From contig NZ_JAKZGO010000006.1 of assembly GCF_022549785.1 (NCBI RefSeq), positions 124,001 through 188,000 of the forward strand: DNA of 64,000 nucleotides, written 5' to 3'. Positions 1 through 64,000 of this stretch are shown one piece after another. Source of the DNA: Belliella alkalica. GTDB lineage: Bacteria; Bacteroidota; Bacteroidia; Cytophagales; Cyclobacteriaceae. The translations under genes and the position numbers were made by a program. Within the stretch, counting starts at the first letter, position 1; each line of letters opens with the position of its first letter. Below the pieces are notes generated by a model. That model was not told the origin of the DNA. It ran no database searches and saw only the letters and a list, made by a program, of their open reading frames with translations.

Positions 1-1
1 T

Positions 2-589
2 TACCCATGGATTCCCGCAGCAGTTGGTTTTTTGCTAGGGGGATTGTTCATTTTTGCTTTAGATAAATTTATGCCCCATTTACACATCAACTTCAACAAG
101 AGTGAATCTGAGGGAGTTGCGACGAAATGGCATAAATCGACCCTACTTTTGCTAGCCATCACCTTGCATAATATACCTGAGGGGCTTGCTGTAGGCATAC
201 TTTTTGGAGCTGCATCCATGGGAATGGAAGGCGCAAGTATATCTGCAGCTATCGCCCTCGCGATAGGTATTGGGATTCAAAATTTCCCTGAAGGGATGGC
301 TGTCTCCATGCCTTTGAGGAGACAAGGTGTCAGCAGAAGAAAAAGCTTCTGGTACGGGCAACTTTCTGCTGTAGTAGAGCCTGTAGCTGGAGTAATAGGT
401 GCCGTAGCAGTTATTTATATGCAAAACATCCTTCCTTATGCGCTTTCTTTTGCTGCTGGAGCTATGATATTCGTGGTAGTGGAAGAAGTAATCCCAGAAA
501 CACAAAGAGATAAATACACTGATTTGGCAGTTTTAGGTTTCATGGCTGGCTTTACAGTCATGATGATACTAGATGTTGCATTGGGATAA
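2..589 (+). CDS. ZIP family metal transporter, 5' end cut by window edge
   Basis: The reading frame is open from base 2, and the residues before the first internal start already fit the family, so the N-terminus lies outside the window. ZIP proteins move divalent metals such as Zn2+, Fe2+ or Mn2+ into the cytoplasm. The two family signatures are present, HNIPEGLAVG and a second QNFPEGMAV helix, which carry the His, Asn and Glu ligands of the binuclear metal site. At least five membrane helices are visible and the C-terminal helix is complete. The substrate cannot be set from sequence; the type is ZupT/GufA-like. The SLC13 gene follows after 24 bases and may be cotranscribed. Confidence 0.9.
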   Translation, partial: YPWIPAAVGFLLGGLFIFALDKFMPHLHINFNKSESEGVATKWHKSTLLLLAITLHNIPEGLAVGILFGAASMGMEGASISAAIALAIGIGIQNFPEGMAVSMPLRRQGVSRRKSFWYGQLSAVVEPVAGVIGAVAVIYMQNILPYALSFAAGAMIFVVVEEVIPETQRDKYTDLAVLGFMAGFTVMMILDVALG

Positions 590-613
590 AACTACCCTTA
601 CTTAGAATCAAAA

Positions 614-2383
614 ATGGAAAAAGAAATAGTATTTGGTATTCTAGTTCTTGCAATTTTTCTTTTTTCATGGGGCAAACTTCGTCATGATCTAGTTGCTATC
701 ATTTGCTTATTGCTATTGGTTATCACCGGATTGATTCCTGCTGATGAGTCTTTCAATGGCTTTGCACACCCTGCCGTCATCACAGTCGCTATGATACTGG
801 TTGTCAGTCATGGACTGGCAAAATCCGGCTTGATAGAATGGTTGGCCAAATTGCTAATGGAAAAAAACTTCCCTTTCACAGTCCAATTGGCAATACTATG
901 CGGTATGGTCTGTATCGCATCAGCTTTTATGAATAATGTGGGTGCTTTGGCGATGACAATGCCATTGGCGATACATATAGCCAATAAAAATGGCGAGTCT
1001 CCATCATCCTATTTGATGCCTATCTCTTTTGCATCCCTCCTGGGAGGGATGACCACTTTGATAGGAACACCTCCAAATATTATCATTTCAACATTTATGG
1101 CGGAGCAAAGTGGGGAAAAATTTTCCATGTTTGATTTTGCACCAGTTGGGGTAGGACTTGCTATTGTAGGATTGCTTTTTATAGTTTTGATTGGCTGGAG
1201 ACTTGTACCAAAGCGAGCTTCAAATGAAGATGAAAAAAACAAATTCAAAATCGATGATTACATCACCGAAGTACAGATAGTCGAAGACTCCAAATTGATA
1301 GATGAGCCCCACAGGTCAATTCATCAATTCACCAAAGGAAATATTCAAGTTCTTAATATTATTCGAGGTGGTCAGATGACGTATGCACCTGGCAGAAATT
1401 TTGTCTTTAGGGAAAATGACGTGATTACTATACAAGGTGATCCCGATGATATCAAGTCATTCATAGATGATTCCAAAACCTCATTGGTTGGAAAAGAAAA
1501 AGAAACCGGTGAAGATGTCAAGCCCGAAAACATTACACTGGTAGAGGCAGTAGTAATGTCAAATGCAAACATCATCAATACTACAGCTGCACAACTTTAC
1601 CTAAGCTATCGGTATGGAATAAATCTATTGGCTATCTCCCGACAAAACCAAAAAATAAGTAAGCGTATAGATCATGTAAAGTTCCAAGTGGGCGACGTAC
1701 TTTTGGTACAAGGTGACCAAGATAAAGTGGACGAGGCAATAGAAAGAATGGGGTGCTTACCACTTGCTGACAGGAAGCTCAATTTAGGCCAACCAAAAAA
1801 AATACTTTTATCTGTTGGGATTTTCACCTTATCGTTGGCTTTGATCATATCTGGCCTGCTACCTGTACAAATAGCCTTCACCATAGCAGCACTGTTAATG
1901 GTGATCTTTAAAATCTTTCCAATCAGGGAACTTTACAAATCTATAGACTGGCCAGTAATAATTTTATTGGGTGCGCTACTTCCGCTCGGAACTGCCCTCG
2001 AAACATCAGGTGGCGCCAGCTGGATAGCTGAGCAGCTATTGACCTTCAAAGACTCGATGCCTGCATGGACAATTTTAGCTTTGGTTTTGATTATTACCAT
2101 GTTTCTTTCAGACGTTATCAACAATGCAGCAACAGTAGTACTGATGGCGCCAATTGCACTAAATATAGCATCTGGAATGCAAGTCAACATAGAGCCATTT
2201 TTGATGGCGGTAGCTGTTGGAGGTTCATGCGCATTTCTTACACCAATTGGCCACCAAAGCAATACTTTAGTGATGGGACCTGGAGGATATAAATTCACAG
2301 ACTACTTAAGATTAGGAGCTCCTTTGGAAATCATCCTTATTTTGGTAGGCATCCCATTAATCCTACTTTTTTGGCCTTTATGA
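614..2383 (+). CDS. SLC13 (DASS) family permease with central RCK_C domains
   Basis: A 589-residue membrane protein with two hydrophobic halves split by a soluble region. Family signatures include MNNVGALAMTMP near residue 100, GTPPNIII soon after, and their repeat SDVINNAATVV near 495 followed by TPIGHQSNTLVMGPGGY, the substrate and sodium site loops of DASS transporters. The soluble insert, about residues 215-385, holds two TrkA-C/RCK_C-like regions (for example NFVFRENDVITIQGD and KFQVGDVLLVQGD), as in the sulfate or carboxylate permeases of bacteria. Substrate is unknown: sulfate, dicarboxylate or another anion are possible. A terminator follows about 100 bases downstream. Confidence 0.9.
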   Translation: MEKEIVFGILVLAIFLFSWGKLRHDLVAIICLLLLVITGLIPADESFNGFAHPAVITVAMILVVSHGLAKSGLIEWLAKLLMEKNFPFTVQLAILCGMVCIASAFMNNVGALAMTMPLAIHIANKNGESPSSYLMPISFASLLGGMTTLIGTPPNIIISTFMAEQSGEKFSMFDFAPVGVGLAIVGLLFIVLIGWRLVPKRASNEDEKNKFKIDDYITEVQIVEDSKLIDEPHRSIHQFTKGNIQVLNIIRGGQMTYAPGRNFVFRENDVITIQGDPDDIKSFIDDSKTSLVGKEKETGEDVKPENITLVEAVVMSNANIINTTAAQLYLSYRYGINLLAISRQNQKISKRIDHVKFQVGDVLLVQGDQDKVDEAIERMGCLPLADRKLNLGQPKKILLSVGIFTLSLALIISGLLPVQIAFTIAALLMVIFKIFPIRELYKSIDWPVIILLGALLPLGTALETSGGASWIAEQLLTFKDSMPAWTILALVLIITMFLSDVINNAATVVLMAPIALNIASGMQVNIEPFLMAVAVGGSCAFLTPIGHQSNTLVMGPGGYKFTDYLRLGAPLEIILILVGIPLILLFWPL

Positions 2384-2488
2384 TCTCCTAGGGTCAAATT
2401 TTCACCCAAAAATCATTATTCAGTTGGCTCAGAGGCCATTTTTTTGGTTTTTGAAAGCTTAAAAAATATTGAAAACAACAAAAAATCA

Positions 2489-2525
2489 AAAAGTGGTTTA
2501 AAATTAAACCACTTTTATTATTTTT
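2489..2525 (+). terminator. Rho-independent terminator after the SLC13 gene
   Basis: Perfect 12-bp stem (arm AAAAGTGGTTTA, 2489-2500; partner 2505-2516) with a 4-base loop, followed by a T-rich run. It lies about 105 bases after the SLC13 stop codon. Confidence 0.8.
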
Positions 2526-2562
2526 TACATAAAATTTAAAAAATCAGGTTTATTTTTTAACC

Positions 2563-2594
2563 ATAAAAAAAGGAGTCTCTGTAGAAGACTCCTT
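2563..2594 (-). terminator. Terminator for the leftward AraC gene
   Basis: Perfect 9-bp stem (AAGGAGTCT at 2570-2578 with AGACTCCTT at 2586-2594) and a 7-base loop. The A-run at 2564-2570 reads as a T-run on the minus strand, which fits the end of the AraC transcript about 160 bases after its stop codon. Confidence 0.75.
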
Positions 2595-2755
2595 GAGTGG
2601 GTTTATTTGTAACTGACCTCAGCCATATTTCGTTTGGTAAATCCTTAACATTTATAGTTTTTTCACTACCAAATTTTTATAAACATAACAAAAACATAAC
2701 AAATGGCAAAAAACTTCTACAATATTTTTTTGATAATTATCAAAGACCAATGAAT

Positions 2756-3682
2756 CTACTGTATTTGAATAGAATTTTGAAAAACCTTGGGAGTAGTTCC
2801 AAATTCTGCTTTAAAAGCACGAATAAAATAGGTTATATTATTAAACCCTGCCATAAAACAAACTTCTTGGATCTGATAGTTTGCCATTCGAAGATAGTTT
2901 TTTGCCAAATTCAGACGCTCCTTAAGAATATACTCCATTGGAGAAATTCCCAGTTCATTTTTAAATGATCTCGAAAAATGCGCTTTACTCATGCATGCTT
3001 TAGCACTAAGTGTTTCCAGCGTGAGATTTTCTCTGATATTCTTTTTCATATAATCAACTACATGTGCCAATCTATTGTTAGAAGCCAACTGTTTATATGT
3101 TTTTTCAAGCATTTCCCTAGCTTGAGTTTGAGTGAGACGAATGAGTAACTCCTTCAATGCCAAGGTTGCTATTACATCTTTTTCCTTTGACCTTTCTTTT
3201 ACACCAATTCTGATAAACCTGTTGATGATCTCCGAAAGATCCTGTGTATTGATCAGGTGAAAGTTAGACAAATCCAAACCCCAATCCTCAGAAAGCATTT
3301 TATCAGGAAATCTTTCATTGAGCAAGTTAAATGTGTTTTCAATCATCTCCTGAGAAATAGATAATGCTATACATTGCGTAGGATTATCGAACTTAGCTTC
3401 AGGAAAATCAATTTTCATCAACTCATTTGGTGGTACAATCACTGATTCCCCAGGCAAATAATCAAACCCAGCCTTATCGAAAAGATGCATTACCTTCTTG
3501 CCCTTCAGCATCGTGGTCAAAACCAAATCACCGAATACCAAATTGACATCTCTTGCTTCTTGATGTGTTTCAAAAATATTCAGCTCACAATTATCTAAAG
3601 TGTAAGTAGTTCGGTTTTCTACAAGAGTCTTTAGATCTCTATCAGATCTCCAGGGTACTCCAGCTATAAATTGCCTCGACAT
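2756..3682 (-). CDS. AraC family transcriptional regulator
   Basis: A 308-residue regulator with an N-terminal ligand-sensing part (about 1-200) and a C-terminal double helix-turn-helix (about 215-300). The C-terminus shows the usual order: LTLETLSAKACMSKAHFSRS as first HTH, then GISPMEYILKERLNLAKNYL and IQEVCFMAGFNNITYFIRAF as second. It is divergent from the aldehyde dehydrogenase and DUF779 pair, so it probably controls them; in other bacteria AraC-type regulators sit beside such aldehyde dehydrogenases. The N-terminal part resembles the AraC_N type found with aldehyde or alcohol catabolism, but the inducer is not known. Confidence 0.88.
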   Translation of the reverse strand: MSRQFIAGVPWRSDRDLKTLVENRTTYTLDNCELNIFETHQEARDVNLVFGDLVLTTMLKGKKVMHLFDKAGFDYLPGESVIVPPNELMKIDFPEAKFDNPTQCIALSISQEMIENTFNLLNERFPDKMLSEDWGLDLSNFHLINTQDLSEIINRFIRIGVKERSKEKDVIATLALKELLIRLTQTQAREMLEKTYKQLASNNRLAHVVDYMKKNIRENLTLETLSAKACMSKAHFSRSFKNELGISPMEYILKERLNLAKNYLRMANYQIQEVCFMAGFNNITYFIRAFKAEFGTTPKVFQNSIQIQ

Positions 3683-4022
3683 TGATTTATTGGGTTTTAG
3701 GTTATTGGGTATTTTTTAAAGTTATCAAATATGATAGTCATTAAAAAGCAAAATAATCAGAATTTTAAACTACTGACTTGTGCTTTTCCCCTCAAAACTA
3801 AACAAGAAGATTGTATTTCAAGTAAGGATGAATTTGATTCAATCTAAATTGGAAATCCTTCTGATAGTATCTAAAAAAACAATGCTTGCTGATTTGACAA
3901 AGCAAATCCAACCATTATTCTTTTTAAATGAAATGTCATTTCAGGTTGATCTTCTGAGATGATAGGTTGATTTTTTATTGGAATATTTGAAGAACTTTGA
4001 AAAACCCAAAATAAAAAATTAT
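3683..4022. promoter_or_regulatory. Divergent control region between AraC regulator and aldehyde dehydrogenase
   Basis: This 340-base gap must hold both promoters. Two copies of AGGTTGAT lie at 3943-3950 and 3964-3971, 21 bases apart start to start, which is the two-turn spacing expected for AraC-family half-sites. A short inverted repeat, TGAAAT then ATTTCA around GTC, lies just before at 3929-3943. No clear TAnnTTTG element was found. Small open frames here look like chance. Confidence 0.4.
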
Positions 4023-5549
4023 ATGTCAACACTAACATTATCTCAATCAAAGCCTGTGGACAGGCCAAAAATCAAAGAAAAATACGATCATTTTATTGGA
4101 GGAAAGTGGGTTGCACCGTCCTCAGGTGAATATTTTGACAACATCTCTCCTATTGACGGAAAACCATTTGCAAAAGCTGCAAGAGGCAACAAGGCTGATG
4201 TTGATTTGGCTCTGGATGCAGCACATGCTGCTTTCCCTTCATGGTCCAAAACTTCCCCCGCCCAACGCAGTAAGCTTCTGAACAAAGTAGCTGATATCAT
4301 AGAAGAAAACTTGGAAATGCTAGCTAGAGTAGAAACTATCGACAATGGTAAAGCATTACGAGAAACAAGGGCAGCTGATCTACCTTTGGTTATAGATCAT
4401 TTTAGATATTTTGCTGGAGTAATCCGTGCAGATGAAAGCTCGATTTCGGAGCATGACGAACATACTGTAAGCATAGCATTGCATGAGCCATTGGGAGTAG
4501 TCGGGCAAATCATACCTTGGAACTTCCCTCTGCTAATGGCCACTTGGAAGATCGCACCTGCTTTGGCGGCTGGATGTTGTACTGTCGTAAAACCAGCAGA
4601 ACAAACCCCAACAAGCATCATGGTGCTGATGGAACTGATTGCTGATGTTCTTCCTCCAGGAGTTTTGAATGTCGTCACAGGTTTTGGTCCAGAAGCAGGT
4701 AAACCACTTGCCTCTTCACCAAGAATTGCCAAAGTTTCATTTACTGGTGAGACTACAACAGGGAGATTGATTATGCAATATGCATCTGAAAACCTCATCC
4801 CTGTCACCATGGAACTTGGCGGTAAATCTCCGAATATTTTCATGAAATCTGTAGCCGATGCGGATGATGAGTTTTTCGACAAAGCTGTAGAAGGCGCGGT
4901 GATGTTTGCTTTGAATCAGGGAGAAATATGTACTTGTCCTTCCAGAATATTGGTTCATGAAGATATTTACGATGTATTTATGGAAAAAGTAATAGAGCGA
5001 ACCAAAGCCATAAAAATGGGACACCCACTAGCTGAAGACACGATGATGGGAGCTCAAGCATCTAATGATCAATATGAAAAAATTCTTTCTTACATGGATA
5101 TTGGAAAGCAAGAAGGAGCTGAGGTTCTCTGCGGCGGTGACAAAGCAAGCTTAAACTCAGGTTTGGAAACAGGATACTATATTCAACCAACAATCTTCAA
5201 AGGGAATAACAAAATGAGGATTTTCCAAGAAGAAATCTTTGGGCCGGTAGTATCTGTCACGACTTTCAAAACTACAGAAGAAGCAATAGAAATCGCAAAC
5301 GACACCATGTATGGTCTTGGTGCTGGTTTGTGGTCAAGAGATGCACATGAACTGTATCAAGTACCGAGAGCTATTCAAGCAGGACGTGTCTGGGTAAATT
5401 GCTACCACAACTACCCTGCTCATGCGCCATTTGGTGGATATAAAAAATCTGGATTCGGAAGAGAAAACCACCTTATGATGCTTGATCATTATCGTCAGAC
5501 CAAGAACATGTTGATTTCTTATGATAAGAATAAGCTTGGATTCTTTTAG
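4023..5549 (+). CDS. NAD(P)-dependent aldehyde dehydrogenase (acetaldehyde/AcoD-ExaC type)
   Basis: I start at the ATG at 4023 (508 residues); an upstream in-frame TTG would add 15 residues without family match. It oxidises an aldehyde to the acid with NAD(P)+. Seen motifs: the cofactor loop FTGETTTGR, the catalytic glutamate in MELGGKSPN, the catalytic cysteine in GEICTCPSR, and the C-terminal [15 protein letters not shown]. The C-terminal half resembles the AcoD/ExaC/AldA subgroup, which acts on acetaldehyde and other short aldehydes. The downstream DUF779 gene and divergent AraC regulator are known companions of this subgroup. Three hairpins separate it from DUF779. Confidence 0.93.
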
Positions 5550-5834
5550 GAAATCCTAAAATCCGTCAATCTTTCAGGTTTTATCAAAAGCCAAAGTTTT
5601 CAAGAAATGCGAGAGCGAAACCTGGAAGGTTAATCCTACAAACCAAAAGACAATGTAGGATAATCCGGAATTTAGGCACGAAGAAAATCTTTGAGGTCTT
5701 CAAAAGACAGCAAAGATTTTCCATTCCATATCAAGCATATTAGAAAATTGAAATTTTGCTAGACTTTAGAAACCTTCGAGGTCTGAAAAAGACCTCAAAG
5801 GTTTCTATTTTACAACCATGACAACCATATACAA
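5550..5834. repeat. Hairpin-rich repeat region between aldehyde dehydrogenase and DUF779
   Basis: Four inverted repeats lie here. CTTTCAGGTTT at 5571-5581 pairs with AAACCTGGAAGG at 5618-5629. ATCCTACA at 5633-5640 pairs with TGTAGGAT at 5654-5661. An 11-bp arm at 5683-5693 pairs with 5711-5721 and continues inward. A 15-bp arm at 5770-5784 pairs with 5790-5804 with one C/A mismatch. The first matches a copy after the ABC-F gene (36563-36631); the last matches a copy after recA (62330-62365). These are interspersed repeats, with possible terminator activity. Confidence 0.7.
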
Positions 5835-6251
5835 ATGTCTGATAACAAATATGTTCCTAGAGTACTCATTTCCGACGCAGCAAAAGAGACTATCGATACT
5901 TTGAAAAAAAGATTTGGGACAGACCTGATGTTCCACCAAAGTGGCGGTTGCTGTGACGGATCTTCTCCTATGTGCTTCGAAAAAGGAGATTTCAAAGTTG
6001 GTGCAAGTGATATATGGCTTGGCAGTGTCTATGGCTGTGATTTTTTTATGAATCAAGATCAATTTGAATATTGGAAACACACACAACTTACCCTAGACAT
6101 TACAGCTGGTAGAGGAAGTAGCTTTTCAATAGAAATTCCAATGGGCATCAGGTTTATGATTCGATCTAGGCTTTTTACCACAGAAGAATTAGAAAATCTT
6201 ATCCCTACCAAAACTGGAGAGGAAATACTTGAAGAAAATGAGTTAAAATGA
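5835..6251 (+). CDS. DUF779 domain-containing protein
   Basis: A 138-residue soluble protein without signal peptide. The sequence FHQSGGCCDGSSPMCF with its close cysteines, and the later WLGSVYGCDFFM and LDITAGRGSSFSIE, are characteristic of DUF779. Members are repeatedly found next to aldehyde dehydrogenases of the AcoD/ExaC type, as here, but the biochemical role is not known to me. The clustered cysteines suggest metal or redox chemistry, which is inference. It probably belongs to the same regulon as the upstream dehydrogenase although hairpins intervene. Confidence 0.85.
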   Translation: MSDNKYVPRVLISDAAKETIDTLKKRFGTDLMFHQSGGCCDGSSPMCFEKGDFKVGASDIWLGSVYGCDFFMNQDQFEYWKHTQLTLDITAGRGSSFSIEIPMGIRFMIRSRLFTTEELENLIPTKTGEEILEENELK

Positions 6252-6388
6252 TTTTTCACCTTAATTCCTAAGCCTTTTTCGGCAAAAGCTATTGTTTTCA
6301 GTCGATTAGTAAAAGTGCAAAAACAATAATGATATAAGAATTACTAATAGTTACTTCCCAGAAAACTAAGAGCCACTAAAACATCACC

Positions 6389-6616
6389 TTAATCCATTTT
6401 TTGTGCATTTTCTCTTTTCTCCTGCTTCCATACATTATAATAAGCCAAAGCAATTGAGATTATCAGCCTTGTAAGCCACACTCTGAGGGTAGTAATGTAG
6501 GTTTTCCATACCACAAATTCAGTACCTCTAAAAAGTACTTCTATCACATAATCAATCAGGATGATCCCAAAAAATATCAAGAGGGTTCCTATAATTATTT
6601 TTTTTGCTTTTTCCAT
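6389..6616 (-). CDS. Small two-helix membrane protein, unrecognised
   Basis: A 75-residue frame starting with ATG. Two hydrophobic segments are visible: about 5-25 (KKIIIGTLLIFFGIILIDYV) and about 42-62 (TLRVWLTRLIISIALAYYN), with a basic, charged C-terminal tail. It stands alone between DUF779 (convergent) and the NTF2-like gene (divergent). I recognise no family; its hydrophobic pattern and start make a real gene more likely than chance. Confidence 0.55.
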   Translation of the reverse strand: MEKAKKIIIGTLLIFFGIILIDYVIEVLFRGTEFVVWKTYITTLRVWLTRLIISIALAYYNVWKQEKRENAQKMD

Positions 6617-6719
6617 AATGTTATTATTTGCTGGATTTATTAGAATAAGACGTATTCCAAATTACAGCATTTTATTTTTCACATGGTAAAAAACCTGCAT
6701 TTTTCATTAATTTAAAAGT

Positions 6720-7145
6720 ATGAAAGCAACACTAATACTTATCGCATTCTTATCATTCGGTTTTTTTGCTTGTGCTCAATCAAAATCTGATAAAGAACTC
6801 ATTACAGAGGCAGTTCATAATTACTTTGAAGGGATGATTGAGAGAGATCGGCACAAGCTTGATATGGCTTTTGATCCAAACGCAAGACTTATTGGATATA
6901 GGGGAAGTGTCTTCACTATTACGAATTATGAAGATTGGGCTACTGGAACTTCAAAAGGACAAGCTAGAGACCCTGAGCAATACAAAAATGAAATAAAGCA
7001 AATTGAGATAAAGGGCTATACAGCTATAGCAAAAACAGAATTATTTTGGCCGGGGATATACTATTTTGATTTTCTTACCTTGATCAAAATTGATAAACAA
7101 TGGAAAATTGTACACAAAACATGGTACGAAGAAACTGTAGAATAA
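6720..7145 (+). CDS. Secreted NTF2-like (lumazine-binding-like) protein
   Basis: A 141-residue protein with an N-terminal signal peptide (hydrophobic stretch to about residue 18, then ACAQS). The mature part has the NTF2-like order: helix KELITEAVHNYFEGMIERD, then strand-rich segments ending in DFLTLIKIDKQWKIVHKTWY. This C-terminal pattern is common in Bacteroidota proteins of the Lumazine_bd_2 / nuclear transport factor 2 superfamily, which bind small ligands or act as enzymes in various settings. No specific substrate is evident. It is followed after 3 bases by the VIT1/CCC1 transporter, so the genes are likely cotranscribed. Confidence 0.75.
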   Translation: MKATLILIAFLSFGFFACAQSKSDKELITEAVHNYFEGMIERDRHKLDMAFDPNARLIGYRGSVFTITNYEDWATGTSKGQARDPEQYKNEIKQIEIKGYTAIAKTELFWPGIYYFDFLTLIKIDKQWKIVHKTWYEETVE

Positions 7146-7148
7146 ATT

Positions 7149-7877
7149 ATGAAGGAGACAAAATTACATCAGGAGATTTCATTTATTGGCAACATCCAAG
7201 TATATCTGAGGGAGTTCGTTTATGGCGGCATTGATGGTGCGGTGACAACTTTTGCAGTGGTGGCTGGTGCTGTCGGTGCCAACCTTGACCCTTCGATCAT
7301 TATCATCCTTGGGTTTGCCAACTTACTGGCAGATGGTTTTTCTATGTCTGTTGGGGCATTTCTTTCTTCCAAATCAGATCAAGAAAATTACGACAAACAC
7401 AAGGCCATTGAATATTGGGAAGTGGACAACTTACCCCAAAAAGAACGAGAAGAGATCGAAGAAATATACCGAAACAAAGGGTTTGAAGGTGAATTGTTAC
7501 AAAAAGTAGTGGATGTAATTACATCAGACAAAGACCGCTGGGTGAACGAAATGATGAAAGACGAGCTCAATATGATGGAAGAAACCAAAAGCCCATTCAA
7601 GATTGGTTTGGCAACCTTGATTTCATTCATAGTGGTTGGTTTTATCCCTTTGATGATCTATGTATATGATTACTTTCAGGAAACAAGTTTTGATGTATTC
7701 CTATGGACGAGTATATTTACAGGAATTGCCTTTGCCACAGTAGGTTGGCTCAAAAGCTTTGTCAATCAGACAAATATTTTCAAAAGTATTGGAGAAACAT
7801 TGGCTTTAGGTTTTCTAGCTGCTTTGGTTGCATATTATGTAGGTGATTTTTTGGAATCTTTAATAATGAATAGCTAG
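7149..7877 (+). CDS. VIT1/CCC1 family Fe2+/Mn2+ transporter
   Basis: A 242-residue membrane protein. The N-terminal signature YGGIDGAVTTFAVVAGAVGA and LGFANLLADGFSMSVGAFLSSKS match the first helices of VIT1/CCC1 proteins, with the conserved Asp, Met and Gly residues. A charged, Glu-rich cytosolic loop (about 80-145) is the metal-binding domain of the family, and three more helices follow. Family members move ferrous iron or manganese out of the cytoplasm. The gene lies between an NTF2-like secreted protein and a DUF5995 protein, with 3-base and 0-base gaps. Confidence 0.88.
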   Translation: MKETKLHQEISFIGNIQVYLREFVYGGIDGAVTTFAVVAGAVGANLDPSIIIILGFANLLADGFSMSVGAFLSSKSDQENYDKHKAIEYWEVDNLPQKEREEIEEIYRNKGFEGELLQKVVDVITSDKDRWVNEMMKDELNMMEETKSPFKIGLATLISFIVVGFIPLMIYVYDYFQETSFDVFLWTSIFTGIAFATVGWLKSFVNQTNIFKSIGETLALGFLAALVAYYVGDFLESLIMNS

Positions 7878-8636
7878 ATGAAAACGATAGATGATGTAAT
7901 AGCACGAATGGATGAAATTGTAGCAGAATGTGCCGCAAAAGAATCCCGCCTAGGTTACTTTGCCATTCTCTACAGACAAGTCACGATCCGGGTCAAAGAA
8001 GGTATTTTAAAGGGTGAATTTGAAGACAATCCAAGAATGGAAAAGCTTGACGTGATCTTTGCAAAGAGATTTATCGATGCTTACGAAGCTTATCAAAACG
8101 GGAAGAGTCTGACTGATTGTTGGAAAATCAGTTTTGATGCTGCCAAAAACTCAAAACACATTGTCCTCCAACACTTGCTTTTAGGCATCAATGCACATAT
8201 CAATTTGGATTTGGGTATCGCTGCTGTGGAAACTGTGGGTGAGAAAGATTTGATCAGTATCCAAAATGATTTTGTTATTATCAACAACGTGCTTTCAGAG
8301 TTGGTAGATGGTGTGAAAAACAATATTGGAGCCATTTCTCCACTATTCAAATTACTCATTCGCTTTGCCAAAGGAAGGGACGAGATTTTAGTGAATTTCA
8401 GTATCAAACTTGCGAGAGAAGGCGCTTGGAGATTTGCAAATGAGTACTTTTCGCATCAAGATAGACATTCATGCATAGCCCTGAGAGATCAGGTGATCGC
8501 AGGGTTAGCAGAAGGCATGGTGAACCCCGGGACGAGGCTTAGCAGGATCATAGCGATTATCAGTTTGAGCGAATGGAGATCAGTGAGCAAAACCATGAAC
8601 AGACTTGATCAAGTAGCCCAAAATGCAGTTTCTTGA
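7878..8636 (+). CDS. DUF5995 family protein
   Basis: A 252-residue, mostly helical soluble protein whose ATG directly follows the stop of the VIT1/CCC1 gene, so translation is probably coupled. The segment HIVLQHLLLGINAHINLDLGIA, containing several His and Asn residues, is the most distinctive and matches my memory of DUF5995. No signal peptide. Function is not known; the histidines in that helix could bind metal, which would fit the transporter next door, but that is inference. Confidence 0.65.
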   Translation: MKTIDDVIARMDEIVAECAAKESRLGYFAILYRQVTIRVKEGILKGEFEDNPRMEKLDVIFAKRFIDAYEAYQNGKSLTDCWKISFDAAKNSKHIVLQHLLLGINAHINLDLGIAAVETVGEKDLISIQNDFVIINNVLSELVDGVKNNIGAISPLFKLLIRFAKGRDEILVNFSIKLAREGAWRFANEYFSHQDRHSCIALRDQVIAGLAEGMVNPGTRLSRIIAIISLSEWRSVSKTMNRLDQVAQNAVS

Positions 8637-8653
8637 ATCTTTTGACTTTTCTT

Positions 8654-9667
8654 TCACCCAGAAAAAGCCCTTTGTCGCCACTCGCTTTGCTTTACCAATT
8701 TTACAGTTTGCTCATTTGCATATACCTCCACACCCTTTTCTGCCAAATCCAATAAATCGTCATAAGGACCTCGGAGCGAAATCAATTTGACAAAAATCGG
8801 AGCTGTTTCTACCGCTACGAAAAGCAAAATAATCATCAAGTTTGCCATTTTCATCGCTTGACTTTCTTGTGTCAAAACTGACAATGCATCAATTCTTGCA
8901 GCCATCCCATCAAAACCATCAATATTTGGCTGAATCTTAGTGAATTCAGCTTCCCTCAAAGCTACATATCTCTGAATCTCTTGTTCTAACAAATCGATTT
9001 TTTCTTGGTACGTTTGATTCAATAAATCCAAATTTTGCTGTGCAGCATCGAGTTGTTGTTCTTTCTTCTTCGCATTTGAACCCAAACCAATGATACCACT
9101 AGTCCCGTCAGTTTTTGTCCCAAACCTTTCGTAGTCGTATTCTTGCTGCAATCTATCTCGATAACCCACAGCATTTCGCAGTTCGGATCTCAAGCTGTCT
9201 TTTTGTCCTTCAAGCGCATCGATTTCTGTAAATCCATTCTTCAAGGACTCTTTGCTTTGGGCGATCATTTCGGATTTTTTTTCATCCAGCTTCCTATTGA
9301 TTTCTCTTTCAAAAATCTTCAATTCCAATGGTTTGGAAATAACCAAAGCCAAAATAATAGCCATTATCAATCTAGGGATTGCCATTTTCCATTCAGACCA
9401 AGATTTTGCTCTTTTACGCATGCTAGACACAATAAATCTATCAAGATTGAAGATCATCAAACCCCAAATAATCCCAAATCCTATTGCATACCAAATCGAT
9501 TGAAAAACAGTCATCAAAGCGTAGCCTGCTGAGATGGTTGCAAGCAAACCAGTAAAGAAAATTGTACCTCCAATTCCAAAGTATTTATTCCCATCTGTTG
9601 GGGCTTTTTTCAACAAATTGAAATTGGCTCCGCTACAAAACCAAAAGAATTGAGTGACTTTTTTCAT
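8654..9667 (-). CDS. DUF4407 domain membrane protein
   Basis: A 337-residue protein with paired membrane helices near residues 32-75 and another pair near 90-115 and 275-295, with a long coiled-coil between (about 120-265, rich in Glu, Gln, Leu, Asp). The N-terminus FFWFCSGANFNLLKKAPTD is characteristic of DUF4407. The family has no established function. The gene converges with DUF5995 with only 17 bases between and no visible terminator. A TATTTTTG element on the minus strand at 9723-9730 is a candidate promoter. Confidence 0.82.
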   Translation of the reverse strand: MKKVTQFFWFCSGANFNLLKKAPTDGNKYFGIGGTIFFTGLLATISAGYALMTVFQSIWYAIGFGIIWGLMIFNLDRFIVSSMRKRAKSWSEWKMAIPRLIMAIILALVISKPLELKIFEREINRKLDEKKSEMIAQSKESLKNGFTEIDALEGQKDSLRSELRNAVGYRDRLQQEYDYERFGTKTDGTSGIIGLGSNAKKKEQQLDAAQQNLDLLNQTYQEKIDLLEQEIQRYVALREAEFTKIQPNIDGFDGMAARIDALSVLTQESQAMKMANLMIILLFVAVETAPIFVKLISLRGPYDDLLDLAEKGVEVYANEQTVKLVKQSEWRQRAFSG

Positions 9668-9941
9668 AAATGTGTTTCTAAAATAAGAGAATTATATATT
9701 CAAAAAACGAACTAAACCAGTTCAAAAATATCCGAATAGCTTTCATAGGGTAAAAAATGTGTCATAAACCCACTATTTAGCTTTGAAAGCTGTAATTTAT
9801 GTGATAAATAAATTATTCAACACGGATACCACCTAAATAATGAGTACCTTATAGTGGGATAAATTTTCAAAAACGAACACTTAGAGTTCATTATTGAAAC
9901 AATAATCATCCAAAATCACCAGCAAAAACCAACTATTAAAA

Positions 9942-10607
9942 ATGAAAATCAAAAACAATGTCAAGTGTTTATCTCTTGTACTTTTCCTTTTCCTAGGTTT
10001 CTATCCGAATTGTCAAGCACAAAATAGGCCTTTTGAAAATGAAATTAAACACATAATTGAAAAGTATCCTGAAAATGCTTTTGAAAAAGGAGGCATTGTG
10101 TTTACAGGCAGTTCAAGTATTCGACTTTGGGAAAATTTGGTAGAGGATATTCCAAACAATAAAATTATAAATACTGGATTTGGCGGATCACAGACACATG
10201 AACTGCTACTTTATATTGAAGAGACGATACTTCGCTATTCGCCTTCCAAGGTATTTATATATGTAGGGGAAAATGATATTCAAGAAGGAAAAGCTGTTAA
10301 ACAAATTTTGCAAGAATATAAAGAGCTTTACAAGAAAATCATTTCCCATAACCCTAAGACTGAATTGTTTTTCATCAGTGCCAAACCAAGCCCTAGCAGA
10401 TGGGAAAAGCAGAAGCAATTCGAACAATTGAATGAAAAAACATTAGCCTTAAGCCAGCAGTTAGGAAATATGACTTTTATCAATGTTTGGGACGAAATGC
10501 TAGACGACAATGGGAGTCCCAAAGCAAGTCTATTTGTTCAAGACAAGTTACATATGAACGAAAAAGGATATGCCATTTGGGCAAACAAAATAACACCACA
10601 CCTATGA
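9942..10607 (+). CDS. SGNH/GDSL-type esterase, secreted
   Basis: A 221-residue protein with a signal peptide (about 1-26, ending NCQAQ). Motifs of the SGNH hydrolase fold appear in order: the nucleophile block GIVFTGSSSIRLW, the oxyanion Gly in GGSQTHE, the Asn in YVGENDI, and the catalytic Asp/His pair in DKLHMNEKGYAIWA. It probably removes acyl or acetyl groups from a carbohydrate or lipid in the periplasm. The stop overlaps the ATG of the thiamine-binding protein gene by the ATGA arrangement. An inverted repeat ATTATTG/CAATAAT lies about 40 bases upstream (9890-9906). Confidence 0.88.
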   Translation: MKIKNNVKCLSLVLFLFLGFYPNCQAQNRPFENEIKHIIEKYPENAFEKGGIVFTGSSSIRLWENLVEDIPNNKIINTGFGGSQTHELLLYIEETILRYSPSKVFIYVGENDIQEGKAVKQILQEYKELYKKIISHNPKTELFFISAKPSPSRWEKQKQFEQLNEKTLALSQQLGNMTFINVWDEMLDDNGSPKASLFVQDKLHMNEKGYAIWANKITPHL

Positions 10608-10900
10608 AAAAAAATATTGTTAATCTCGGAATTCAAATCATACCAAAAAGCAAATCCATTGACAGTTATGAACTCGTAGATAAAGCTATTGAAGTGATCC
10701 AAAATTCGGGTATCCCTCATGTAGTCACTCCATTCGAAACCGTAATGGAAGGTGAGCAAGATGAATTAATGAAAATCGCCAAAAATGCTCAAGAAGCTGT
10801 TTTTAACGCTGGAGCTGAAGAGGTTTTGGTTTATTACAGAATTCAAATCAGAAAAAACGAAGATGTTTTAATCTCAGACAAAATTGAAAAGTACAAGTAA
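10604..10900 (+). CDS. MTH1187/YkoF-like thiamine-binding family protein
   Basis: A 98-residue protein. I choose the ATG at 10604, which overlaps the previous stop, over an upstream in-frame start that runs into the SGNH gene. The order NLGIQIIPKS, then IQNSGIPHVVTPFETVMEGE, then FNAGAEEVLVYYRIQIRKNED matches the small MTH1187 family (formerly DUF77), whose members bind thiamine or related ligands and form tetramers. No thiamine biosynthesis genes or TPP riboswitch are near. Pairing with an SGNH hydrolase is probably only operonic. Confidence 0.8.
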   Translation: MKKNIVNLGIQIIPKSKSIDSYELVDKAIEVIQNSGIPHVVTPFETVMEGEQDELMKIAKNAQEAVFNAGAEEVLVYYRIQIRKNEDVLISDKIEKYK

Positions 10901-10939
10901 ATTTAAACTTTCAACCTAATTTTTAAATCAAATATAGTT

Positions 10940-12100
10940 ATGAAAAAAATATTTATAATCTTATTAGTATTTGCGGTTTGCAGCCATTCTTTTGCACAAA
11001 TCAAATCCGTAGAATATGATGTAGTATCAAATCAAGTAAACTCAGGTGTACCACTACCTGCTGAAGAGCCTTTCTATATTAGAGGAACATTGCCAAGGAA
11101 TATTGAATTTGTGAAAGTCAAGATAAATAGACCTGGCAGAAACGAAAACCAAACGGAAGAATATAGCTGGAAGACTGCTTTTGATTTTCAAATCAATCAA
11201 TATGAAATCTATGTCGGAAATCCTCTAAAAAGTAATACAGATTATAATCTTGAATTTTATTTTTATGAAAGGGCAGAGGAATCCCAAATGGACGCTGTGA
11301 AAAATGCTCTTCACAAAAACCTTGAATCCTACATCAATGCCAATCTTGAAGTAGCCTCTGGAGGAATAAAATCATACAATAATGATCAAGTAATGATGTC
11401 TCAGATGAATCAAATCGTCGAGAATGGACTGATCGACTATAGACTTTTTTTGGGGAGGGATTTTCCTGGATTTAGTGATTTGGTAAGGCAAAAGTTAGCA
11501 CAAAAAAACAAACTAAAACTCAGGAGAGCTCGATTCAATATCCTTGGAAATAAGGATGGTGAAAATGAAAAAGCTGTCTATGCTGATCAATATGTAAATG
11601 AATTAATAGCAACTGTTCAGAATGAACTGGATCAATTTCTTTCAAGAAGTTTAATGTCTTTGGTAGATATCAGAGAAGTAAATGCTTACCCAACAGAAAA
11701 GAAACCAAATACACTCCCGCTGAACTTTGGGTATGGCGCATTTGCTGTAAAAAGGAGTTTTGGCTCTACAGAATACTTTAATGGCCCAAATATTGGATTA
11801 TCTCTTCCTCTTGGCAATAGAACTTTTCGAAAATTCTTAGGAAACGCTTCGTTTTCTACTGGAGTATTTATCCAAAATTTTGAATCTGAAAATGGCACCA
11901 AAATCTCAGGACCATTGGTCAACCTTCCTATCTATGCAGGATTGGGATATAAATTATTCAATGTCATGAGATTCAACGCTGGAGCAGTAATGATCAACAT
12001 GGATGATACAAATTCAGGCAGTAAAACAAATTACATCCAACCTTATGCAGGTTTAAGCCTTGAATTCAACTTATGGGTTGGGCTAAACAACAGGAGGTAA
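10940..12100 (+). CDS. Secreted envelope protein with barrel-like C-terminus, unrecognised
   Basis: A 386-residue protein with a signal peptide ending SFAQ. After it comes an extracellular-looking N-terminal part (about 20-100), a charged helical middle (about 105-245), and from about 265 a run of alternating strands with glycine and aromatic residues (GYGAFAVKRSF, FSTGVFIQNFES, GLGYKLFNVMRFNAGAVM, YIQPYAGLSLEFNLWVGL), which looks like an outer-membrane barrel. I do not recognise the family. The OmpA gene starts 4 bases later, so the two probably work together in the outer membrane. Confidence 0.7.
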   Translation: MKKIFIILLVFAVCSHSFAQIKSVEYDVVSNQVNSGVPLPAEEPFYIRGTLPRNIEFVKVKINRPGRNENQTEEYSWKTAFDFQINQYEIYVGNPLKSNTDYNLEFYFYERAEESQMDAVKNALHKNLESYINANLEVASGGIKSYNNDQVMMSQMNQIVENGLIDYRLFLGRDFPGFSDLVRQKLAQKNKLKLRRARFNILGNKDGENEKAVYADQYVNELIATVQNELDQFLSRSLMSLVDIREVNAYPTEKKPNTLPLNFGYGAFAVKRSFGSTEYFNGPNIGLSLPLGNRTFRKFLGNASFSTGVFIQNFESENGTKISGPLVNLPIYAGLGYKLFNVMRFNAGAVMINMDDTNSGSKTNYIQPYAGLSLEFNLWVGLNNRR

Positions 12101-12104
12101 TCTG

Positions 12105-14726
12105 ATGAAAAAGCTAATATTCACAATATTCGTATGTACACTCTCAATATCAACTCTTTTTGGTCAGCAAAAAGAGTTTGATTGGAGGTTGGGAGTAAGT
12201 GGCGGCTATTCTAATTATTATGGAGATCTAACTCCACACAGAATAAGAGGCCTATCCAATACCGATGCAATCCATCATCTCTTTTACTTTAATGATAATT
12301 ACTTCGATCAATACTCGTTCAAAATCTCATTAGAAAAAAGCTTGAGCCCTACAGTCGGCTTGCAGTTTAGCTACGGTCAATATCAGTATTCAATGAGTGA
12401 TCGATACATCCAAAGAAACGGAGAGCTTTTGACTACATCTAGGAACTTCGACCGGGCATTGAATTTCCAAAACAAAACAAGAGATATGGGTGTGTCATTT
12501 GTTTTCAAAACAGATAATGACAAATTCCTTTCTTCCAAATCTCTCCTAGCACCCTACTTCACTTTAGGATTTGGGTTTTTGGATTTTGACATCAGTGGAG
12601 ATCTACTTGATGATGACGGAAATCAATACAATTACCTCAATCCAAACACCGTAAATAATGGTATTTACGAAACGGAACTAAGTTCCATTAGAACCGAATT
12701 GGAAAATGGCTATGACTTAGGTACGTTTTATGCAAACTTTGGTCTTGGAATTAGATTGCGACTAGGAAATAGATTTGAAGTATTTGCCCAAAGTGATTTT
12801 ATCCATTCATTTTCAGATTATTTGGATGATGTCAGCGGGACTTATAGAACAACTTACGATAATAGTTTCCAAGCATATGCAGCCAAACCAGGTCCCAATG
12901 TAGTGGATCCAACCGAGCCCAACAGAGGCAAAAATAACGGGTTAAATGATTGGGTGATTTACCATGGAGTAGGTATTAAGTTTAATTTTGGAGCAAGTAA
13001 AACATCTTTCCGTGCACCAAGAATAAGTACTTCATATCCTACTTATAGTCAAAACCAGATCATATCTCCCAAGAAAAAAGAAGCTTTGAAATCGGATACT
13101 ACAGCTATTGAAGAACCTCAAAAGTCTGATTCTGTCCAAGCTGAAAAACTAGGTAATACTTATAACTATTATACCAATATTCAAATGGTAGATCAAGGCT
13201 GGAGAGATAGTCTCGATTACAAAACAAAAGTATTGACTTGGGATCAACAGATTGCGAACAGACGTGAACAGATTTTGAATGGGAGAATTGAAGAAAAATC
13301 TCTTCTTGAAATTCAACAAAAAATGACTGGTTATCAAGCTTTATTAGCCAATGACACCATACTGAATGCTTCAGAAAAAGATTCTCTTCAAAGAGCGACT
13401 GAGAAAAGTTTATTTGGTGTGAGATATAGTCTCGATAGTATTCAAAATCGCAAAGTGCAATACGAAGCAGAAATTGACAGTATTTCCAAGCTTAAAAGTG
13501 ATTACCAAATTCAGTCTCAAGTAAGATCATTTTTACCATACAATTACGATTTGCCATTTGATCAAGCTGATACTACTTTAATAGACAAAGATTCATTAGG
13601 TAATACCTACGCTATCCAAAACCAAATGCTTGGAGAGCTTGCTGAAGATAAAAGTACAAATACAACATTTGCTAAACGAGACTCAATTGCAACATTTGGT
13701 GATACAAACAGTCGGCTAATCACTCAGGTTACTAGGCAGAATCAGGAACCTGATTCTGCCATTCAATTATCCCCTGAAAGAGATCTGGAAAATCAAAAAA
13801 AAAAATCAGACCAAACTGATAGAATCCAAGAATTGGAGGCTGAATCTAGGAAGCTGAAAGCAGAAAGAGATAGCCTAAATGCCTTACCAAGAGAGGTGAT
13901 TTATATGGGTAGCAGAGGTATTTCCCCTACTAATTTAACAACCCAAAAATCAGAGCCAGAAAGAATAACTACCAATAACCAAACTGTAATCAGAGAAAGG
14001 GTAAGACAAGAACCCGCCCCAAGAAGAAGGCGAGATAGAGAAGGTGGGGGATTTTGGAAGACAATAGCAGCATTCTTTGGTGGTGCGGCAGTAGGAAATG
14101 CTGCTGCTTCAAACAATCAGGAACCTTCCGGTTCGGGCAATGCTGAAAATGAAATCAAATCACTTGACCTTGAAGAAATAGACAGAGTGAATAGAGCTGC
14201 TACCACATGGAGTTTTATTGCACTTGGAATTGATCAAGCGGAACTTAGTAGATTAGCCAGAATTTCTGCAGAAGAAAAATCAGCAATGGCAAAAACTATA
14301 ACTTCCCAAAATAAAACAGCAGAAAGAATTCCTGAGACTATAACAGTAAGAGATACTGTCTTTATTGAAAATGATCCAGTGATAAAGCTTTTAAAATCTA
14401 AAGAAATCATTTACTTTAAAATAAACCAGAGAATACCCGAAATGGAAGAGATCCAAAAACTCGAAAGTCTGATTGAGTTTGTGAAGAATAATGAAGGGTA
14501 CAATCTTTTGCTAACAGGCTATGCTGACAATACAGGAAATGTTGCGTACAACTTGAAACTGGCCGATGAAAGAATGAAAGCTGTCGCTGAAATTATTGAA
14601 GAGAAATATGAAATCAACTCTTCAAGAATAACTTTTGAATCTGGTGGACAAGTGATCAGAGGGGCACAAAAATACAGCAACGAAATGGATCGTAAAGTAG
14701 AAGTCCGTATTGAAGCAGCAAACTAA
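12105..14726 (+). CDS. Large OmpA family outer-membrane protein
   Basis: An 873-residue protein with a signal peptide (to about 20). Residues about 25-300 are barrel-like strands. A long charged coiled-coil region follows (about 350-620), then an Arg-rich stretch and a glycine-zipper-like segment (FFGGAAVGNAAA, about 660). The C-terminal 120 residues form an OmpA/MotB domain (LLTGYADNTGNVAYNLKLA and the Arg in DRKVEVRIE), which binds peptidoglycan. It probably tethers the outer membrane to the wall. The linker is unusually long. It forms an operon with the barrel-like gene upstream and ends at a strong terminator. Confidence 0.85.
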   Translation: MKKLIFTIFVCTLSISTLFGQQKEFDWRLGVSGGYSNYYGDLTPHRIRGLSNTDAIHHLFYFNDNYFDQYSFKISLEKSLSPTVGLQFSYGQYQYSMSDRYIQRNGELLTTSRNFDRALNFQNKTRDMGVSFVFKTDNDKFLSSKSLLAPYFTLGFGFLDFDISGDLLDDDGNQYNYLNPNTVNNGIYETELSSIRTELENGYDLGTFYANFGLGIRLRLGNRFEVFAQSDFIHSFSDYLDDVSGTYRTTYDNSFQAYAAKPGPNVVDPTEPNRGKNNGLNDWVIYHGVGIKFNFGASKTSFRAPRISTSYPTYSQNQIISPKKKEALKSDTTAIEEPQKSDSVQAEKLGNTYNYYTNIQMVDQGWRDSLDYKTKVLTWDQQIANRREQILNGRIEEKSLLEIQQKMTGYQALLANDTILNASEKDSLQRATEKSLFGVRYSLDSIQNRKVQYEAEIDSISKLKSDYQIQSQVRSFLPYNYDLPFDQADTTLIDKDSLGNTYAIQNQMLGELAEDKSTNTTFAKRDSIATFGDTNSRLITQVTRQNQEPDSAIQLSPERDLENQKKKSDQTDRIQELEAESRKLKAERDSLNALPREVIYMGSRGISPTNLTTQKSEPERITTNNQTVIRERVRQEPAPRRRRDREGGGFWKTIAAFFGGAAVGNAAASNNQEPSGSGNAENEIKSLDLEEIDRVNRAATTWSFIALGIDQAELSRLARISAEEKSAMAKTITSQNKTAERIPETITVRDTVFIENDPVIKLLKSKEIIYFKINQRIPEMEEIQKLESLIEFVKNNEGYNLLLTGYADNTGNVAYNLKLADERMKAVAEIIEEKYEINSSRITFESGGQVIRGAQKYSNEMDRKVEVRIEAAN

Positions 14727-14804
14727 AAATGAGCTCTTCTCAGAAGTACTGATCACCAAAATTTCTGAAAAAGTCTTCTAAGAGCCATTTTTAAAAAGGA
14801 CAAG

Positions 14805-14858
14805 AAGGTAAGAGGTAATTGGAAAAATTCCAATCACCTCCTACCTTTATTTTTTTTC
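14805..14858 (+). terminator. Terminator after OmpA gene
   Basis: A long stem, left arm 14805-14823 and right arm 14828-14847, with only single-base bulges, and T-run to about 14858. It sits between the OmpA gene and the convergent glutaminase gene, and A-rich sequence on the left may let it serve both strands. Confidence 0.8.
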
Positions 14859-15772
14859 TAAAACAAAGAAAAGGACAATTTGTCGGTCAGCAGCTCCAAT
14901 GCTTTGACTGATTTTACTGAATTACCTTTTTCATTCAGTTCAGGACTCCATACAGCCACACTAAACTTATGAGGCATCACAGCTGCAACCCCTCCTCCTA
15001 CTCCACTTTTCCCAGGCAATCCTACTCTGAACGCAAATTCTCCTGATTCATCATAGAATCCACAGGTCAACATCAACGCATTGATTCTTCTTGCGTGACT
15101 TTCAGAAACTATTTCTCGATTTGCAAAAATTGAATATCCATCATTTGCCAAAAAGGAAAAAGATTTTGCCAGATCTACACAAGACATTTCCATTGCACAA
15201 TGTGAAAAATAAACATCTAGAACTTCCGCTATTTCATTGTCAAAGTTTTTGTATGCTTTAAGAAAGTATGCCATTGCAGTATTTCTTTCGCCATGGTTTT
15301 TTTCTGAATTTTTGACTTGATGGTCAATGTTCACACAGTTTTGACCTGAGATTTCATTGATGAAATCTGATATTTGCTTGATAGGTTCTTCAAATTTGCT
15401 ACACAAGGCATCAGTAATCACCAAAGCTCCTGCATTGATAAACGGATTTCTAGGAATTCCCTTTTCAAACTCAAGCTGGGCTATAGAATTGAAAGGATTG
15501 CCACTTGGCTCTACATTTACCCTAGACCATAGTTTGGATTTGAAAACATGAAAGACCATCGTTAGTGTATGCACTTTGCTGATACTTTGAATAGAAAAGG
15601 GTACTTCACAATCTCCGACCCCATAAACTTTCCCATTCAAATCCACCAAAGCTATTCCAAATCTATCAGGATCTACATGTGCTAGCTCTGGAATATAATC
15701 CGCTACTTTTCCCCGAGGATTTTCCTCCAAGACCTCATTATATACTTCTTCTATTACTTTTTGATAGTCCAT
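14858..15772 (-). CDS. glsA: Glutaminase
   Basis: A 304-residue cytoplasmic enzyme of the serine beta-lactamase-like glutaminase family, hydrolysing glutamine to glutamate and ammonia. Length equals the family norm. The catalytic SxxK appears in FSIQSISKVHTL, followed by VEPSGNPFNS and NPFINAGALVITDAL, and later MSCVDLAKSFSFLANDGY and LPGKSGVGGGV, which line the substrate pocket. It is a single gene, convergent with the OmpA operon and divergent from the 5'-nucleotidase pair. No glutamate decarboxylase or antiporter is adjacent. Confidence 0.95.
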   Translation of the reverse strand: MDYQKVIEEVYNEVLEENPRGKVADYIPELAHVDPDRFGIALVDLNGKVYGVGDCEVPFSIQSISKVHTLTMVFHVFKSKLWSRVNVEPSGNPFNSIAQLEFEKGIPRNPFINAGALVITDALCSKFEEPIKQISDFINEISGQNCVNIDHQVKNSEKNHGERNTAMAYFLKAYKNFDNEIAEVLDVYFSHCAMEMSCVDLAKSFSFLANDGYSIFANREIVSESHARRINALMLTCGFYDESGEFAFRVGLPGKSGVGGGVAAVMPHKFSVAVWSPELNEKGNSVKSVKALELLTDKLSFSLF

Positions 15773-15880
15773 CCCTAAAGTTGTCCTTTATTTTAGTTAG
15801 AAAAAAGGATTACATCGAGTTTGTGTAATGAAAAATAAGATCATCTAAAAAGTCATTAGGGTATAAACAATTAAAACTTT

Positions 15881-15888
15881 TATCTTTG
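15881..15888 (+). promoter_or_regulatory. Candidate -7 element for the 5'-nucleotidase pair
   Basis: TATCTTTG matches the Bacteroidota -7 consensus TAnnTTTG and lies 36 bases before the ATG at 15925. No good -33 TTTG was found. Confidence 0.4.
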
Positions 15889-15924
15889 GGATAATCATAA
15901 TTTGCAGCTTAAAGGATAATTCCA

Positions 15925-16677
15925 ATGAACAAAATATCACTGACAAAGCAATTGTTTTTTGCCAGCATGATCTCTTTACTTTTTCTAAATTGTAGCCCGC
16001 AGCTAGGGTTTCAGTTTCAGGGTAATTATAAAGCTGCTGATGAAACAATCAACCAAGAAGAAAACTTCGTTCAATTTGTTTCTCCTTACAAAGAAGCTAT
16101 GGAAGAGAAAATGGGGACTGTTATTGGTATCTCGGACAAGGCTTTGACGAAAGAAGGCAGGGAAAATTTGTTAGGGAATTTTGTTACTGATATACAAAAA
16201 GAATATGCGGAAAAAAAATTCGGACTTACAATTGATATCTCTATCATCAACAATGGCGGAATGAGAAACGAATTGCCAATTGGACAAATTTCTTTGGGTA
16301 ATCTTTATGAACTTTCTCCTTTTGACAATTACCTTGTTATCTTAGAATTACAATCCAGTGATGTCATAAAACTAGCTGAATTCATGACAGAAAGAAAAAA
16401 CATGTCTGTGAGTGGTATGAGAATACTTGGGCAAGACAATCAGCTAAAAGAATTTTCTGTAAATGGAAAACCCGTAGAGACAGGAAAAACCTATCTTTTA
16501 GCTATTAATGATTACTTAGCCAATGGTGGTGACAATATGGATTTTTTGATCGGATTACCCCTCAAAGAAAACTCAAATATATTGCTAAGGGACATGTTGA
16601 TCGAAATGATTCAGGGAAAAACAAGTGAAGGAAAAAACCTCAATGCTGAAATCGAAGGCAGACAAATTTACAGATAA
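15925..16677 (+). CDS. 5'-nucleotidase C-terminal domain lipoprotein
   Basis: A 250-residue protein consisting only of the C-terminal (substrate-binding) domain of the 5'-nucleotidase/UshA family. A signal peptide ends at LFLNCS, probably a lipoprotein site. Family motifs: GRENLLGNFVTDIQ, then the NNGGMRNELPIGQISLGNLYELSPFDN block that binds the base, and AINDYLANGGDN near the end. The catalytic metallophosphoesterase domain is encoded by the next gene, one base downstream, so the enzyme appears split into two chains that probably assemble in the periplasm. Order is reversed relative to the usual single chain. Confidence 0.88.
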   Translation: MNKISLTKQLFFASMISLLFLNCSPQLGFQFQGNYKAADETINQEENFVQFVSPYKEAMEEKMGTVIGISDKALTKEGRENLLGNFVTDIQKEYAEKKFGLTIDISIINNGGMRNELPIGQISLGNLYELSPFDNYLVILELQSSDVIKLAEFMTERKNMSVSGMRILGQDNQLKEFSVNGKPVETGKTYLLAINDYLANGGDNMDFLIGLPLKENSNILLRDMLIEMIQGKTSEGKNLNAEIEGRQIYR

Positions 16678-16678
16678 G

Positions 16679-17593
16679 ATGCAAAGAAGATCGTTTCTTA
16701 AAAAGAGTATATTGACAGGCTTAGGTTTAAGTCTTGGTGATTCTGTGATGGCTTTATCCAGCCTACATCCTAATTCAAAAAGCATCACAATCATTCACAC
16801 CAATGACATGCATTCTAGGATAGAACCTTTTCCAAATGATGGAGGTAGAAATGCAAATCAAGGAGGAATGACAAAACTAGCATCACTTGTCAAAAAAGTA
16901 AGGTCTGATTCTGACAATGTTCTCTTGTTGGATTCCGGAGATTTTTTCCAGGGAACACCGTATTTCAATCTTTATGGAGGGGAATTAGAGCTCAAACTTA
17001 TGAGCCAAATGGGTTATGATGCGAGCACATTAGGAAATCACGAGTTTGACAATGGCTTGGAAGGAATCAAAAAGCAAATAGAACACGCTAATTTTAATAT
17101 TTTATCCTCAAATTATGAATTCACAGATACTATTCTGAAAGACGCCTTCCTTCCGTACAAGATCTTTAACAAAAGTGGAATAAAAATTGGAGTGTTTGCG
17201 TTAGGTATTTCTTTGGACGGATTAGTGGGATCCAAAAATTATGGGAAGACCAAGTATTTGGACCCTGTAGCTATTGCTGAAGAAATGGTAGAGGAACTGA
17301 AGCGTAAAAAATGTAATTTGATTGTCTGCCTATCCCATTTGGGTTATTCATATCGATCGGAAAAAATCGATGACCTCAAATTGGCAAGTCAAATTTCAGG
17401 AATAGATTTAATTTTGGGTGGACATACCCATACTTTCTTAGATGAGCCTACGCTGGTAAAAAATGCTGAGGGTCATACAACAATTGTAAATCAAGTAGGC
17501 ACGGGAGCTCTTAGATTAGGGAAATTAGATTTTGAATTTTCAAACAGTAACAAAATAACCTATACAAGTTCCAGAAATCTAACAATTTATTAG
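16679..17593 (+). CDS. Tat-exported metallophosphoesterase (5'-nucleotidase N-terminal domain)
   Basis: I start at the ATG at 16679, one base after the previous stop (304 residues); an upstream in-frame start would bury the export signal. The N-terminus MQRRSFLKKSILTGLGLSLG is a twin-arginine signal. The dimetal phosphoesterase motifs follow: HTNDMHSRIEP, DSGDFFQGTP, LGNHEFDNG, CLSHLGY and GGHTHT. It lacks the C-terminal substrate domain, supplied by the previous gene. Likely role is periplasmic hydrolysis of nucleotides or nucleotide sugars. A weak AT-rich terminator follows. Confidence 0.92.
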   Translation: MQRRSFLKKSILTGLGLSLGDSVMALSSLHPNSKSITIIHTNDMHSRIEPFPNDGGRNANQGGMTKLASLVKKVRSDSDNVLLLDSGDFFQGTPYFNLYGGELELKLMSQMGYDASTLGNHEFDNGLEGIKKQIEHANFNILSSNYEFTDTILKDAFLPYKIFNKSGIKIGVFALGISLDGLVGSKNYGKTKYLDPVAIAEEMVEELKRKKCNLIVCLSHLGYSYRSEKIDDLKLASQISGIDLILGGHTHTFLDEPTLVKNAEGHTTIVNQVGTGALRLGKLDFEFSNSNKITYTSSRNLTIY

Positions 17594-17620
17594 AAAATCA
17601 AGCTGAATTTGATTTTTTAT
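17594..17620 (+). terminator. AT-rich terminator before dnaA
   Basis: Stem AAAATCAA (17594-17601) with TTGATTTT (17609-17616), 7-base loop, short T-run. It starts at the stop codon of the metallophosphoesterase gene. Weak because the stem has little GC. Confidence 0.5.
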
Positions 17621-17709
17621 TTAAATTAATTTTCCCCAAATTTGATGCCCTTCAATTAAGGCAAGGAGTTTATTCAATCTTTTCAAAATACAGTATTTCA
17701 ATAAAATAA

Positions 17710-19134
17710 ATGAGTTCAGAGGCTAATGCAGTATGGAAGGAATGCTTACGTGTGATCGAGCAACACGTGAGTGAACAAAGTTTCTCTACTTGGTTCAAAC
17801 CCATCAATCCTGTAAGATTAGAAGGAAGTAGCCTTACGATTCAGGTCCCGAGTCAATTTTTTTACGAGTGGCTGGAAGACAATTATGTAGAAGTCCTCAA
17901 ACTAGCAATCAAAACTACCTTAGGTCAAAATGGACGGCTTGAATATGCCGTAGTGGTGGACAGGGGCAATTCCCAAAATCAACCATATATGGTAAGCTAT
18001 CCTCAAGGAAATGCAGCTGCCAACAATCCCAAAAAACCAAAGCCACTAGAAGAAAGTAAAAGTCCATTTGAAATGCAGTCATTGAATAGTGACATGCTAC
18101 TTCAATCAAACCTTAACCCAAATTACTCCTTCAACTCCTACATTGAGGGAGATTGTAATAGACTTGCTAGGTCCGCAGGATTTGCAGTTGCTACCAAGCC
18201 AGGCATCACCTCTTTCAATCCATTGATGGTATATGGAGGAGTAGGTCTTGGCAAAACTCACTTGGTGCAAGCTATAGGAAACGAAATCAAAAATGGTCCG
18301 GAAGAGAAGTTTGTACTATATGTATCATCTGAAAAGTTCGTAAACCAGTTTATGGATTCCATCAAAGATGGTAATGTAAAAAGCTTTACAAACTTCTATA
18401 TGCAAGTAGATGTCCTAATTATTGACGACATTCAGTTTTTGGCAGGAAAAGATAGAACCCAGGAGATGTTTTTCCATATTTTCAATCACCTGCACCAAAA
18501 CAAAAAACAAATAATCATGACTTCCGACTGTCCTCCTAGAGATCTAAAAGGATTGGAAGAACGTTTGCTTTCCAGATTCAAATGGGGCCTGACAGCAGAT
18601 TTGCAAATGCCTGATTTTGAAACAAGAGTTGCGATCATCAGAAGAAAAATGCAATCTGAAGGTATCTATATACCTGATGATGTAATAGAATATTTAGCTT
18701 ATACTGTAGATACCAATGTAAGGGAACTCGAAGGTGTCATGATCTCCCTAATTGCCCATGCATCGCTCAACAGAGTAGAGATAGATCTTACTTTGGCAAA
18801 ACAGATCATGAAAAACATTGTCAAAGATATAGAAACAGAGGTAGGGATAGACTTTATCCAAAAAACAGTTTCTGATTATTTTGACATAAAACTTGATGAT
18901 CTAAAAGCGAAAACCAGAAAAAAAGAAATCGTAACTGCCAGACAAGTGGCAATGTATTTCTCTAAAGAATTTACAAATCATTCTTTGAAATCTATTGGGT
19001 ACCACTTTGGTGGTAGAGATCACAGTACCGTGATTCACGCTGTACAGACGGTGAATGATTTGATGGAAACAGATACAGCTTTCAGAAATTCTGTCAACGA
19101 ATTAAAAAAGAAATTCAAAATGCGTTCTTACTAA
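17710..19134 (+). CDS. dnaA: Chromosomal replication initiator DnaA
   Basis: A 474-residue initiator with all four domains: helical domain I (WKECLRVIEQHVSEQSFSTWF), a variable linker (about 95-135), the AAA+ core with Walker A VYGGVGLGKTH and Walker B VLIIDDIQFLAGKD plus arginine-finger region LLSRFKWGL, and the DNA-binding domain IV ending FGGRDHSTVIHA. It unwinds oriC and recruits DnaB. dnaN and recF are not next to it, and I see no DnaA-box cluster in the 116 bases upstream, so this position gives no evidence of the origin. It converges on meaB with 4 bases between. Confidence 0.97.
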   Translation: MSSEANAVWKECLRVIEQHVSEQSFSTWFKPINPVRLEGSSLTIQVPSQFFYEWLEDNYVEVLKLAIKTTLGQNGRLEYAVVVDRGNSQNQPYMVSYPQGNAAANNPKKPKPLEESKSPFEMQSLNSDMLLQSNLNPNYSFNSYIEGDCNRLARSAGFAVATKPGITSFNPLMVYGGVGLGKTHLVQAIGNEIKNGPEEKFVLYVSSEKFVNQFMDSIKDGNVKSFTNFYMQVDVLIIDDIQFLAGKDRTQEMFFHIFNHLHQNKKQIIMTSDCPPRDLKGLEERLLSRFKWGLTADLQMPDFETRVAIIRRKMQSEGIYIPDDVIEYLAYTVDTNVRELEGVMISLIAHASLNRVEIDLTLAKQIMKNIVKDIETEVGIDFIQKTVSDYFDIKLDDLKAKTRKKEIVTARQVAMYFSKEFTNHSLKSIGYHFGGRDHSTVIHAVQTVNDLMETDTAFRNSVNELKKKFKMRSY

Positions 19135-19138
19135 AGAG

Positions 19139-20149
19139 CTACTTATCATCCATTTTGATTTGATGGATAAAAATCTCAACCAATTCTCTGGCTTTTTTGA
19201 TAGCTGATACATTTCCTGATTTGATGTCAGTCAAAGAATCATTGATGCTTTTTTCTATTGTAGGATTTTGGTAAAAAGAGGATTCAAGAAGGTATTTAAT
19301 GTGGTCATTCATCCAATTTAACCTTTGATCAGCTCTGTTTTTTTCGAAATATCCATTGTTGATCATCTTTTCCTTGTAAGATTGTATCATCTCCCAGATG
19401 GATTGTAATCCATCACCATTCAATCCTGAGCAAGTCATAACTTTTGGAAGCCATGTGTTTTCTTTTATTGGGAACAAATGCAAGGCATTGGCATATTCTC
19501 TTTTGGCTCTTTTGGCGGCTTCTATGTTTTCACCATCAGCTTTATTGATTATCAAAGCATCACACATCTCAATGATCCCTTTCTTGATCCCCTGCAATTC
19601 ATCACCAGCACCAGCAAGCATGAGTAATAGGAAGAAGTCAACCATACCTTTGACAGCAATCTCTGACTGCCCTACCCCTACTGTCTCTATAAATACAACA
19701 TCAAACCCAGCAGCTTCACAAAGCAACATTGCTTCCCTAGTCCTAGCACTGACACCTCCCAAAGCTGTACCCGAAGGACTTGGTCGGATATAGGCTCTCT
19801 TGTCCATAGATAGTGTCTCCATCCTTGTTTTGTCACCAAGAATACTTCCCCTTCCCGACTGACTACTTGGATCTACCGCCAACACAGCCAACTTCAAGCC
19901 TTCTTCAACCACCAAGTGTCCAAAACGCTCGATAAACGTACTTTTCCCAACACCAGGCACTCCCGTAATTCCTATTCGAATAGATTTTCCAGTATATGGC
20001 AAAACCGCTGACATCACCTGCTCAGCAATCAATTGATCTGAAGGCAGCGCACTCTCTACCAAAGTGATCGCCTGACTCAAAGTCACCCGATCTCCAGACA
20101 ACACCCCATCAATATACTCTTGCTCAGAAAGTCTTTTTCTTTTTTTCAA
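19139..20149 (-). CDS. meaB: Methylmalonyl-CoA mutase-associated GTPase MeaB
   Basis: A 336-residue G3E-family GTPase (older name ArgK/LAO ATPase). Motifs: P-loop GVPGVGKSTFIERFG, the Asp block VDPSSQSGRGSILGDKTRM, the FIETVGVGQSE switch, and the NKADGEN base-specificity motif. It guards methylmalonyl-CoA mutase by gating adenosylcobalamin loading. The mutase genes are not in this window. The C-terminal dimerisation arm is complete. It is convergent with dnaA, with no terminator between. Confidence 0.94.
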   Translation of the reverse strand: MKKRKRLSEQEYIDGVLSGDRVTLSQAITLVESALPSDQLIAEQVMSAVLPYTGKSIRIGITGVPGVGKSTFIERFGHLVVEEGLKLAVLAVDPSSQSGRGSILGDKTRMETLSMDKRAYIRPSPSGTALGGVSARTREAMLLCEAAGFDVVFIETVGVGQSEIAVKGMVDFFLLLMLAGAGDELQGIKKGIIEMCDALIINKADGENIEAAKRAKREYANALHLFPIKENTWLPKVMTCSGLNGDGLQSIWEMIQSYKEKMINNGYFEKNRADQRLNWMNDHIKYLLESSFYQNPTIEKSINDSLTDIKSGNVSAIKKARELVEIFIHQIKMDDK

Positions 20150-20182
20150 AATCCGAATCTTTTAACTTTATGAATATGATTG

Positions 20183-20587
20183 TTACCTAAATGGAAATTT
20201 TACAAATTTCACATCTCCCATACTTGATTTTTCATATTTAGCGATGCAGTGTTTGTAATACTTCTGGTCAAAATATGGCTCCTCAGGAAAAGTAGTCTTA
20301 GGACTATTCTCCTTTGAATCAAAAAAGAAAACTTTCGTATTCCCATATTTGGTATGAGGCATAAATGAGCCATAATCTTCCAAAATATTCCAAAGCGTAT
20401 CTGCCACATATACTGAATAAACCCGAATGACAGGCCCTGTGTTGTTTTCATTTCGGTAAAATGCCATTTCTTCAAATTCCAAGTCAAGATCATTTACTCC
20501 AGGTTGTGTAAAAGACTCCTTGCCTATCCAAATAATCAGAAAAACAACAATCAAAATGATTACATAAAACAAATATCTAGTTGGCAT
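20183..20587 (-). CDS. Single-pass membrane protein, unrecognised
   Basis: A 134-residue protein with one N-terminal membrane segment (YLFYVIILIVVFLIIWI) and a soluble, probably periplasmic domain rich in aromatic and charged residues (FRNENN-like loop, then VYVADTLWNILEDYGSFMPHTKYGNTKVFFF). I recognise no domain. It lies 33 bases before meaB on the same strand and may share its transcript; it is divergent from the hemJ-like gene. Confidence 0.65.
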   Translation of the reverse strand: MPTRYLFYVIILIVVFLIIWIGKESFTQPGVNDLDLEFEEMAFYRNENNTGPVIRVYSVYVADTLWNILEDYGSFMPHTKYGNTKVFFFDSKENSPKTTFPEEPYFDQKYYKHCIAKYEKSSMGDVKFVKFPFR

Positions 20588-20639
20588 GTTCTTAAGGATG
20601 TTTAGATTTAAAGCCTTAATTTAGCAGAAAAAAAGTACA

Positions 20640-21182
20640 ATGGCCTTCGAATATATCAAAGCTCTTCATATCATTTTCATAGTTACATGGTTTGCAGGCT
20701 TATTCTATATCGTCAGACTGTTTATTTATCAAGCTGAAGCTTGGCAAAAACCAGAAAACGAAAGGAAAATACTAGTACCACAACTCAATTTAATGGCCAA
20801 TCGCTTGTGGTATATCATCACTTGGCCTTCTGCCATACTCACACTTGTATTTGGTTTCTGGGTTTTATCTTACCGCTGGGGATATTTGCAACAAGGGTTT
20901 ATGCATGCCAAATTAGGTTTTGTTTTCCTTTTGTACATATATCACTTTTATTGTCAAAAGATCTATACTGATTTGCAAAATGGCAATTCCAAGTTGACCT
21001 CGACACAATTGAGGATCTGGAACGAAGTAGCTACCGTTTTGCTCTTTGCAATAGTGTTCCTAATTGTATTAAAAAGTCTGATCAGTGTAGTATGGGGCAT
21101 CGTTGGAATATTTGTCTTGGGTATTACGATGATGTTGGGGATTAAATTTTACAAGAAAATTAGAGAGAAAAATCAAGGTTAA
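20640..21182 (+). CDS. CopD/HemJ family protein (putative protoporphyrinogen IX oxidase)
   Basis: A 180-residue protein with four to five membrane helices. The N-terminal YIKALHIIFIVTWFAGLFYIVRLFIY carries the conserved His of HemJ, and HAKLGFVFLLYIYHFYC has the second His/Lys block. HemJ oxidises protoporphyrinogen IX in heme synthesis in bacteria lacking HemG or HemY. The following genes encode a SCO copper chaperone and a cytochrome c, which fits a heme and respiration context. HemJ and CopD families are related, so the call is by the N-terminal and central motifs. Confidence 0.85.
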   Translation: MAFEYIKALHIIFIVTWFAGLFYIVRLFIYQAEAWQKPENERKILVPQLNLMANRLWYIITWPSAILTLVFGFWVLSYRWGYLQQGFMHAKLGFVFLLYIYHFYCQKIYTDLQNGNSKLTSTQLRIWNEVATVLLFAIVFLIVLKSLISVVWGIVGIFVLGITMMLGIKFYKKIREKNQG

Positions 21183-21195
21183 AAAAAACAATGTT

Positions 21196-21855
21196 ATGTT
21201 GAAAAAATTCAAAAGCATCCTTTTGCTTACATCGATACTATATATTTCTTTTGGCTGTAATTCAAAAGAAACTGATTCGAACGAACCACTTCCAATCTTA
21301 GGTAACTGGCACGTAAATGAATTTGAAATGGAAGGGAAAACAGTAATAGATACTGTGCGACATAAAATCGCTGACTTTTCTTTCACAAATCAAGAAGGCA
21401 AACAGGTCACGAATTACAGTACCAATGGGAAGGTTTATGTGGCAGATTTCTTTTTCACCACCTGCCCGACGATATGTCCAATTATGAAAACGCAAATGCT
21501 TAGGGTTTATGAAAAATTCAAAGACAATCCTGATTTCATGATTTTGAGCCATACATTGGATCCAGAGCATGATACGGAAGAATTATTGAAAGAATTTGCT
21601 TCAAGAATTGGCGTTGAAGATGACAAAACTTGGCATTTCCTCACTGGCGATCAAGAGAAGATTTTTGAAATTGGCCAAACAAGCTATCTAACCACTGCAA
21701 TGGAAGATAAAAATGAACCTGGAGGAATCCTTCATTCTGGTGCATTTGTATTGGTGGATCAAAATGGAAATATCAGAGGCGTATATGACGGCACAAAAGA
21801 AGATCAAGTCGATAGAATGATTAAAGATATCCCAAAAATATTACCTAATAACTAA
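21196..21855 (+). CDS. SCO family copper chaperone / thioredoxin-like lipoprotein
   Basis: A 219-residue protein with a signal peptide ending at FGCNS, a probable lipoprotein site. The SCO signature is complete: CxxxC in FFFTTCPTICPIMK, the LSHTLDPEHDT loop, and the distal metal His in LHSGAFVLVDQNG. SCO proteins deliver copper to the CuA site of cytochrome oxidase or act as thiol reductases. It sits between a HemJ-like gene and a cytochrome c gene with gaps of 13 and 2 bases, so an operon is likely. Confidence 0.93.
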   Translation: MLKKFKSILLLTSILYISFGCNSKETDSNEPLPILGNWHVNEFEMEGKTVIDTVRHKIADFSFTNQEGKQVTNYSTNGKVYVADFFFTTCPTICPIMKTQMLRVYEKFKDNPDFMILSHTLDPEHDTEELLKEFASRIGVEDDKTWHFLTGDQEKIFEIGQTSYLTTAMEDKNEPGGILHSGAFVLVDQNGNIRGVYDGTKEDQVDRMIKDIPKILPNN

Positions 21856-21857
21856 AA

Positions 21858-22301
21858 GTGAAAAACCTTACTATCATTCCTCTTATACTCATATTCATTT
21901 TGTCCTGTGCTCCTGAAAAAGATAAACTTGATAGAGGATTGTCTGATATCAAGGATGCAAAAGTCTTACAATACGCTATTGAGGGGAAAATCCTTTACGA
22001 GAACTATTGTGGTAACTGCCATCAAAATAATGGTACAGGTCTTGGCAAACTAATCCCTCCACTAAAAGGGTCAGATTATATAGGAAATAATCCTAAAAGG
22101 ACTGCTCGAATCATAAAATATGGACTGGCAGGACCTATAGTGGTCAATGGTGTGACTTACAATCAACCCATGCCAGCAAATCCAAATTTAACAAATATGG
22201 AGATTGCCCATATCGTTACATATATTTTCAATATATGGGGAAATGAAGAAGGGGTCATTGATGGTAAAAAGGTAGCTGAATATTTAAATTCCGATGAATG
22301 A
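21858..22301 (+). CDS. Monoheme cytochrome c lipoprotein
   Basis: A 147-residue protein starting with GTG two bases after the SCO stop. The signal peptide ends at ILSCAPE, a lipoprotein site. One heme motif is present, CGNCH, and an axial Met probably lies in YNQPMPANPN. The end, MEIAHIVTYIFNIWG, is the usual last helix. It is likely a membrane-anchored electron carrier that feeds an oxidase; the SCO gene next door supports that. Confidence 0.92.
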   Translation: MKNLTIIPLILIFILSCAPEKDKLDRGLSDIKDAKVLQYAIEGKILYENYCGNCHQNNGTGLGKLIPPLKGSDYIGNNPKRTARIIKYGLAGPIVVNGVTYNQPMPANPNLTNMEIAHIVTYIFNIWGNEEGVIDGKKVAEYLNSDE

Positions 22302-22367
22302 TCATAATACCCATCTATCGAATAACTAACCTTCAAAAAAATGTTATAGTAAAATCAAGAGAAAAGC

Positions 22368-22799
22368 TTACTCATTTTGCAATTCATTTTTAGCTCTTGC
22401 CATGCTATTATTTATATCATCATTTACTTTTGTGACCATGATTTTTTGTTCATTCAGATATGAATTTAGCTCTTCATCTGTCATACCTTCATTTGAGCTT
22501 TTGAACTGTCTCATCCAAACAAACATTCCATCAAAAGCATCATCCAGATCTTTGGCAAGAAGTCTCAATTCAAGTATTTTCTCTGAATTTGCTACAGTAT
22601 CTTCCTCTTCAAGCGAATTTGCTTTGGAATCGATTTTTTTTCTAAGTGACTTAAGCTCCCCCATATGAGGCATTACCTCATCATGTATGGTTATTACTTC
22701 ATCACGTAGCATTTGATTTTGATCCACTTTATCACTTCCACATGAAATTGTGGTGAAAACAAGACAAGCAAATAGAATAAATTTCAAAAATAATCTCAT
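22368..22799 (-). CDS. Small helical lipoprotein, unrecognised
   Basis: A 143-residue protein with a signal peptide and lipobox TTISCGS. The mature part is predicted all-helical and strongly charged (MLRDEVITIHDEVMPHMGELKSLRKKI and similar), probably a helical hairpin or coiled coil. Similar proteins in related genomes have been labelled viral A-type inclusion protein, a name that I consider uninformative. It is convergent with cytochrome c and lies 56 bases downstream of the MerC gene on the same strand. Confidence 0.7.
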   Translation of the reverse strand: MRLFLKFILFACLVFTTISCGSDKVDQNQMLRDEVITIHDEVMPHMGELKSLRKKIDSKANSLEEEDTVANSEKILELRLLAKDLDDAFDGMFVWMRQFKSSNEGMTDEELNSYLNEQKIMVTKVNDDINNSMARAKNELQNE

Positions 22800-22855
22800 A
22801 ATTCTTTGTCATAAAATCAATAACAAAGTAATATGAAATTTACTTAAAAAAGAAA

Positions 22856-23272
22856 TTACTCAACAATAACCTTACAATTTCTATGATATTTCCAATTAAT
22901 AATATGAATAATCACTAAAAAAACCGAGGCTACCAATGAAACATAAATCATCCAACTGTAAACATCATGTAAAAGCACACCTACTGAAAAGATAGAAACT
23001 GCTACCCAAAGTGCTATTTTTATAACTTTGGATTGCGTATTTTTAACCGCGTTTATGACTGCCCAGACTGCAAGAAAAACGAACAAAAAGTCCATCCAAT
23101 GCCAATGAATATGCGCATGATCGTGATCATGATGATGTTCTTCGGTATTGAATACAAAACCCATAGAAATCAAAACAGGGAATGCCAGACAGTGAATCAA
23201 GCACATAACCGAGGCCGATATACCCATGATATCGGCAGATTGCGCGGATATTCTTTTTATAATTTGCAACAT
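22856..23272 (-). CDS. MerC domain-containing membrane protein with His-rich loop
   Basis: I start at the ATG at 23272 (138 residues); a longer frame reaches into the divergent gene. Helix one carries SASVMCLIHCLAFPVL, the MerC-type Cys pair for metal transport. A His-rich loop (EHHHDHDHAHIHWHW, about 50-65) follows, then three more helices. MerC proteins were described in mercury uptake, but chromosomal Bacteroidota members are likely linked to another metal such as zinc. The start codon lies inside a perfect inverted repeat at 23262-23282, a likely repressor site. Confidence 0.85.
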   Translation of the reverse strand: MLQIIKRISAQSADIMGISASVMCLIHCLAFPVLISMGFVFNTEEHHHDHDHAHIHWHWMDFLFVFLAVWAVINAVKNTQSKVIKIALWVAVSIFSVGVLLHDVYSWMIYVSLVASVFLVIIHIINWKYHRNCKVIVE

Positions 23273-23282
23273 AATTGCAAAT
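23262..23282. promoter_or_regulatory. Perfect 8-5-8 inverted repeat over the MerC start (candidate Zur/Fur-type operator)
   Basis: ATTTGCAA (23262-23269) and TTGCAAAT (23275-23282) flank the spacer CATAA, which contains the MerC start codon on the minus strand. Such AT-rich palindromes with a short spacer are the form bound by Fur-family repressors. The His-rich MerC product makes a zinc-responsive repressor plausible. It also sits 46 bases before the divergent aminotransferase start and could control both genes. Confidence 0.55.
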
Positions 23283-23327
23283 ATACATATTAAACTAAAC
23301 AACAACCATAAAACAAAAATAAATTTT

Positions 23328-24149
23328 ATGAAATCATTTTGCTTTGCCAAAAACGAAATAATCGATTCTAATTTGGCCCAAATACACCCAATGGACATTA
23401 CGTTAATCAGAGGTTATGGGATTTTTGATTTTTTTAGAACTTCAAATTATATCCCTTTATTTTTGTCTGACTACTTAGATAGATTTATCAGATCCGCTGA
23501 AAAAACACACCTCAAACTGAAATATACCAAAACTGAACTGAGGGAAATCATACTTGATTTGATACAAAAAAATGACCTTCAAAATGGAGGTGTGAGGATG
23601 CTACTCACTGGTGGGGTTTCTGCAAACCACTTCTCGCCTGCTGATGGAGACCTATTTATTTTTTGTGAAGAATTACTTTTTCCGGAAAAAGAAAAATACG
23701 AAAAAGGAGTAAAACTACTCAGTGCAGAACATGTAAGAATGATCGCCGACATCAAAACCACCAACTATGCCTTTCCAGTATGGTTGAGCCCTTCTTGGAA
23801 GGAAAATGGTGCGGAGGATGTCATTTATCATTTTAATGGTGTGGTTTCTGAAAGTTCAAGAAGTAATATTTTCATGGTAAAAAATGGAAGCATCAGCACA
23901 CCCAACAACCATATTTTGCATGGCATCACAAGAAAGAGAGTTTTAGAATTAGCTCCTGAATGCAATATAAGGTCTATTACTTTTGAAGAATTGCTTGACG
24001 CAGATGAATTATTCATCACGAGCACTACAAAGAAAATCCTACCTATTACCGTAATTGACAAGCAAAAGATTGGGGATGGAAAAGTAGGAGAAATCACCAA
24101 AAAATTGATGGCTGATTTTGTGGATATGGAGGTAAAACACACTTCTTGA
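23328..24149 (+). CDS. Class IV aminotransferase (BCAT / aminodeoxychorismate lyase superfamily)
   Basis: I start at the ATG at 23328 (273 residues); the upstream in-frame extension overlaps the MerC gene. The fold-type IV PLP enzyme pattern is visible: GYGIFDFFRT near the N-terminus, a central IADIKTTNY with the PLP lysine, the later VVSESSRSNIFMVKNGSIST, and GITRKRVLELA. Members include branched-chain and D-amino acid aminotransferases and PabC. The sequence does not let me choose between them. It shares a 55-base divergent promoter region with the MerC gene. Confidence 0.86.
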   Translation: MKSFCFAKNEIIDSNLAQIHPMDITLIRGYGIFDFFRTSNYIPLFLSDYLDRFIRSAEKTHLKLKYTKTELREIILDLIQKNDLQNGGVRMLLTGGVSANHFSPADGDLFIFCEELLFPEKEKYEKGVKLLSAEHVRMIADIKTTNYAFPVWLSPSWKENGAEDVIYHFNGVVSESSRSNIFMVKNGSISTPNNHILHGITRKRVLELAPECNIRSITFEELLDADELFITSTTKKILPITVIDKQKIGDGKVGEITKKLMADFVDMEVKHTS

Positions 24150-24475
24150 AATATGAGTATTCGTACTATTGCACATTAGGTAAGAAATAGCTTTGTAAGC
24201 TACGGAACTCGTTAACAGTCCACAATCATCCGACCATAGCTAATTGAAATGAACTTCAAATGTTATTATAAATTGCTATTGGCGTAAATACGGATAGTCA
24301 TATCTGAAAAAATAGTCATCGTTTAAACTTCAAGTTTGATTTAGAAATGATTGTTGCTACAATGTTAAACTTCCTAGAATCAGATATTCTTGAAACAATT
24401 CAGATAAAACATAAAAGGTCAGCGAAGAATTTCGCTGACCTTTTATGTTTTAAATCAATTCAAATGAACCTGATA
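24150..24475. other. Intergenic region with degenerate repeat and strong terminator
   Basis: A 326-base gap between convergent genes. The part at about 24205-24330 shows patchy similarity to 34185-34325 after nhaA: both contain AGCT-A/G-ATTGAAATG-A/T-ACTTCA followed by AT-rich sequence with TTGATTTA. The right part is the long terminator at 24406-24451. No gene is visible. Confidence 0.5.
24406..24451. terminator. Perfect 21-bp bidirectional terminator hairpin
   Basis: The arm at 24406-24426 is exactly complementary to 24431-24451 with a 4-base loop (GAAT). Outer parts are A-rich on the left and T-rich on the right, so it can stop transcripts from the aminotransferase (plus) and DUF3299-like gene (minus). 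Confidence 0.85.
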
Positions 24476-24913
24476 TTAATCCAAGAGCACTGCATCAACA
24501 AGAATGTACATTAATTTCTCTGGATCTTTGTCGTTCAATGTCAATTTACCTCTTACCTTCACTCTTTTTGAGGTGTATTTTATGGGGCTTTTCAGCATTA
24601 CTTCCATTACAGTCTCGGGGCCACCTGATCCACAGAAAAAACATTCTGCTAAAGGTAAAGATGATAGAATAATATGCTCAGGCTTAAACATTCCCTCAAA
24701 AGGTATGATATATCCATCTGCCTCCACCACTTTGCCTTCTATACCTTTGATCTTGGAACTGAATACTGGGATGTACAATTCCCCAAAATCATCTTCTCCA
24801 ATCTTATATGTCACTTCAGACAAGTCTCTCCACACATTGGGCGAAGACTGCGCCCAAGCTATTGAAGTACTGAAAAGCAAAGTCAATACTAATAATGTTT
24901 GTTTTAATTTCAT
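24476..24913 (-). CDS. Secreted DUF3299-like protein
   Basis: I start at the ATG at 24913 (145 residues), which gives a clean signal peptide ending AWAQS; a longer frame adds a Cys-rich sequence that comes from antisense of the permease gene. The mature protein has ADGYIIPFEGMFKPEHIILSS and LAECFFCGSGGPETVMEV, the pattern of DUF3299 proteins, with a CxxC pair. Such proteins occur beside LolCD/FtsX-like ABC transporters in other bacteria, in some cases linked to zinc. Here it is the last gene of the sensor/ABC run. Family call is from memory. Confidence 0.7.
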   Translation of the reverse strand: MKLKQTLLVLTLLFSTSIAWAQSSPNVWRDLSEVTYKIGEDDFGELYIPVFSSKIKGIEGKVVEADGYIIPFEGMFKPEHIILSSLPLAECFFCGSGGPETVMEVMLKSPIKYTSKRVKVRGKLTLNDKDPEKLMYILVDAVLLD

Positions 24914-24957
24914 TCTCTTTTGTTCTCTTTGGGTTGACAAATTTATACTATTTTCAT

Positions 24958-26181
24958 CTAAGACTTTGTAAGTTGCTTCGCAATATCTGTTTGATATGCA
25001 GTCCAGGCAGGAATCAATGAAGCAACAAAACCTACAATCACTGCAAAGGCAACAATCCACAATTCTTCTTGCAAGAATACTGCCGCACTCAATCCACTGA
25101 TGGCACCTTGTTCATTTTGCATTACCAACACAGCCAAGAAACCGTGCCCAATAACAATCCCCAAAACAGCTCCCAACAATGTCAATATAATTCCTTCCAA
25201 GACGATGTGCAAAAATAATTGAATACTTGAGGCCCCTAAAGTCCTCATCACTGCAAGGTCATATTTTCTTTCTTTCAGGGAATTGAACAAGGCAATAAAT
25301 ATCCCTAGACCCGCAATGATAATAATTGCAATTGCCAGACCTTGAATCAATTTAACTCCTACCCCGAGAAGCTCAAACAACCTTGAGATCTCAAATGATG
25401 GAGAAGCTGCTTGTAATGCGCTTTTACTATTGATAAACCTAGGTAACTGAACAGCTGCTATCGGGTTTCTGTACTGCAAAAGCAAAGAGGTAACTTCCCT
25501 ATCCTCATCTGTCTCCGGAAAGCCAGAGATGCTTACATCTGCTTCAAACTTATCATGGTCATGACCTTCGTCATGCGAATACCATACGGATTCTATACTT
25601 GTCAAAATTAGTTTATCCAAAACGTTGTCTTTTTGAGACAAAATGCCTGAGACAATATATGGATGCTCATCATGCTCATGGCTACTACTCCCTATACCAT
25701 GAGAACCAATAAAGGAATCCCCTACTTTCAAATTCAGTTTCTTAGCGACCTCAAAACCCAAAACTACTTCAAAAGGCTTTATCCATTCTTTTCCTGCATC
25801 AAAACCGGCATTGTATAACTGTAAATAGTCATGGTTAGTACCTACAATTCTATATCCTTGATAGTTATCCCCCATTCCCAATGGAATGATCTTTTTAACC
25901 AGTCTGTTTTTTTCTAGCGCTTTAGCATCTTTCATATCGATGTTCCCTGTTGGGTAATCAATATGGTAAACACTAGAAAGAATTAGTTGAAGAGGGCTTC
26001 CTTTAGCTCCCACGACCAAATCTATTCCTTCAGCATCCTTTGTCATCTTATTCTCAAACTGATCTTGGATCAAAATCAGAACAGTGATAATCGATAACCC
26101 AAGTGCCAACAAAAGAATATTCAAGCCTGTATTCAATGGCTTTGCAATCAAATATTTCCAGCTTAATTTCAACATATTCAT
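24958..26181 (-). CDS. FtsX/MacB-type ABC transporter permease with His-rich periplasmic loop
   Basis: A 407-residue permease with one N-terminal helix, a periplasmic domain (about 45-265) and three C-terminal helices, the standard FtsX layout. The end EGIILTLLGAVLGIVIGHGF and LIPAWTAYQTDIAKQL fit the family. The periplasmic part has two His/Asp-rich stretches, GSSSHEHDEHPY and WYSHDEGHDHDKFEAD, which could bind metal. The start overlaps the ATPase stop by 4 bases, so the two subunits are translationally coupled. Likely role is mechanotransmission or export across the envelope, not classical import. Confidence 0.88.
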   Translation of the reverse strand: MNMLKLSWKYLIAKPLNTGLNILLLALGLSIITVLILIQDQFENKMTKDAEGIDLVVGAKGSPLQLILSSVYHIDYPTGNIDMKDAKALEKNRLVKKIIPLGMGDNYQGYRIVGTNHDYLQLYNAGFDAGKEWIKPFEVVLGFEVAKKLNLKVGDSFIGSHGIGSSSHEHDEHPYIVSGILSQKDNVLDKLILTSIESVWYSHDEGHDHDKFEADVSISGFPETDEDREVTSLLLQYRNPIAAVQLPRFINSKSALQAASPSFEISRLFELLGVGVKLIQGLAIAIIIIAGLGIFIALFNSLKERKYDLAVMRTLGASSIQLFLHIVLEGIILTLLGAVLGIVIGHGFLAVLVMQNEQGAISGLSAAVFLQEELWIVAFAVIVGFVASLIPAWTAYQTDIAKQLTKS

Positions 26182-26810
26182 GATAGACCTCCCATGATTA
26201 AATGGTTCGAAATATGATCTTTCACTCGCTGATCATGTGTAACAATGATCAAAGCAGCACTATACTTTTTCGCTTGCTCTTGGAGTAGTTTTATGACAGC
26301 CTGAGCATTCTCGTCATCAAGACTTGCGGTAGGCTCATCAGCCAGAATCAGTTTCGGATGATTGGCTAAAGCTCTTGCTATAGATACCCTTTGAGCTTCA
26401 CCTTCGCTCAAAGTATTAACCTTTGATTTTCTCTTGTCCAATATCCCGAGTTCTTTCAGCAAATTCAGATTTTGATCCTCTTTTCTTCCAACAAAGTAAT
26501 TGGCCAATTTAAGATTTTCTTCAACTGTCAATGGTGCTAGAATATGTGGTTTTTGAAATACGATCCCTATATTTTTACCTCTAAACTTATCGAGTTCAGC
26601 TCCTTTGAGAAGGTTGATTTTTGTGTCATTTAGGATGATTTCTCCTGATTGTGGTTTAAGAAGTCCGCCAAGTATATTTAGTATGGTGGTCTTTCCACTT
26701 CCTGATTTACCCAAGATCAAAAGCTCATCTCCAGCAGACATAGAAATGTCCGGAATCTGAAACTTTAAGTCTGGGCTATATTGAAATTGAATATTTCTTA
26801 CTGATAGCAT
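26178..26810 (-). CDS. LolD/MacB-type ABC transporter ATPase
   Basis: A 210-residue ATPase. Walker A GKSGSGKTTIL, Q-loop IVFQKPHI, signature LSEGEAQRVSIARAL and Walker B LILADEPTASLD with the switch His in IVTHDQ are all intact. Its short length and its partner, an FtsX-type permease, place it in the LolD/MacB/FtsE group. It begins 2 bases after the receiver-kinase gene stop and ends overlapping the permease start, so regulator, ATPase and permease are one transcript. Confidence 0.92.
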   Translation of the reverse strand: MLSVRNIQFQYSPDLKFQIPDISMSAGDELLILGKSGSGKTTILNILGGLLKPQSGEIILNDTKINLLKGAELDKFRGKNIGIVFQKPHILAPLTVEENLKLANYFVGRKEDQNLNLLKELGILDKRKSKVNTLSEGEAQRVSIARALANHPKLILADEPTASLDDENAQAVIKLLQEQAKKYSAALIIVTHDQRVKDHISNHLIMGGLS

Positions 26811-26812
26811 AC

Positions 26813-27991
26813 TTATTTATTTACAGGAATTGAGACAAAAAACGATGTCCCTTTTCCAGGTTCACTAGTGAAATTAATCTCTCCTTTTAGTACATCCACA
26901 CATTTTTTGACGATTGATAGACCCAATCCAGACCCTTCTATGATCCCTACATTTTTTGCCCTGAAAAACCTATCAAACATTTGATCTTGTTCCTCTTTTG
27001 GAATACCTATACCATGATCTCGCACCTCAGATTTTATCAATCCATTTTCTCCCCAAATTGAAAACTCCACTTCCTGACCATCTTTGGAATATTTGACTGC
27101 ATTGGAAAGTAGGTTTTCAAAAATTTGATATAATAGCTCTACATCTGAAGTAATTGTTTTTGGTATTTCCCCAACTTGAAGGTTAATTTTCACTTTGTTC
27201 TCAGAACTAGCTTTTACCACATCTATTACTTCATTGATAAAGGCAGCGGTAAACATTTTTTTCGGATTATAATCTATCTTATTTGCATCTGCTTTACCAA
27301 AGAAAAGTACAGAAGTCAAAAGGTTATTTAAACTTCTAACGGAGTTTTCTATTTTCTTTGCGTGTTTACCTATTTTTTGTTTGAATGGATGGTCTTTTTC
27401 TGCATAGATTTGCAAGAGCTGTGCTGAACTAAGGATTGATGTCAATGGTGTTTTGAATCCATGGGAAACATTCAGTACGATCCTTGATTTTAATTCGCCA
27501 ATCTCCCTTTCTTTTTCCAACGCACGTATCAATTCTTTGTTTGCATTGTGAAGGTCTGCTGTTCTCTGTTTTACTTTTTCTTCTAGCTCATTGTTGAGTT
27601 TTTGAAGTTCCTTTTCCTTTCTGTCTTTGAAAATTGCCAACTCGATCACCATATTCAGTTCTCGGATATTAAATGGCTTAATGACATAGGCACTAGGGTT
27701 AGTTCCTACCACTTTGGTAAGTGTTTCAGAATCGGAACTTGCACTCAAATAAACAACTGGGATATCATATTTTTCATTGATAATCTCAGTTGTTTTGATC
27801 CCATCAAGCTCACCTGAAAGATTGATATCCATCATGACAATATCAGCTTGATGTTCTTCCAGAATCTCTAAGGCTTTTTCACCAGAATCTGAAATCCCTA
27901 TAATTCGATGATTATTTTTCTCAAGTGCCTTTTTTAACAAGAGAGCTGACACATGATCATCTTCAGTAATTAATATCCTTAATGGAAACAT
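26813..27991 (-). CDS. Receiver-histidine kinase hybrid with altered H-box
   Basis: A 392-residue soluble protein. Residues about 4-120 form a receiver domain (acidic pocket TEDDHV, phospho-Asp in VMMDINLSG, Lys in YVIKPF). A coiled coil follows (about 125-170), then a HisKA domain and HATPase (IFENLLSNAVKYS, DHGIGIP, GSGLGLSIVKK). The H-box reads VSHGFKTPL, with Gly where most kinases have Glu or Asp next to the His (codons at 27458-27463). No membrane part or DNA-binding output is seen. It is cotranscribed with an ABC transporter, 2 bases before the ATPase. Confidence 0.9.
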   Translation of the reverse strand: MFPLRILITEDDHVSALLLKKALEKNNHRIIGISDSGEKALEILEEHQADIVMMDINLSGELDGIKTTEIINEKYDIPVVYLSASSDSETLTKVVGTNPSAYVIKPFNIRELNMVIELAIFKDRKEKELQKLNNELEEKVKQRTADLHNANKELIRALEKEREIGELKSRIVLNVSHGFKTPLTSILSSAQLLQIYAEKDHPFKQKIGKHAKKIENSVRSLNNLLTSVLFFGKADANKIDYNPKKMFTAAFINEVIDVVKASSENKVKINLQVGEIPKTITSDVELLYQIFENLLSNAVKYSKDGQEVEFSIWGENGLIKSEVRDHGIGIPKEEQDQMFDRFFRAKNVGIIEGSGLGLSIVKKCVDVLKGEINFTSEPGKGTSFFVSIPVNK

Positions 27992-28043
27992 GGGCGTTTT
28001 TTAATAATGGCTGCAAATTACGAGTTTAAATCATTTACTAAAA

Positions 28044-31000
28044 TCAAATGTTGCCCAAAGGTAAAATGACTTTTACATAGGTACCATTTCCTTTCAAACT
28101 TTCAATTTTAATTTCACCATTAAGTATATCTATAAGATTTTTCGTTATGGTCAAACCAAGGCCTGTACCTTCATATTTTCTACCATAACCCTCACTTTCT
28201 TGTTCGAAAGGTCTAAATAGTTTTTTCATAAAATCTTCTGTCATCCCTATTCCATTATCCGAAACTTCAAACACTAAGCTAGAATTGACTTTTCCGACTT
28301 TTATAGATATTAGACCTTCATCGGTATATTTGATAGCGTTTCCAACTAGATTGTTAATAATAATTCCAAAATATCGTTGGTCAATAATTCCTATAAATGG
28401 TTTTGTTTCAAATTTTGTAGACAATAGAAGCCCTTTTTTAATTGCCAAAGTTTTGAGTGGCAATAATACCTTTCCTACAAAATCATTTACATTAGTCTCC
28501 TGATATACTACTTCAAATTTATTGGCTTCAATTTTTGCCATATCCAAAATACTATTGATCGTACTTAATAGTCTTTCTCCTGATTCATAAATGATATCAA
28601 GCTGAGAAACCAATTCGGCATCATCCCCCCATTGTTCAATGATGTTCTCTGTACTTCCCAATATTCCATTCAATGGTGTTCTGACTTCATGGCTCATGTT
28701 TGACAAGATATTTGACTTCAATTTGTTGGCTTCTTCTGCTTTTACTTTTGCTGACTCTAAGCCTTTCTCGTAGTCTTTTTTATCCGTAACATCCCTGAAA
28801 ACTGAAAGCATAATGGGTTTTTCATCAAATTCGGTGTTCAATCGGGTTATATACATCTCGATATACCTTAAGCCGTTTTTCAATGGCATCTCCATTTCAA
28901 AAGTAGCTCCCTCTCCAAGGTTACTATCCAAAACACTTATTACTTTTTGTTTTTGATCATGATAGTAATTTGGGTCTGAATATAAATCTTTAATATTGGA
29001 CCCACTTAAATCTTCTATATCAAATCCTACCAACTTTGCGAAACTTGGATTCACTTCCAATATCTTCCCTCCTTCTATAGAAAGCATCAATCCATCAGCA
29101 GAGCTATTCCATACATTTTTAAATTGGTTTTCTGATACTACCGCTTGTTTTGTTTTCTCATCTATAGTTTGCTTTAAGATACTTTGCTTTCTCCACTGAT
29201 TCATAAACGCATTTAATAAAAAACCTATTCCAAAAAACAGAAGTAAGATAAAAATCACAAACCAAGTTTGAAGATAAATTGGCTTAAGAATCGTAAATGG
29301 CTGACTTGAAATGATATCACCATCATAAATACCTCTTAAACTTGCTTCCATTTTGAATACATAATCACCCGGAGGCAAATTATTGAATACCAAAACATTT
29401 GATCTAGGGTTTACAATTTCTTGCCATGAATCATGATATCCTTCAAGTTTGTACCTTACAGTCAGATTGGAGTTTTGTAGAAAACTAACAGCCCTATATT
29501 TCACCTCTATTGAGTTGTTTTCAAATTGGATTTTATTGGAACTTGGAAAGGGAATTCCTTTATTAAGGAGGTTTAATTCCAAAATCTCCGTAATCGGCTG
29601 CAAAATCTTTCTATCATCTTCATCAGGATAATAAATAGATAAACCACGTTGCGTTCCAATGAATATCTCACCATTATCACCATCGATCAAAGCCCCTCGA
29701 TTGATCTCAGAACCCACCAATCCACTTTTTTCATCATACTTTACTATTCCAGACTTACCTATGAGGTAAACCCCTTGGTCTGTCCCTGCCCAAATATTTT
29801 GATCTTTATCGACATGTAATGCATAAACAGGCCTTGTTATCTTTTGACCATTTAGCTCAAGTTCTTTGACTTCACCATCTTTATAAATTTTCAGCCCATT
29901 TTCTGTACCCAAATATATCTCATCATTTAATTCCAAATAATCAAAGCCAATTACATTTATAAACTGGGAAGTCTCTAGGATAACATTTTGTAAAAAAGTA
30001 TTTCCTCCTTGCATAAATATCATTCGCCCATCTTTCAACAGACCTACTTTTCTTAGAAAGACTTCATCTTGATTAAAACTTCCTAGAATTAAATTAGTGA
30101 TATCATTCGAAAAATGACCTGATAGTTTGTTATTAATATTTGAAAGATAAATTTTATCTCTACTTACGATAATCAAACTGTCGCCAATTGCTCGGACTGC
30201 AGTCACAAACTTCCCAACAGGACTTTCTTCAAAACCCAAGGAATTTGTCTTTTCATCATATCTTCCCACCCCAGCAAGGTTAGATGAAAACCAAATTATT
30301 CCATTTTTATCTCTTGAAAAATTAGTAATCCTGTTTCTAGGTTGACTTGCATGGACTTTGTCATGCAGGAGTGTCTGCAAACTGCTACCATCAAGTAACT
30401 GTAAACCATTATTGTAGCCAATCAAATACTTATTCTCTTTTAATCTAATCAAAGCTGTCACTTCATCATCCAAAAGTATACGTGAATCAAAATTCAAAAA
30501 CCTGATTGAGTTGATATTCACTAACCCTCTGTGCGTCCCGATCCAAATAATCCCTTCCCTATCCACAAAAGCTGAATAAATACTTATGGATTTAATTGCA
30601 TCAGCAGCGCTAATTTCCTGAATTTGATTTAGTGCAGGTGAATATTTATACAGCTGGGAATTGAAAAAATAATAGATCTTCCCTTGTGAAATTTGCAAAT
30701 CGGCATAGTCAACTGCACTATATATATCATTTATAAATCCTTGATGGATGATTTCGTCTACTTCTAAAAATCCCACACCTGACGCAAGAAAACCTTTCCC
30801 TAAATAGTAGTACTTATTGTGCTCCTCAGAATAGGAAATATGAGTGATCTTCGAAGGCAATTCAAGTCCCTTATATTCTATCTCAGTAACAGTAACCCCG
30901 TCCATAAAAAAAGTAGCTAACTCAAAAAAGAGATACGTTTTACCATCTTTTTCATAAATTGACCTTAACCATCCTTCGCTATAAAAATTATGCTCTATAC

Positions 31001-31478
31001 GAATCCAAGATTTTGAATCACCTACAGAGTAATAGGCTTCATTTGCAAAAAAAAGAAAAACTTTTTTATCCTTTCCTTTACCTGTCACAGCAAACTCAAG
31101 GTATGTTAAACCTTCTTTTTCACTCAAAGCTTCAGGCAAGACCTTTTCCTGCCATAATCCGTCTTTAAAATAAAAAGCTTTAGCATCCTTAATCTGATTT
31201 GCTACCCAGACATACCCATCTTCATCTTTAAACAATTTCACCTTATTTGTCAACTGACTGGAAATCTCGTCAGGAATAGTATAAGTAAATATCCCATCAG
31301 AGTAAAAAACACCATCATTGGTATTGAACCACATCAAACCTTTATCGTCTTGAATAACACCACTTACATTATCAGTGGGTAATTCAACACCTTTGATCTG
31401 TCTATTAAACTGAAATGATTGTGATAAGACAAAACCGTAAGTAAGAAAGCAAGTAATAAATAAGATGATTTTTCTCAT
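28044..31478 (-). CDS. Two-component regulator propeller sensor histidine kinase with PAS domain
   Basis: A 1144-residue sensor. Signal peptide (to about 19), then repeated propeller blades (GVIQDDKGLMWFNTNDGVF, IWIGTHRGLV, IWAGTDQGVY, IFIGTQRGLS; about 30-640), a Y_Y_Y domain ending NNLPPGDYVFKMEAS (about 675-745), a membrane helix (about 755-778), a PAS domain (about 800-910), HisKA with normal NMSHEVRTPLNG, and HATPase with DNGIGM and GTGLGLTI. Unlike hybrid HTCS proteins it has no receiver or AraC output. It lies 52 bases upstream of the receiver-kinase gene and may feed phosphate into it. Confidence 0.92.
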   Translation of the reverse strand: MRKIILFITCFLTYGFVLSQSFQFNRQIKGVELPTDNVSGVIQDDKGLMWFNTNDGVFYSDGIFTYTIPDEISSQLTNKVKLFKDEDGYVWVANQIKDAKAFYFKDGLWQEKVLPEALSEKEGLTYLEFAVTGKGKDKKVFLFFANEAYYSVGDSKSWIRIEHNFYSEGWLRSIYEKDGKTYLFFELATFFMDGVTVTEIEYKGLELPSKITHISYSEEHNKYYYLGKGFLASGVGFLEVDEIIHQGFINDIYSAVDYADLQISQGKIYYFFNSQLYKYSPALNQIQEISAADAIKSISIYSAFVDREGIIWIGTHRGLVNINSIRFLNFDSRILLDDEVTALIRLKENKYLIGYNNGLQLLDGSSLQTLLHDKVHASQPRNRITNFSRDKNGIIWFSSNLAGVGRYDEKTNSLGFEESPVGKFVTAVRAIGDSLIIVSRDKIYLSNINNKLSGHFSNDITNLILGSFNQDEVFLRKVGLLKDGRMIFMQGGNTFLQNVILETSQFINVIGFDYLELNDEIYLGTENGLKIYKDGEVKELELNGQKITRPVYALHVDKDQNIWAGTDQGVYLIGKSGIVKYDEKSGLVGSEINRGALIDGDNGEIFIGTQRGLSIYYPDEDDRKILQPITEILELNLLNKGIPFPSSNKIQFENNSIEVKYRAVSFLQNSNLTVRYKLEGYHDSWQEIVNPRSNVLVFNNLPPGDYVFKMEASLRGIYDGDIISSQPFTILKPIYLQTWFVIFILLLFFGIGFLLNAFMNQWRKQSILKQTIDEKTKQAVVSENQFKNVWNSSADGLMLSIEGGKILEVNPSFAKLVGFDIEDLSGSNIKDLYSDPNYYHDQKQKVISVLDSNLGEGATFEMEMPLKNGLRYIEMYITRLNTEFDEKPIMLSVFRDVTDKKDYEKGLESAKVKAEEANKLKSNILSNMSHEVRTPLNGILGSTENIIEQWGDDAELVSQLDIIYESGERLLSTINSILDMAKIEANKFEVVYQETNVNDFVGKVLLPLKTLAIKKGLLLSTKFETKPFIGIIDQRYFGIIINNLVGNAIKYTDEGLISIKVGKVNSSLVFEVSDNGIGMTEDFMKKLFRPFEQESEGYGRKYEGTGLGLTITKNLIDILNGEIKIESLKGNGTYVKVILPLGNI

Positions 31479-31577
31479 AATAGCCTTAAAGCACCCTCTA
31501 AATTATAAAAAGTTAACCACAGTGTAAATTAAATTGATATTGTTTCCAAATTCTTTTTATGTAAGGGCATATTCCTT

Positions 31578-31585
31578 TATTTTTG
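31578..31585 (+). promoter_or_regulatory. Candidate -7 element for sucD
   Basis: TATTTTTG matches TAnnTTTG and lies 31 bases before the chosen sucD ATG. A -33 TTTG is not clear. Its position inside the longer open frame supports the downstream start. Confidence 0.45.
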
Positions 31586-31608
31586 TGACAAACTTTAAAA
31601 ATCGCAAC

Positions 31609-32490
31609 ATGAGTGTATTAGTCAATAAAAATTCAAAAGTGATTGTGCAAGGGTTTACGGGATCTGAAGGATCTTTCCATGCACAGCAAATGATAGAGTA
31701 TGGAACCAACGTCGTTGGAGGAGTAACTCCAGGGAAAGGCGGTTCTACACACTTAGAGAAGCCTGTTTTCAATTCCGTTGAAGATGCTGTAGCTAAGACT
31801 GGTGCAGACACTTCAATCATTTTCGTACCACCGGCATTTGCTGCTGATGCGATCATGGAAGCTGCTGATGCCGGCATCAAAGTAATCATTGCAATCACCG
31901 AAGGAATTCCAGTGGCTGATATGATGAAAGCAAAACCATATATTAAAGAAAGAGGAGCAACCCTGATTGGCCCTAACTGTCCTGGTGTAATCACTCCAGG
32001 AGAAGCCAAAGTAGGTATCATGCCTGGTTTTGTGTTCAAAAAAGGTAGAATCGGTATTGTTTCCAAATCTGGCACTTTGACTTATGAAGCTGCTGATCAA
32101 GTAGCAAAAGCTGGACTAGGTGTATCTACAGCTATCGGTATCGGTGGTGACCCTATAATTGGAACATCTACTAAAGATGCTGTTCAACTATTAATGGAAG
32201 ACCCTGAGACTGATGCTATTGTAATGATTGGTGAAATCGGAGGGAATTATGAAGCTGATGCTGCAAGATGGATCAGAGAAACTGGCAACAAAAAGCCTGT
32301 GGTAGGTTTTATCGCTGGACAAACTGCGCCTCCTGGTAGAAGAATGGGACATGCTGGCGCGATCGTAGGTGGTGCTGATGATACCGCTGAAGCAAAAATG
32401 AGAATTATGAGAGAAAATGGAATACATGTAGCTGAATCACCAGCTGAGATTGGTGCCGTAATGGCTAAGGCTCTTGGTGTAGAAGCTTAA
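31609..32490 (+). CDS. sucD: Succinate-CoA ligase subunit alpha
   Basis: I start at the ATG at 31609 (293 residues, the family norm), where the protein begins [20 protein letters not shown]; the longer frame would run through the promoter. Motifs: CoA-binding Rossmann [12 protein letters not shown], the ATP-side [30 protein letters not shown], and the phosphorylated His in [10 protein letters not shown]. It forms succinate from succinyl-CoA in the TCA cycle. sucC is not adjacent, as is usual in Bacteroidota. A strong terminator follows. Confidence 0.97.
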
Positions 32491-32806
32491 TTATGATTTC
32501 CATAAAAACAATTAATAGATTATTTTTATAGTCTATAATCAAATCGCTCTGAATATCCTCAGAGCGATTTTTTTTTGCTGTAAACTGTTCTGTTTTCTTC
32601 ATTTTTTACCATTTAAAGCAATTATTTAGGTTATTCTTGGGTATTGCTAGAAACAAAATTTTTTATCTACTAAAATTTGAATGGTATCAAAATCATAGCT
32701 GAATTATCAATATACCACTCCATTCAGGCCAACCTTTTTAGTGTTTAGTACCGTATAGTTTTTTTCAAATGATTATCTCATTGTTTCATATCTAAAAAAA
32801 TATAAG
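32491..32806. other. Intergenic region sucD-nhaA
   Basis: A 316-base gap with the sucD terminator at its left end and presumably the nhaA promoter at its right. I saw no convincing -7/-33 pair, riboswitch fold or hidden gene in it. Confidence 0.4.
32541..32576 (+). terminator. Rho-independent terminator after sucD
   Basis: Perfect 12-bp stem: AAATCGCTCTGA (32541-32552) with 32559-32570, 6-base loop, then T-run. About 50 bases after the sucD stop. Confidence 0.9.
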
Positions 32807-34162
32807 ATGACTATTGAAAACTTAAAATTCGATAAACTAAGTCCTTTTGTGCAGTTTATAAGAAAAAGTACATTTGGTTCATTTTTACTCTTTTTTTCAG
32901 CCGGATTGGCATTGCTACTTGCCAACTCGCCAGCAAATGTACATATACAATGGTTTTTGAACCAAAAAATAGGGTTTACTATAAGTGGATTCTCTTTAGA
33001 AAAGCCTCTCTTACTATGGATCAACGATGGATTGATGTCTATATTCTTCTTTGTCGTAGGTTTGGAACTAAAAAGAGAAATCCTAGCTGGCGAACTCTCC
33101 GTACCAAAAAATGTACTCATGCCAATCGTAGGTGCTATTGGTGGAATGCTTCTACCCGCCTTGATTTATATCATTTTCAATATTGGCGGTTCGGCTGAGG
33201 CTTTGAGAGGATGGGGAATTCCTATGGCTACTGATATAGCTTTTGCTCTTGGAGTACTTTACTTGCTTGGACCCAAAGTACCTATTCAACTAAAAGTCTT
33301 TCTAACTGCTTTAGCTATTATTGACGACTTGGGGGCTGTATTGATTGTCGCTATATTTTACACTTCTGAAATTTCAACCCAAAACCTATTTATTGCGGGA
33401 CTAATATTGAGCTTTATGTTTCTACTTAGTAAGCTGGGTGTAAGAAGGGTTTTGATTTTTTCTATTTTAGGAATTGGAGGAGTTTGGTTAGCCACTTTAC
33501 TATCTGGCGTACATGCTACTATAGCTGCTGTTCTTGTTGCTTTTGTAATTCCAGCTGACAGACGGATCAACAAAGCAAAATATATAGAATCTATTAACTC
33601 ACTAACTGAGAAATTTAAAAAAGCAAAAATGTCAAAAAATGATGAATATCTCCTTTCTAGCGAAGAGGAGAACATCATCGGAGAAATAAAAAGAATCTCA
33701 AAGGCTTCCATTTCCCCAATGCAAAGATTAGAAAGAAGCATGCATGGACTGGTAGCTTACTTAGTAATGCCAATTTTTGCACTTGCCAACGCTGGGGTAA
33801 TAATCGACAATAATTGGATTGAAATGATAAGTAGTCCTATTGCTTTAGGTGTTGGAGTAGGATTGGTATTGGGTAAAATTCTAGGGATTTATGGGTTATC
33901 AACCTTAGGAATTAAACTTGGCTGGTTCAGTATGCCAAATGGTCTCAACAATTCAATGCTTTTGGGAATATCATTCTTGGCAGCAATTGGTTTCACAATG
34001 TCATTATTCATCAACTCACTTGCATTTTCTAACCCGATGTATCTTGAACAAGCAAAAATGGGGGTTCTGCTGGCTTCATTTATCTCAGGAACACTAGGCT
34101 ACTTTATTTTGAAAAAATCAATAAAATCTGATATGAATATCAGCCATGACCCAAAGATGTAA
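32807..34162 (+). CDS. nhaA: Na+/H+ antiporter NhaA
   Basis: A 451-residue antiporter with about twelve membrane helices. The sodium site Asp pair is in ALAIIDDLGAVLIVAIFY, and the early INDGLMSIFFFVVGLELKREI and GIPMATDIAFALGVLYLLG are family signatures. A charged insert of about 60 residues (near 255-310, KYIESINSLTEKFKKAKM and onward) sits between the two bundles; this makes it longer than the E. coli protein, as in other Bacteroidota. It exports Na+ in exchange for protons, giving sodium and pH tolerance. Confidence 0.96.
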   Translation: MTIENLKFDKLSPFVQFIRKSTFGSFLLFFSAGLALLLANSPANVHIQWFLNQKIGFTISGFSLEKPLLLWINDGLMSIFFFVVGLELKREILAGELSVPKNVLMPIVGAIGGMLLPALIYIIFNIGGSAEALRGWGIPMATDIAFALGVLYLLGPKVPIQLKVFLTALAIIDDLGAVLIVAIFYTSEISTQNLFIAGLILSFMFLLSKLGVRRVLIFSILGIGGVWLATLLSGVHATIAAVLVAFVIPADRRINKAKYIESINSLTEKFKKAKMSKNDEYLLSSEEENIIGEIKRISKASISPMQRLERSMHGLVAYLVMPIFALANAGVIIDNNWIEMISSPIALGVGVGLVLGKILGIYGLSTLGIKLGWFSMPNGLNNSMLLGISFLAAIGFTMSLFINSLAFSNPMYLEQAKMGVLLASFISGTLGYFILKKSIKSDMNISHDPKM

Positions 34163-34378
34163 ATCTTTCACTTGTCATAATGCTTATAATCATCAACAGA
34201 CCTCAGCTGATTGAAATGTACTTCATACATTAATTTAAATGGCTACTATTGTTATCTATGACAATCATAATAATTCACTATTTATCAGTACACAATTTGA
34301 TTTAAAAACCAACATTATACTTGGCTACTGGCAAGAAAAAGAATGAAAAATACAATCTGAAAAATTAATAATTAAAAA

Positions 34379-34416
34379 AATAAGCCCGATTTTATTAGAA
34401 TCAGGGCTTATTTTTA
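34379..34416. terminator. Bidirectional terminator between nhaA and coiled-coil gene
   Basis: AATAAGCCC (34379-34387) pairs with GGGCTTATT (34404-34412), extended inward by GATT/AATC with one bulge. A-run on the left and T-run on the right allow action on both strands; the minus-strand gene ends 16 bases to the right. Confidence 0.8.
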
Positions 34417-34431
34417 TATTGATATCGAAAA

Positions 34432-34701
34432 CTACTCTTCAATTTTATCTAATCCATGTTTCTGCTCAAACTGATTTCTTTTGATTTCGAAACGTTCTAC
34501 CTCAGTATTTATCAAATCCAAGGAGTCATTGTATCTGCTAAAAAGATCACCCATGTTTTTTTCCATTTCAGAAAAGTTGAATTCCATGGCATCCATTTGA
34601 AGCTTAGAAGATTTTTCAATCATGGCTACTTGGCTGTTTTTCAGATCTTCCATCATCCTCAACGCCCTGTCCATTTTCTCTAATTTTTCTCTGTTATCCA
34701 T
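34432..34701 (-). CDS. Small coiled-coil protein, unrecognised
   Basis: An 89-residue, strongly charged helical protein (MDNREKLEKMDRALRMMEDL, then heptad-like SKLQMDAMEFNFSEMEKNMG and LINTEVERFEIKRNQFEQKH). No signal peptide or membrane segment. I know no named family. It ends at a good terminator, and a TCTTTGCAC sequence lies 33 bases upstream of its start (34733-34741), similar to the promoter start regions of other genes here. Confidence 0.65.
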   Translation of the reverse strand: MDNREKLEKMDRALRMMEDLKNSQVAMIEKSSKLQMDAMEFNFSEMEKNMGDLFSRYNDSLDLINTEVERFEIKRNQFEQKHGLDKIEE

Positions 34702-34867
34702 AATGTTTTATTAATTGTTTGATAAGTACAGTGCAAAGACCGTTCCGAAGCATTGTTTTTCTATTTTTAAACATAAAATGAAAGAACTCTCCAAATTTTT
34801 TAAGATAAGCAAAACTTATGGAGCCAACTAATCTTAAAATCTTTCAATTTTTAAATCATCAATTCCT

Positions 34868-34875
34868 TACATTTG
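34868..34875 (+). promoter_or_regulatory. Candidate -7 element for the ABC-F gene
   Basis: TACATTTG matches TAnnTTTG and lies 20 bases before the ATG at 34896, so it favours that start over an upstream one that would lie before the promoter. Confidence 0.45.
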
Positions 34876-34895
34876 CATCTTCAAATTCGAATTTC

Positions 34896-36530
34896 ATGAT
34901 TTCAGTAGATAATATAGCGGTATTACATGGCGGATCAGCATTGTTTAGCGATGTTTCTTTCTCCATCAACGAGAATGACAAAATAGCCCTGATGGGTAAA
35001 AATGGAGCTGGCAAATCCACCATGCTCAAGATCATAGCTGGAGCAACCAAACCTACTAAAGGTGGCGTTTCTGCCCCAAAAGATGCAGTGATTGCCTACC
35101 TTCCCCAGCATTTGCTCACTTCTGATGATTGCACTGTGATGGAAGAAACCTCCAAAGCTTTTGCCTCATACCTGGATATGAAGACAGAAATTGATAGACT
35201 GAATGAGGAACTCACCGTTAGGACTGATTACGATTCGGAAGAATATTACAAGATCATCGAACAAGTCTCTGAATTGAGTGAAAAGTTTTATGCTATAGAA
35301 GAAGTCAATTATGAAGCTGAAGTAGAGAAAGTACTTTTGGGATTAGGATTTGAAAGGGCTGATTTCACAAGATCAACCAAGGAATTCTCCGGCGGATGGA
35401 GAATGAGAATTGAACTTGCTAAGATCCTTTTGCAGAAACCAGACTTGATACTTTTGGATGAACCTACCAACCATTTGGATATCGAGTCCATTCAGTGGCT
35501 AGAGGATTTTCTGACGGAAAAAGCAAAAGCAGTGGTGGTAATTTCTCACGATAGGGCATTTGTGGACAATATCACCAACAGAACCATTGAGGTGACTATG
35601 GGAAGAATCTATGACTACAAAGCCAAGTATTCCCATTATCTCGAACTGAGAAAGGAGCGAAGAGAACAGCAGCAGAAGCAATTCGACGAGCAACAGAAAT
35701 TTATTGCTGAGACAACTCAATTCATAGAAAGATTTAAGGGCACTTACTCCAAGACTTTGCAAGTGCAGTCTCGTGTGAAGATGTTGGAGAAGTTGGATAT
35801 AGTAGAAGTGGATGAAGTTGACTCATCTGCTTTGAAATTGCGCTTCCCTCCATCCCCAAGGTCTGGAAAATACCCAGTCATCGTAGAAGAGCTCACTAAA
35901 TCCTATGGCGATCATGTAGTCTTCAAAGATGCAAGTATGACCATCGAACAAGGTCAGAAAGTTTCTTTCGTAGGGAAAAATGGGGAAGGAAAATCTACTA
36001 TGATCAAAGCGATCATGGGAGAAATAGACTTTGAAGGAAAATGTGAATTGGGCCACAATGCCATGATCGGTTACTTTGCCCAAAATCAAGCTTCTCTATT
36101 GGATGAAAGCCTGACGATTTTCGATACGATCGACCAAATCGCAGTAGGAGAAATCAGGGGGAAAATAAAGGATCTCTTGGGAGCATTTATGTTCAAAGGC
36201 GATGATATCAACAAAAAGGTAAAAGTGCTTTCCGGAGGAGAAAAAACCAGATTGGCAATGATCAAACTTTTGTTAGAACCTGTCAATCTCTTGATTCTCG
36301 ATGAACCTACCAATCATTTGGATATGAAAACCAAAGACATCATCAAGGATGCGCTAAAAGCTTTTGATGGAACTTTGATAGTTGTTTCCCACGACAGGGA
36401 TTTCTTGGATGGATTGGTGACTAAAGTTTTCGAATTTGGCAACAAGCGTGTAAAAGAACACTTCGAGGATATCAATGGATTCCTGAGAAATAAGAAATTA
36501 GAGAATTTAAGGGAAGTGGAGAGGAAGTAA
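34896..36530 (+). CDS. ABC-F family ATPase (ribosome-associated, YdiF/Uup type)
   Basis: I start at the ATG at 34896 (544 residues), where the first ABC domain begins (ISVDNIAVLHGGSALFSDVSF). Two ATPase domains in one chain: Walker A GKNGAGKST and GKNGEGKST, signatures FSGGWRMRIELAK and LSGGEKTRLAMIK, both followed by [10 protein letters not shown] charged linker of the ABC-F type (about 240-320) joins them, and there are no membrane segments. ABC-F proteins act on the ribosome in translation or antibiotic protection. Subfamily cannot be fixed by eye; it is not EttA, which is elsewhere in the window. Confidence 0.93.
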   Translation: MISVDNIAVLHGGSALFSDVSFSINENDKIALMGKNGAGKSTMLKIIAGATKPTKGGVSAPKDAVIAYLPQHLLTSDDCTVMEETSKAFASYLDMKTEIDRLNEELTVRTDYDSEEYYKIIEQVSELSEKFYAIEEVNYEAEVEKVLLGLGFERADFTRSTKEFSGGWRMRIELAKILLQKPDLILLDEPTNHLDIESIQWLEDFLTEKAKAVVVISHDRAFVDNITNRTIEVTMGRIYDYKAKYSHYLELRKERREQQQKQFDEQQKFIAETTQFIERFKGTYSKTLQVQSRVKMLEKLDIVEVDEVDSSALKLRFPPSPRSGKYPVIVEELTKSYGDHVVFKDASMTIEQGQKVSFVGKNGEGKSTMIKAIMGEIDFEGKCELGHNAMIGYFAQNQASLLDESLTIFDTIDQIAVGEIRGKIKDLLGAFMFKGDDINKKVKVLSGGEKTRLAMIKLLLEPVNLLILDEPTNHLDMKTKDIIKDALKAFDGTLIVVSHDRDFLDGLVTKVFEFGNKRVKEHFEDINGFLRNKKLENLREVERK

Positions 36531-36841
36531 GGTTAATATTATCTATTAGGCAGGCAAATCCAAAAACCTTTCAGGTTTTATTGATAATCAACTATTTGTA
36601 AGTTGAAAGTATCTGAAACCTGGAAGGTTTTTACTCTCTACAAACCAACCTACTACAATAATATATTGCGGACTTTGGGGTAAAGTGGAAGAATACTTTG
36701 TGAAAAATTTGAAATAAACATCGAACCCATGGCTTGTATCCTCACCAGGCATTATTTTCCCATGTGACCTCCATGGCTTGTGTCCTCTCCAGCCATTTTA
36801 AATACTATAATTAAATTTTACAATTTGGTTGTTGGTACCAT
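36531..36841. repeat. Repeat region after ABC-F gene
   Basis: The arm at 36563-36578 pairs with 36616-36631 (one mismatch) around a 37-base loop; CTTTCAGGTTT and AAACCTGGAAGG, and the following CTACAAACCAA, recur after the aldehyde dehydrogenase at about 5571-5645. Two imperfect hairpins of the AGGA-loop family lie at 36729-36752 and 36773-36796 in minus orientation. The rest of this 311-base gap shows no gene. Confidence 0.7.
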
Positions 36842-37636
36842 TCAAGAATTTGCTCCCTGACTATTCTTAGTGAGCACTAAAGGGTCCTGTCTTAGCAAGT
36901 ACACCAATGATTGATAGAGTCTTTCATTATAACTTTTGAACTTCGATGATTTCTCAAAAAAAGCTTCCAAGGCAACTGCAAAAAACTCGTGTTCATTGAC
37001 TCCTGCCGATGACCGAAACAAGGAAGACTCTTGACTCCTTATTTTTTGAATTTCTGATTTTGCCAATTCTGAATATTTTCCCCAAAGTATTGGATTGAAA
37101 AAGTTGCTTTCCCTATTGTAATGGATTTGGTTTTCAAGTTTCATAGCATGGGCTATTTCATGAATTCCGAGATTTACCCCATCATCATTTTTGATAAAGC
37201 CCCTTACAAAGTTCTCCCATGACAATACAATAACTCCCAATTTTGGATTCACTTCCCCCTGATGGTATTGCTTGTTGATCGTCGAATAATAAGAATCCTG
37301 ATAAATCAAGATTCGTCTAAAGTGTTTTAGAGTCATTCCCTGAAACCCAAAAGTCACTTTCACGGCAGTCGCAGAAATCAACAGCTTCATCTCTTGCGTT
37401 ACAGCTTTCAATTCGCCCCTTGGCAGAAACTCTTTCTCCGCAATAAACCATTCTACTTTTTCGACAAATTCCTTCTTGTGGATATCTGAAAGTCCTGCAT
37501 AATAAGGAAACAGATTGGACAAAATATTTATATCTTGAGGAGAGAGCTTTTGCTTGGCAATCCTTACTTTGAAATTCTTGTAACTTGAATAAAACAACTC
37601 ACCAATACCGAAGAATAAATGCGTAAGTACAAACAT
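36842..37636 (-). CDS. MtfA-like zinc peptidase (M90 type)
   Basis: A 264-residue protein with a short hydrophobic start and a metallopeptidase core. The zinc motif HEIAH is in NLGIHEIAHAMKLEN, and the third-ligand Glu region is HEFFAVALEAFFEKSSKFK, which matches MtfA (DgsA anti-repressor, DUF980). The GVIVLSWENFVRGF stretch before it is also typical. In E. coli MtfA titrates Mlc and is an aminopeptidase; no Mlc system is expected here, so the role is open. Flanked on both sides by hairpin repeats. Confidence 0.85.
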   Translation of the reverse strand: MFVLTHLFFGIGELFYSSYKNFKVRIAKQKLSPQDINILSNLFPYYAGLSDIHKKEFVEKVEWFIAEKEFLPRGELKAVTQEMKLLISATAVKVTFGFQGMTLKHFRRILIYQDSYYSTINKQYHQGEVNPKLGVIVLSWENFVRGFIKNDDGVNLGIHEIAHAMKLENQIHYNRESNFFNPILWGKYSELAKSEIQKIRSQESSLFRSSAGVNEHEFFAVALEAFFEKSSKFKSYNERLYQSLVYLLRQDPLVLTKNSQGANS

Positions 37637-38000
37637 TAAAAGGAGCTGTTAGGTGGATTAGTAATTTTTACTAAAATAGAAAAAGTAAACTGACTAAAAA
37701 AGATGTTATTTGATTTTAAACCTTGGCTGTGTCTCCAAAAGCCATTTACATTATACATCTTTTTATCGACAAAAGTGTTCTGTGAGGACACAGAACATGT
37801 TGTTAAAAAAAAGAGAATGGTCTGTGGGGACACTGACCATGGTATTGGAATCTAAACTTGCAATACAAGTTATTGGTTATTTGTAGATCAATAATGAAAA
37901 AGCCCCCAAAATGATTTTAGGCGCTTTTTTGATTTTTCAAGGGATTAAGAAATAAATATCTAATTTCTTTATTTTTTTCTAATAAATTAAAGAAAGAGTA
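37637..38000. repeat. Hairpin-repeat intergenic region with terminator
   Basis: A 364-base gap between two minus-strand genes. It contains an eroded AGGA-family hairpin at 37724-37745, a perfect one at 37777-37796 (arm GTTCTGTG, loop AGGA) and one at 37817-37840 (arm ATGGTCTGTG, loop GGGA, one mismatch), then the terminator of the lipoprotein gene. A short minus-strand frame across it looks spurious because it only reads through the hairpins. Confidence 0.75.
37896..37930 (-). terminator. Terminator after the large lipoprotein gene
   Basis: On the minus strand an arm of about 15 bases (37914-37930) pairs with 37897-37911, with single mismatches, within 70 bases of the stop codon. T-rich on both ends in that orientation. 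Confidence 0.7.
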
Positions 38001-39584
38001 TTATTTCACTACTAAACCAACTTTCACACTTCCTGTATCATATTTATGTACAATTACAGAATTTGTATTAGTCGAAACCTCTTGCAAAACTGGATCATAA
38101 AAATACATCTTAATTGATCCTAAATAATCTGACTCTACACTTCTTAAAACGTTAATTTCAATAGGCTTAGTAATAGTTGTTGGAGACTCGATATTTCCAG
38201 CTACACCAATCGTTGAATTAACTTCTTCTTTGAGTCCAAGACTTATTTTTTTATTCCCAACAAAATTAGTCTCATGGGCAAAAGACATTTCAAAAGTTTC
38301 TTTATACATTAATTCTTCCCCTTCATCGTCTTCATATATTTTCAAATACCTTGTCAGTGGTCCATTTTTTATATCCCATTTACCTATATTAACTGGATTG
38401 GGTAAAACAACTAATTTAGAAGTAAACTTACTAGGGTCAATCTTATAAGTATGCTTACTCTTCCTAAACCATGTAGAGTGCCTGTAAGAATGATCTATAT
38501 TGAAGTCCCATATCTGATCTGGTCTGAGCGGAGCAAAAACAATTATTGGCGCACCTGAAGAAGTATATACTTCAAACCTAAAATCATATGATCCTTTAGA
38601 CCACATTCTGTCTATTAATTCCGCTGAAGTATATCCATTTCTGGATTTTCTAGTGACTCCTGAGTTTACAATAAATGGATCTCTATTATAGATTTGTGAA
38701 TCTCTTTGACCAGAAATATCATAATATACTTTGGGATCAATTTCCAAAAACTGAATATACTCATTCACAGAATGATTCAAACTACCTGTCATATTTTGAG
38801 GAGTAATTCCATAATAGATAAAGTCCCTTTGGAAACCTTTTTGGCTGATACTTCCGTCATCCTTATTAAAATGAGTGAAAGCATTAATTGCTTTCTGCCC
38901 AACTTCATTAATCCCTACAATTAATTCTTCATCACTTGAATGTGAATTGGTACCTTCAAATGCAGGTGATCTAAAAATTACTCTTCCTCTACTCCTAGCG
39001 TTATGGCTATTTTCAGGAATGATCACCCTGCTGTTTTCATTTACCACAAACACATGAAAGTTTGGAACTTCTCCCTTCTCAAAACTCAATTCTTCAACCC
39101 CATTGAAGAAAAGTGCATTTTCTGACTTCTTGGAAACGATAACCGGGATTTCTGTATCATCGGTATCCAGATTTTCTGGTAGTATATCAAAAAATTCGAT
39201 TCTTGACACATAGATGTTCAACAACGGGATGCTCCTTTCTATTTTTTCAAGCTCCTCCACAGAAGAATAAGAAATCAGAATATCACGGAGAGTCTCATTT
39301 CCAATCGTCTCATCTTTCACTAGGTAATACAACACATCATAATTCTTATCGAATTGCTTGAGAGACTCTTGCTTAAGAAATTCACGAACTTCTTTTCTCT
39401 CATACACTGCTTTCGATAAAATACTGGCAAACTTTGTCATATTCTCCTCTTTGATCGAGGCATTCAATGACTTTTTCACTTTCCCATTCTCTTGGAAATC
39501 ATTTTCCGTACATGCACTGAGAAACAAACCCATAATTAGGCCAAAGGTTAGACAAACCTTTAATGATAGTAATCTTGCTTTCAT
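38001..39584 (-). CDS. Large secreted lipoprotein, unrecognised
   Basis: A 527-residue protein with a signal peptide and lipobox FLSACTEND. The N-terminal third is helical and charged (TKFASILSKAVYERKEVREFLKQES); the rest looks strand-rich, with many Tyr, Asn and Ser. No catalytic motif or repeat is recognisable. The gene stands alone between hairpin-repeat clusters, downstream of a (GT)11 tract, with its own candidate promoter (TACCTTTG at 39680-39687) and terminator. Probably a surface or periplasmic protein of the accessory genome. Confidence 0.75.
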   Translation of the reverse strand: MKARLLSLKVCLTFGLIMGLFLSACTENDFQENGKVKKSLNASIKEENMTKFASILSKAVYERKEVREFLKQESLKQFDKNYDVLYYLVKDETIGNETLRDILISYSSVEELEKIERSIPLLNIYVSRIEFFDILPENLDTDDTEIPVIVSKKSENALFFNGVEELSFEKGEVPNFHVFVVNENSRVIIPENSHNARSRGRVIFRSPAFEGTNSHSSDEELIVGINEVGQKAINAFTHFNKDDGSISQKGFQRDFIYYGITPQNMTGSLNHSVNEYIQFLEIDPKVYYDISGQRDSQIYNRDPFIVNSGVTRKSRNGYTSAELIDRMWSKGSYDFRFEVYTSSGAPIIVFAPLRPDQIWDFNIDHSYRHSTWFRKSKHTYKIDPSKFTSKLVVLPNPVNIGKWDIKNGPLTRYLKIYEDDEGEELMYKETFEMSFAHETNFVGNKKISLGLKEEVNSTIGVAGNIESPTTITKPIEINVLRSVESDYLGSIKMYFYDPVLQEVSTNTNSVIVHKYDTGSVKVGLVVK

Positions 39585-39679
39585 AGCGAATAAATTGATA
39601 GTTAAAACAAATTAATAGTTAAAATAAAATTTTTGTCCTATTTCATATTGAAAAAGCAACTCTTCTATTTTTGAAGGTG

Positions 39680-39687
39680 CAAAGGTA
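39680..39687 (-). promoter_or_regulatory. Candidate -7 element for the lipoprotein gene
   Basis: On the minus strand TACCTTTG, followed by CACC, about 95 bases before the start. Shares TTTGCAC with other promoters in the window. No clear -33 box. Confidence 0.45.
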
Positions 39688-39910
39688 GATATTTTTAAAA
39701 AACATTACACTTTTCATTTAGAAAACACTCAATTTATACTTTAAAATATTGATTTTCAATTATATAAAACACAATCGCCAGCAATAAACCAAAATTTATA
39801 AAAAAGGCTGATGGAAAATGCTTTTAAAGTACTAATCATAACAAAAGTGATTTTTGAGATACAGAACACATGGTGGATTGTTTTCCATATCTCTTAGACG
39901 TCGGGAGAAA

Positions 39911-39932
39911 GTGTGTGTGTGTGTGTGTGTGT
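39911..39932. repeat. (GT)11 dinucleotide microsatellite
   Basis: Twenty-two bases of uninterrupted GT. It lies about 330 bases upstream of the lipoprotein start and next to the hairpin cluster. Confidence 0.98.
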
Positions 39933-40033
39933 TCTGAGAAGACACAAAGTGTGCTCTGTGAAGACACAGAGCACGGTTGAAGGGTTGGAAAAAAATTATT
40001 AGAAAATGGTCTGTGAGGACACTGACCATGTGA

Positions 40034-40064
40034 CAAAAAAACGGCCTGTGAATACACAGGCCGT
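40034..40064 (-). terminator. Terminator of rny, also a member of the hairpin repeat family
   Basis: Perfect 10-bp stem ACGGCCTGTG (40041-40050) with 40055-40064, loop AATA. The A-run at 40035-40041 is a T-run on the minus strand. It lies 44 bases after the rny stop. Confidence 0.85.
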
Positions 40065-40107
40065 AGATTAATTTTATTACAGTTGACTATTGACAGTCGA
40101 CCGTTGA

Positions 40108-41673
40108 CTATTTAGCATAACTCACAGATCTCATTTCCCTGATTACGGTGATTTTGATCTGTCCTGGATACTGCATCTCTTTTTCGATTTTTTGGGAAAT
40201 ATCAAAAGACAATTGACTTGCCGTTTGGTCACTCACATTGTCAGCATCTACCAATACGCGTAATTCTCGACCTGCTTGCATCGCAAAGCATTTGTTTACT
40301 CCATCAAAGCTCAATGCCAAATCTTCAAGATCTTTCAATCTCTTGATATAGCTATCCATGATTTCCCTTCTTGCACCTGGTCTAGAACCAGAAATCGCAT
40401 CTGAAGCCTGTACGATCGGTGAAATCATAGACGTCATTTCGATTTCATCATGGTGAGCTCCTATAGCATTACATACTTCTGGATGCTCCTTGTATTTCTT
40501 CGCCAACTCCATACCCAAGATCGCATGTGGAAGCTCTGCTTCCTCTGGGTAGACTTTTCCGATATCATGTAGCAAACCTGCTCTTTTCGCCATTTTGGCG
40601 TTCAATCCCATCTCTGCTGCCATGGTCGCACATAGCTTGGCTACTTCTTTTGAATGTTGAAGCAAATTCTGTCCGTAAGATGAACGGAATCTCATCCTTC
40701 CTACCATCCTGATCAACTCCGGATGAAGGCCATGAATCCCTAACTCAATACAAGTTCTTTCACCAATCTCTACAATCTCTTCTTCGATATTTTTTTCTGT
40801 CTTGGCAACTACTTCTTCGATTCTCGCAGGGTGGATTCTTCCATCCTGTACCAATCTGTGAAGCGAAAGTCTCGCTACTTCCCTTCTTACTGGATCAAAT
40901 CCAGATATGATGATTGCTTCTGGTGTATCATCTACTACAATCTCTACTCCTGTAGCTGCTTCGAGGGCACGGATATTTCTACCTTCCCTACCGATGATCT
41001 TTCCTTTGATATCATCACTTTCGATATTGAATACTGACACGCAGTTTTCGATTGCATGCTCAGTAGCCGTTCTTTGTATCGTATCCAATACAATCTTCTT
41101 GGCTTGCTTGGTTGCAGAAAGTTTTGCTTGGTCAAGGATATCCTTGATATGTGATGAAGCTTTGGTGTTGGCTTCGTCCTTGAGCATTTCTACAAGCTGC
41201 TCTCTTGCTTCTTCTTTGGTCAAGTTGGCAATTTTCTCCAAATCAGCGATTCGTTGGCTAGTCACTCGGTCTAGTTCATCTTTTTTCACCTGAACCGAAT
41301 GCATTTGGGCATTTAGGTTTTCCTTCTTGCTTTCGAGTTCAGCTTCTTTGCGCTTAACTTGTTCCAGCTCTTTGGAAAGCACCTGCTCTTTTTGTTTGAG
41401 CTTGTTTTCGTTGGTGATGATGATGGCCTTCTTCTTATTAGCCTCTTCTTCAAACTCAGATTTTAGCTTGAGGTATTTTTCTTTGGCTTCGAGAATTCTG
41501 TCCTTTTTCAAAGACTCTGCATTCATTTCCGCTTCACGCAGAATGATTTTGGCTTTCTCTTTTGCATCCTCTTCTATTTTTTTGTTGTTGCCTTTTAGAA
41601 AAAAGCCTACAACCAAGGCGCCAATCCCAAGTCCTATCAGACCTGCAATGATAATGTATATTGATTCTCCCAT
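40108..41673 (-). CDS. rny: Ribonuclease Y
   Basis: A 521-residue membrane-anchored endoribonuclease. Layout: N-terminal membrane helix ([20 protein letters not shown]), a long charged coiled coil (about 30-205), KH domain ([19 protein letters not shown]), and HD domain with [11 protein letters not shown] and later [17 protein letters not shown]. Length is the family norm. It starts mRNA decay at the inner membrane. It is the last gene of a run pheT, coiled-coil protein, zapA, rny. Confidence 0.97.
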
Positions 41674-41740
41674 AGGTGTATTAATCTATAAATACCTTAT
41701 AGGAAAGCAAAAAGTACGCGGAGTGAGTGATAAGCAATAA

Positions 41741-42025
41741 TTACAGAAGATTAGTCAGATCTTTATTTATTTTGGTTAAAGTTTCTTTGATCAATTCACT
41801 ATCATCAGAATTGATCTTGTCCTGCTCCATGGATTCCACCATACAATCAAAGGCTACCATAGCCAATAGATCTTGTTTGTCATCCAATCCAAATTCTTCT
41901 CTATATCTTTTTATTTTATCATTAATCAATTTTCCTGCGTGTCTGATTTTCGCCTCATCCTCTACTTTTACTTTCATTGGATACTCTCGATCTCCAATTT
42001 TGATTTTCACAGAAAGTGTTTCCAT
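41741..42025 (-). CDS. zapA: Cell division protein ZapA
   Basis: I start at the ATG at 42025 (94 residues, METLSVKIKIGDREYPMKV), one base after the upstream stop; the longer frame overlaps that gene. The N-terminal strand-rich part and the C-terminal helix (LLAMVAFDCMVESMEQDKIN) match ZapA, which crosslinks FtsZ filaments. The ZapA/rny gap is only 67 bases, leaving no space for a 6S RNA gene, which often follows zapA in other bacteria. Confidence 0.88.
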   Translation of the reverse strand: METLSVKIKIGDREYPMKVKVEDEAKIRHAGKLINDKIKRYREEFGLDDKQDLLAMVAFDCMVESMEQDKINSDDSELIKETLTKINKDLTNLL

Positions 42026-42026
42026 A

Positions 42027-42311
42027 TCATTCAGACAAATAGGCAATTATATTATCGATTTCCTTTATATAATTATTAATCCTTTCTCTCAACTCGGCAG
42101 ACTCAATGTTTTCCACTGGTATGCTGTTTACAAGTTTAGTAATTTTAATTTGATTTTTAAAATCCTCCAACGCCGCATCCCTTTCTTTTAGGCTTGACCT
42201 CAAGAAATCAACCTCATGCTTTAGCATCAGATTTTGTTCTTCTACCTGCTCAAGTTTTTTACCAACTTGAGAGGTGAGCTTTTCTAATCGTTGGAGTTCT
42301 TCGTGAATCAT
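42027..42311 (-). CDS. Small coiled-coil protein beside zapA
   Basis: A 94-residue protein, mostly coiled coil (ELQRLEKLTSQVGKKLEQVE, then LKHEVDFLRSSLKERDAALEDF), with a short C-terminal helix. Located 3 bases after pheT and directly before zapA. The shape and position suggest a ZapB-like or other divisome partner, but no sequence family is clear to me. Cytoplasmic. Confidence 0.75.
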   Translation of the reverse strand: MIHEELQRLEKLTSQVGKKLEQVEEQNLMLKHEVDFLRSSLKERDAALEDFKNQIKITKLVNSIPVENIESAELRERINNYIKEIDNIIAYLSE

Positions 42312-42314
42312 TTT

Positions 42315-44726
42315 CTATTTTCTGATAAATGCTCCGACTTCATTCTCAAAGCCTTGTATCAAACGGCTCATTGTTTTATCAATAACTTTATCTGTCAGCG
42401 TATTCTCTGTATCTTGAAGATAAAAGCTCAATGCATAAGCCTTTTTACTAGCATCAATTTTATCTCCTTGGTAAACGTCAAATACACCAATTTTTTGCAA
42501 TAACTTCCCTCCGGCCTTTAATGCAACTTTTTTGATTTCATCAAATGTAATCTTTTTATCAATCACAAGCGACAAATCCCTTCGTACTTCTGGGAATTTT
42601 GATATTTCCCCATACTTTTTTAATCCTTTAGACTTTTTAGCCAATAAGTCCCAGTTTAACTCAGCAAATAGGACTGATTGCTTTACTTCAGCAAGTCTGG
42701 TGATACTTCCATCAAGCAAGCCAACAGTACCCAACACTTTTGCCCCCAAATTTATTTGCAAAGCATAATCGAAAGGTGATTCATGGACAATCTCAACCGT
42801 AGTATTATCTATGTTCAGCTTTTCCAAAATCAACTCTACAACTGCATACAAATCTGGAAACTGAACTTCCTTCGATGGTTCAAGCCAGCTTTCTGCTGTC
42901 TTTTCCCCTGTCAAGAAAATCGAAAGTCTCTTTTCTTCACGGTAACTTTCCCCTTCTTTGAAATAAACTGATCCAAACTCAAATAACTTTAAGTCCTTTT
43001 GCCTTCTGTTGATATTGTGAGACAAAACTTCCAAGCCAGTGAAAAGAAGACTCTGCCTCATAACGCCTAAGTCCTCGCTCAGTTTATTCAGAATCACGAC
43101 ATTGTTTTCTGATTGAAGATAAGCAGATTTCTCAACGTAAATTGGTTTTGTGAGGGAATTTGTAATGATCTCAAAGTATCCAAGACCAGAGAGAACTTCA
43201 CTAAGTCTATACTGTAGCTTGTTCAAATCTTTGCTTGGATGCTCGGCAAGAAAATCTGCATTCAGATTCTCTGACAATGCGACATTTTCAAATCCATAAA
43301 TCCTCAACACCTCTTCAATCACATCAGCTTCCCTAGTCACATCAACTCTATAAGGCTTCACTATTGCTGTAAATCCCTCTTCGCTTTCATTGACTACTTG
43401 GATATCCAAGCCATTCAAAATCGACTTCACGGTTTCTTTCGGGATATGCTTGCCAATCAGCCTATCAATGTGTTTGTAGAGAACAGCAATTTCAAAATCA
43501 GCTATTGGATTAGGATAGAGGTCAAGGATCTCAGAAGAAATTTCTCCTCCAGCCAGTTCTTTGATCAAGAGCGCTGCCCTTTTGAGTGCATAGATTGGCA
43601 TGTTTGGATCTGTACCCCTTTCAAACCTAAAAGAAGCATCAGTTTTCAAACCATGAAATTGGCTCCCTTTTCTGATAATATCAGGTGAGAAATAGGCGCT
43701 CTCCAGGAAAATTTTTGTAGTTTGATCTGACACGCCAGATCCTTTTCCTCCAAAAACACCCGCTATGCACAAACCTTTTTCAGCATCACATATCATCAAC
43801 TCTTCTCCAGACAATTTTCTTTCTTTGTCATCCAAAGTCACAAAAGGAGTTCCTTTGTCTAGCTTCTTCACATTGATCTTACCTCCGCTAATATAGTCGG
43901 CATCAAATGCATGAAGAGGTTGCCCTAGGTCGTGTAGGATAAAATTAGTGATATCTACAATGTTGTTGATCGGCTCCAAATCCAAAGCTTTCAAATAATT
44001 TTGCAACCAAGCGGGTGAAGGACCTACTTTCAAATCGGAAATTGTAAGTCCTGCATATCTTGGGCAATCATTCGGATTTTCTATAGAAACAGGGATAGTT
44101 AAGCTTGTATTATCTACTTTGAAATCTTCTACTGATGGCAAGCAAACTTCTCTATTCAATAATGCTTTGAGGTCTCTTGCTACACCTAAATGAGATGCAG
44201 CATCAGCTCTATTGGGTGTCAATCCAATCTCCAAAACATCGCCTTTTTCTACTTTGAAATACTCAGAAGCTGAAGTTCCATTTGGTAAATCTGTGTCTAA
44301 AACCATGATCCCAGCATGACTTTCACCAAGTCCGATTTCATCCTCAGCACAGATCATTCCTTGGGATACCTCCCCTCTGATTTTTGCTTTTTTGATTTGA
44401 AAAGGTTCACCAGTCCCAGGGTAAAGTGTACATCCTTCTGTAGCTACAACCACTTTTTGTCCTGCAGCGACATTAGGCGCACCACATACGATAGGAACTA
44501 TTTCTGAGCCTATATCAACAGTTGTAATACTTAATTTATCTGCATTAGGATGTCTTTCACATGTCAATACTTCTCCAATGACCACACCTTCCAGACCTCC
44601 CTTGATAGATTCGAAAAGCTCAACACCCTCGACCTCCAAGCCTGATCCAGTCAATAAGGATGCTATCTCCTCCGAGGATTGATCTAGTACGATAAAATCT
44701 TTTAATCTATTTATGGAAATTTTCAT
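42315..44726 (-). CDS. pheT: Phenylalanine-tRNA ligase subunit beta
   Basis: An 803-residue beta chain of normal length. Domains in order: N-terminal, tRNA-binding EMAP-like fold (TTVDIGSEIVPIVCGAPNVAAGQ), B3/4 (PRYAGLTISDLKVGPSP), B5 (about 405-475), the catalytic-like core (DLGVMRQSLLFTGLEVLSHN) and the C-terminal anticodon-binding FDX-ACB domain (YGEISKFPEVRRDLSLVIDK). With PheS it charges tRNA-Phe. pheS is not adjacent. First gene of the pheT to rny run. Confidence 0.97.
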   Translation of the reverse strand: MKISINRLKDFIVLDQSSEEIASLLTGSGLEVEGVELFESIKGGLEGVVIGEVLTCERHPNADKLSITTVDIGSEIVPIVCGAPNVAAGQKVVVATEGCTLYPGTGEPFQIKKAKIRGEVSQGMICAEDEIGLGESHAGIMVLDTDLPNGTSASEYFKVEKGDVLEIGLTPNRADAASHLGVARDLKALLNREVCLPSVEDFKVDNTSLTIPVSIENPNDCPRYAGLTISDLKVGPSPAWLQNYLKALDLEPINNIVDITNFILHDLGQPLHAFDADYISGGKINVKKLDKGTPFVTLDDKERKLSGEELMICDAEKGLCIAGVFGGKGSGVSDQTTKIFLESAYFSPDIIRKGSQFHGLKTDASFRFERGTDPNMPIYALKRAALLIKELAGGEISSEILDLYPNPIADFEIAVLYKHIDRLIGKHIPKETVKSILNGLDIQVVNESEEGFTAIVKPYRVDVTREADVIEEVLRIYGFENVALSENLNADFLAEHPSKDLNKLQYRLSEVLSGLGYFEIITNSLTKPIYVEKSAYLQSENNVVILNKLSEDLGVMRQSLLFTGLEVLSHNINRRQKDLKLFEFGSVYFKEGESYREEKRLSIFLTGEKTAESWLEPSKEVQFPDLYAVVELILEKLNIDNTTVEIVHESPFDYALQINLGAKVLGTVGLLDGSITRLAEVKQSVLFAELNWDLLAKKSKGLKKYGEISKFPEVRRDLSLVIDKKITFDEIKKVALKAGGKLLQKIGVFDVYQGDKIDASKKAYALSFYLQDTENTLTDKVIDKTMSRLIQGFENEVGAFIRK

Positions 44727-44841
44727 GAATTCAATGTTGTTTCAGAATAAGGCACAAATTTAAGAGAAATGGAATAGGCAAGAAGGTAAAAGAGGCTATT
44801 TTTTTATTTTTCTTAAGAAAAGTCAAAAATGCTCTGAAAAA

Positions 44842-45468
44842 TCAATCTTTCTTTACAGAATAATCTTTTTCTCCTGCCTCAATAGCTATTTCCATCAAGT
44901 TCTCTTTCGGAGGAAGTGGGCACGCAAAATCAGGATTATAGGCACAGTAAGGATTATAGGCTAGATTAAAATCTATGGAAATACTGTTTTTGCCATCTTG
45001 ACGTAAATTGAGATATCTTCCTCCACCATATGTATCTCCCCCGCTAGTAGCATCCGCAAAAGCCAAAAAGAAATTTCTTTTGTCTACTTCATTAAAAGAC
45101 TGGAGAAGGAGTAATTTTTGTGGAGATCCTTTTAAGTCAAACTCTAGATAGGAGTGTTTTATATATTTTTCAATAGAACCATCGGTCATGGGTAACTCCA
45201 TTACTTTCCTATCTTCTACAGCAACCATCTTTGCCCGAATTTTAAAAGCAGGATCAATTTCGTAAAAGCTCAAATTGCCCAACGCAGCTTTCTGTTCTTT
45301 ACTTAGTGGAGAATCTTCATTGTATTTCAAAAACTTAAACTGCTTATCTCTTTCACTCTCCACCCTTTCTAAATAAGCGTCTGGATCATCCGAACTCGTC
45401 AACGTATATGCAACTGCTGCCATGACAACCAATGCTACGACTGTCAATAAAATATTCTTAGTACTCAT
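44842..45468 (-). CDS. DUF1684 domain-containing protein
   Basis: A 208-residue protein with one N-terminal membrane segment (NILLTVVALVVMAAVAYTLT). The end SISIDFNLAYNPYCAYNPDFACPLPPKEN is the strong signature of DUF1684, with its Cys residues. The family has no defined function to my knowledge. Its start is 4 bases from the radC stop, so it is probably cotranscribed with radC. Confidence 0.88.
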   Translation of the reverse strand: MSTKNILLTVVALVVMAAVAYTLTSSDDPDAYLERVESERDKQFKFLKYNEDSPLSKEQKAALGNLSFYEIDPAFKIRAKMVAVEDRKVMELPMTDGSIEKYIKHSYLEFDLKGSPQKLLLLQSFNEVDKRNFFLAFADATSGGDTYGGGRYLNLRQDGKNSISIDFNLAYNPYCAYNPDFACPLPPKENLMEIAIEAGEKDYSVKKD

Positions 45469-45472
45469 GTTT

Positions 45473-46168
45473 TTAAATTATTCCTTCATCTGCGAAGCTA
45501 AAATAGCCACAATCTGCGAATATAACATGATCGATTACGGTTACATCAAGATTTTCTCCCGCTTTCACTAATTTTTCTGTCAATCTTTTGTCTTGCTCAG
45601 AAGGTTTGAGATTGCCAGAAGGATGATTATGTACCAAAATTATCGAATTAGCCATTACTTCCAATGCATATTTAAATATCACTTTTGGGTCAACAACAGT
45701 CGAATTTGAACCTCCACGACTAACGAGTTGTTTTTTGAGGAGATTATTGTTTCTATCCAAAATAATAATGTAGAAAGACTCAACTGTCTCATCCATAAGA
45801 TCCGGTTTCATCAAATCATAGGCATCAGAAGAGGAAGTGATTCGAAGTCGTTTTTGGGGATCTCTGTTTTTTCTTCTTCTACCAAGCTCCAAAGCACTTA
45901 CAATGGAAATTGCTTTTGCCTCTCCGATCCCTTTGAAGCGTTGCAAGTCTTTGACTGACATTTTTGCCAAAGCACTCAGGTCATAATTCACAGATGCCAA
46001 GATATATCTGGAAAGATCTACAGCACTTAAAGATTTGGTACCAGAACCTATCAGGATTGCTATCAGTTCGGCGTCTGACAAAGCTGACCTGCCTTTTAAA
46101 AGCAATTTTTCTCGTGGTCTGTCTTCTTCTGCCAATGCAGAGATCTTGATTGATTGGTAATCTTCCAT
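45473..46168 (-). CDS. radC: RadC family JAMM protein
   Basis: A 231-residue protein with an N-terminal helix-hairpin-helix region (RFKGIGEAKAISIVSALELG) and the C-terminal metal-binding JAMM domain, ligands in HNHPSGNLKPSEQD with the Glu earlier. Once called a DNA repair protein; this role is doubtful and the function is unsettled. It stands upstream of the DUF1684 gene. Confidence 0.94.
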   Translation of the reverse strand: MEDYQSIKISALAEEDRPREKLLLKGRSALSDAELIAILIGSGTKSLSAVDLSRYILASVNYDLSALAKMSVKDLQRFKGIGEAKAISIVSALELGRRRKNRDPQKRLRITSSSDAYDLMKPDLMDETVESFYIIILDRNNNLLKKQLVSRGGSNSTVVDPKVIFKYALEVMANSIILVHNHPSGNLKPSEQDKRLTEKLVKAGENLDVTVIDHVIFADCGYFSFADEGII

Positions 46169-46350
46169 AAAAGTGTAAAGTTTAAAAGTCTGCTAACTCT
46201 AAATAAATAAAACATCGTAAACCGACACTCTTCCATCATATTGTTGAAAAGATTTTGACCATTTGAAGATTAGCCATTAGTCTAAACAAAAAATCTTATC
46301 TACCTTCCGGAAGAAAATAGGATATACAGAAAATAAAAATAACATTTTTA

Positions 46351-46389
46351 ATGAAACAAAAAAAGCCTTAATCTTTCGATTAAAGCTTT
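46351..46389 (-). terminator. Terminator of rpsT
   Basis: Twelve-bp stem (46378-46389 with 46362-46373, one mismatch), loop of 4, and a T-run on the minus strand at 46361 downwards. It starts 24 bases after the rpsT stop. Confidence 0.85.
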
Positions 46390-46412
46390 GATATATTTTG
46401 TTCAGCTTAATT

Positions 46413-46667
46413 TTAAGCCAAAGAATTGACTAATCTAGTCAATTTTGATTTTTTGTTCGAAGCGTTGTTCTTATGAATGATATTTTTCTTAGCCAATTTA
46501 TCAATCATAGATGTAACTTTCTTCAAAAGCTCCTGAGCTTCTACTTTATCAGTAGTCAATTTCAATCTTTTGATAAAAGTCCTTGTTGTCTTGGCCTGAT
46601 ATCTGTTTCTCAAACGTTTGGCTTCGTTTGCACGAATTCTTTTAATTGCCGATTTGTGATTTGCCAT
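46413..46667 (-). CDS. rpsT: 30S ribosomal protein S20
   Basis: An 84-residue basic helical protein. MANHKSAIKRIRANEAKRLRN at the start, then RTFIKRLKL and NIIHKNNASNKKSKLTRLVNSL at the end are the S20 pattern. Binds 16S rRNA early in small-subunit assembly. Single gene with a canonical Bacteroidota promoter (46719-46749) and a strong terminator. Confidence 0.97.
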   Translation of the reverse strand: MANHKSAIKRIRANEAKRLRNRYQAKTTRTFIKRLKLTTDKVEAQELLKKVTSMIDKLAKKNIIHKNNASNKKSKLTRLVNSLA

Positions 46668-46718
46668 ATCTTAGTTTACTTAATTTCTTTAACAATCCCC
46701 TTAGTCCTAAACGGAGTG

Positions 46719-46749
46719 CAAAGTTAATGGATTAATTTTTAAACGCAAA
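46719..46749 (-). promoter_or_regulatory. rpsT promoter
   Basis: On the minus strand: -33 TTTG (46746-46749), a 19-base spacer, -7 TAACTTTG (46719-46726), then CACTCCGTTTAGG as the initial transcribed region. This fits the Bacteroidota sigma-A consensus exactly. The sequence from TTTG onward is nearly identical to the DUF2795 promoter. Confidence 0.75.
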
Positions 46750-46877
46750 AGGATTTCTTCGCTAAACCTAGTAAAGTTGAGAAATCAGGTGAATTTTATT
46801 TCTAATACCGCCTTAGAGCTACAAATGTAGCATTAATTTTTGTTATCTGAATTCTGATTTTTTTATTATTTTTGAAT

Positions 46878-47897
46878 ATGCGTAAATTTTTAGCTTTCAT
46901 ATTTATACTTTTCTTCTTGAGCACTGACATCATTGCTTGGGGATTTTTTGCCCACAAGCGTATCAATAGGCTCGCTGTCTTTTCGTTGCCTCCCGAAATG
47001 ATTGGCTTCTTCAAATCAAACATTCAATTCATCACCGAAAATGCTGTAAATCCTGACAGAAGACGCTATGCAGTCAAAGGAGAAGCAGAGAAGCATTTCT
47101 TGGATGCTGACGTTTATGGTGACAGTGCTGTTTACACTTTGCCAAGATACTGGAATCAAGCCGTAGAGAAATTTGGTGAAGAAGAATTGCGAAAACATGG
47201 AATCGGACCATGGAACGCTTACAATACCAAAAACCAATTGACGGAGGCTTTCAAAAGAAAAGACCAAAAAGCAATCCTTAGACTGGCAGCTGATTTGGGC
47301 CATTACATTGGTGACATCAATGTCCCTTTGCATACTACGAGGAATTACAATGGGCAACTAACAAATCAATATGGAATTCATGGTTTTTGGGAAAGTAGGG
47401 TACCTGAGTTGCTTTCTGATGACTTTGATTTTTTTGTTGGACAAGCTGAATATATCCCCAATACACAACTTGAAGCTTGGGATGCAATTATTGGAGCGCA
47501 TTTAGCCTTGGATTCTGTTTTGAATTTTGAGAAAATCCTGACACAAAGATTTCCAGAGGACAAAAAATACAGTTTCGAGGAAAGAGGAGGCATCAACACC
47601 AAAGTATATTCAAAGGAATTCACAAAAGCATACAACGACATGCTTTCTGGTCAAATAGAAAGACAGATGAAGAAATCAATAAAGATGATCGCTGACTTCT
47701 GGTATAGTGCATGGATTGACGCTGGACAGCCTGACCTAAACGCACTTCTTAAAAATCCAGTAGAGGATTTGGAGGAAAAATTCGCTCCTCCTTCCTCAAC
47801 AATCGAAGTAAGAGAGCATGAAGGTATTTCATATAATGAATCTCCAGAAGATTTTCGGGAATCATTTTACCGTGCGATGTGGAGAACGGGGAATTAG
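46878..47897 (+). CDS. Secreted zinc-dependent phospholipase C family / S1-P1-like protein
   Basis: I start at the ATG at 46878 (339 residues). The signal peptide ends at IIAWGFF; the mature N-terminal Trp and the His in WGFFAHKRIN are metal ligands in this fold. Further ligands fall in EKHFLDAD, DLGHYIGDINVPLHTT and IHGFWESR. This is the zinc-dependent phospholipase C/P1 nuclease superfamily, where three zinc ions cleave phosphoesters. Substrate (lipid or nucleic acid) cannot be set. Periplasmic or secreted. Confidence 0.85.
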   Translation: MRKFLAFIFILFFLSTDIIAWGFFAHKRINRLAVFSLPPEMIGFFKSNIQFITENAVNPDRRRYAVKGEAEKHFLDADVYGDSAVYTLPRYWNQAVEKFGEEELRKHGIGPWNAYNTKNQLTEAFKRKDQKAILRLAADLGHYIGDINVPLHTTRNYNGQLTNQYGIHGFWESRVPELLSDDFDFFVGQAEYIPNTQLEAWDAIIGAHLALDSVLNFEKILTQRFPEDKKYSFEERGGINTKVYSKEFTKAYNDMLSGQIERQMKKSIKMIADFWYSAWIDAGQPDLNALLKNPVEDLEEKFAPPSSTIEVREHEGISYNESPEDFRESFYRAMWRTGN

Positions 47898-48010
47898 GGA
47901 AAAACAGAAAATAAAATGATGAAAGCATGGGATTGATCACATCCTTAACATCCAATTGTTTAAACTACTTTCCAATAAAATATACCATCGGACTTTAAAC
48001 GAAAAACAAT

Positions 48011-48316
48011 TTATCCCTTCATTTTTTCAGGTGCTTGTCTAGTATCAAAAAAATCTGTCATGTACACTTTTTCAGACTCAATACGGTAAATTATTTTGAA
48101 ATCCCCCTCCACTAATCTTCTATGTCCTTTTCCCAAATGTTCCAAATATTCTTCAAACTGGCCTTTTTCTGGATTATCAATCAAACTATCAGCCTTATCT
48201 AACAACTCCACCCCTATTTCTTGAGCTTTTCCCAACGGAATCTTTTGGGATTTCATCAAAAACTGAATGATTTCTTTTAAACTTTAAAAAGACTGTTCAG
48301 TATAAATAACTTTCAT
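48011..48316 (-). pseudogene. ParE/RelE family toxin gene broken by in-frame stop
   Basis: The true start is the ATG at 48314-48316, which overlaps the antitoxin stop as ATGA. The frame reads MKVIYTEQSF, then TAA at 48284-48286, then SLKEIIQFLMKSQK and on in the same frame to 48011. The downstream part has the ParE core (GHRRLVEGDFKIIYRIESEKVYMTDFFDTRQAPEKM). Other ParE proteins have Lys or similar at the stop position, so an AAA to TAA change is likely. A shortened 82-residue product from an internal start would lack the first strand and helix. The toxin is probably inactive, unless the stop is a sequencing error. Confidence 0.85.
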
Positions 48317-48540
48317 ATACCTAAGCTGTTCTCAAGCTTTTTCTCTACTTCTTCCCTTGTATAAACTTCACCTTCTCTAATATTTTTTTCAGCATTTAAT
48401 GCTCTTGAAGTTAACTTTTCTTTCAGAATAGGTTCTAAACTTGACTTGGTCAACAAATTTTTTATTAGCTCTAAAACATGATGGTCATTTTCTTTCTCGA
48501 TCAGAGATCTTATTTCTTCTTTTATATTTATTGCTCCCAT
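48313..48540 (-). CDS. Antitoxin of the broken ParE module
   Basis: A 75-residue, charged protein (INIKEEIRSLIEKENDHHVLELIKNLL at the start, EVYTREEVEKKLENSL at the end). The stop overlaps the toxin ATG. Size, acidity and position define it as the antitoxin; the C-terminal EVYTREEVEKKL resembles toxin-binding tails. DNA-binding family is unclear to me. It may persist as an orphan antitoxin. Confidence 0.75.
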   Translation of the reverse strand: MGAINIKEEIRSLIEKENDHHVLELIKNLLTKSSLEPILKEKLTSRALNAEKNIREGEVYTREEVEKKLENSLGI

Positions 48541-48614
48541 AACAGTTTAAAGTTAATGATTTTTCGTTAAAGCATCCATTTTCAGTCTCAATGACATCAT
48601 TATTTTTTCAACTT

Positions 48615-49919
48615 TTAAGACCCCAAATAAGCCCTAATAGCTTCACCTAATTTATTGAATGTGTCTCTAAAAGTATCTTCGTTCTCTTCAAGCAAAGTCA
48701 CTCTAAACCCTCTCAAATCCGAACAAAATGAACTGATCGGCACAACACAAATCCCCGTTGATGCCAATAGAAAATAGACAAATCGCTTATCCAAAGGCAT
48801 ATTTTCTTCCCCAAGCCATGTTTCCAATAAGGTTTTTATTTCTGTGTTTTCCACCTCCAGCTTTTGCGAAGCATTCAAATAGCTTTCATCAAATACGATC
48901 GTATTGTAGAATGCACCTTTGGTCGGGTTGAACTTGATTCCGTCGATTCCAGAGAGAATATCCTCCATAATCTGACTTCTCTTGCCTATCTTCAAATTAG
49001 CTTCATGCCTATAGCTTTTGTATTCAGGATGACTCATTATTTTAGGAATGGACAATTGAGGTAGAATCGTAGAGCACACCTCTATCATCTTCGCATTCTC
49101 CAAAGTCAGCACAAACTTACTGAACTCCTTTGAAGCTTCACGGTTATAAAACTCCATCCAACCACATCGAGATCCCGGCCACGGGAATTCCTTGGAAATT
49201 CCTTTTAAGGAAATGGCAGGCAAATCTCCAATCACTTCCGAAAGCGCTACGGCATTGACTCCATTATAAGTGATATTTTGGTAGATTTCATCTGCAATCA
49301 GCAACAACTTGAATTCCCTTGCGATCTTCACAAATCCCTCCAGAACCTCTTTTGGATAAACCATGCCTGTGGGGTTATCCGGATTGATAATCAAGATGCC
49401 GACGATAGTTGGGTTGTACTTTACTTTATTGTAAAGGTCATCCATATCAGGCAACCATTGGTTATCTGGATCAAGCTTGTAGGTAATCGGAGCTGTATTT
49501 GCATGTGCCGCTTCCGCAGAGCTATGTGTACTATAAGCAGGTGATGGGCCAATTATCCTTGCTGTAGGAATCAAAAATTGATACAACTTGGCAATAGCAT
49601 CCCCCAAACCATTGAAAAACAGAACATCATCAGCCGAAATCTGACTCCCACCTTTCTCATTGTTCAAATCTGCCAAGTATTTTCGAGTTTCCAGTACCCC
49701 CTTGGAATCAGCATAGCCATAAGATTTATCTTGACTAACCAAATCAGAGACAATCTCCTTCATCCAAGCTGGGACAATGTTGTTTTTTTGGATTGGATCA
49801 CCGATATTTTCCCATGTAATAGTCTGCCCAAGCGACTCTATTAGTCTGGCTTTTTTGACTATCCCCCTGATTTCATAATTCAACTCTTCGGCTCCAGGCC
49901 TAAGCAACAAAGTTCTCAT
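48615..49919 (-). CDS. Class I/II PLP-dependent aminotransferase
   Basis: I start at the ATG at 49919 (434 residues; MRTLLLRPGAEELNYEIRGI); 12 further upstream residues have no family match. PLP features: the NPDNPTGMVYPKEVL loop, IADEIYQNITYNG with the Asp and Tyr that hold the ring, and the lysine in ISLKGISKEFPWPGSRCGWME. The enzyme resembles large bacterial alanine/aspartate-type aminotransferases of fold type I. The substrate is not clear. It ends 75 bases before the toxin-antitoxin antitoxin start. Confidence 0.9.
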   Translation of the reverse strand: MRTLLLRPGAEELNYEIRGIVKKARLIESLGQTITWENIGDPIQKNNIVPAWMKEIVSDLVSQDKSYGYADSKGVLETRKYLADLNNEKGGSQISADDVLFFNGLGDAIAKLYQFLIPTARIIGPSPAYSTHSSAEAAHANTAPITYKLDPDNQWLPDMDDLYNKVKYNPTIVGILIINPDNPTGMVYPKEVLEGFVKIAREFKLLLIADEIYQNITYNGVNAVALSEVIGDLPAISLKGISKEFPWPGSRCGWMEFYNREASKEFSKFVLTLENAKMIEVCSTILPQLSIPKIMSHPEYKSYRHEANLKIGKRSQIMEDILSGIDGIKFNPTKGAFYNTIVFDESYLNASQKLEVENTEIKTLLETWLGEENMPLDKRFVYFLLASTGICVVPISSFCSDLRGFRVTLLEENEDTFRDTFNKLGEAIRAYLGS

Positions 49920-50394
49920 AATACTGGTTTTTGAAAATCGACAGCAAAGAAACAAAAATATGCTCTAAGACTAATTGATATTTCAAAAAAGTTGAAAGTG
50001 AGTAATAAAAAAGGAAATAGATAATGGCCTTTCCTAAAAAGCCCAAATAAATTAAACGAAGAATCAAAACCTGACACTAGACACTAATGTGTAAACCAAA
50101 TTCAGGCAAGATCATGCGGATACTCGTCATCAGACAACAGTTCACAGTCAACAGAACCACAAATCGTTCATCCAATAATCTATTGCTTGGCTAAGTGCAA
50201 GAAAGTGGATACACATAATAAATTAATTGGATTTCTACATTAAAGGTGAATTAATGACCTATTCAATCAAAAAATATTTCGGTACTATAAAAATCCCGAG
50301 GATAGAATACGTTAGATATATTGAAGTTCTTTAGTTTATTTTGTAACTTCAATACATGCGTTATGCGTTAATCCATTTATATAATTTAAAAGAA
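49920..50394. other. Intergenic region with repeats and toxin-antitoxin operator
   Basis: A 475-base gap. The middle (50130-50165) has the ACAGTTCACAGTCAACAG type repeat seen near rny (40082-40112) in inverse. A TTGGCTAAGTGCAAGAAAG stretch near 50190 recalls 34323-34340. At the right end lies the palindrome 50319-50354 and a tandem TGCGTTA (50357-50370). No gene is visible. Confidence 0.5.
50319..50354 (+). promoter_or_regulatory. Candidate operator of the second toxin-antitoxin module
   Basis: TATTGAAGTT (50319-50328) and AACTTCAATA (50345-50354) are perfect 10-bp inverted copies flanking 16 bases, which contain TTATTTTG, close to a -7 element. It lies 41 bases before the antitoxin start, where autoregulation is expected. 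Confidence 0.55.
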
Positions 50395-50604
50395 ATGAAA
50401 ATTATTATTGAGATACCTGATAATGAAGCAACTTTTGGAATGAAAGTCTTAAAAAGCTTATCTTTTATAAAAAATGCAAAACCTATGTCAATAGCTGGAA
50501 TCGAACTATGGAACGAACTCAAAGAAGCTACGGAACAGGTTCGTCAACATAAACAAGGAAAAGTCAAGTTAAAATCTGCTCAAGAACTTTTGGATGAATT
50601 ATAG
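50395..50604 (+). CDS. Antitoxin of RelE-type module
   Basis: I start at the ATG at 50395 (69 residues, MKIIIEIPDNEATFGMKVLKS). The N-terminal strand followed by helices and a C-terminal toxin-binding-like tail (VKLKSAQELLDEL) is the pattern of small RelE-type antitoxins (DUF2683-like). Its last 11 bases overlap the toxin start, a tight coupling. A palindrome at 50319-50354 is the likely self-regulated operator. Confidence 0.8.
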   Translation: MKIIIEIPDNEATFGMKVLKSLSFIKNAKPMSIAGIELWNELKEATEQVRQHKQGKVKLKSAQELLDEL

Positions 50605-50926
50605 CATCATCCCAACATTTCGTTTTGAAAAAGAACTAAAGCGACTGGTTAAAAAATTCCCTTCGCTAAAAAGCGAATTTTCAGGACTCATTGAAGATAT
50701 TTCTAAAAACCCAGAAATGGGAGCATATATTGGGAACAGTTGCTATAAAATCCGTTTAGCTATTGCTTCCAAGGGAAAAGGAAAAAGAGGAGGTGCTAGA
50801 ATCATTTCTCACCTGTATATTTATACCGAAACGGTTTACCTTCTAACAATTTATGACAAGGGAGAAAAGGCTGACCTAAAACAAAATGAACTTAAAGAAA
50901 TAATTGAAAGCCTAGAGTTAGGGTAA
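50594..50926 (+). CDS. RelE/ParE family toxin
   Basis: A 110-residue protein. Motifs of the RelE superfamily: FEKELKRLVKKFPSLK, a central CYKIRLAIASKGKGKRGGAR with clustered Lys/Arg, and VYLLTIYDKGEKADL near the end, which contains the usual terminal Tyr and Lys. It probably cleaves mRNA on the ribosome, but ParE-like gyrase poisoning is not excluded. Intact and paired with the antitoxin 10 bases into its start. Confidence 0.88.
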   Translation: MNYSIIPTFRFEKELKRLVKKFPSLKSEFSGLIEDISKNPEMGAYIGNSCYKIRLAIASKGKGKRGGARIISHLYIYTETVYLLTIYDKGEKADLKQNELKEIIESLELG

Positions 50927-51119
50927 AGCCTCTACCTACATAGAAGAAAACACAGTTGAAATTCATTCAAAATCAAAAGCTCTATTTTTTCATACTCCCA
51001 ACTAACCAAAAAAAAGTATCCCAAAAGAACTCAAATTTAAAAATGCCTGTTGTTTTTTTATGCCCAAAATATCCTCTCTGAAAGAGTTTTGATTTTTCAG
51101 ATTCAGCAAAGGATAAACA

Positions 51120-52352
51120 ATGAAGAAAAGAGAACATTTTGTAATTATATTGATTTTGGGGGCTTTGAGTACCATCAGCCCTTTTTCAATAGACATGTAC
51201 TTGCCAGGATTCCCTGCAATGGCCAAAGACCTTGGTGTCAGTATTTCCAAGATCCAACTTTCCCTTACAAGTTACTTGGTGGGGATTGCCATTGGGCAGT
51301 TGTTTTACGGGCCCTTATTGGATAAGTATGGAAGAAAAAAACCATTGGTCCTGGGAATGCTGATTTATATCATCGCATCTATTCTTTGTGCATATGCAGC
51401 TTCTGTAGAAAACCTGATTATCATGAGATTTCTCCAAGCGATCGGGGGATGTGTCGGCATGGTAGCTGCACAGGCACTGGTAAGGGACATTTTCCCAATC
51501 AACAAGACTGCTCAGGTATTGGCATTACTTACCTTAGTGATCGCTGTATCGCCAATGATAGCACCTACTGTTGGTGGTTATATGACTGCACATTTTCATT
51601 GGCATTCTGTATTCTTGGTATTGGCAGCAATCACAGCTGTCATCTTACTAGCGGCAGTTTTTTACCTGCCCGAAGGTGCCGCTCCAGAGAAAAATCTATC
51701 CCTGAACCCGGTAAAGGTTTTTGTAAATTATAAATCGGTGCTAAAACAAAGGCAATTTCTCACCTATATGCTTGCAGGAGGAATTGCAGGAGCCGCCCCT
51801 TTTGCCTATATCGCTGGCTCTGCCAATGTATTCATGAATATCTACCAAGTCACTGAGCAAGAGTACGGTTTGATTTTTGGGTTTCTGGCATTCGCTATGA
51901 TCGGCTCTACACAGCTCAACCACTATTTGCTGAAAAAATTCTCGAGTCGAGAGATTATCCAATTCTCATTGATTTATCAGACGCTAACTGGCCTGTTCCT
52001 AATCCTCGGTCTCTGGCTTAACATTTTCAATGTGCAAGGTTTGGTTATCACAATGTTTGTATTCCTCACAGCACATGGTCTTAACCAGCCTAATGCAGCA
52101 GCGCTATCACTGGCTCCATTTGCAAAAAGTGCAGGAAGTGCTTCTGCTTTATTGGGAAGCATGCGTATGGCAATGGGAGGGATAGTCTCTGCCACAGTCA
52201 GCTTCATCCACAATGGCACTGCCATGCCAATGGTCATCATGATGGCACTTTGTGCATTCGGTGGACTGATCACAGTACTTCTTGACAGAAAAATCCCAAA
52301 TAAAAAACACTCTTCACCTTCAATAAAAAAAGAGATTGTACTTTCAACATAA
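51120..52352 (+). CDS. Bcr/CflA family multidrug MFS transporter
   Basis: A 410-residue protein with twelve membrane helices. The start has SPFSIDMYLPGFPAMAKDLG, and helix 2-3 loop LLDKYGRKKPLVLG is the MFS motif A; APTVGGYMTAHFHWHSVF and the C-terminal LNQPNAAALSLAP match the Bcr/CflA drug exporters. It expels drugs or sulfonamide-like compounds with proton influx. Single gene followed by a perfect hairpin and a terminator. Confidence 0.93.
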   Translation: MKKREHFVIILILGALSTISPFSIDMYLPGFPAMAKDLGVSISKIQLSLTSYLVGIAIGQLFYGPLLDKYGRKKPLVLGMLIYIIASILCAYAASVENLIIMRFLQAIGGCVGMVAAQALVRDIFPINKTAQVLALLTLVIAVSPMIAPTVGGYMTAHFHWHSVFLVLAAITAVILLAAVFYLPEGAAPEKNLSLNPVKVFVNYKSVLKQRQFLTYMLAGGIAGAAPFAYIAGSANVFMNIYQVTEQEYGLIFGFLAFAMIGSTQLNHYLLKKFSSREIIQFSLIYQTLTGLFLILGLWLNIFNVQGLVITMFVFLTAHGLNQPNAAALSLAPFAKSAGSASALLGSMRMAMGGIVSATVSFIHNGTAMPMVIMMALCAFGGLITVLLDRKIPNKKHSSPSIKKEIVLST

Positions 52353-52434
52353 TTTCTGCTGAACAGGATCAATTTCTAAGCTACTTTTGACTTTGATAAT
52401 TATTGTCATCGGACACTAATGGATTCTATGTTCG

Positions 52435-52467
52435 TCCGCTTAAGAAAACTTTGTTTTCTTAAGCGGA
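52435..52467. repeat. Perfect 15-bp inverted repeat without T-run
   Basis: TCCGCTTAAGAAAAC (52435-52449) is exactly complementary to 52453-52467 with a 3-base loop. No T-run follows on either strand, so it is not a standard terminator. Confidence 0.8.
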
Positions 52468-52492
52468 ATTAGGATAAAAGTACTTTAACAAA

Positions 52493-52542
52493 AAAAACCA
52501 CCAACAACAGGATCATTTCTGCTTTGGTGGTTTTTGTTTTTC
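52493..52542. terminator. Bidirectional terminator between MFS gene and ettA
   Basis: AAAAACCACCAA (52493-52504) pairs perfectly with 52524-52535. A-run to the left and T-run to the right. ettA on the minus strand ends 20 bases to the right. Confidence 0.85.
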
Positions 52543-52554
52543 CAGCTAATAATT

Positions 52555-54234
52555 CTACCTCAAAGGCTTATACTTAATCCTTTTGGGAGTCAGATCGCCA
52601 AGGCGTTTTTTCTTATTCTCTTCATAATCTGAGAAGTTGCCTTCAAACCAATACACCTGAGAATCTCCCTCAAATGCCAAGATATGGGTACAAATCCTAT
52701 CCAAGAACCATCTATCGTGGGAAATGATCACTGCACATCCACCAAAATTCTCCAATGCCTCTTCCAAAGCTCTAAGCGTATTCACATCCAAGTCATTGGT
52801 AGGCTCATCGAGTAAAAGCAAGTTCCCTCCTTCTTTCAAGGTCATTGCCAAATGCACTCGGTTCCTTTCTCCTCCAGAGAGTACGCCAACTTTTTTCTCC
52901 TGATCTGAACCTGTGAAATTGAATTTCCCTACGTAAGCACGAGAATTCATTTCTTTATTGCCTAGCTTCATGATTTCATTTCCACCGGAAATAGATTCAT
53001 AGACAGACTTATTTGGATCCAAACTATCATGCTCCTGATCCACATAAGCTAGCTTCACTGTCTCCCCTACTTCGAAGTTCCCTGCATCAGCTTTTTCTCT
53101 TCCAGTGATCAGTTTGAACAAAGTAGATTTACCAGCACCATTTGGTCCGATGATCCCGACAATTCCACCTTGAGGTAAATTGAATGACAAATCCTCAAAG
53201 AGCAATTTATCTCCAAATGCTTTTGACACGCTATTCACTTCTATGACTTTTGCTCCCAATCTTGGTCCAGGCGGAATATAAAGCTCCAACTTGGCTTCTC
53301 TTTCCTTGCCTTCTTCACTGACCAATTTATCGTATGCGCTTAGACGTGCTTTTCCTTTAGCCTGACGTGCTTTAGGAGTCATTCGTATCCATTCCAACTC
53401 TCTTTCAAGAGTTTTCTGTCTTTTGGATTCGGTTTTTTCTTCTTGCTTCAACCTGCTTTGCTTTTGGTCAAGCCAAGAAGAATAATTTCCTTTCCATGGA
53501 ATCCCTTCTCCCCTATCCAACTCAAGAATCCATCCTGCAACATTGTCTAGGAAATACCTATCGTGGGTCACTGCGATTACAGTTCCTTTGTATTGCTTCA
53601 AATGCTGCTCAAGCCAAAGTACAGACTCTGCATCAAGGTGGTTGGTAGGTTCATCAAGCAAAAGCACATCCGGCTCTTGGAGCAAAAGTCTACAAAGTGC
53701 CACCCTTCTTTTTTCACCTCCAGATAAATTCCCCACTATCGCATCACTAGGAGGAAGCCTCAAGGCATCCATAGCTTTTTCCAACATTGTCTCCAACTCC
53801 CAAGCATTGGCAGCGTCAAGCTTTTGCTGTACATCTCCTTGCTTTTCGATCAGCTTATCCATGGCATCAGGATCTTCCATCAGGGCAGGATCCATGAATT
53901 GCTCATTGATTGCCTCGAATTCCTTCAGTAAAGCGACTGTTTCGGAAACGGCTTCTTCTACAATATCCTTTACAGTTTTGGCTGGATCTAACTGTGGCTC
54001 TTGCTCGAGCATTCCTACAGAGTAGCCTGGTGACCAAACTACCTCACCCAAAAACTCCTTATCGATTCCTGCAATAATCTTCAAAAGTGAACTTTTCCCT
54101 GATCCATTGAGACCCAAAACGCCAATTTTTGCCCCGTAAAAAAATGACAAATAGATATCTTTCAGAACTTTTTTCTGTGGAGGATAAACTTTCGACACCC
54201 CCGCCATTGAAAATATGATCTTTTCTCCGCTCAT
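52555..54234 (-). CDS. ettA: Energy-dependent translational throttle protein EttA
   Basis: A 559-residue ABC-F protein without membrane helices. Two ATPase domains with [12 protein letters not shown] and [12 protein letters not shown], signatures [15 protein letters not shown] and [15 protein letters not shown], and LDEPTNHLD / LDEPTNDLD. The insert between domains carries the arm region of EttA ([21 protein letters not shown]-like stretch), and the start [20 protein letters not shown] is typical. It binds the ribosomal E site and gates initiation with ATP/ADP. Divergent from DUF349. Confidence 0.95.
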
Positions 54235-54366
54235 TGGTTTGTTTTTTTATTAATATAAATTAACTGAAAGACAAAGATGCAAAAAAAGGGCTTTCTTAGG
54301 ATAAATGCGATTGAATTAATTAATTTGCAGAAAGTAACCAAAACTAATACAACCTATTAAATCAAA

Positions 54367-55614
54367 ATGGAGCATCCATACGGATACATTAAGGACAATA
54401 AGGTATTTCTAAAGGGATTTTTGAACCAACCCGATCGTATCATCGGAGAAGTGAAAGAAGACGAGGCGTCAACCCTTAAGTACTTTGAAGATCGATTTGC
54501 TACTGTCAAAGAGAAAGTAGAGAATCTTAAAAAAGATATTGAAGAGAATCAAAACAAAGGCTCTTTCCTCATGAAGCTAATTCATTTGAGGGATTCCCTG
54601 ATGCAATTTGATGCATTGGGAGATTTTGTACCATTGATAGAAGACCTCAATAAGCTGGAAACATACCTTGAAGAAATCATCAAGGTAAATCGTGAGCGCA
54701 ATCTTGAAATCAAAAGAGGTCTGATTCTTGAAGCAGAGGCTATAAAAAACAGTACTGATTGGAAAGAAACCACAGAAGAGTTGAAAAACATCAAGCTTCG
54801 TTGGATCAAGACTGGACCTGTAGAAAAAGAATATGAAGATGAAATTGAAACTTCATTTAACACTGCAGTAGATACTTTCTTTGACAATAGAAAACTTTTT
54901 TTTGAAGGACTCGCTTTACAGGCAGAAGAGAATATAAAAATCTATGAGTCACTTGTAATCCAAGCGCAAGAAGCTTTTAACAATCCAGATGCTAAAAAAG
55001 CTTTTGAGATCAGCAAAAGAATCCAGAAAGAATGGAAAGCTTCGGGGAAAGTACCAGCAGAAAAAAGACAGCCACTTTGGGATGAGTTTTCAAAGCTAAA
55101 TAATAGAATTTTCAGCAGATTCAAAAGAGAAATGCAATCTGGCCCAAGGTTGAGCCCTAGAGAGGTTTTGTCTAAAATGGAAGCGCTAGCGGAAGAAATG
55201 AAAAGACTGGCATATCTGGAAACCTCCCCCATGACAGTATCCCAAGGTAGAAAGCTCCAAAATGAATGGAAACCGCTTAGCCAAACCAGACCAAGGGATG
55301 CTAATTTGATTTCTAGAAATTTTATATTTTATTCAGAAATTGTATTTGAAAAATCATTTCTAAATAAATTGGCTCTTTCCAAATATTCGGATTTTAGAGA
55401 TAAATCACAAGAAGAACAGAACAAAATCAAAATCTCCATAATTAGAGATTTGATCAGTAGGGATGAAAGTGAACTAAAGACAGTTAAAGAGAATTCAGCA
55501 AACTTCAAAAGTACTGAGCCTGATTTTGAAATAATGCTTAGAAGAAAAATAAGCGCTTTTAGACGAAAAATAGACGTAAAAAATTTCATATTAAAGGAAC
55601 TTTCAAACAAATAA
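54367..55614 (+). CDS. DUF349 domain protein
   Basis: A 415-residue soluble, highly helical and charged protein with several DUF349-type units: the recurring pattern W-K-x-G-P-V with RWIKTGPVEKEYEDEIETSFN and QKEWKASGKVPAEKRQPLWDEFSK, each followed by FFxxR-like segments (DTFFDNRKLFF). DUF349 proteins of Bacteroidota have unknown function. No membrane part. It precedes the DUF2795 gene on the same strand but has a separate promoter between. Confidence 0.85.
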   Translation: MEHPYGYIKDNKVFLKGFLNQPDRIIGEVKEDEASTLKYFEDRFATVKEKVENLKKDIEENQNKGSFLMKLIHLRDSLMQFDALGDFVPLIEDLNKLETYLEEIIKVNRERNLEIKRGLILEAEAIKNSTDWKETTEELKNIKLRWIKTGPVEKEYEDEIETSFNTAVDTFFDNRKLFFEGLALQAEENIKIYESLVIQAQEAFNNPDAKKAFEISKRIQKEWKASGKVPAEKRQPLWDEFSKLNNRIFSRFKREMQSGPRLSPREVLSKMEALAEEMKRLAYLETSPMTVSQGRKLQNEWKPLSQTRPRDANLISRNFIFYSEIVFEKSFLNKLALSKYSDFRDKSQEEQNKIKISIIRDLISRDESELKTVKENSANFKSTEPDFEIMLRRKISAFRRKIDVKNFILKELSNK

Positions 55615-55625
55615 TGAGTTTAAGA

Positions 55626-55654
55626 TTGATAATTTAAAACAATTTCTATTTTTG
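55626..55654 (+). promoter_or_regulatory. DUF2795 promoter
   Basis: -33 TTG at 55626-55628, 18-base spacer, -7 TATTTTTG at 55647-55654, then CACTCCGTTAAGG. From TTTG to AGG it differs from the rpsT promoter at one base. Confidence 0.7.
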
Positions 55655-55692
55655 CACTCCGTTAAGGCGGTAAACATTAAAACATTGACACT

Positions 55693-55914
55693 ATGTACTG
55701 GACATTAGAACTTGCATCATATCTAGAAGATGCTCCTTGGCCTGCGACCAAAGACGAATTGATTGACTATGGAATCAGATCAGGTGCCCCTCTTGAAGTT
55801 GTAGAAAACCTACAAGAATTAGAGGATGACGGTGAGCCTTACGAGAATATCGAAGAGATTTGGCCGGATTATCCTACCAAAGATGATTTCTTCTTCAACG
55901 AGGACGAATATTAA
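55693..55914 (+). CDS. DUF2795 domain protein
   Basis: A 73-residue acidic protein (MYWTLELASYLEDAPWPATKD at the start, a tail rich in Asp, Glu and Phe). The compact WPATKDELIDYGIRSGAPLEVVENLQEL pattern is DUF2795, common in Bacteroidota and without known function. It has a strong promoter like that of rpsT and a strong terminator right after the stop, which suggests high, growth-linked expression. Confidence 0.87.
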   Translation: MYWTLELASYLEDAPWPATKDELIDYGIRSGAPLEVVENLQELEDDGEPYENIEEIWPDYPTKDDFFFNEDEY

Positions 55915-55947
55915 AATAAGAGCCCTTGTGGCTCTTATTCTTTTTTT
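55915..55947 (+). terminator. Terminator of DUF2795 gene
   Basis: AATAAGAGCC (55915-55924) pairs perfectly with 55930-55939, 5-base loop, then T-run to 55947. It begins at the stop codon and reaches the stop of the convergent LytTR gene. Confidence 0.9.
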
Positions 55948-56677
55948 ATACACCCAATACCTTTTTGAGTTTGGGATATCCTGACTTGCTTACTGGAATG
56001 GATTCTCCTGATCTCAGTTTTACGATATAGCTATCTTTTTCGTAAGATTCAATTTTGGTGATTTCTGTGATTTTTACAATATAAGATCTGTGGACTCTCA
56101 CAAATAACTTTGCGTCCAAATCATTTTCAAAAAACTTCATGGTCTTGTTTTTCAAAAACTTGCCATCGACTGTATGGATGTTTACATAATCATCATTGGC
56201 TTCAAGGTATATGATCTCAGTGTATGGGATAATCTTGATATCATTTCTATCCTTCAAAACGATTCGCTCTGATGGCCCTTTCAGCTCCAGTTTTGAAACA
56301 TCTTGTCCAACTCCAACCACCCGCTCCCCGGTTTTGAGGTATTTCTCCATCGCCTTTTCAAACCTATCTTTTGAAAAAGGTTTTAACAGATAATCTATCG
56401 CATGTGTATCAAATGCTTTCATAGCATATTCATCATAAGCTGTAGTAAAAATCACAGCCGGCGGATTCTCCAACAATTCAAGCATCTCAAAACCAGTGAT
56501 TTTAGGCATTTGAACATCTAAGAAGATCAGGTCTGGATCATATTCCTTGATAGCCTTCAACCCAGCAAAACCATCATGACAGACTGCCAAAACTTGAATT
56601 TGCTCAAACTCGGACAAATACTCCAGGACAATTTCTGTTGCCAATGGCTCATCATCAATGATAATTGTTTTGATCAT
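55946..56677 (-). CDS. LytTR family response regulator
   Basis: A 243-residue regulator. Receiver domain (about 1-120): acidic pair in IDDEPLATE, phospho-Asp in IFLDVQMPK, Lys in YLLKPF. Then a LytTR DNA-binding domain (about 140-240) with IIYLEANDDYVNIHT and FVRVHRSYIV. It overlaps the sensor kinase by 23 bases, so the pair is translated together. Likely target is the own operon and envelope genes. Confidence 0.94.
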   Translation of the reverse strand: MIKTIIIDDEPLATEIVLEYLSEFEQIQVLAVCHDGFAGLKAIKEYDPDLIFLDVQMPKITGFEMLELLENPPAVIFTTAYDEYAMKAFDTHAIDYLLKPFSKDRFEKAMEKYLKTGERVVGVGQDVSKLELKGPSERIVLKDRNDIKIIPYTEIIYLEANDDYVNIHTVDGKFLKNKTMKFFENDLDAKLFVRVHRSYIVKITEITKIESYEKDSYIVKLRSGESIPVSKSGYPKLKKVLGV

Positions 56678-57713
56678 AATTTTGAGGGATTTTTAATTCT
56701 ACTTTAAATACTTCTGCGTGATTTTGAGTTTGGAATAAATCATTTCTTCCAAACAATAGAAACAACCTTCTTCGAATGGCTTGCTGACCAAAGCTTTCTC
56801 CAGATGCCTGACCTGCCGAAGGGTCAAAAGGATTAGTAATCTTGATAAAAAGATACTCTTCGTGGCATTCAAAGCTCACCTTGATCAACACAGCACCCAA
56901 GACTCCATATAGCCCATGCTTGACTGCATTTTCTAAAAGTGGCTGCACTAGCAACTGAGGCAGCAGAAGTGATTTGCAATTCTCATCAAACTGAAAATCA
57001 ACCTCCAGCCTATGACCAAATCGCACTTTTTCTATTCCGACAAATAGTTGTAAATACTCAATTTCTTCAATTACAGAAATCCATTTTTGATTTTCTTTTC
57101 TAATTGTTTTCCTTAAAAACTCCGAAAGTTGCAAGACCATCTCTCGTGCTTCATCTGGCTTTCTCTTTACTAGGGAGCTGATAGAATTTAGACTATTGAA
57201 CAAAAAATGGGGCTGAAGCTGCTGTCTTAACTGATACAATTCTGCCTCTTTAACCAACTTATCAATCTGTTCTGCTCTTTCCAACATTTTGATTTGCGTT
57301 TCAAGTCTAGAGTGAAAAAGCAACAACAAAGCATAACCCAAAACCATCAAAAAAATCACAAATAACTTAACAATTTGAATTTCTTTTACAAAGTCCAAAT
57401 ATGATTGCTGATGAATCAAAACAAGCTCAATTGAATACTTGCCAACATAAAATATTATGACAGAAACAACCAATGGGAATGATAAAAAAATCAAGAATTG
57501 CCTATCCTGCGGAGTGTAGTATCGAAAGATATTTTCCAAGAAAAAATATCCCAAAATCAATAGAAATGTATGGAATCCCACATCCAAAGCTGCCATTCCT
57601 AAACCAGGCTCAAAAGTATGAACCAGATAAGCCACTCCCATTACCCAAGCAAGGGTAATAAGAATGGCCTTTAGCCAATTGGCTTTATTGAATTTTAAAG
57701 TTGCGCTAATCAC
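56655..57713 (-). CDS. LytS-type sensor histidine kinase (His_kinase family)
   Basis: A 352-residue kinase with four N-terminal membrane helices, then the H-box in QLQPHFLFNSLNSISSL (phospho-His in PHFLFN), and a reduced ATPase domain (LPQLLVQPLLENAVKHGLYG). It belongs to the His_kinase (PF06580) group that signals to LytTR regulators. It lies between a LiaF-like gene and the LytTR regulator in one operon. Confidence 0.93.
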   Translation of the reverse strand: MISATLKFNKANWLKAILITLAWVMGVAYLVHTFEPGLGMAALDVGFHTFLLILGYFFLENIFRYYTPQDRQFLIFLSFPLVVSVIIFYVGKYSIELVLIHQQSYLDFVKEIQIVKLFVIFLMVLGYALLLLFHSRLETQIKMLERAEQIDKLVKEAELYQLRQQLQPHFLFNSLNSISSLVKRKPDEAREMVLQLSEFLRKTIRKENQKWISVIEEIEYLQLFVGIEKVRFGHRLEVDFQFDENCKSLLLPQLLVQPLLENAVKHGLYGVLGAVLIKVSFECHEEYLFIKITNPFDPSAGQASGESFGQQAIRRRLFLLFGRNDLFQTQNHAEVFKVELKIPQNYDQNNYH

Positions 57714-57727
57714 CTTTACAATTTGGA

Positions 57728-58519
57728 TCAGAAAGATTTAATCTCCAAACCTCCCAAGATGACAGAGCCATATATTTTTAAAATTTTCTTGGGGTCAGGT
57801 GTCACTTGAGGATAAAGTCTTTTGTCTTCGACCCCTGCCAATACATTGGAAACATTCACCTGTACATTCCAATGTGGAGGGACAATTAATTTGACACCTC
57901 CCATGGCGACTTCAATGTTGAGCATCGCTGGCTCTACCATATCCGCTTGGGATAGGTCAATTTCAGCACCTCCCAAAATCGCGGATATTTTACCCCCTTT
58001 GAAATTTTTTGATAAAATCCTTTTTTGGTCTCCTGACAGAAATGCTTGGGAAGTAATCACCTCTGGCTGATCAAAAGTGCTTTGTGAATAGCTTTTCGTC
58101 GAATCCGAATTCTCCTCTCCTACCACTTCTGCATCTTCAGCCTTATAGCCAAAAGGAGGGGTTTGGAAAGATTGATTGAAGTTAGGAGATTTTATGCTTT
58201 TTTGATTTAAAATAAAATACAATCCAACAGCGATCAACCCACCTGCCACTAAGTATCCTTCAAATCCATATGGAAGATCAACATATTTTTTCAACATAAA
58301 GAATGAACCAAAGAGCAAAAAGAAAAATCCTGCACCACTTTTAAATTGCTGATTGATCAAAAGTACCAAACCAACTGCAATAAAAATCATTGGCCAGCTG
58401 AATACCCAGATTGGAAGAAAAATACCTATTTTCTTCAATAAGATTATTGATCCTACTACGATTAATATAATTCCAAGAGTGTAGTTATTACTTTGATTGG
58501 AGAACTTTTGATTTGCCAT
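57728..58519 (-). CDS. LiaF-like membrane protein
   Basis: A 263-residue protein with four N-terminal helices (about 12-105) and a C-terminal soluble domain of the cell-wall-active antibiotics response type: ISAILGGAEIDLSQADM, LNIEVAMGGVKLIVPPHWNVQVN and KILKIYGSVILGGLEIKSF. In Firmicutes LiaF restrains the LiaS kinase. Here the gene is 14 bases upstream of a LytS-type kinase and its LytTR regulator, so it probably tunes that pair. Confidence 0.85.
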   Translation of the reverse strand: MANQKFSNQSNNYTLGIILIVVGSIILLKKIGIFLPIWVFSWPMIFIAVGLVLLINQQFKSGAGFFFLLFGSFFMLKKYVDLPYGFEGYLVAGGLIAVGLYFILNQKSIKSPNFNQSFQTPPFGYKAEDAEVVGEENSDSTKSYSQSTFDQPEVITSQAFLSGDQKRILSKNFKGGKISAILGGAEIDLSQADMVEPAMLNIEVAMGGVKLIVPPHWNVQVNVSNVLAGVEDKRLYPQVTPDPKKILKIYGSVILGGLEIKSF

Positions 58520-58757
58520 GATTTCTATGTGTTTGATTAATTACTATACCCAAATCTCTCACAAATCATAAAATTATCTAATGTTAAATAGGTCAATCAA
58601 AGCAAAAATTCGGTGAACGATAGGATTTTATCGGTAAAAAAAGAGATATGAGACATAAGACATTAGATTCAAGATCCTTATAAATAGTGCCCACTAATTA
58701 CTTATTGTGACACTTGTCTCTACGAATGGAATGACACGATCAGAAACCTCACCCAAA

Positions 58758-59429
58758 TTATTTGCTCAGCAAATACTCAGCATATTTCATATCCTCGGGA
58801 GTGGTGATTTTGATGTTTTCAAGGTTCCCTGCAATCAAAGTCACTTGCCAACCTTGATGCTCATAGACAGTCGCATCATCAGTAAAAGTATGAAGTTCTG
58901 ATACATCAAATGCTTTCATGATTTTTTTCAGTTGAAAAGTCTGAGGAGTTTGTACTAATCTGAAATATTGTCTTTCCTGATAGACAGATTTGCCATCGTC
59001 AGTTAATTTCCTGATTGAATCTTTCAAAGCAACAACGGCTACCGCACTCCCTCTTTTGGCAGCTTCTTCATAGCTATTGAGAATCACATCCACCTCAACA
59101 AAAGGTCTGACGCCATCATGGATTGCGACTAACCCATCTTCTTCCTTGATTGAAACCAAACCGTTTTTGACTGACTGAAATCGACTATTCCCTCCTCCTA
59201 CAAGCCTATGATCAATCTGAAAATCATGTTTTTGGCAAAGTTGTTCCCAAAGCAAAAAGTCATTTTTTGGAATAACGAGAATCAATTCTGAGTCTGGATC
59301 AGCTAAAAAGAACCGCTCTAATGTATGCATCAGTATCGGCTTGCCACCAATCTCTAAATATTGTTTGGGCATGGGTGCTCCCATCCTTGTCCCACTACCT
59401 CCAGCTACAATGATTGCAAACTTTTTCAT
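58758..59429 (-). CDS. ispD: 2-C-methyl-D-erythritol 4-phosphate cytidylyltransferase
   Basis: A 223-residue enzyme of the MEP isoprenoid pathway, joining MEP to CTP. Nucleotide motif AGGSGTRMGAPMPKQYLEIGGKP, then VAIHDGVRPFV and VVALKDSIRK, and the late QTPQTFQLKKIMKAF and TDDATVYEHQG are all present. Length is normal. It follows queA on the same strand with a terminator between. Confidence 0.96.
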   Translation of the reverse strand: MKKFAIIVAGGSGTRMGAPMPKQYLEIGGKPILMHTLERFFLADPDSELILVIPKNDFLLWEQLCQKHDFQIDHRLVGGGNSRFQSVKNGLVSIKEEDGLVAIHDGVRPFVEVDVILNSYEEAAKRGSAVAVVALKDSIRKLTDDGKSVYQERQYFRLVQTPQTFQLKKIMKAFDVSELHTFTDDATVYEHQGWQVTLIAGNLENIKITTPEDMKYAEYLLSK

Positions 59430-59480
59430 TGGTTGATTTCTTAGACATATTTACGAATGCCCAAAGGTGGGGAATAAATA

Positions 59481-59510
59481 AAAATAAAAAAAGGCTCACA
59501 AGGAGCCTTT
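59481..59510 (-). terminator. Terminator of queA
   Basis: AAAGGCTC (59490-59497) pairs with 59503-59510, 5-base loop, with an A-run at 59481-59490 that is a T-run on the minus strand. It starts 7 bases after the queA stop. Confidence 0.85.
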
Positions 59511-59516
59511 CTGTTA

Positions 59517-60566
59517 TTATAAGATTAACATTGCATCTCCATAAGAGAAGAAGCGATATTTTTCTTTAATGGCTTCTTTATAAGCCTTCATGATCAAATC
59601 ATATCCTCCAAATGCCGAAGCAGTCATTAACAATGTAGATTCTGGTAAATGGAAATTTGTAATCAACGCATTTGCTATCTTGAAATCGTAAGGAGGGATA
59701 ATAAACTTATCAGTCCATCCACTGCTCACTTTCAGCCTGTTGTTAGCAGTCACTGATGACTCAATAGTCTTCAATGTGGTCGTTCCAACAGCTACTACCT
59801 TTCTTTTATTATCCAATGAATCATTTACCAAGTCAACTGTTTTCTGAGGAATATCATAATTCTCGGAATCCATTTTATGTTTGGTCAAATCTTCAACATC
59901 CACTTGACGGAATGTTCCAAGACCTACGTGTAGGGTAATCGGAGATACCTCAACACCCTTAAGTTCCAATCTTCTCAACAAATGAGGAGTAAAATGCAAA
60001 CCTGCGGTTGGAGCAGCTACAGCACCTACATGCTCAGCAAATATCGTCTGATACCTTTCTCTATCTTCTGGCTCTACTTTTCTGTCAATAAACTCTTTCA
60101 AAATCGGAGTTTCCCCCAAGGTATCGATAGTCTTATAGAATTCTTCGTCAGTACCATCAAAAAGGAATCTGATAGTCCTACCTCTTGAAGTAGTATTATC
60201 GATAACCTCAGCTACCAAGTCACTATCTCCAAAATAAAGCTTATTGCCTACACGGATCTTTCTTGCTGGGTCTACCAACACATCCCATAGGCGTAATTCT
60301 TGATTCAATTCCCTCAAGAGGAAAACTTCAATTTTGGCTCCTGTCTTTTCTTTATTTCCATACAACCTCGCTGGAAACACTTTCGTGTTATTCATCACGA
60401 ATACATCGCCCTCTCCAAAATATTCTGTGATGTCTTTGAACAATCTGTGTTCTATTTCACCTGTCTTTCTGTGGACGACCATAAGACGAGATTCGTCTCT
60501 ATTGTCTGCTGGATATAATGAAATGAGCTTTTTTGGAACTTCAAATTTAAAATCGGATAACTTCAT
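59517..60566 (-). CDS. queA: tRNA preQ1(34) S-adenosylmethionine ribosyltransferase-isomerase
   Basis: A 349-residue enzyme that adds the epoxycyclopentane ring of queuosine to tRNA. Signatures: [73 protein letters not shown]-like [13 protein letters not shown], and [18 protein letters not shown]. Normal length. Its candidate promoter on the minus strand is TATCTTTG at 60621-60628. Divergent from the MacB-type permease. Confidence 0.97.
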
Positions 60567-60620
60567 ATGGAATGAATGTAGTATGCTTTAGGTTAATTTT
60601 ACGATACTTTGTAAAAAGTG

Positions 60621-60628
60621 CAAAGATA
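60621..60628 (-). promoter_or_regulatory. Candidate -7 element for queA
   Basis: On the minus strand TATCTTTG followed by CAC, about 55 bases before the ATG. Shares TTTGCAC with the rpsT and DUF2795 promoters. Confidence 0.5.
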
Positions 60629-60689
60629 ATAAGAAAAATCACGAAATCTACCTATATTGTCAAATAGTTTTAACCTGCAAGTAAAAACA

Positions 60690-61937
60690 GTGAAAGTAAT
60701 CAAACTAATTTGGGAAAGCTTGAGATTCGCTTCCCAGGCACTTAGCTCCAATCTCACTCGTACAATTTTATCCCTCCTTGGCGTCACAGTAGGGATTTTT
60801 TCTATCATTGCTGTTTTCACTTTGGTGGACTCTCTGGAGAAAAACATTAAGTCAAGCCTAAGCTTCTTGGGAAACAATGTGATGTCTATTGACAAATTCA
60901 GTTTTTCTGGAGGCGGTGAGGATTATCCATGGTGGAAATACTTTAGAAGACCTAATAACTCTTTCATTGAATATACTTTTCTTAGAGACAATTTGAGAAA
61001 TGCGGATGCTACAACAATTTTTGCCGATGCAAATACGACAGTTCAATTCGGAAGCAATAGTTTCAGTGGAACAAACTTAAAAGGTGTAGTTTCAACCTAC
61101 AAAGATGTATATGATGTGCCTCTTGGTTCTGGTAGGTTTTTTACTGAACTGGAAATTTCAGGTGCTAGAAACGTGGCAATTATCGGTGCAAAAATAGCAA
61201 ATACACTTTTTCCAAATCAAGAACCTCTTGGTAAAGAAATGAAGATCCGAGGGCAAAAATTCTTTGTAATTGGGATTTTTGAAGAAGAAGGAGAAGGTTT
61301 GTTTGACATACCCTCCAAGGATGAAGCTTGCATGATACCTTATGGTGCATTTTCTAAAATTTATAATGTTGGAAGGTATGGCATGGGACCAAGTATTGCA
61401 ATGAAAGGCAAAGATGATGACACCGGTTTGATTGCACTAGAAAATGAAGTAACTGGCCTACTGAGGGCACGAAGGGGATTGAAACCTACGGAAGAAGATG
61501 ACTTTTCACTTAATAAATCTGAATTTATCATGAATACCATTGGCTCCATTTTCGATGTGATAAGTGGTGCCGGTTGGGTTATCGGAGGATTTTCCATTCT
61601 AGTAGGCGGATTTGGAATTGCAAACATCATGTTTGTATCTGTCAAAGAAAGAACTAATATTATAGGAATTCAAAAATCCTTGGGTGCGAAAAATTATTTC
61701 ATTCTATACCAATTCCTTTTCGAAGCTATGTTCTTGAGTTTGATTGGGGGAGTTACTGGTATTATCTTAGTTTATCTAATCACATTTATCCCACTTGGAT
61801 CTTTGGTTTTGACACTTTCATTCAAAAACATCATCCTTGGGCTTGGTGTTTCTTCGGTTATTGGTATTGTATCTGGCATAGTACCTGCCGTTTTGGCAGC
61901 GAGACTAGACCCTGTAGAGGCCATCAGATCTACTTAA
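60690..61937 (+). CDS. MacB-type ABC transporter permease without adjacent ATPase
   Basis: I choose the GTG at 60690 (415 residues, KVIKLIWESLRFASQALSSN) because the upstream TTG lies where the promoter is expected. One N-terminal helix (about 28-50), a MacB periplasmic core domain (about 52-270, with DVPLGSGRFFTELEISGARNVAIIG) and three C-terminal helices including VKERTNIIGIQKSLGAKNYF are the MacB/FtsX pattern. No ATPase gene is near, so it must pair with one elsewhere. A strong terminator follows. Confidence 0.88.
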   Translation: MKVIKLIWESLRFASQALSSNLTRTILSLLGVTVGIFSIIAVFTLVDSLEKNIKSSLSFLGNNVMSIDKFSFSGGGEDYPWWKYFRRPNNSFIEYTFLRDNLRNADATTIFADANTTVQFGSNSFSGTNLKGVVSTYKDVYDVPLGSGRFFTELEISGARNVAIIGAKIANTLFPNQEPLGKEMKIRGQKFFVIGIFEEEGEGLFDIPSKDEACMIPYGAFSKIYNVGRYGMGPSIAMKGKDDDTGLIALENEVTGLLRARRGLKPTEEDDFSLNKSEFIMNTIGSIFDVISGAGWVIGGFSILVGGFGIANIMFVSVKERTNIIGIQKSLGAKNYFILYQFLFEAMFLSLIGGVTGIILVYLITFIPLGSLVLTLSFKNIILGLGVSSVIGIVSGIVPAVLAARLDPVEAIRST

Positions 61938-62386
61938 TAGAAATCTACATTTACTTTATTCAACAAAAAAAGCAGAAGGAAGTCAATTGACTCTCTTCTG
62001 CTTTTTTGTTTCTATCGTATCCTGAATTTACTTGTTGCTATTTTTTATACTTACGCCCTCGATTTAGAAGCAAGTCATTTCGACCAGAGACGCCTGTTCC
62101 ATGGAATTACAAGGAGAAATCTCGTACTAAATTTCACAATCCAACTTCAATTTTCACTTTCCTGGTTTTAAAAACGGGACGAGACCTCCCCGCAATTCTG
62201 CGGGACAAACTTCTCCCGAATGCTTTCGGAATCAAAGTGAAGTAGTCGTAAAAACGAACTTGTCTTTCGCTTCTCGCTTCTAGTCTCTCGCTTCTCTTTC
62301 TCAAACCTAGCCTCTTACTTCTTTTGTCTAATACCTTCGAGGTTCAAAAAAACCTCAAAGGTATTACTGGCCTAATTTTCTCAACC
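61938..62386. repeat. Repeat-rich intergenic region before recA end
   Basis: After the terminator: TCATTTCGACC at 62075 followed by GAGAAATCTC at 62114-62123, an interspersed pattern seen in many Bacteroidota genomes; hairpins CCCGCA/TGCGGG (62189-62204) and CCGAA/TTCGG (62216-62229); CGCTTCTCGCTTCTAGTC-type pyrimidine-rich repeats (about 62266-62300); and a 14-bp arm at 62331-62344 pairing with 62351-62364, related to 5770-5804. No gene. Confidence 0.65.
61966..62008 (+). terminator. Terminator after the MacB-type permease
   Basis: AAAAAAGCAGAAG (61966-61978) pairs with 61995-62007, and a second inner stem GTCAATTGAC is within the loop. T-run follows. About 28 bases after the stop. Confidence 0.85.
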
Positions 62387-63418
62387 CTATTCTTCAGTTA
62401 CTTCGATTTTCAAAGCTTCGCCATTGAGACCTGCTTTGTCTTTGATCTTTTTCTCAAGCTCTTCCATCAGTTCAGGATTGTCCAAAAGCAATGATTTTAC
62501 CGAATCTCTTCCTTGACCAAGTTTGTTGCCATCATAAGAGAACCAAGAACCTGCCTTTTTGATGATTTCGAATTCCACTCCCAAATCGATGATTTCTCCG
62601 ACTTTGGAAATCCCTTGACCATACATGATATCGAATTCCACTACTTTGAAAGGTGGCGCCACTTTATTTTTGACAACCTTAACCTTGGTTCTGTTTCCAA
62701 GAATATTGTCTGCACTTTCCTTGATCTGACCAATTCTCCTGATATCCAATCGCACAGACGCATAAAACTTCAGCGCATTTCCACCTGTAGTAGTCTCTGG
62801 GCTACCAAACATCACTCCTATCTTATCTCTCAGTTGATTGATAAATACACAAGCACAACCTGTCTTGTTGATCGCCCCGGTAAGTTTTCTAAGTGCTTGG
62901 GACATCAATCTTGCTTGAAGCCCCATTTTACTGTCACCCATATCACCTTCAAGTTCGCCCTTTGGGACCAAAGCTGCTACTGAGTCAATAACAATGATAT
63001 CTATCGCCCCTGATCGGATCAAATGCTCAGCTATTTCCAGTGCTTGCTCGCCATTATCAGGCTGAGAGATCAGTAAATTTTCGGTATCAATACCCAATTT
63101 TTCTGCATAAGCTTTATCAAAAGCATGTTCAGCATCAATAAATGCAGCCAAACCACCAGCTTTTTGTGCTTCAGCAATGCAGTGCATCGTCAAAGTCGTT
63201 TTACCAGAAGATTCTGGACCATATATTTCTGTAACTCTACCTCTTGGTATCCCACCTATTCCCAATGCCATGTCAAGACCTAATGAACCAGTGGAGATCG
63301 CAGGAATATCCTGCACTTTATTGTCACTAAGTTTCATGACGGTACCTTTACCATAGGTCTTTTCCAACTTGTCAATAGTCAGTTGAAGGGCTTTGAGTTT
63401 TTCTGTATTTGCGCTCAT
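62387..63418 (-). CDS. recA: Recombinase RecA
   Basis: A 343-residue recombinase of normal length. Walker [14 protein letters not shown], Walker [18 protein letters not shown], loop L1/L2 region [26 protein letters not shown] are complete. It promotes strand exchange and activates LexA cleavage. No LexA-like box was evident by eye upstream. Its stop is 21 bases from the repeat hairpin at 62330-62365. Confidence 0.98.
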
Positions 63419-63605
63419 ATTTTTATATTAACTATTTCCTAATTTGATTTTGTGAAATTAATGATTGATACTTGGAGAATCAAATATCTAAACACTCAAG
63501 CGTTGTAATCGTATGAAATGATTGTGTACAAAAATCTACATATTTTATTCATTCCGTAAATATTGGAATAAGATTTGAAAAGATGTACTTAGAAACCTTA
63601 AGTTA

Positions 63606-64000
63606 ATGAAAAAACAGCTATTAAAGTCAGTAATTGTCGCAATTTTTTGCTTTGCATCTATCCATACTGGATATTCGCAACAAAAGAACAGTGCTTTCAA
63701 AAGTGGTGAAGAACTGACATTTAAGGTGACATATGGTTTTTTTGATGCAGCTGAAGCAAAAATGAAAATCAACCCCTATGTCACTAAAATAAATGAAAGA
63801 CCTGTTTACAAGATAGATGTAACAGGTTCCACCTTGGGGTTGTTTAAACTTTTTAAGGTAAATGACACATGGGGGAGTTATTTAGACACTGCCAAGATAA
63901 TCCCACTCCAATCATATAGATTTATAGAAGAAGGAAATTACAGGAAAAATGAACGTGTAATTTTTGATCATAAAAAGGGAAAAGCATTGGTTCACTTGTA
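63606..64000 (+). CDS. DUF3108 domain secreted protein, 3' end cut by window edge
   Basis: The frame opens with ATG at 63606 and runs open through the last base. A signal peptide (MKKQLLKSVIVAIFCFASI, ending GYSQQ) is followed by FKSGEELTFKVTYGFFDAAEA and GSTLGLFKLFKVNDTWGSYLD, typical of DUF3108 proteins of the Bacteroidota periplasm, probably a beta-rich lipid- or sugar-binding fold. About 131 residues are visible. Divergent from recA. Function unknown. Confidence 0.85.
   Translation, partial: MKKQLLKSVIVAIFCFASIHTGYSQQKNSAFKSGEELTFKVTYGFFDAAEAKMKINPYVTKINERPVYKIDVTGSTLGLFKLFKVNDTWGSYLDTAKIIPLQSYRFIEEGNYRKNERVIFDHKKGKALVHL

Follow-up and report, generated by a model that had tools for sequence, protein, structure and literature searches.

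REPs of the GTAG type are tied to a RAYT gene. As characterised in the relevant part of PMC3733652, they are intergenic palindromes of 20-40 bp that occur in many copies, form dimers and arrays, carry paired stem variants and prefer convergent and unidirectional gaps; the CGTC REPs (RPE, dRS3), which occur in Bacteroidetes too, have A/T pairs at the stem foot, and the passages on them in that source report no link to a transposase gene. PMC6006769 describes REPs as species-specific in sequence and, under subclass 2.6, Bacteroidetes TnpA genes flanked by hairpins with 'atypical secondary structures'. A GUCCY-hairpin motif, listed for Bacteroidetes and also for Proteobacteria, appears in Table 1 of Weinberg et al. 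2010 (PMC2864571) with both its RNA status and its cis-regulation marked '?'; the main text of that paper names it once, without a copy-number or REP-like description.

The window analysed here, a stretch of 64,000 nucleotides from Belliella alkalica, contains hairpins that form one family by sequence and structure, with many dispersed intergenic copies. The five good hairpins lie where a first-pass annotation of this DNA had placed them, as 24-mers at 37775-37798, 37817-37840, 39951-39974, 40006-40029 and 40041-40064. Profile searches and folding identify four of them as proper REP-like copies, all on the plus strand: GTGTTCTGTG-AGGA-CACAGAACAT with the tail GT (37775-37800); ATGGTCTGTG-GGGA-CACTGACCAT with the tail GG (37817-37842), which follows 42 bp after the first in identical orientation; GTGCTCTGTG-AAGA-CACAGAGCAC with the tail GG (39951-39976); and ATGGTCTGTG-AGGA-CACTGACCAT with the tail GT (40006-40031). 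Thus GG and GT each occur in two of the four, and the hairpin at 40041 has AG. The 24-mers of the first two recur identically at the orthologous place in the related genome G004. Compared with dinucleotide shuffles, four of the five good hairpins fold clearly better (z -3.1 to -8.2) and the one at 40006 more weakly (z -2.4). Two copy groups are separated by an ORF of 527 aa (38001-39584, minus strand) that has no Pfam family and, by eye, a lipoprotein-like start. An M90 peptidase gene (Pfam Peptidase_M90) occupies 36842-37636 on the minus strand, and three copies stand just 3' of rny, the RNase Y gene (40108-41673, minus strand; Pfam RNase_Y_N, KH_1 and HD).

A covariance model built from the five window copies (R1), the check proposed in the first-pass annotation, found the family genome-wide: at E<=0.01 it hits 28 distinct places, 23 in addition to the five used for training. 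A further model (R2), made from 38 own-genome copies and therefore matching those copies by construction, gave 42 (E<=0.012). An exact search for the core GTGAGGACAC turns up 18 occurrences in the genome, whereas the reversed control turns up 7. Written as a consensus, the unit is an asymmetric 26-mer, TTGGTCTGTG-RGGA-CACAGACCAA-GG: a stem of 10 bp encloses the 4-nt loop RGGA, which reads TCCY on the opposite strand, and a GG foot stands immediately 3' of the hairpin on the RGGA-loop strand (38/41 and 33/41); this foot is an addition to the earlier description. At 26 nt and with 28 and 42 places, the element has the size (20-40 bp) and the many copies of a REP in the broad sense. Rfam matched no family in the window at the gathering threshold; at E<=1 its sole match on 36700-40100 was a lncRNA family away from the hairpins (E 0.39), and on four element-bearing loci a microRNA family (MIR6462, E 0.14).

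Four eroded copies had also been proposed, and these fared unevenly. Those at 36773-36796 (E 2.9 with R1; E 0.99 with R2, over 36769-36798) and 37719-37747 (E 0.5 with R2), both on the minus strand, are weak model matches. The copy noted at 36729 (36727-36753, strand unassigned) is a possible one by its 89% likeness to 36771-36797, and is in neither genome-wide listing (R1, R2). At 39931 lies a degenerate partial copy (39926-39948, plus strand) adjoining a TG-repeat run, which is 62% like the reference copy but folds no better than shuffles (z -1.5).

Copy number differs strongly within the genus, and presence is patchy among relatives: eight Belliella congeners have 45, 3, 10, 0, 86, 37, 31 and 1 matches, some hairpins being counted on both strands. 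Owing to stricter filters, the wider scans give lower bounds, namely 101 of 295 genomes at the family level (E<=1e-3) and 9 of 394 at the phylum level (E<=1e-4), all nine from the same class; the phylum-scan positives include the many-copy genomes G372 and G537, which lie outside the family. A pattern scan of GTDB, for which hand arithmetic with equal base frequencies gives a chance expectation of about 0.5 matches, returned at least 120 stretches, and every match listed belongs to Bacteroidota, the phylum in which we take the named genera to be placed. Among the matches listed, the core is common to Cytophagales, Sphingobacteriales, Chitinophagales and one Flavobacterium.

In its placement the family behaves as REPs in the broad sense do, being mostly intergenic with singletons, dimers and groups: 137 of 143 copies lie outside called genes, and the 26 clusters of the own genome comprise 14 singles, 9 pairs and 3 triples. 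Copies favour the 3' ends of genes. Convergent gaps are in excess (25 of 94 clusters, against 14.4 expected by gap length) and divergent gaps in deficit (7 against 16.5; p 0.0013), as computed on 117 of the 120 listed stretches, those of at least 2500 bases, after 17 edge and 3 overlapping clusters out of 120 had been dropped and 6 scored inside genes. A simple codon-score script supplied the gene calls for the intergenic, own-genome and gap statistics. As regards the inverted units of BIMEs and REPINs, neighbouring copies within 200 bp are inverted in 26 pairs and direct in 54 (n=80), and in G004 two stem subtypes are oppositely oriented in a BIME-like manner. The copies have no uniform orientation to transcription and lean only weakly towards antisense (in the listed stretches 32 clusters to 18, with 12 mixed and p 0.065; in the own genome 9 to 3, with 5 mixed). 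The term 'REP-like' in the first-pass annotation is supported by the copy number, the intergenic placement, the arrays and inverted pairs and the stem covariation described below.

With the GTAG REPs and REPtrons, as covered in the relevant part of PMC3733652, the family shares size class, intergenic placement, copy number, arrays, paired stem variants and gap preference. Unlike the GTAG REPs it carries no GTAG at either foot; no GT[AG]G signal lies within 15 bp on either side, where only the GG after the hairpin is found. With the CGTC REPs, as covered in the same source, it shares Bacteroidetes occurrence, A/T stem-foot pairs and the absence of a transposase link. It differs from them in having no CGTC, TGTC or CCTC tag and no CCA-like tail, a stem of 10 rather than 8-9 bp, and, on the strand with the RGGA loop, a GG foot. 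Head-to-tail pairs, negligible in CGTC families according to those pages, make up 54 of 80 here. The TnpA-flanking hairpins treated in part of PMC6006769 are likewise repeated and from Bacteroidetes, but those around such genes here have different loops and stems, and, unlike REPs in general, the present core is common to several orders.

None of the Y1 transposases tested is linked to the family. The first-pass annotation had proposed looking for a RAYT-type transposase elsewhere in the genome; five Y1 transposases are encoded in the genome, each among hairpins of other kinds, and their flanks, searched with R1 and the filters off, held a convincing copy in 0 of 5 cases (best E 0.3). Across 26 genomes, 81 Y1 loci (44 + 37) were drawn from 171 Y1 matches (166 + 5), and five of the 81 have an element or fragment nearby at E<=0.05 (R2). 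Unlike in REPtrons, the family bounds none of the Y1 genes that were read. The candidates for a cognate RAYT were rejected: L288/L273 and L289 represent one transposase type in two genomes, with elements 0.3 and about 1.6 kb off and different repeats of its own bounding the transposase; at L338 the element is 0.7 kb off and the transposase has its own different hairpins; at L290 the elements are more than 2 kb from the Y1 gene; and L282/L343 offer an 18-nt fragment only. Transposase remnants adjoining copies at L120 and L124 look coincidental; the HMM used for such remnants was built on 9 of 34 possible seeds, the rest having been dropped by a strand filter. Among eight genomes of the genus, Y1 gene number does not track element matches (Spearman 0.37, p 0.37). 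No convincing recurrent neighbour protein emerged from the 145 loci L113-L257, of which 105 contributed ORFs, or from the genus loci; where neighbours recur, they look like the product of orthologous gene order or like members of common families, and a 7-locus ORF cluster coincides with the repeats and is taken as spurious translation. In the search for a vector, a three-copy array had no match in the plasmid or phage collections, and the viral contigs gave one matching stretch.

Loop and tail are conserved and the outer stems vary in pairs, also in copies picked without regard to structure. In 17 of the 18 exact-core copies, which were chosen irrespective of the outer stem (the remaining one lies outside the fetched loci), 103 of 119 outer positions are paired, whereas re-dealing the 3' arms 2000 times gives 84.5 on average and never more than 96. 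The listed GTDB stretches, at least 120, hold 58 core matches outside the scan pattern, of which 50 keep six or all seven of the outer pairs, with 33 distinct 5' arms among these 50, and 44 of the 58 have the GG foot; the reversed control gave 3 matches with 2 pairs each. These two sets constitute the unbiased tests, the other covariation rows having been chosen by covariance model.

The earlier claim that compensating changes imply selection on the fold is right only in part: pairing is kept between copies, but against G004 12 gap-free orthologous copies show four Watson-Crick-to-Watson-Crick paired changes, eight changes with a mismatch and three with a wobble; in this count 3 of 15 ortholog rows with indels were excluded, the single, possibly paralogous pair L055/L093 accounts for two of the four, and the row L056/L103 is a copy aligned to an inverted copy. 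The 39951 copy differs from its matched G004 copy by a paired change of C-G to T-A (70% identity over the stretch). In G007 the copies adjoining rny are eroded. Constraint during spread, or repeat-to-repeat copying, accounts for the pairing better than upkeep of every copy does. Orthologous arrays differ between genomes by expansion, contraction or decay. A three-copy array is missing with its flanks at the orthologous site of the B. alkalica genome; the difference there, the only presence/absence case looked at, is about 185 bp long, and no empty site matching a precise 26-nt insertion came to light.

The hairpin at 40041-40064 (minus strand) had been taken for both a family copy and the rny terminator. 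It is indeed terminator-like, in that a seven-T run on the minus strand starts with the last stem base, a T-run directly after the stem being a feature that the family as a whole does not have; but its membership is doubtful, given the loop AATA (TATT on the other strand), the T-run and the absence of a GG tail, and it is probably a look-alike of the family. G004 and G007 retain it with few changes, G005 and G006 have a related hairpin with a T-run, and G001, G002 and G003 an unrelated one, also with a T-run.

The best explanation, to which we assign a probability of about 0.6, is that these hairpins belong to a single REP-like family of Bacteroidota, whose members are small palindromic elements, non-coding and non-autonomous, that spread in trans as hairpin DNA. 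A structure-recognising enzyme acting in trans would move the element in single-stranded form, reading the fixed loop and GG foot and tolerating many paired stems; such a putative enzyme would account for a fixed loop and foot beside covarying stems, and for a conserved strand with only a weak relation to transcription. After insertion, recombination between copies would lengthen or shorten the arrays, and many copies would decay. The intergenic and 3'-end placement may reflect tolerance, and single copies may incidentally aid transcript ending or protection. Against this reading stand the failure to find a mobiliser or to see a precise insertion, and a core common to orders, unlike species-specific REPs; the lack of the full GG in two of the four proper window copies, the antisense tendency and the T-rich excess of the own genome also weigh against it. 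A tentative proposal, possible though unlikely, is a phylum-wide DNA hairpin element whose loop and GG foot would stay constant across orders through recognition by a conserved Bacteroidota enzyme, as yet undescribed and other than a Y1 RAYT, that moves or uses it; this would be a third kind of bacterial palindromic repeat beside GTAG and CGTC.

An RNA-level element, that is, intrinsic terminators or 3'-end protecting hairpins that spread for working at transcript ends, would suit the preference for 3' ends and convergent gaps, the antisense tendency and the excess of T-rich sites in the own genome (13/41 on the reverse reading, 0/41 on the forward) and in the loci of relatives, chosen for holding copies (21/102), both against a background of 13%; the rny hairpin, moreover, looks like a genuine terminator, and G007 keeps it beside eroded neighbours. 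There is, however, no general terminator signature across the phylum, where T-runs in the listed stretches are near background (23/174 reverse and 5/174 forward, against a rate of 0.106), orientation is mixed inside many clusters, and the best terminator, at 40041, has neither the family loop nor the foot. We regard this reading as distinctly unlikely, and the 'transcribed RNA signal' or 'mobilised terminator' of the first-pass annotation is not supported for the family as a whole, the own-genome excess notwithstanding, although that excess and the antisense tendency leave room for an RNA role.

Still less probable is a host-kept binding site, in which a conserved Bacteroidota protein serving chromosome or mRNA handling would recognise the hairpin or its GTCC/GGAC loop, the copies being retained for that use: the same core in three orders and one Flavobacterium, unlike species-specific REPs, speaks for it, whereas three congeners with 0 to 3 matches, 385 of 394 phylum genomes without a match at E<=1e-4 and the erosion in G007 speak against. 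Template switching at quasi-palindromes together with gene conversion between copies could re-perfect stems with no selection; arrays do recombine between copies, and one paired change equals the neighbouring copy in the same array (L097 against L060), but these processes would account for pairing and not for dispersal or the conserved loop and GG, and we hold this covariation by mutation to be very improbable. Chance or purely local duplication, for which nothing speaks beyond the tandem pitch within arrays, is ruled out by the genome-wide and phylum-wide family and the core excess over the reversed control, its likelihood being practically nil.

The minus-strand loop, G-TCCY-C (in RNA, G-UCCY-C), matches the name of the GUCCY-hairpin, so the motif has probably been named already. 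A GUCCY loop and occurrence in Bacteroidetes, as inferred from the motif name and taxa, are both found here; judged by name, loop and taxa in the part of PMC2864571 that carries the motif, the present family is probably the GUCCY-hairpin of 2010, likewise a hairpin by name and listed for Bacteroidetes. It differs in that Proteobacteria are among the taxa in that table and absent from the present listed GTDB stretches (at least 120). Literature searches gave no relevant mention of GUCCY beyond PMC2864571, did not find tgtgaggacaca/tgtgtcctcaca in the papers searched, and for Belliella with palindrome yielded nothing on such repeats, the sole result concerning Porphyromonas CRISPRs. What the present work adds to a probably older motif name is the REP-like behaviour, the core conserved across orders and the missing mobiliser. 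With one core in several Bacteroidota orders, uneven copy number in a genus and no linked transposase found, the mover or keeper of transposase-less REPs becomes testable, and our results suggest a DNA repeat behind a 'candidate RNA' that was left unexplained in 2010.

The hairpins of the window are members of a genuine family of REP-like repeats found in Bacteroidota. The first-pass annotation had proposed that a covariance model of the five good copies be carried through the whole genome (4.95 Mb, 105 contigs); such a model (R1) yields 57 matches at E<=10, both strands counted, and 28 distinct places at E<=0.01, 23 of which lie beyond the five training copies. A second model (R2), built from 38 own-genome copies that it matches by construction, finds 42 distinct places at E<=0.012. 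An alignment of 41 copies, found without use of the tail, describes an asymmetric element in which a 10-bp stem with an RGGA loop is followed by GG: the last two loop places are G in 37/41 and A in 40/41, the two places after the stem are G in 38/41 and 33/41, and the sequence outside is near random. The suggestion that these hairpins could be REP-like is borne out by copy number, arrays, inverted pairs, covariation and location, since 137 of 143 copies (41 from the own genome, 102 from loci of relatives) lie outside called genes; of the remaining six, four fall in one 75-aa ORF and two at gene starts.

Stem pairs vary jointly among the model rows, but these rows were picked by structure, a bias avoided by two tests that start from core matches. 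The own genome has 18 exact core matches; in 17 of them (the last, in no fetched locus, was left out), 103 of 119 outer positions are paired, whereas 2000 re-deals of the arms gave 84.5 on average and never more than 96. Of 200 core matches listed in at least 120 GTDB stretches, 58 fell outside the pattern used for the scan; 6 or 7 of the 7 outer positions pair in 50 of these, which have 33 different 5' arms, and 44 of the 58 carry GG, while a reversed-sequence control gave three matches with two pairs each. The earlier argument that compensating changes imply selection on the fold is only partly borne out: it holds for pairing between copies, but less for its upkeep at a given site. Among 120 stem pairs in 12 gap-free orthologous copies, 105 have not changed; four have changed on both sides and still pair, eight carry a mismatch and three a wobble. 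Of the four paired changes, two may stem from a comparison of paralogues, and one is identical to a neighbouring copy in its array. Between-copy covariation is therefore chiefly a trace of constraint while copies spread, or of one repeat being copied to another, and not of the upkeep of every copy.

R2 matches in eight congeners number 45, 3, 10, 0, 86, 37, 31 and 1 (E<=0.05; for some hairpins both strands are counted). Matches occur in 101 of 295 genomes of the family (E<=1e-3) and in nine of 394 in the phylum sample (E<=1e-4). These nine, the own genome among them, belong to a single class; two phylum-sample genomes outside the family, G537 and G372, are rich in the element. In G372 (C4:248464-248765), three copies stand exactly 136 bp apart, which suggests a larger tandem unit. 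At least 120 GTDB stretches fit the scan pattern, and every title listed is of Bacteroidota: Cyclobacteriaceae, Pedobacter and other Sphingobacteriales, Chitinophagaceae, Spirosomataceae, one Flavobacterium, and other or unclassified Bacteroidetes. No match turned up in phage or plasmid collections, and viral contigs held one matching stretch.

Whether copies flank genes at random had been raised at the outset; they do not. Among the matches listed for the phylum set, convergent gaps hold 25 of 94 clusters (14.4 expected by gap length) and divergent gaps only seven (16.5 expected; p 0.0013). Neighbour spacings below 200 bp (n=80) have a mode of 44 and a median of 46, with 29 at 41-47 bp; neighbours have the same orientation in 54 pairs and are inverted in 26, and one locus of the congener G004 holds two stem subtypes in opposite orientation. 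When orthologous gaps of G004 and the window genome are aligned, whole repeats prove to have been lost or gained, as recombination between copies would give, and the window genome lacks, at the orthologous site, a three-copy array that measures about 185 bp with its flanks.

A transcribed RNA signal or terminator, also entertained by the first-pass annotation, is not supported as the general role. Among the matches listed for the phylum set, T-runs are about as frequent as in the background (23/174 reverse, 5/174 forward; rate 0.106) and orientation relative to co-directional genes is mixed (antisense in 32 clusters, sense in 18, both in 12; p 0.065). In the own genome, 13/41 copies are T-rich in the reverse reading and 0/41 in the forward (background 13%), with nine antisense, three sense and five mixed clusters; in the relatives' loci the T-rich counts are 21/102 reverse and 3/102 forward. 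Given this own-genome excess beside a phylum near background, terminator use by a minority of copies is possible. Because the polarity of loop and foot is fixed and the relation to transcription weak, we infer that the evidence points to recognition of the element as single-stranded DNA.

Whether a RAYT-type transposase is encoded outside the window had also been asked. The own genome does encode five Y1 transposases, but each sits amid arrays of other hairpins, with no convincing copy of the window family nearby. Across 25 element-rich family genomes and the own genome, an E<=0.05 match to an element or fragment occurs at 5 of the 81 loci tested (from 171 Y1 matches); in the three of them examined in sequence, the transposase has its own, different repeats. 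Some congeners with many matches have no more than a broken Y1 gene (G005) or a single distant one (G006), and no other protein family recurs convincingly beside copies. These searches thus gave no mobiliser, which may be of an unrecognised kind, extinct or unlinked. Four own-genome Y1 genes with DHxH and YIxxQxxHH motifs (C1:446000-456000, C10:44000-54000, C95:15000-25000 and C1:76500-86500) each lie between repeated hairpins whose type differs gene by gene; they fit subclass 1.2, which PMC6006769 lists without REPs. At 4300-5650 of locus L079 (contig C40), a TnpA with NHIH and YIHENP is embedded in tandem units of about 162 bp, each with two or three different hairpins.

In size, placement, grouping and paired stem variants the family resembles the GTAG and CGTC REPs of PMC3733652, which reports CGTC REPs in Bacteroidetes too, without linked transposases; unlike them, it carries neither tag. 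Among the TnpA subclasses of PMC6006769, subclass 2.6, from Bacteroidetes, has atypical hairpins; the hairpins around genes of that type here differ from the window family. On the minus strand the loop reads G-TCCY, like the name of the GUCCY-hairpin, which PMC2864571 lists for Bacteroidetes and Proteobacteria, giving '?' as its RNA status and assigning it no Rfam number. Judged by name and listing, the two are probably the same motif (roughly 85%), so that the family has probably been named already, though not understood. The accessible sections of PMC12306157 count REPs in three Bacteroidota species and contain no description of it. The family is ordinary in kind; what is unusual is a core common across orders and the missing transposase.

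All five good hairpins of the window (starting at 37775, 37817, 39951, 40006 and 40041) were confirmed in the sequence, and four fold clearly better than shuffles, 40006 moderately so. Three minus-strand genes neighbour the hairpins, which are found 3' of rny (RNase Y), to both sides of an ORF of 527 aa with no Pfam family, and around a gene for an M90 peptidase. Searched against Rfam, the window yields no family at its threshold. The four proper copies of the window have the tail GG (two) or GT (two). The supposed eroded copies fared less well and are at best weak relics: 36773 and 37719-37747 are matched by the genome-wide models only at E 0.5 to 3, 39931 is a partial copy, and the stretch at 36729 is 89% like 36771. 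A TG-repeat run (39911-39932) directly precedes the degenerate copy and the 39951 hairpin.

The hairpin at 40041-40064, described earlier as a family copy serving as the rny terminator, is terminator-like and has a T-run, but its membership is doubtful: its loop is AATA/TATT, it lacks the GG foot, and it is set apart from the family proper because it is kept in G007 while its neighbours there are eroded. With R2 run without filters in eight congeners, three genomes (that of the window, G004 and G005) have clear copies 3' of rny; in G007 the copies there are all eroded (E 0.017 to 0.07) and stand beside the terminator hairpin (E 0.005), G006 has one match (E 0.34), and G001, G002 and G003 have none on that side at E<=1. 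The terminator-like hairpin is common to the window genome, G004 and G007 with few changes; a related hairpin with a T-run is present in G005 and G006, and an unrelated one in G001, G002 and G003. At the orthologous place in G004 (C13; locus L094, 4957-5244), seven hairpins follow rny in a row, six proper elements and the terminator, and different small lipoprotein-like ORFs stand in place of the 527-aa ORF. Elsewhere in the window, a 32-nt inverted repeat at 36562-36632, 75% complementary, ending in T-runs and lying just after an ABC transporter-type gene, looks like an ordinary terminator.
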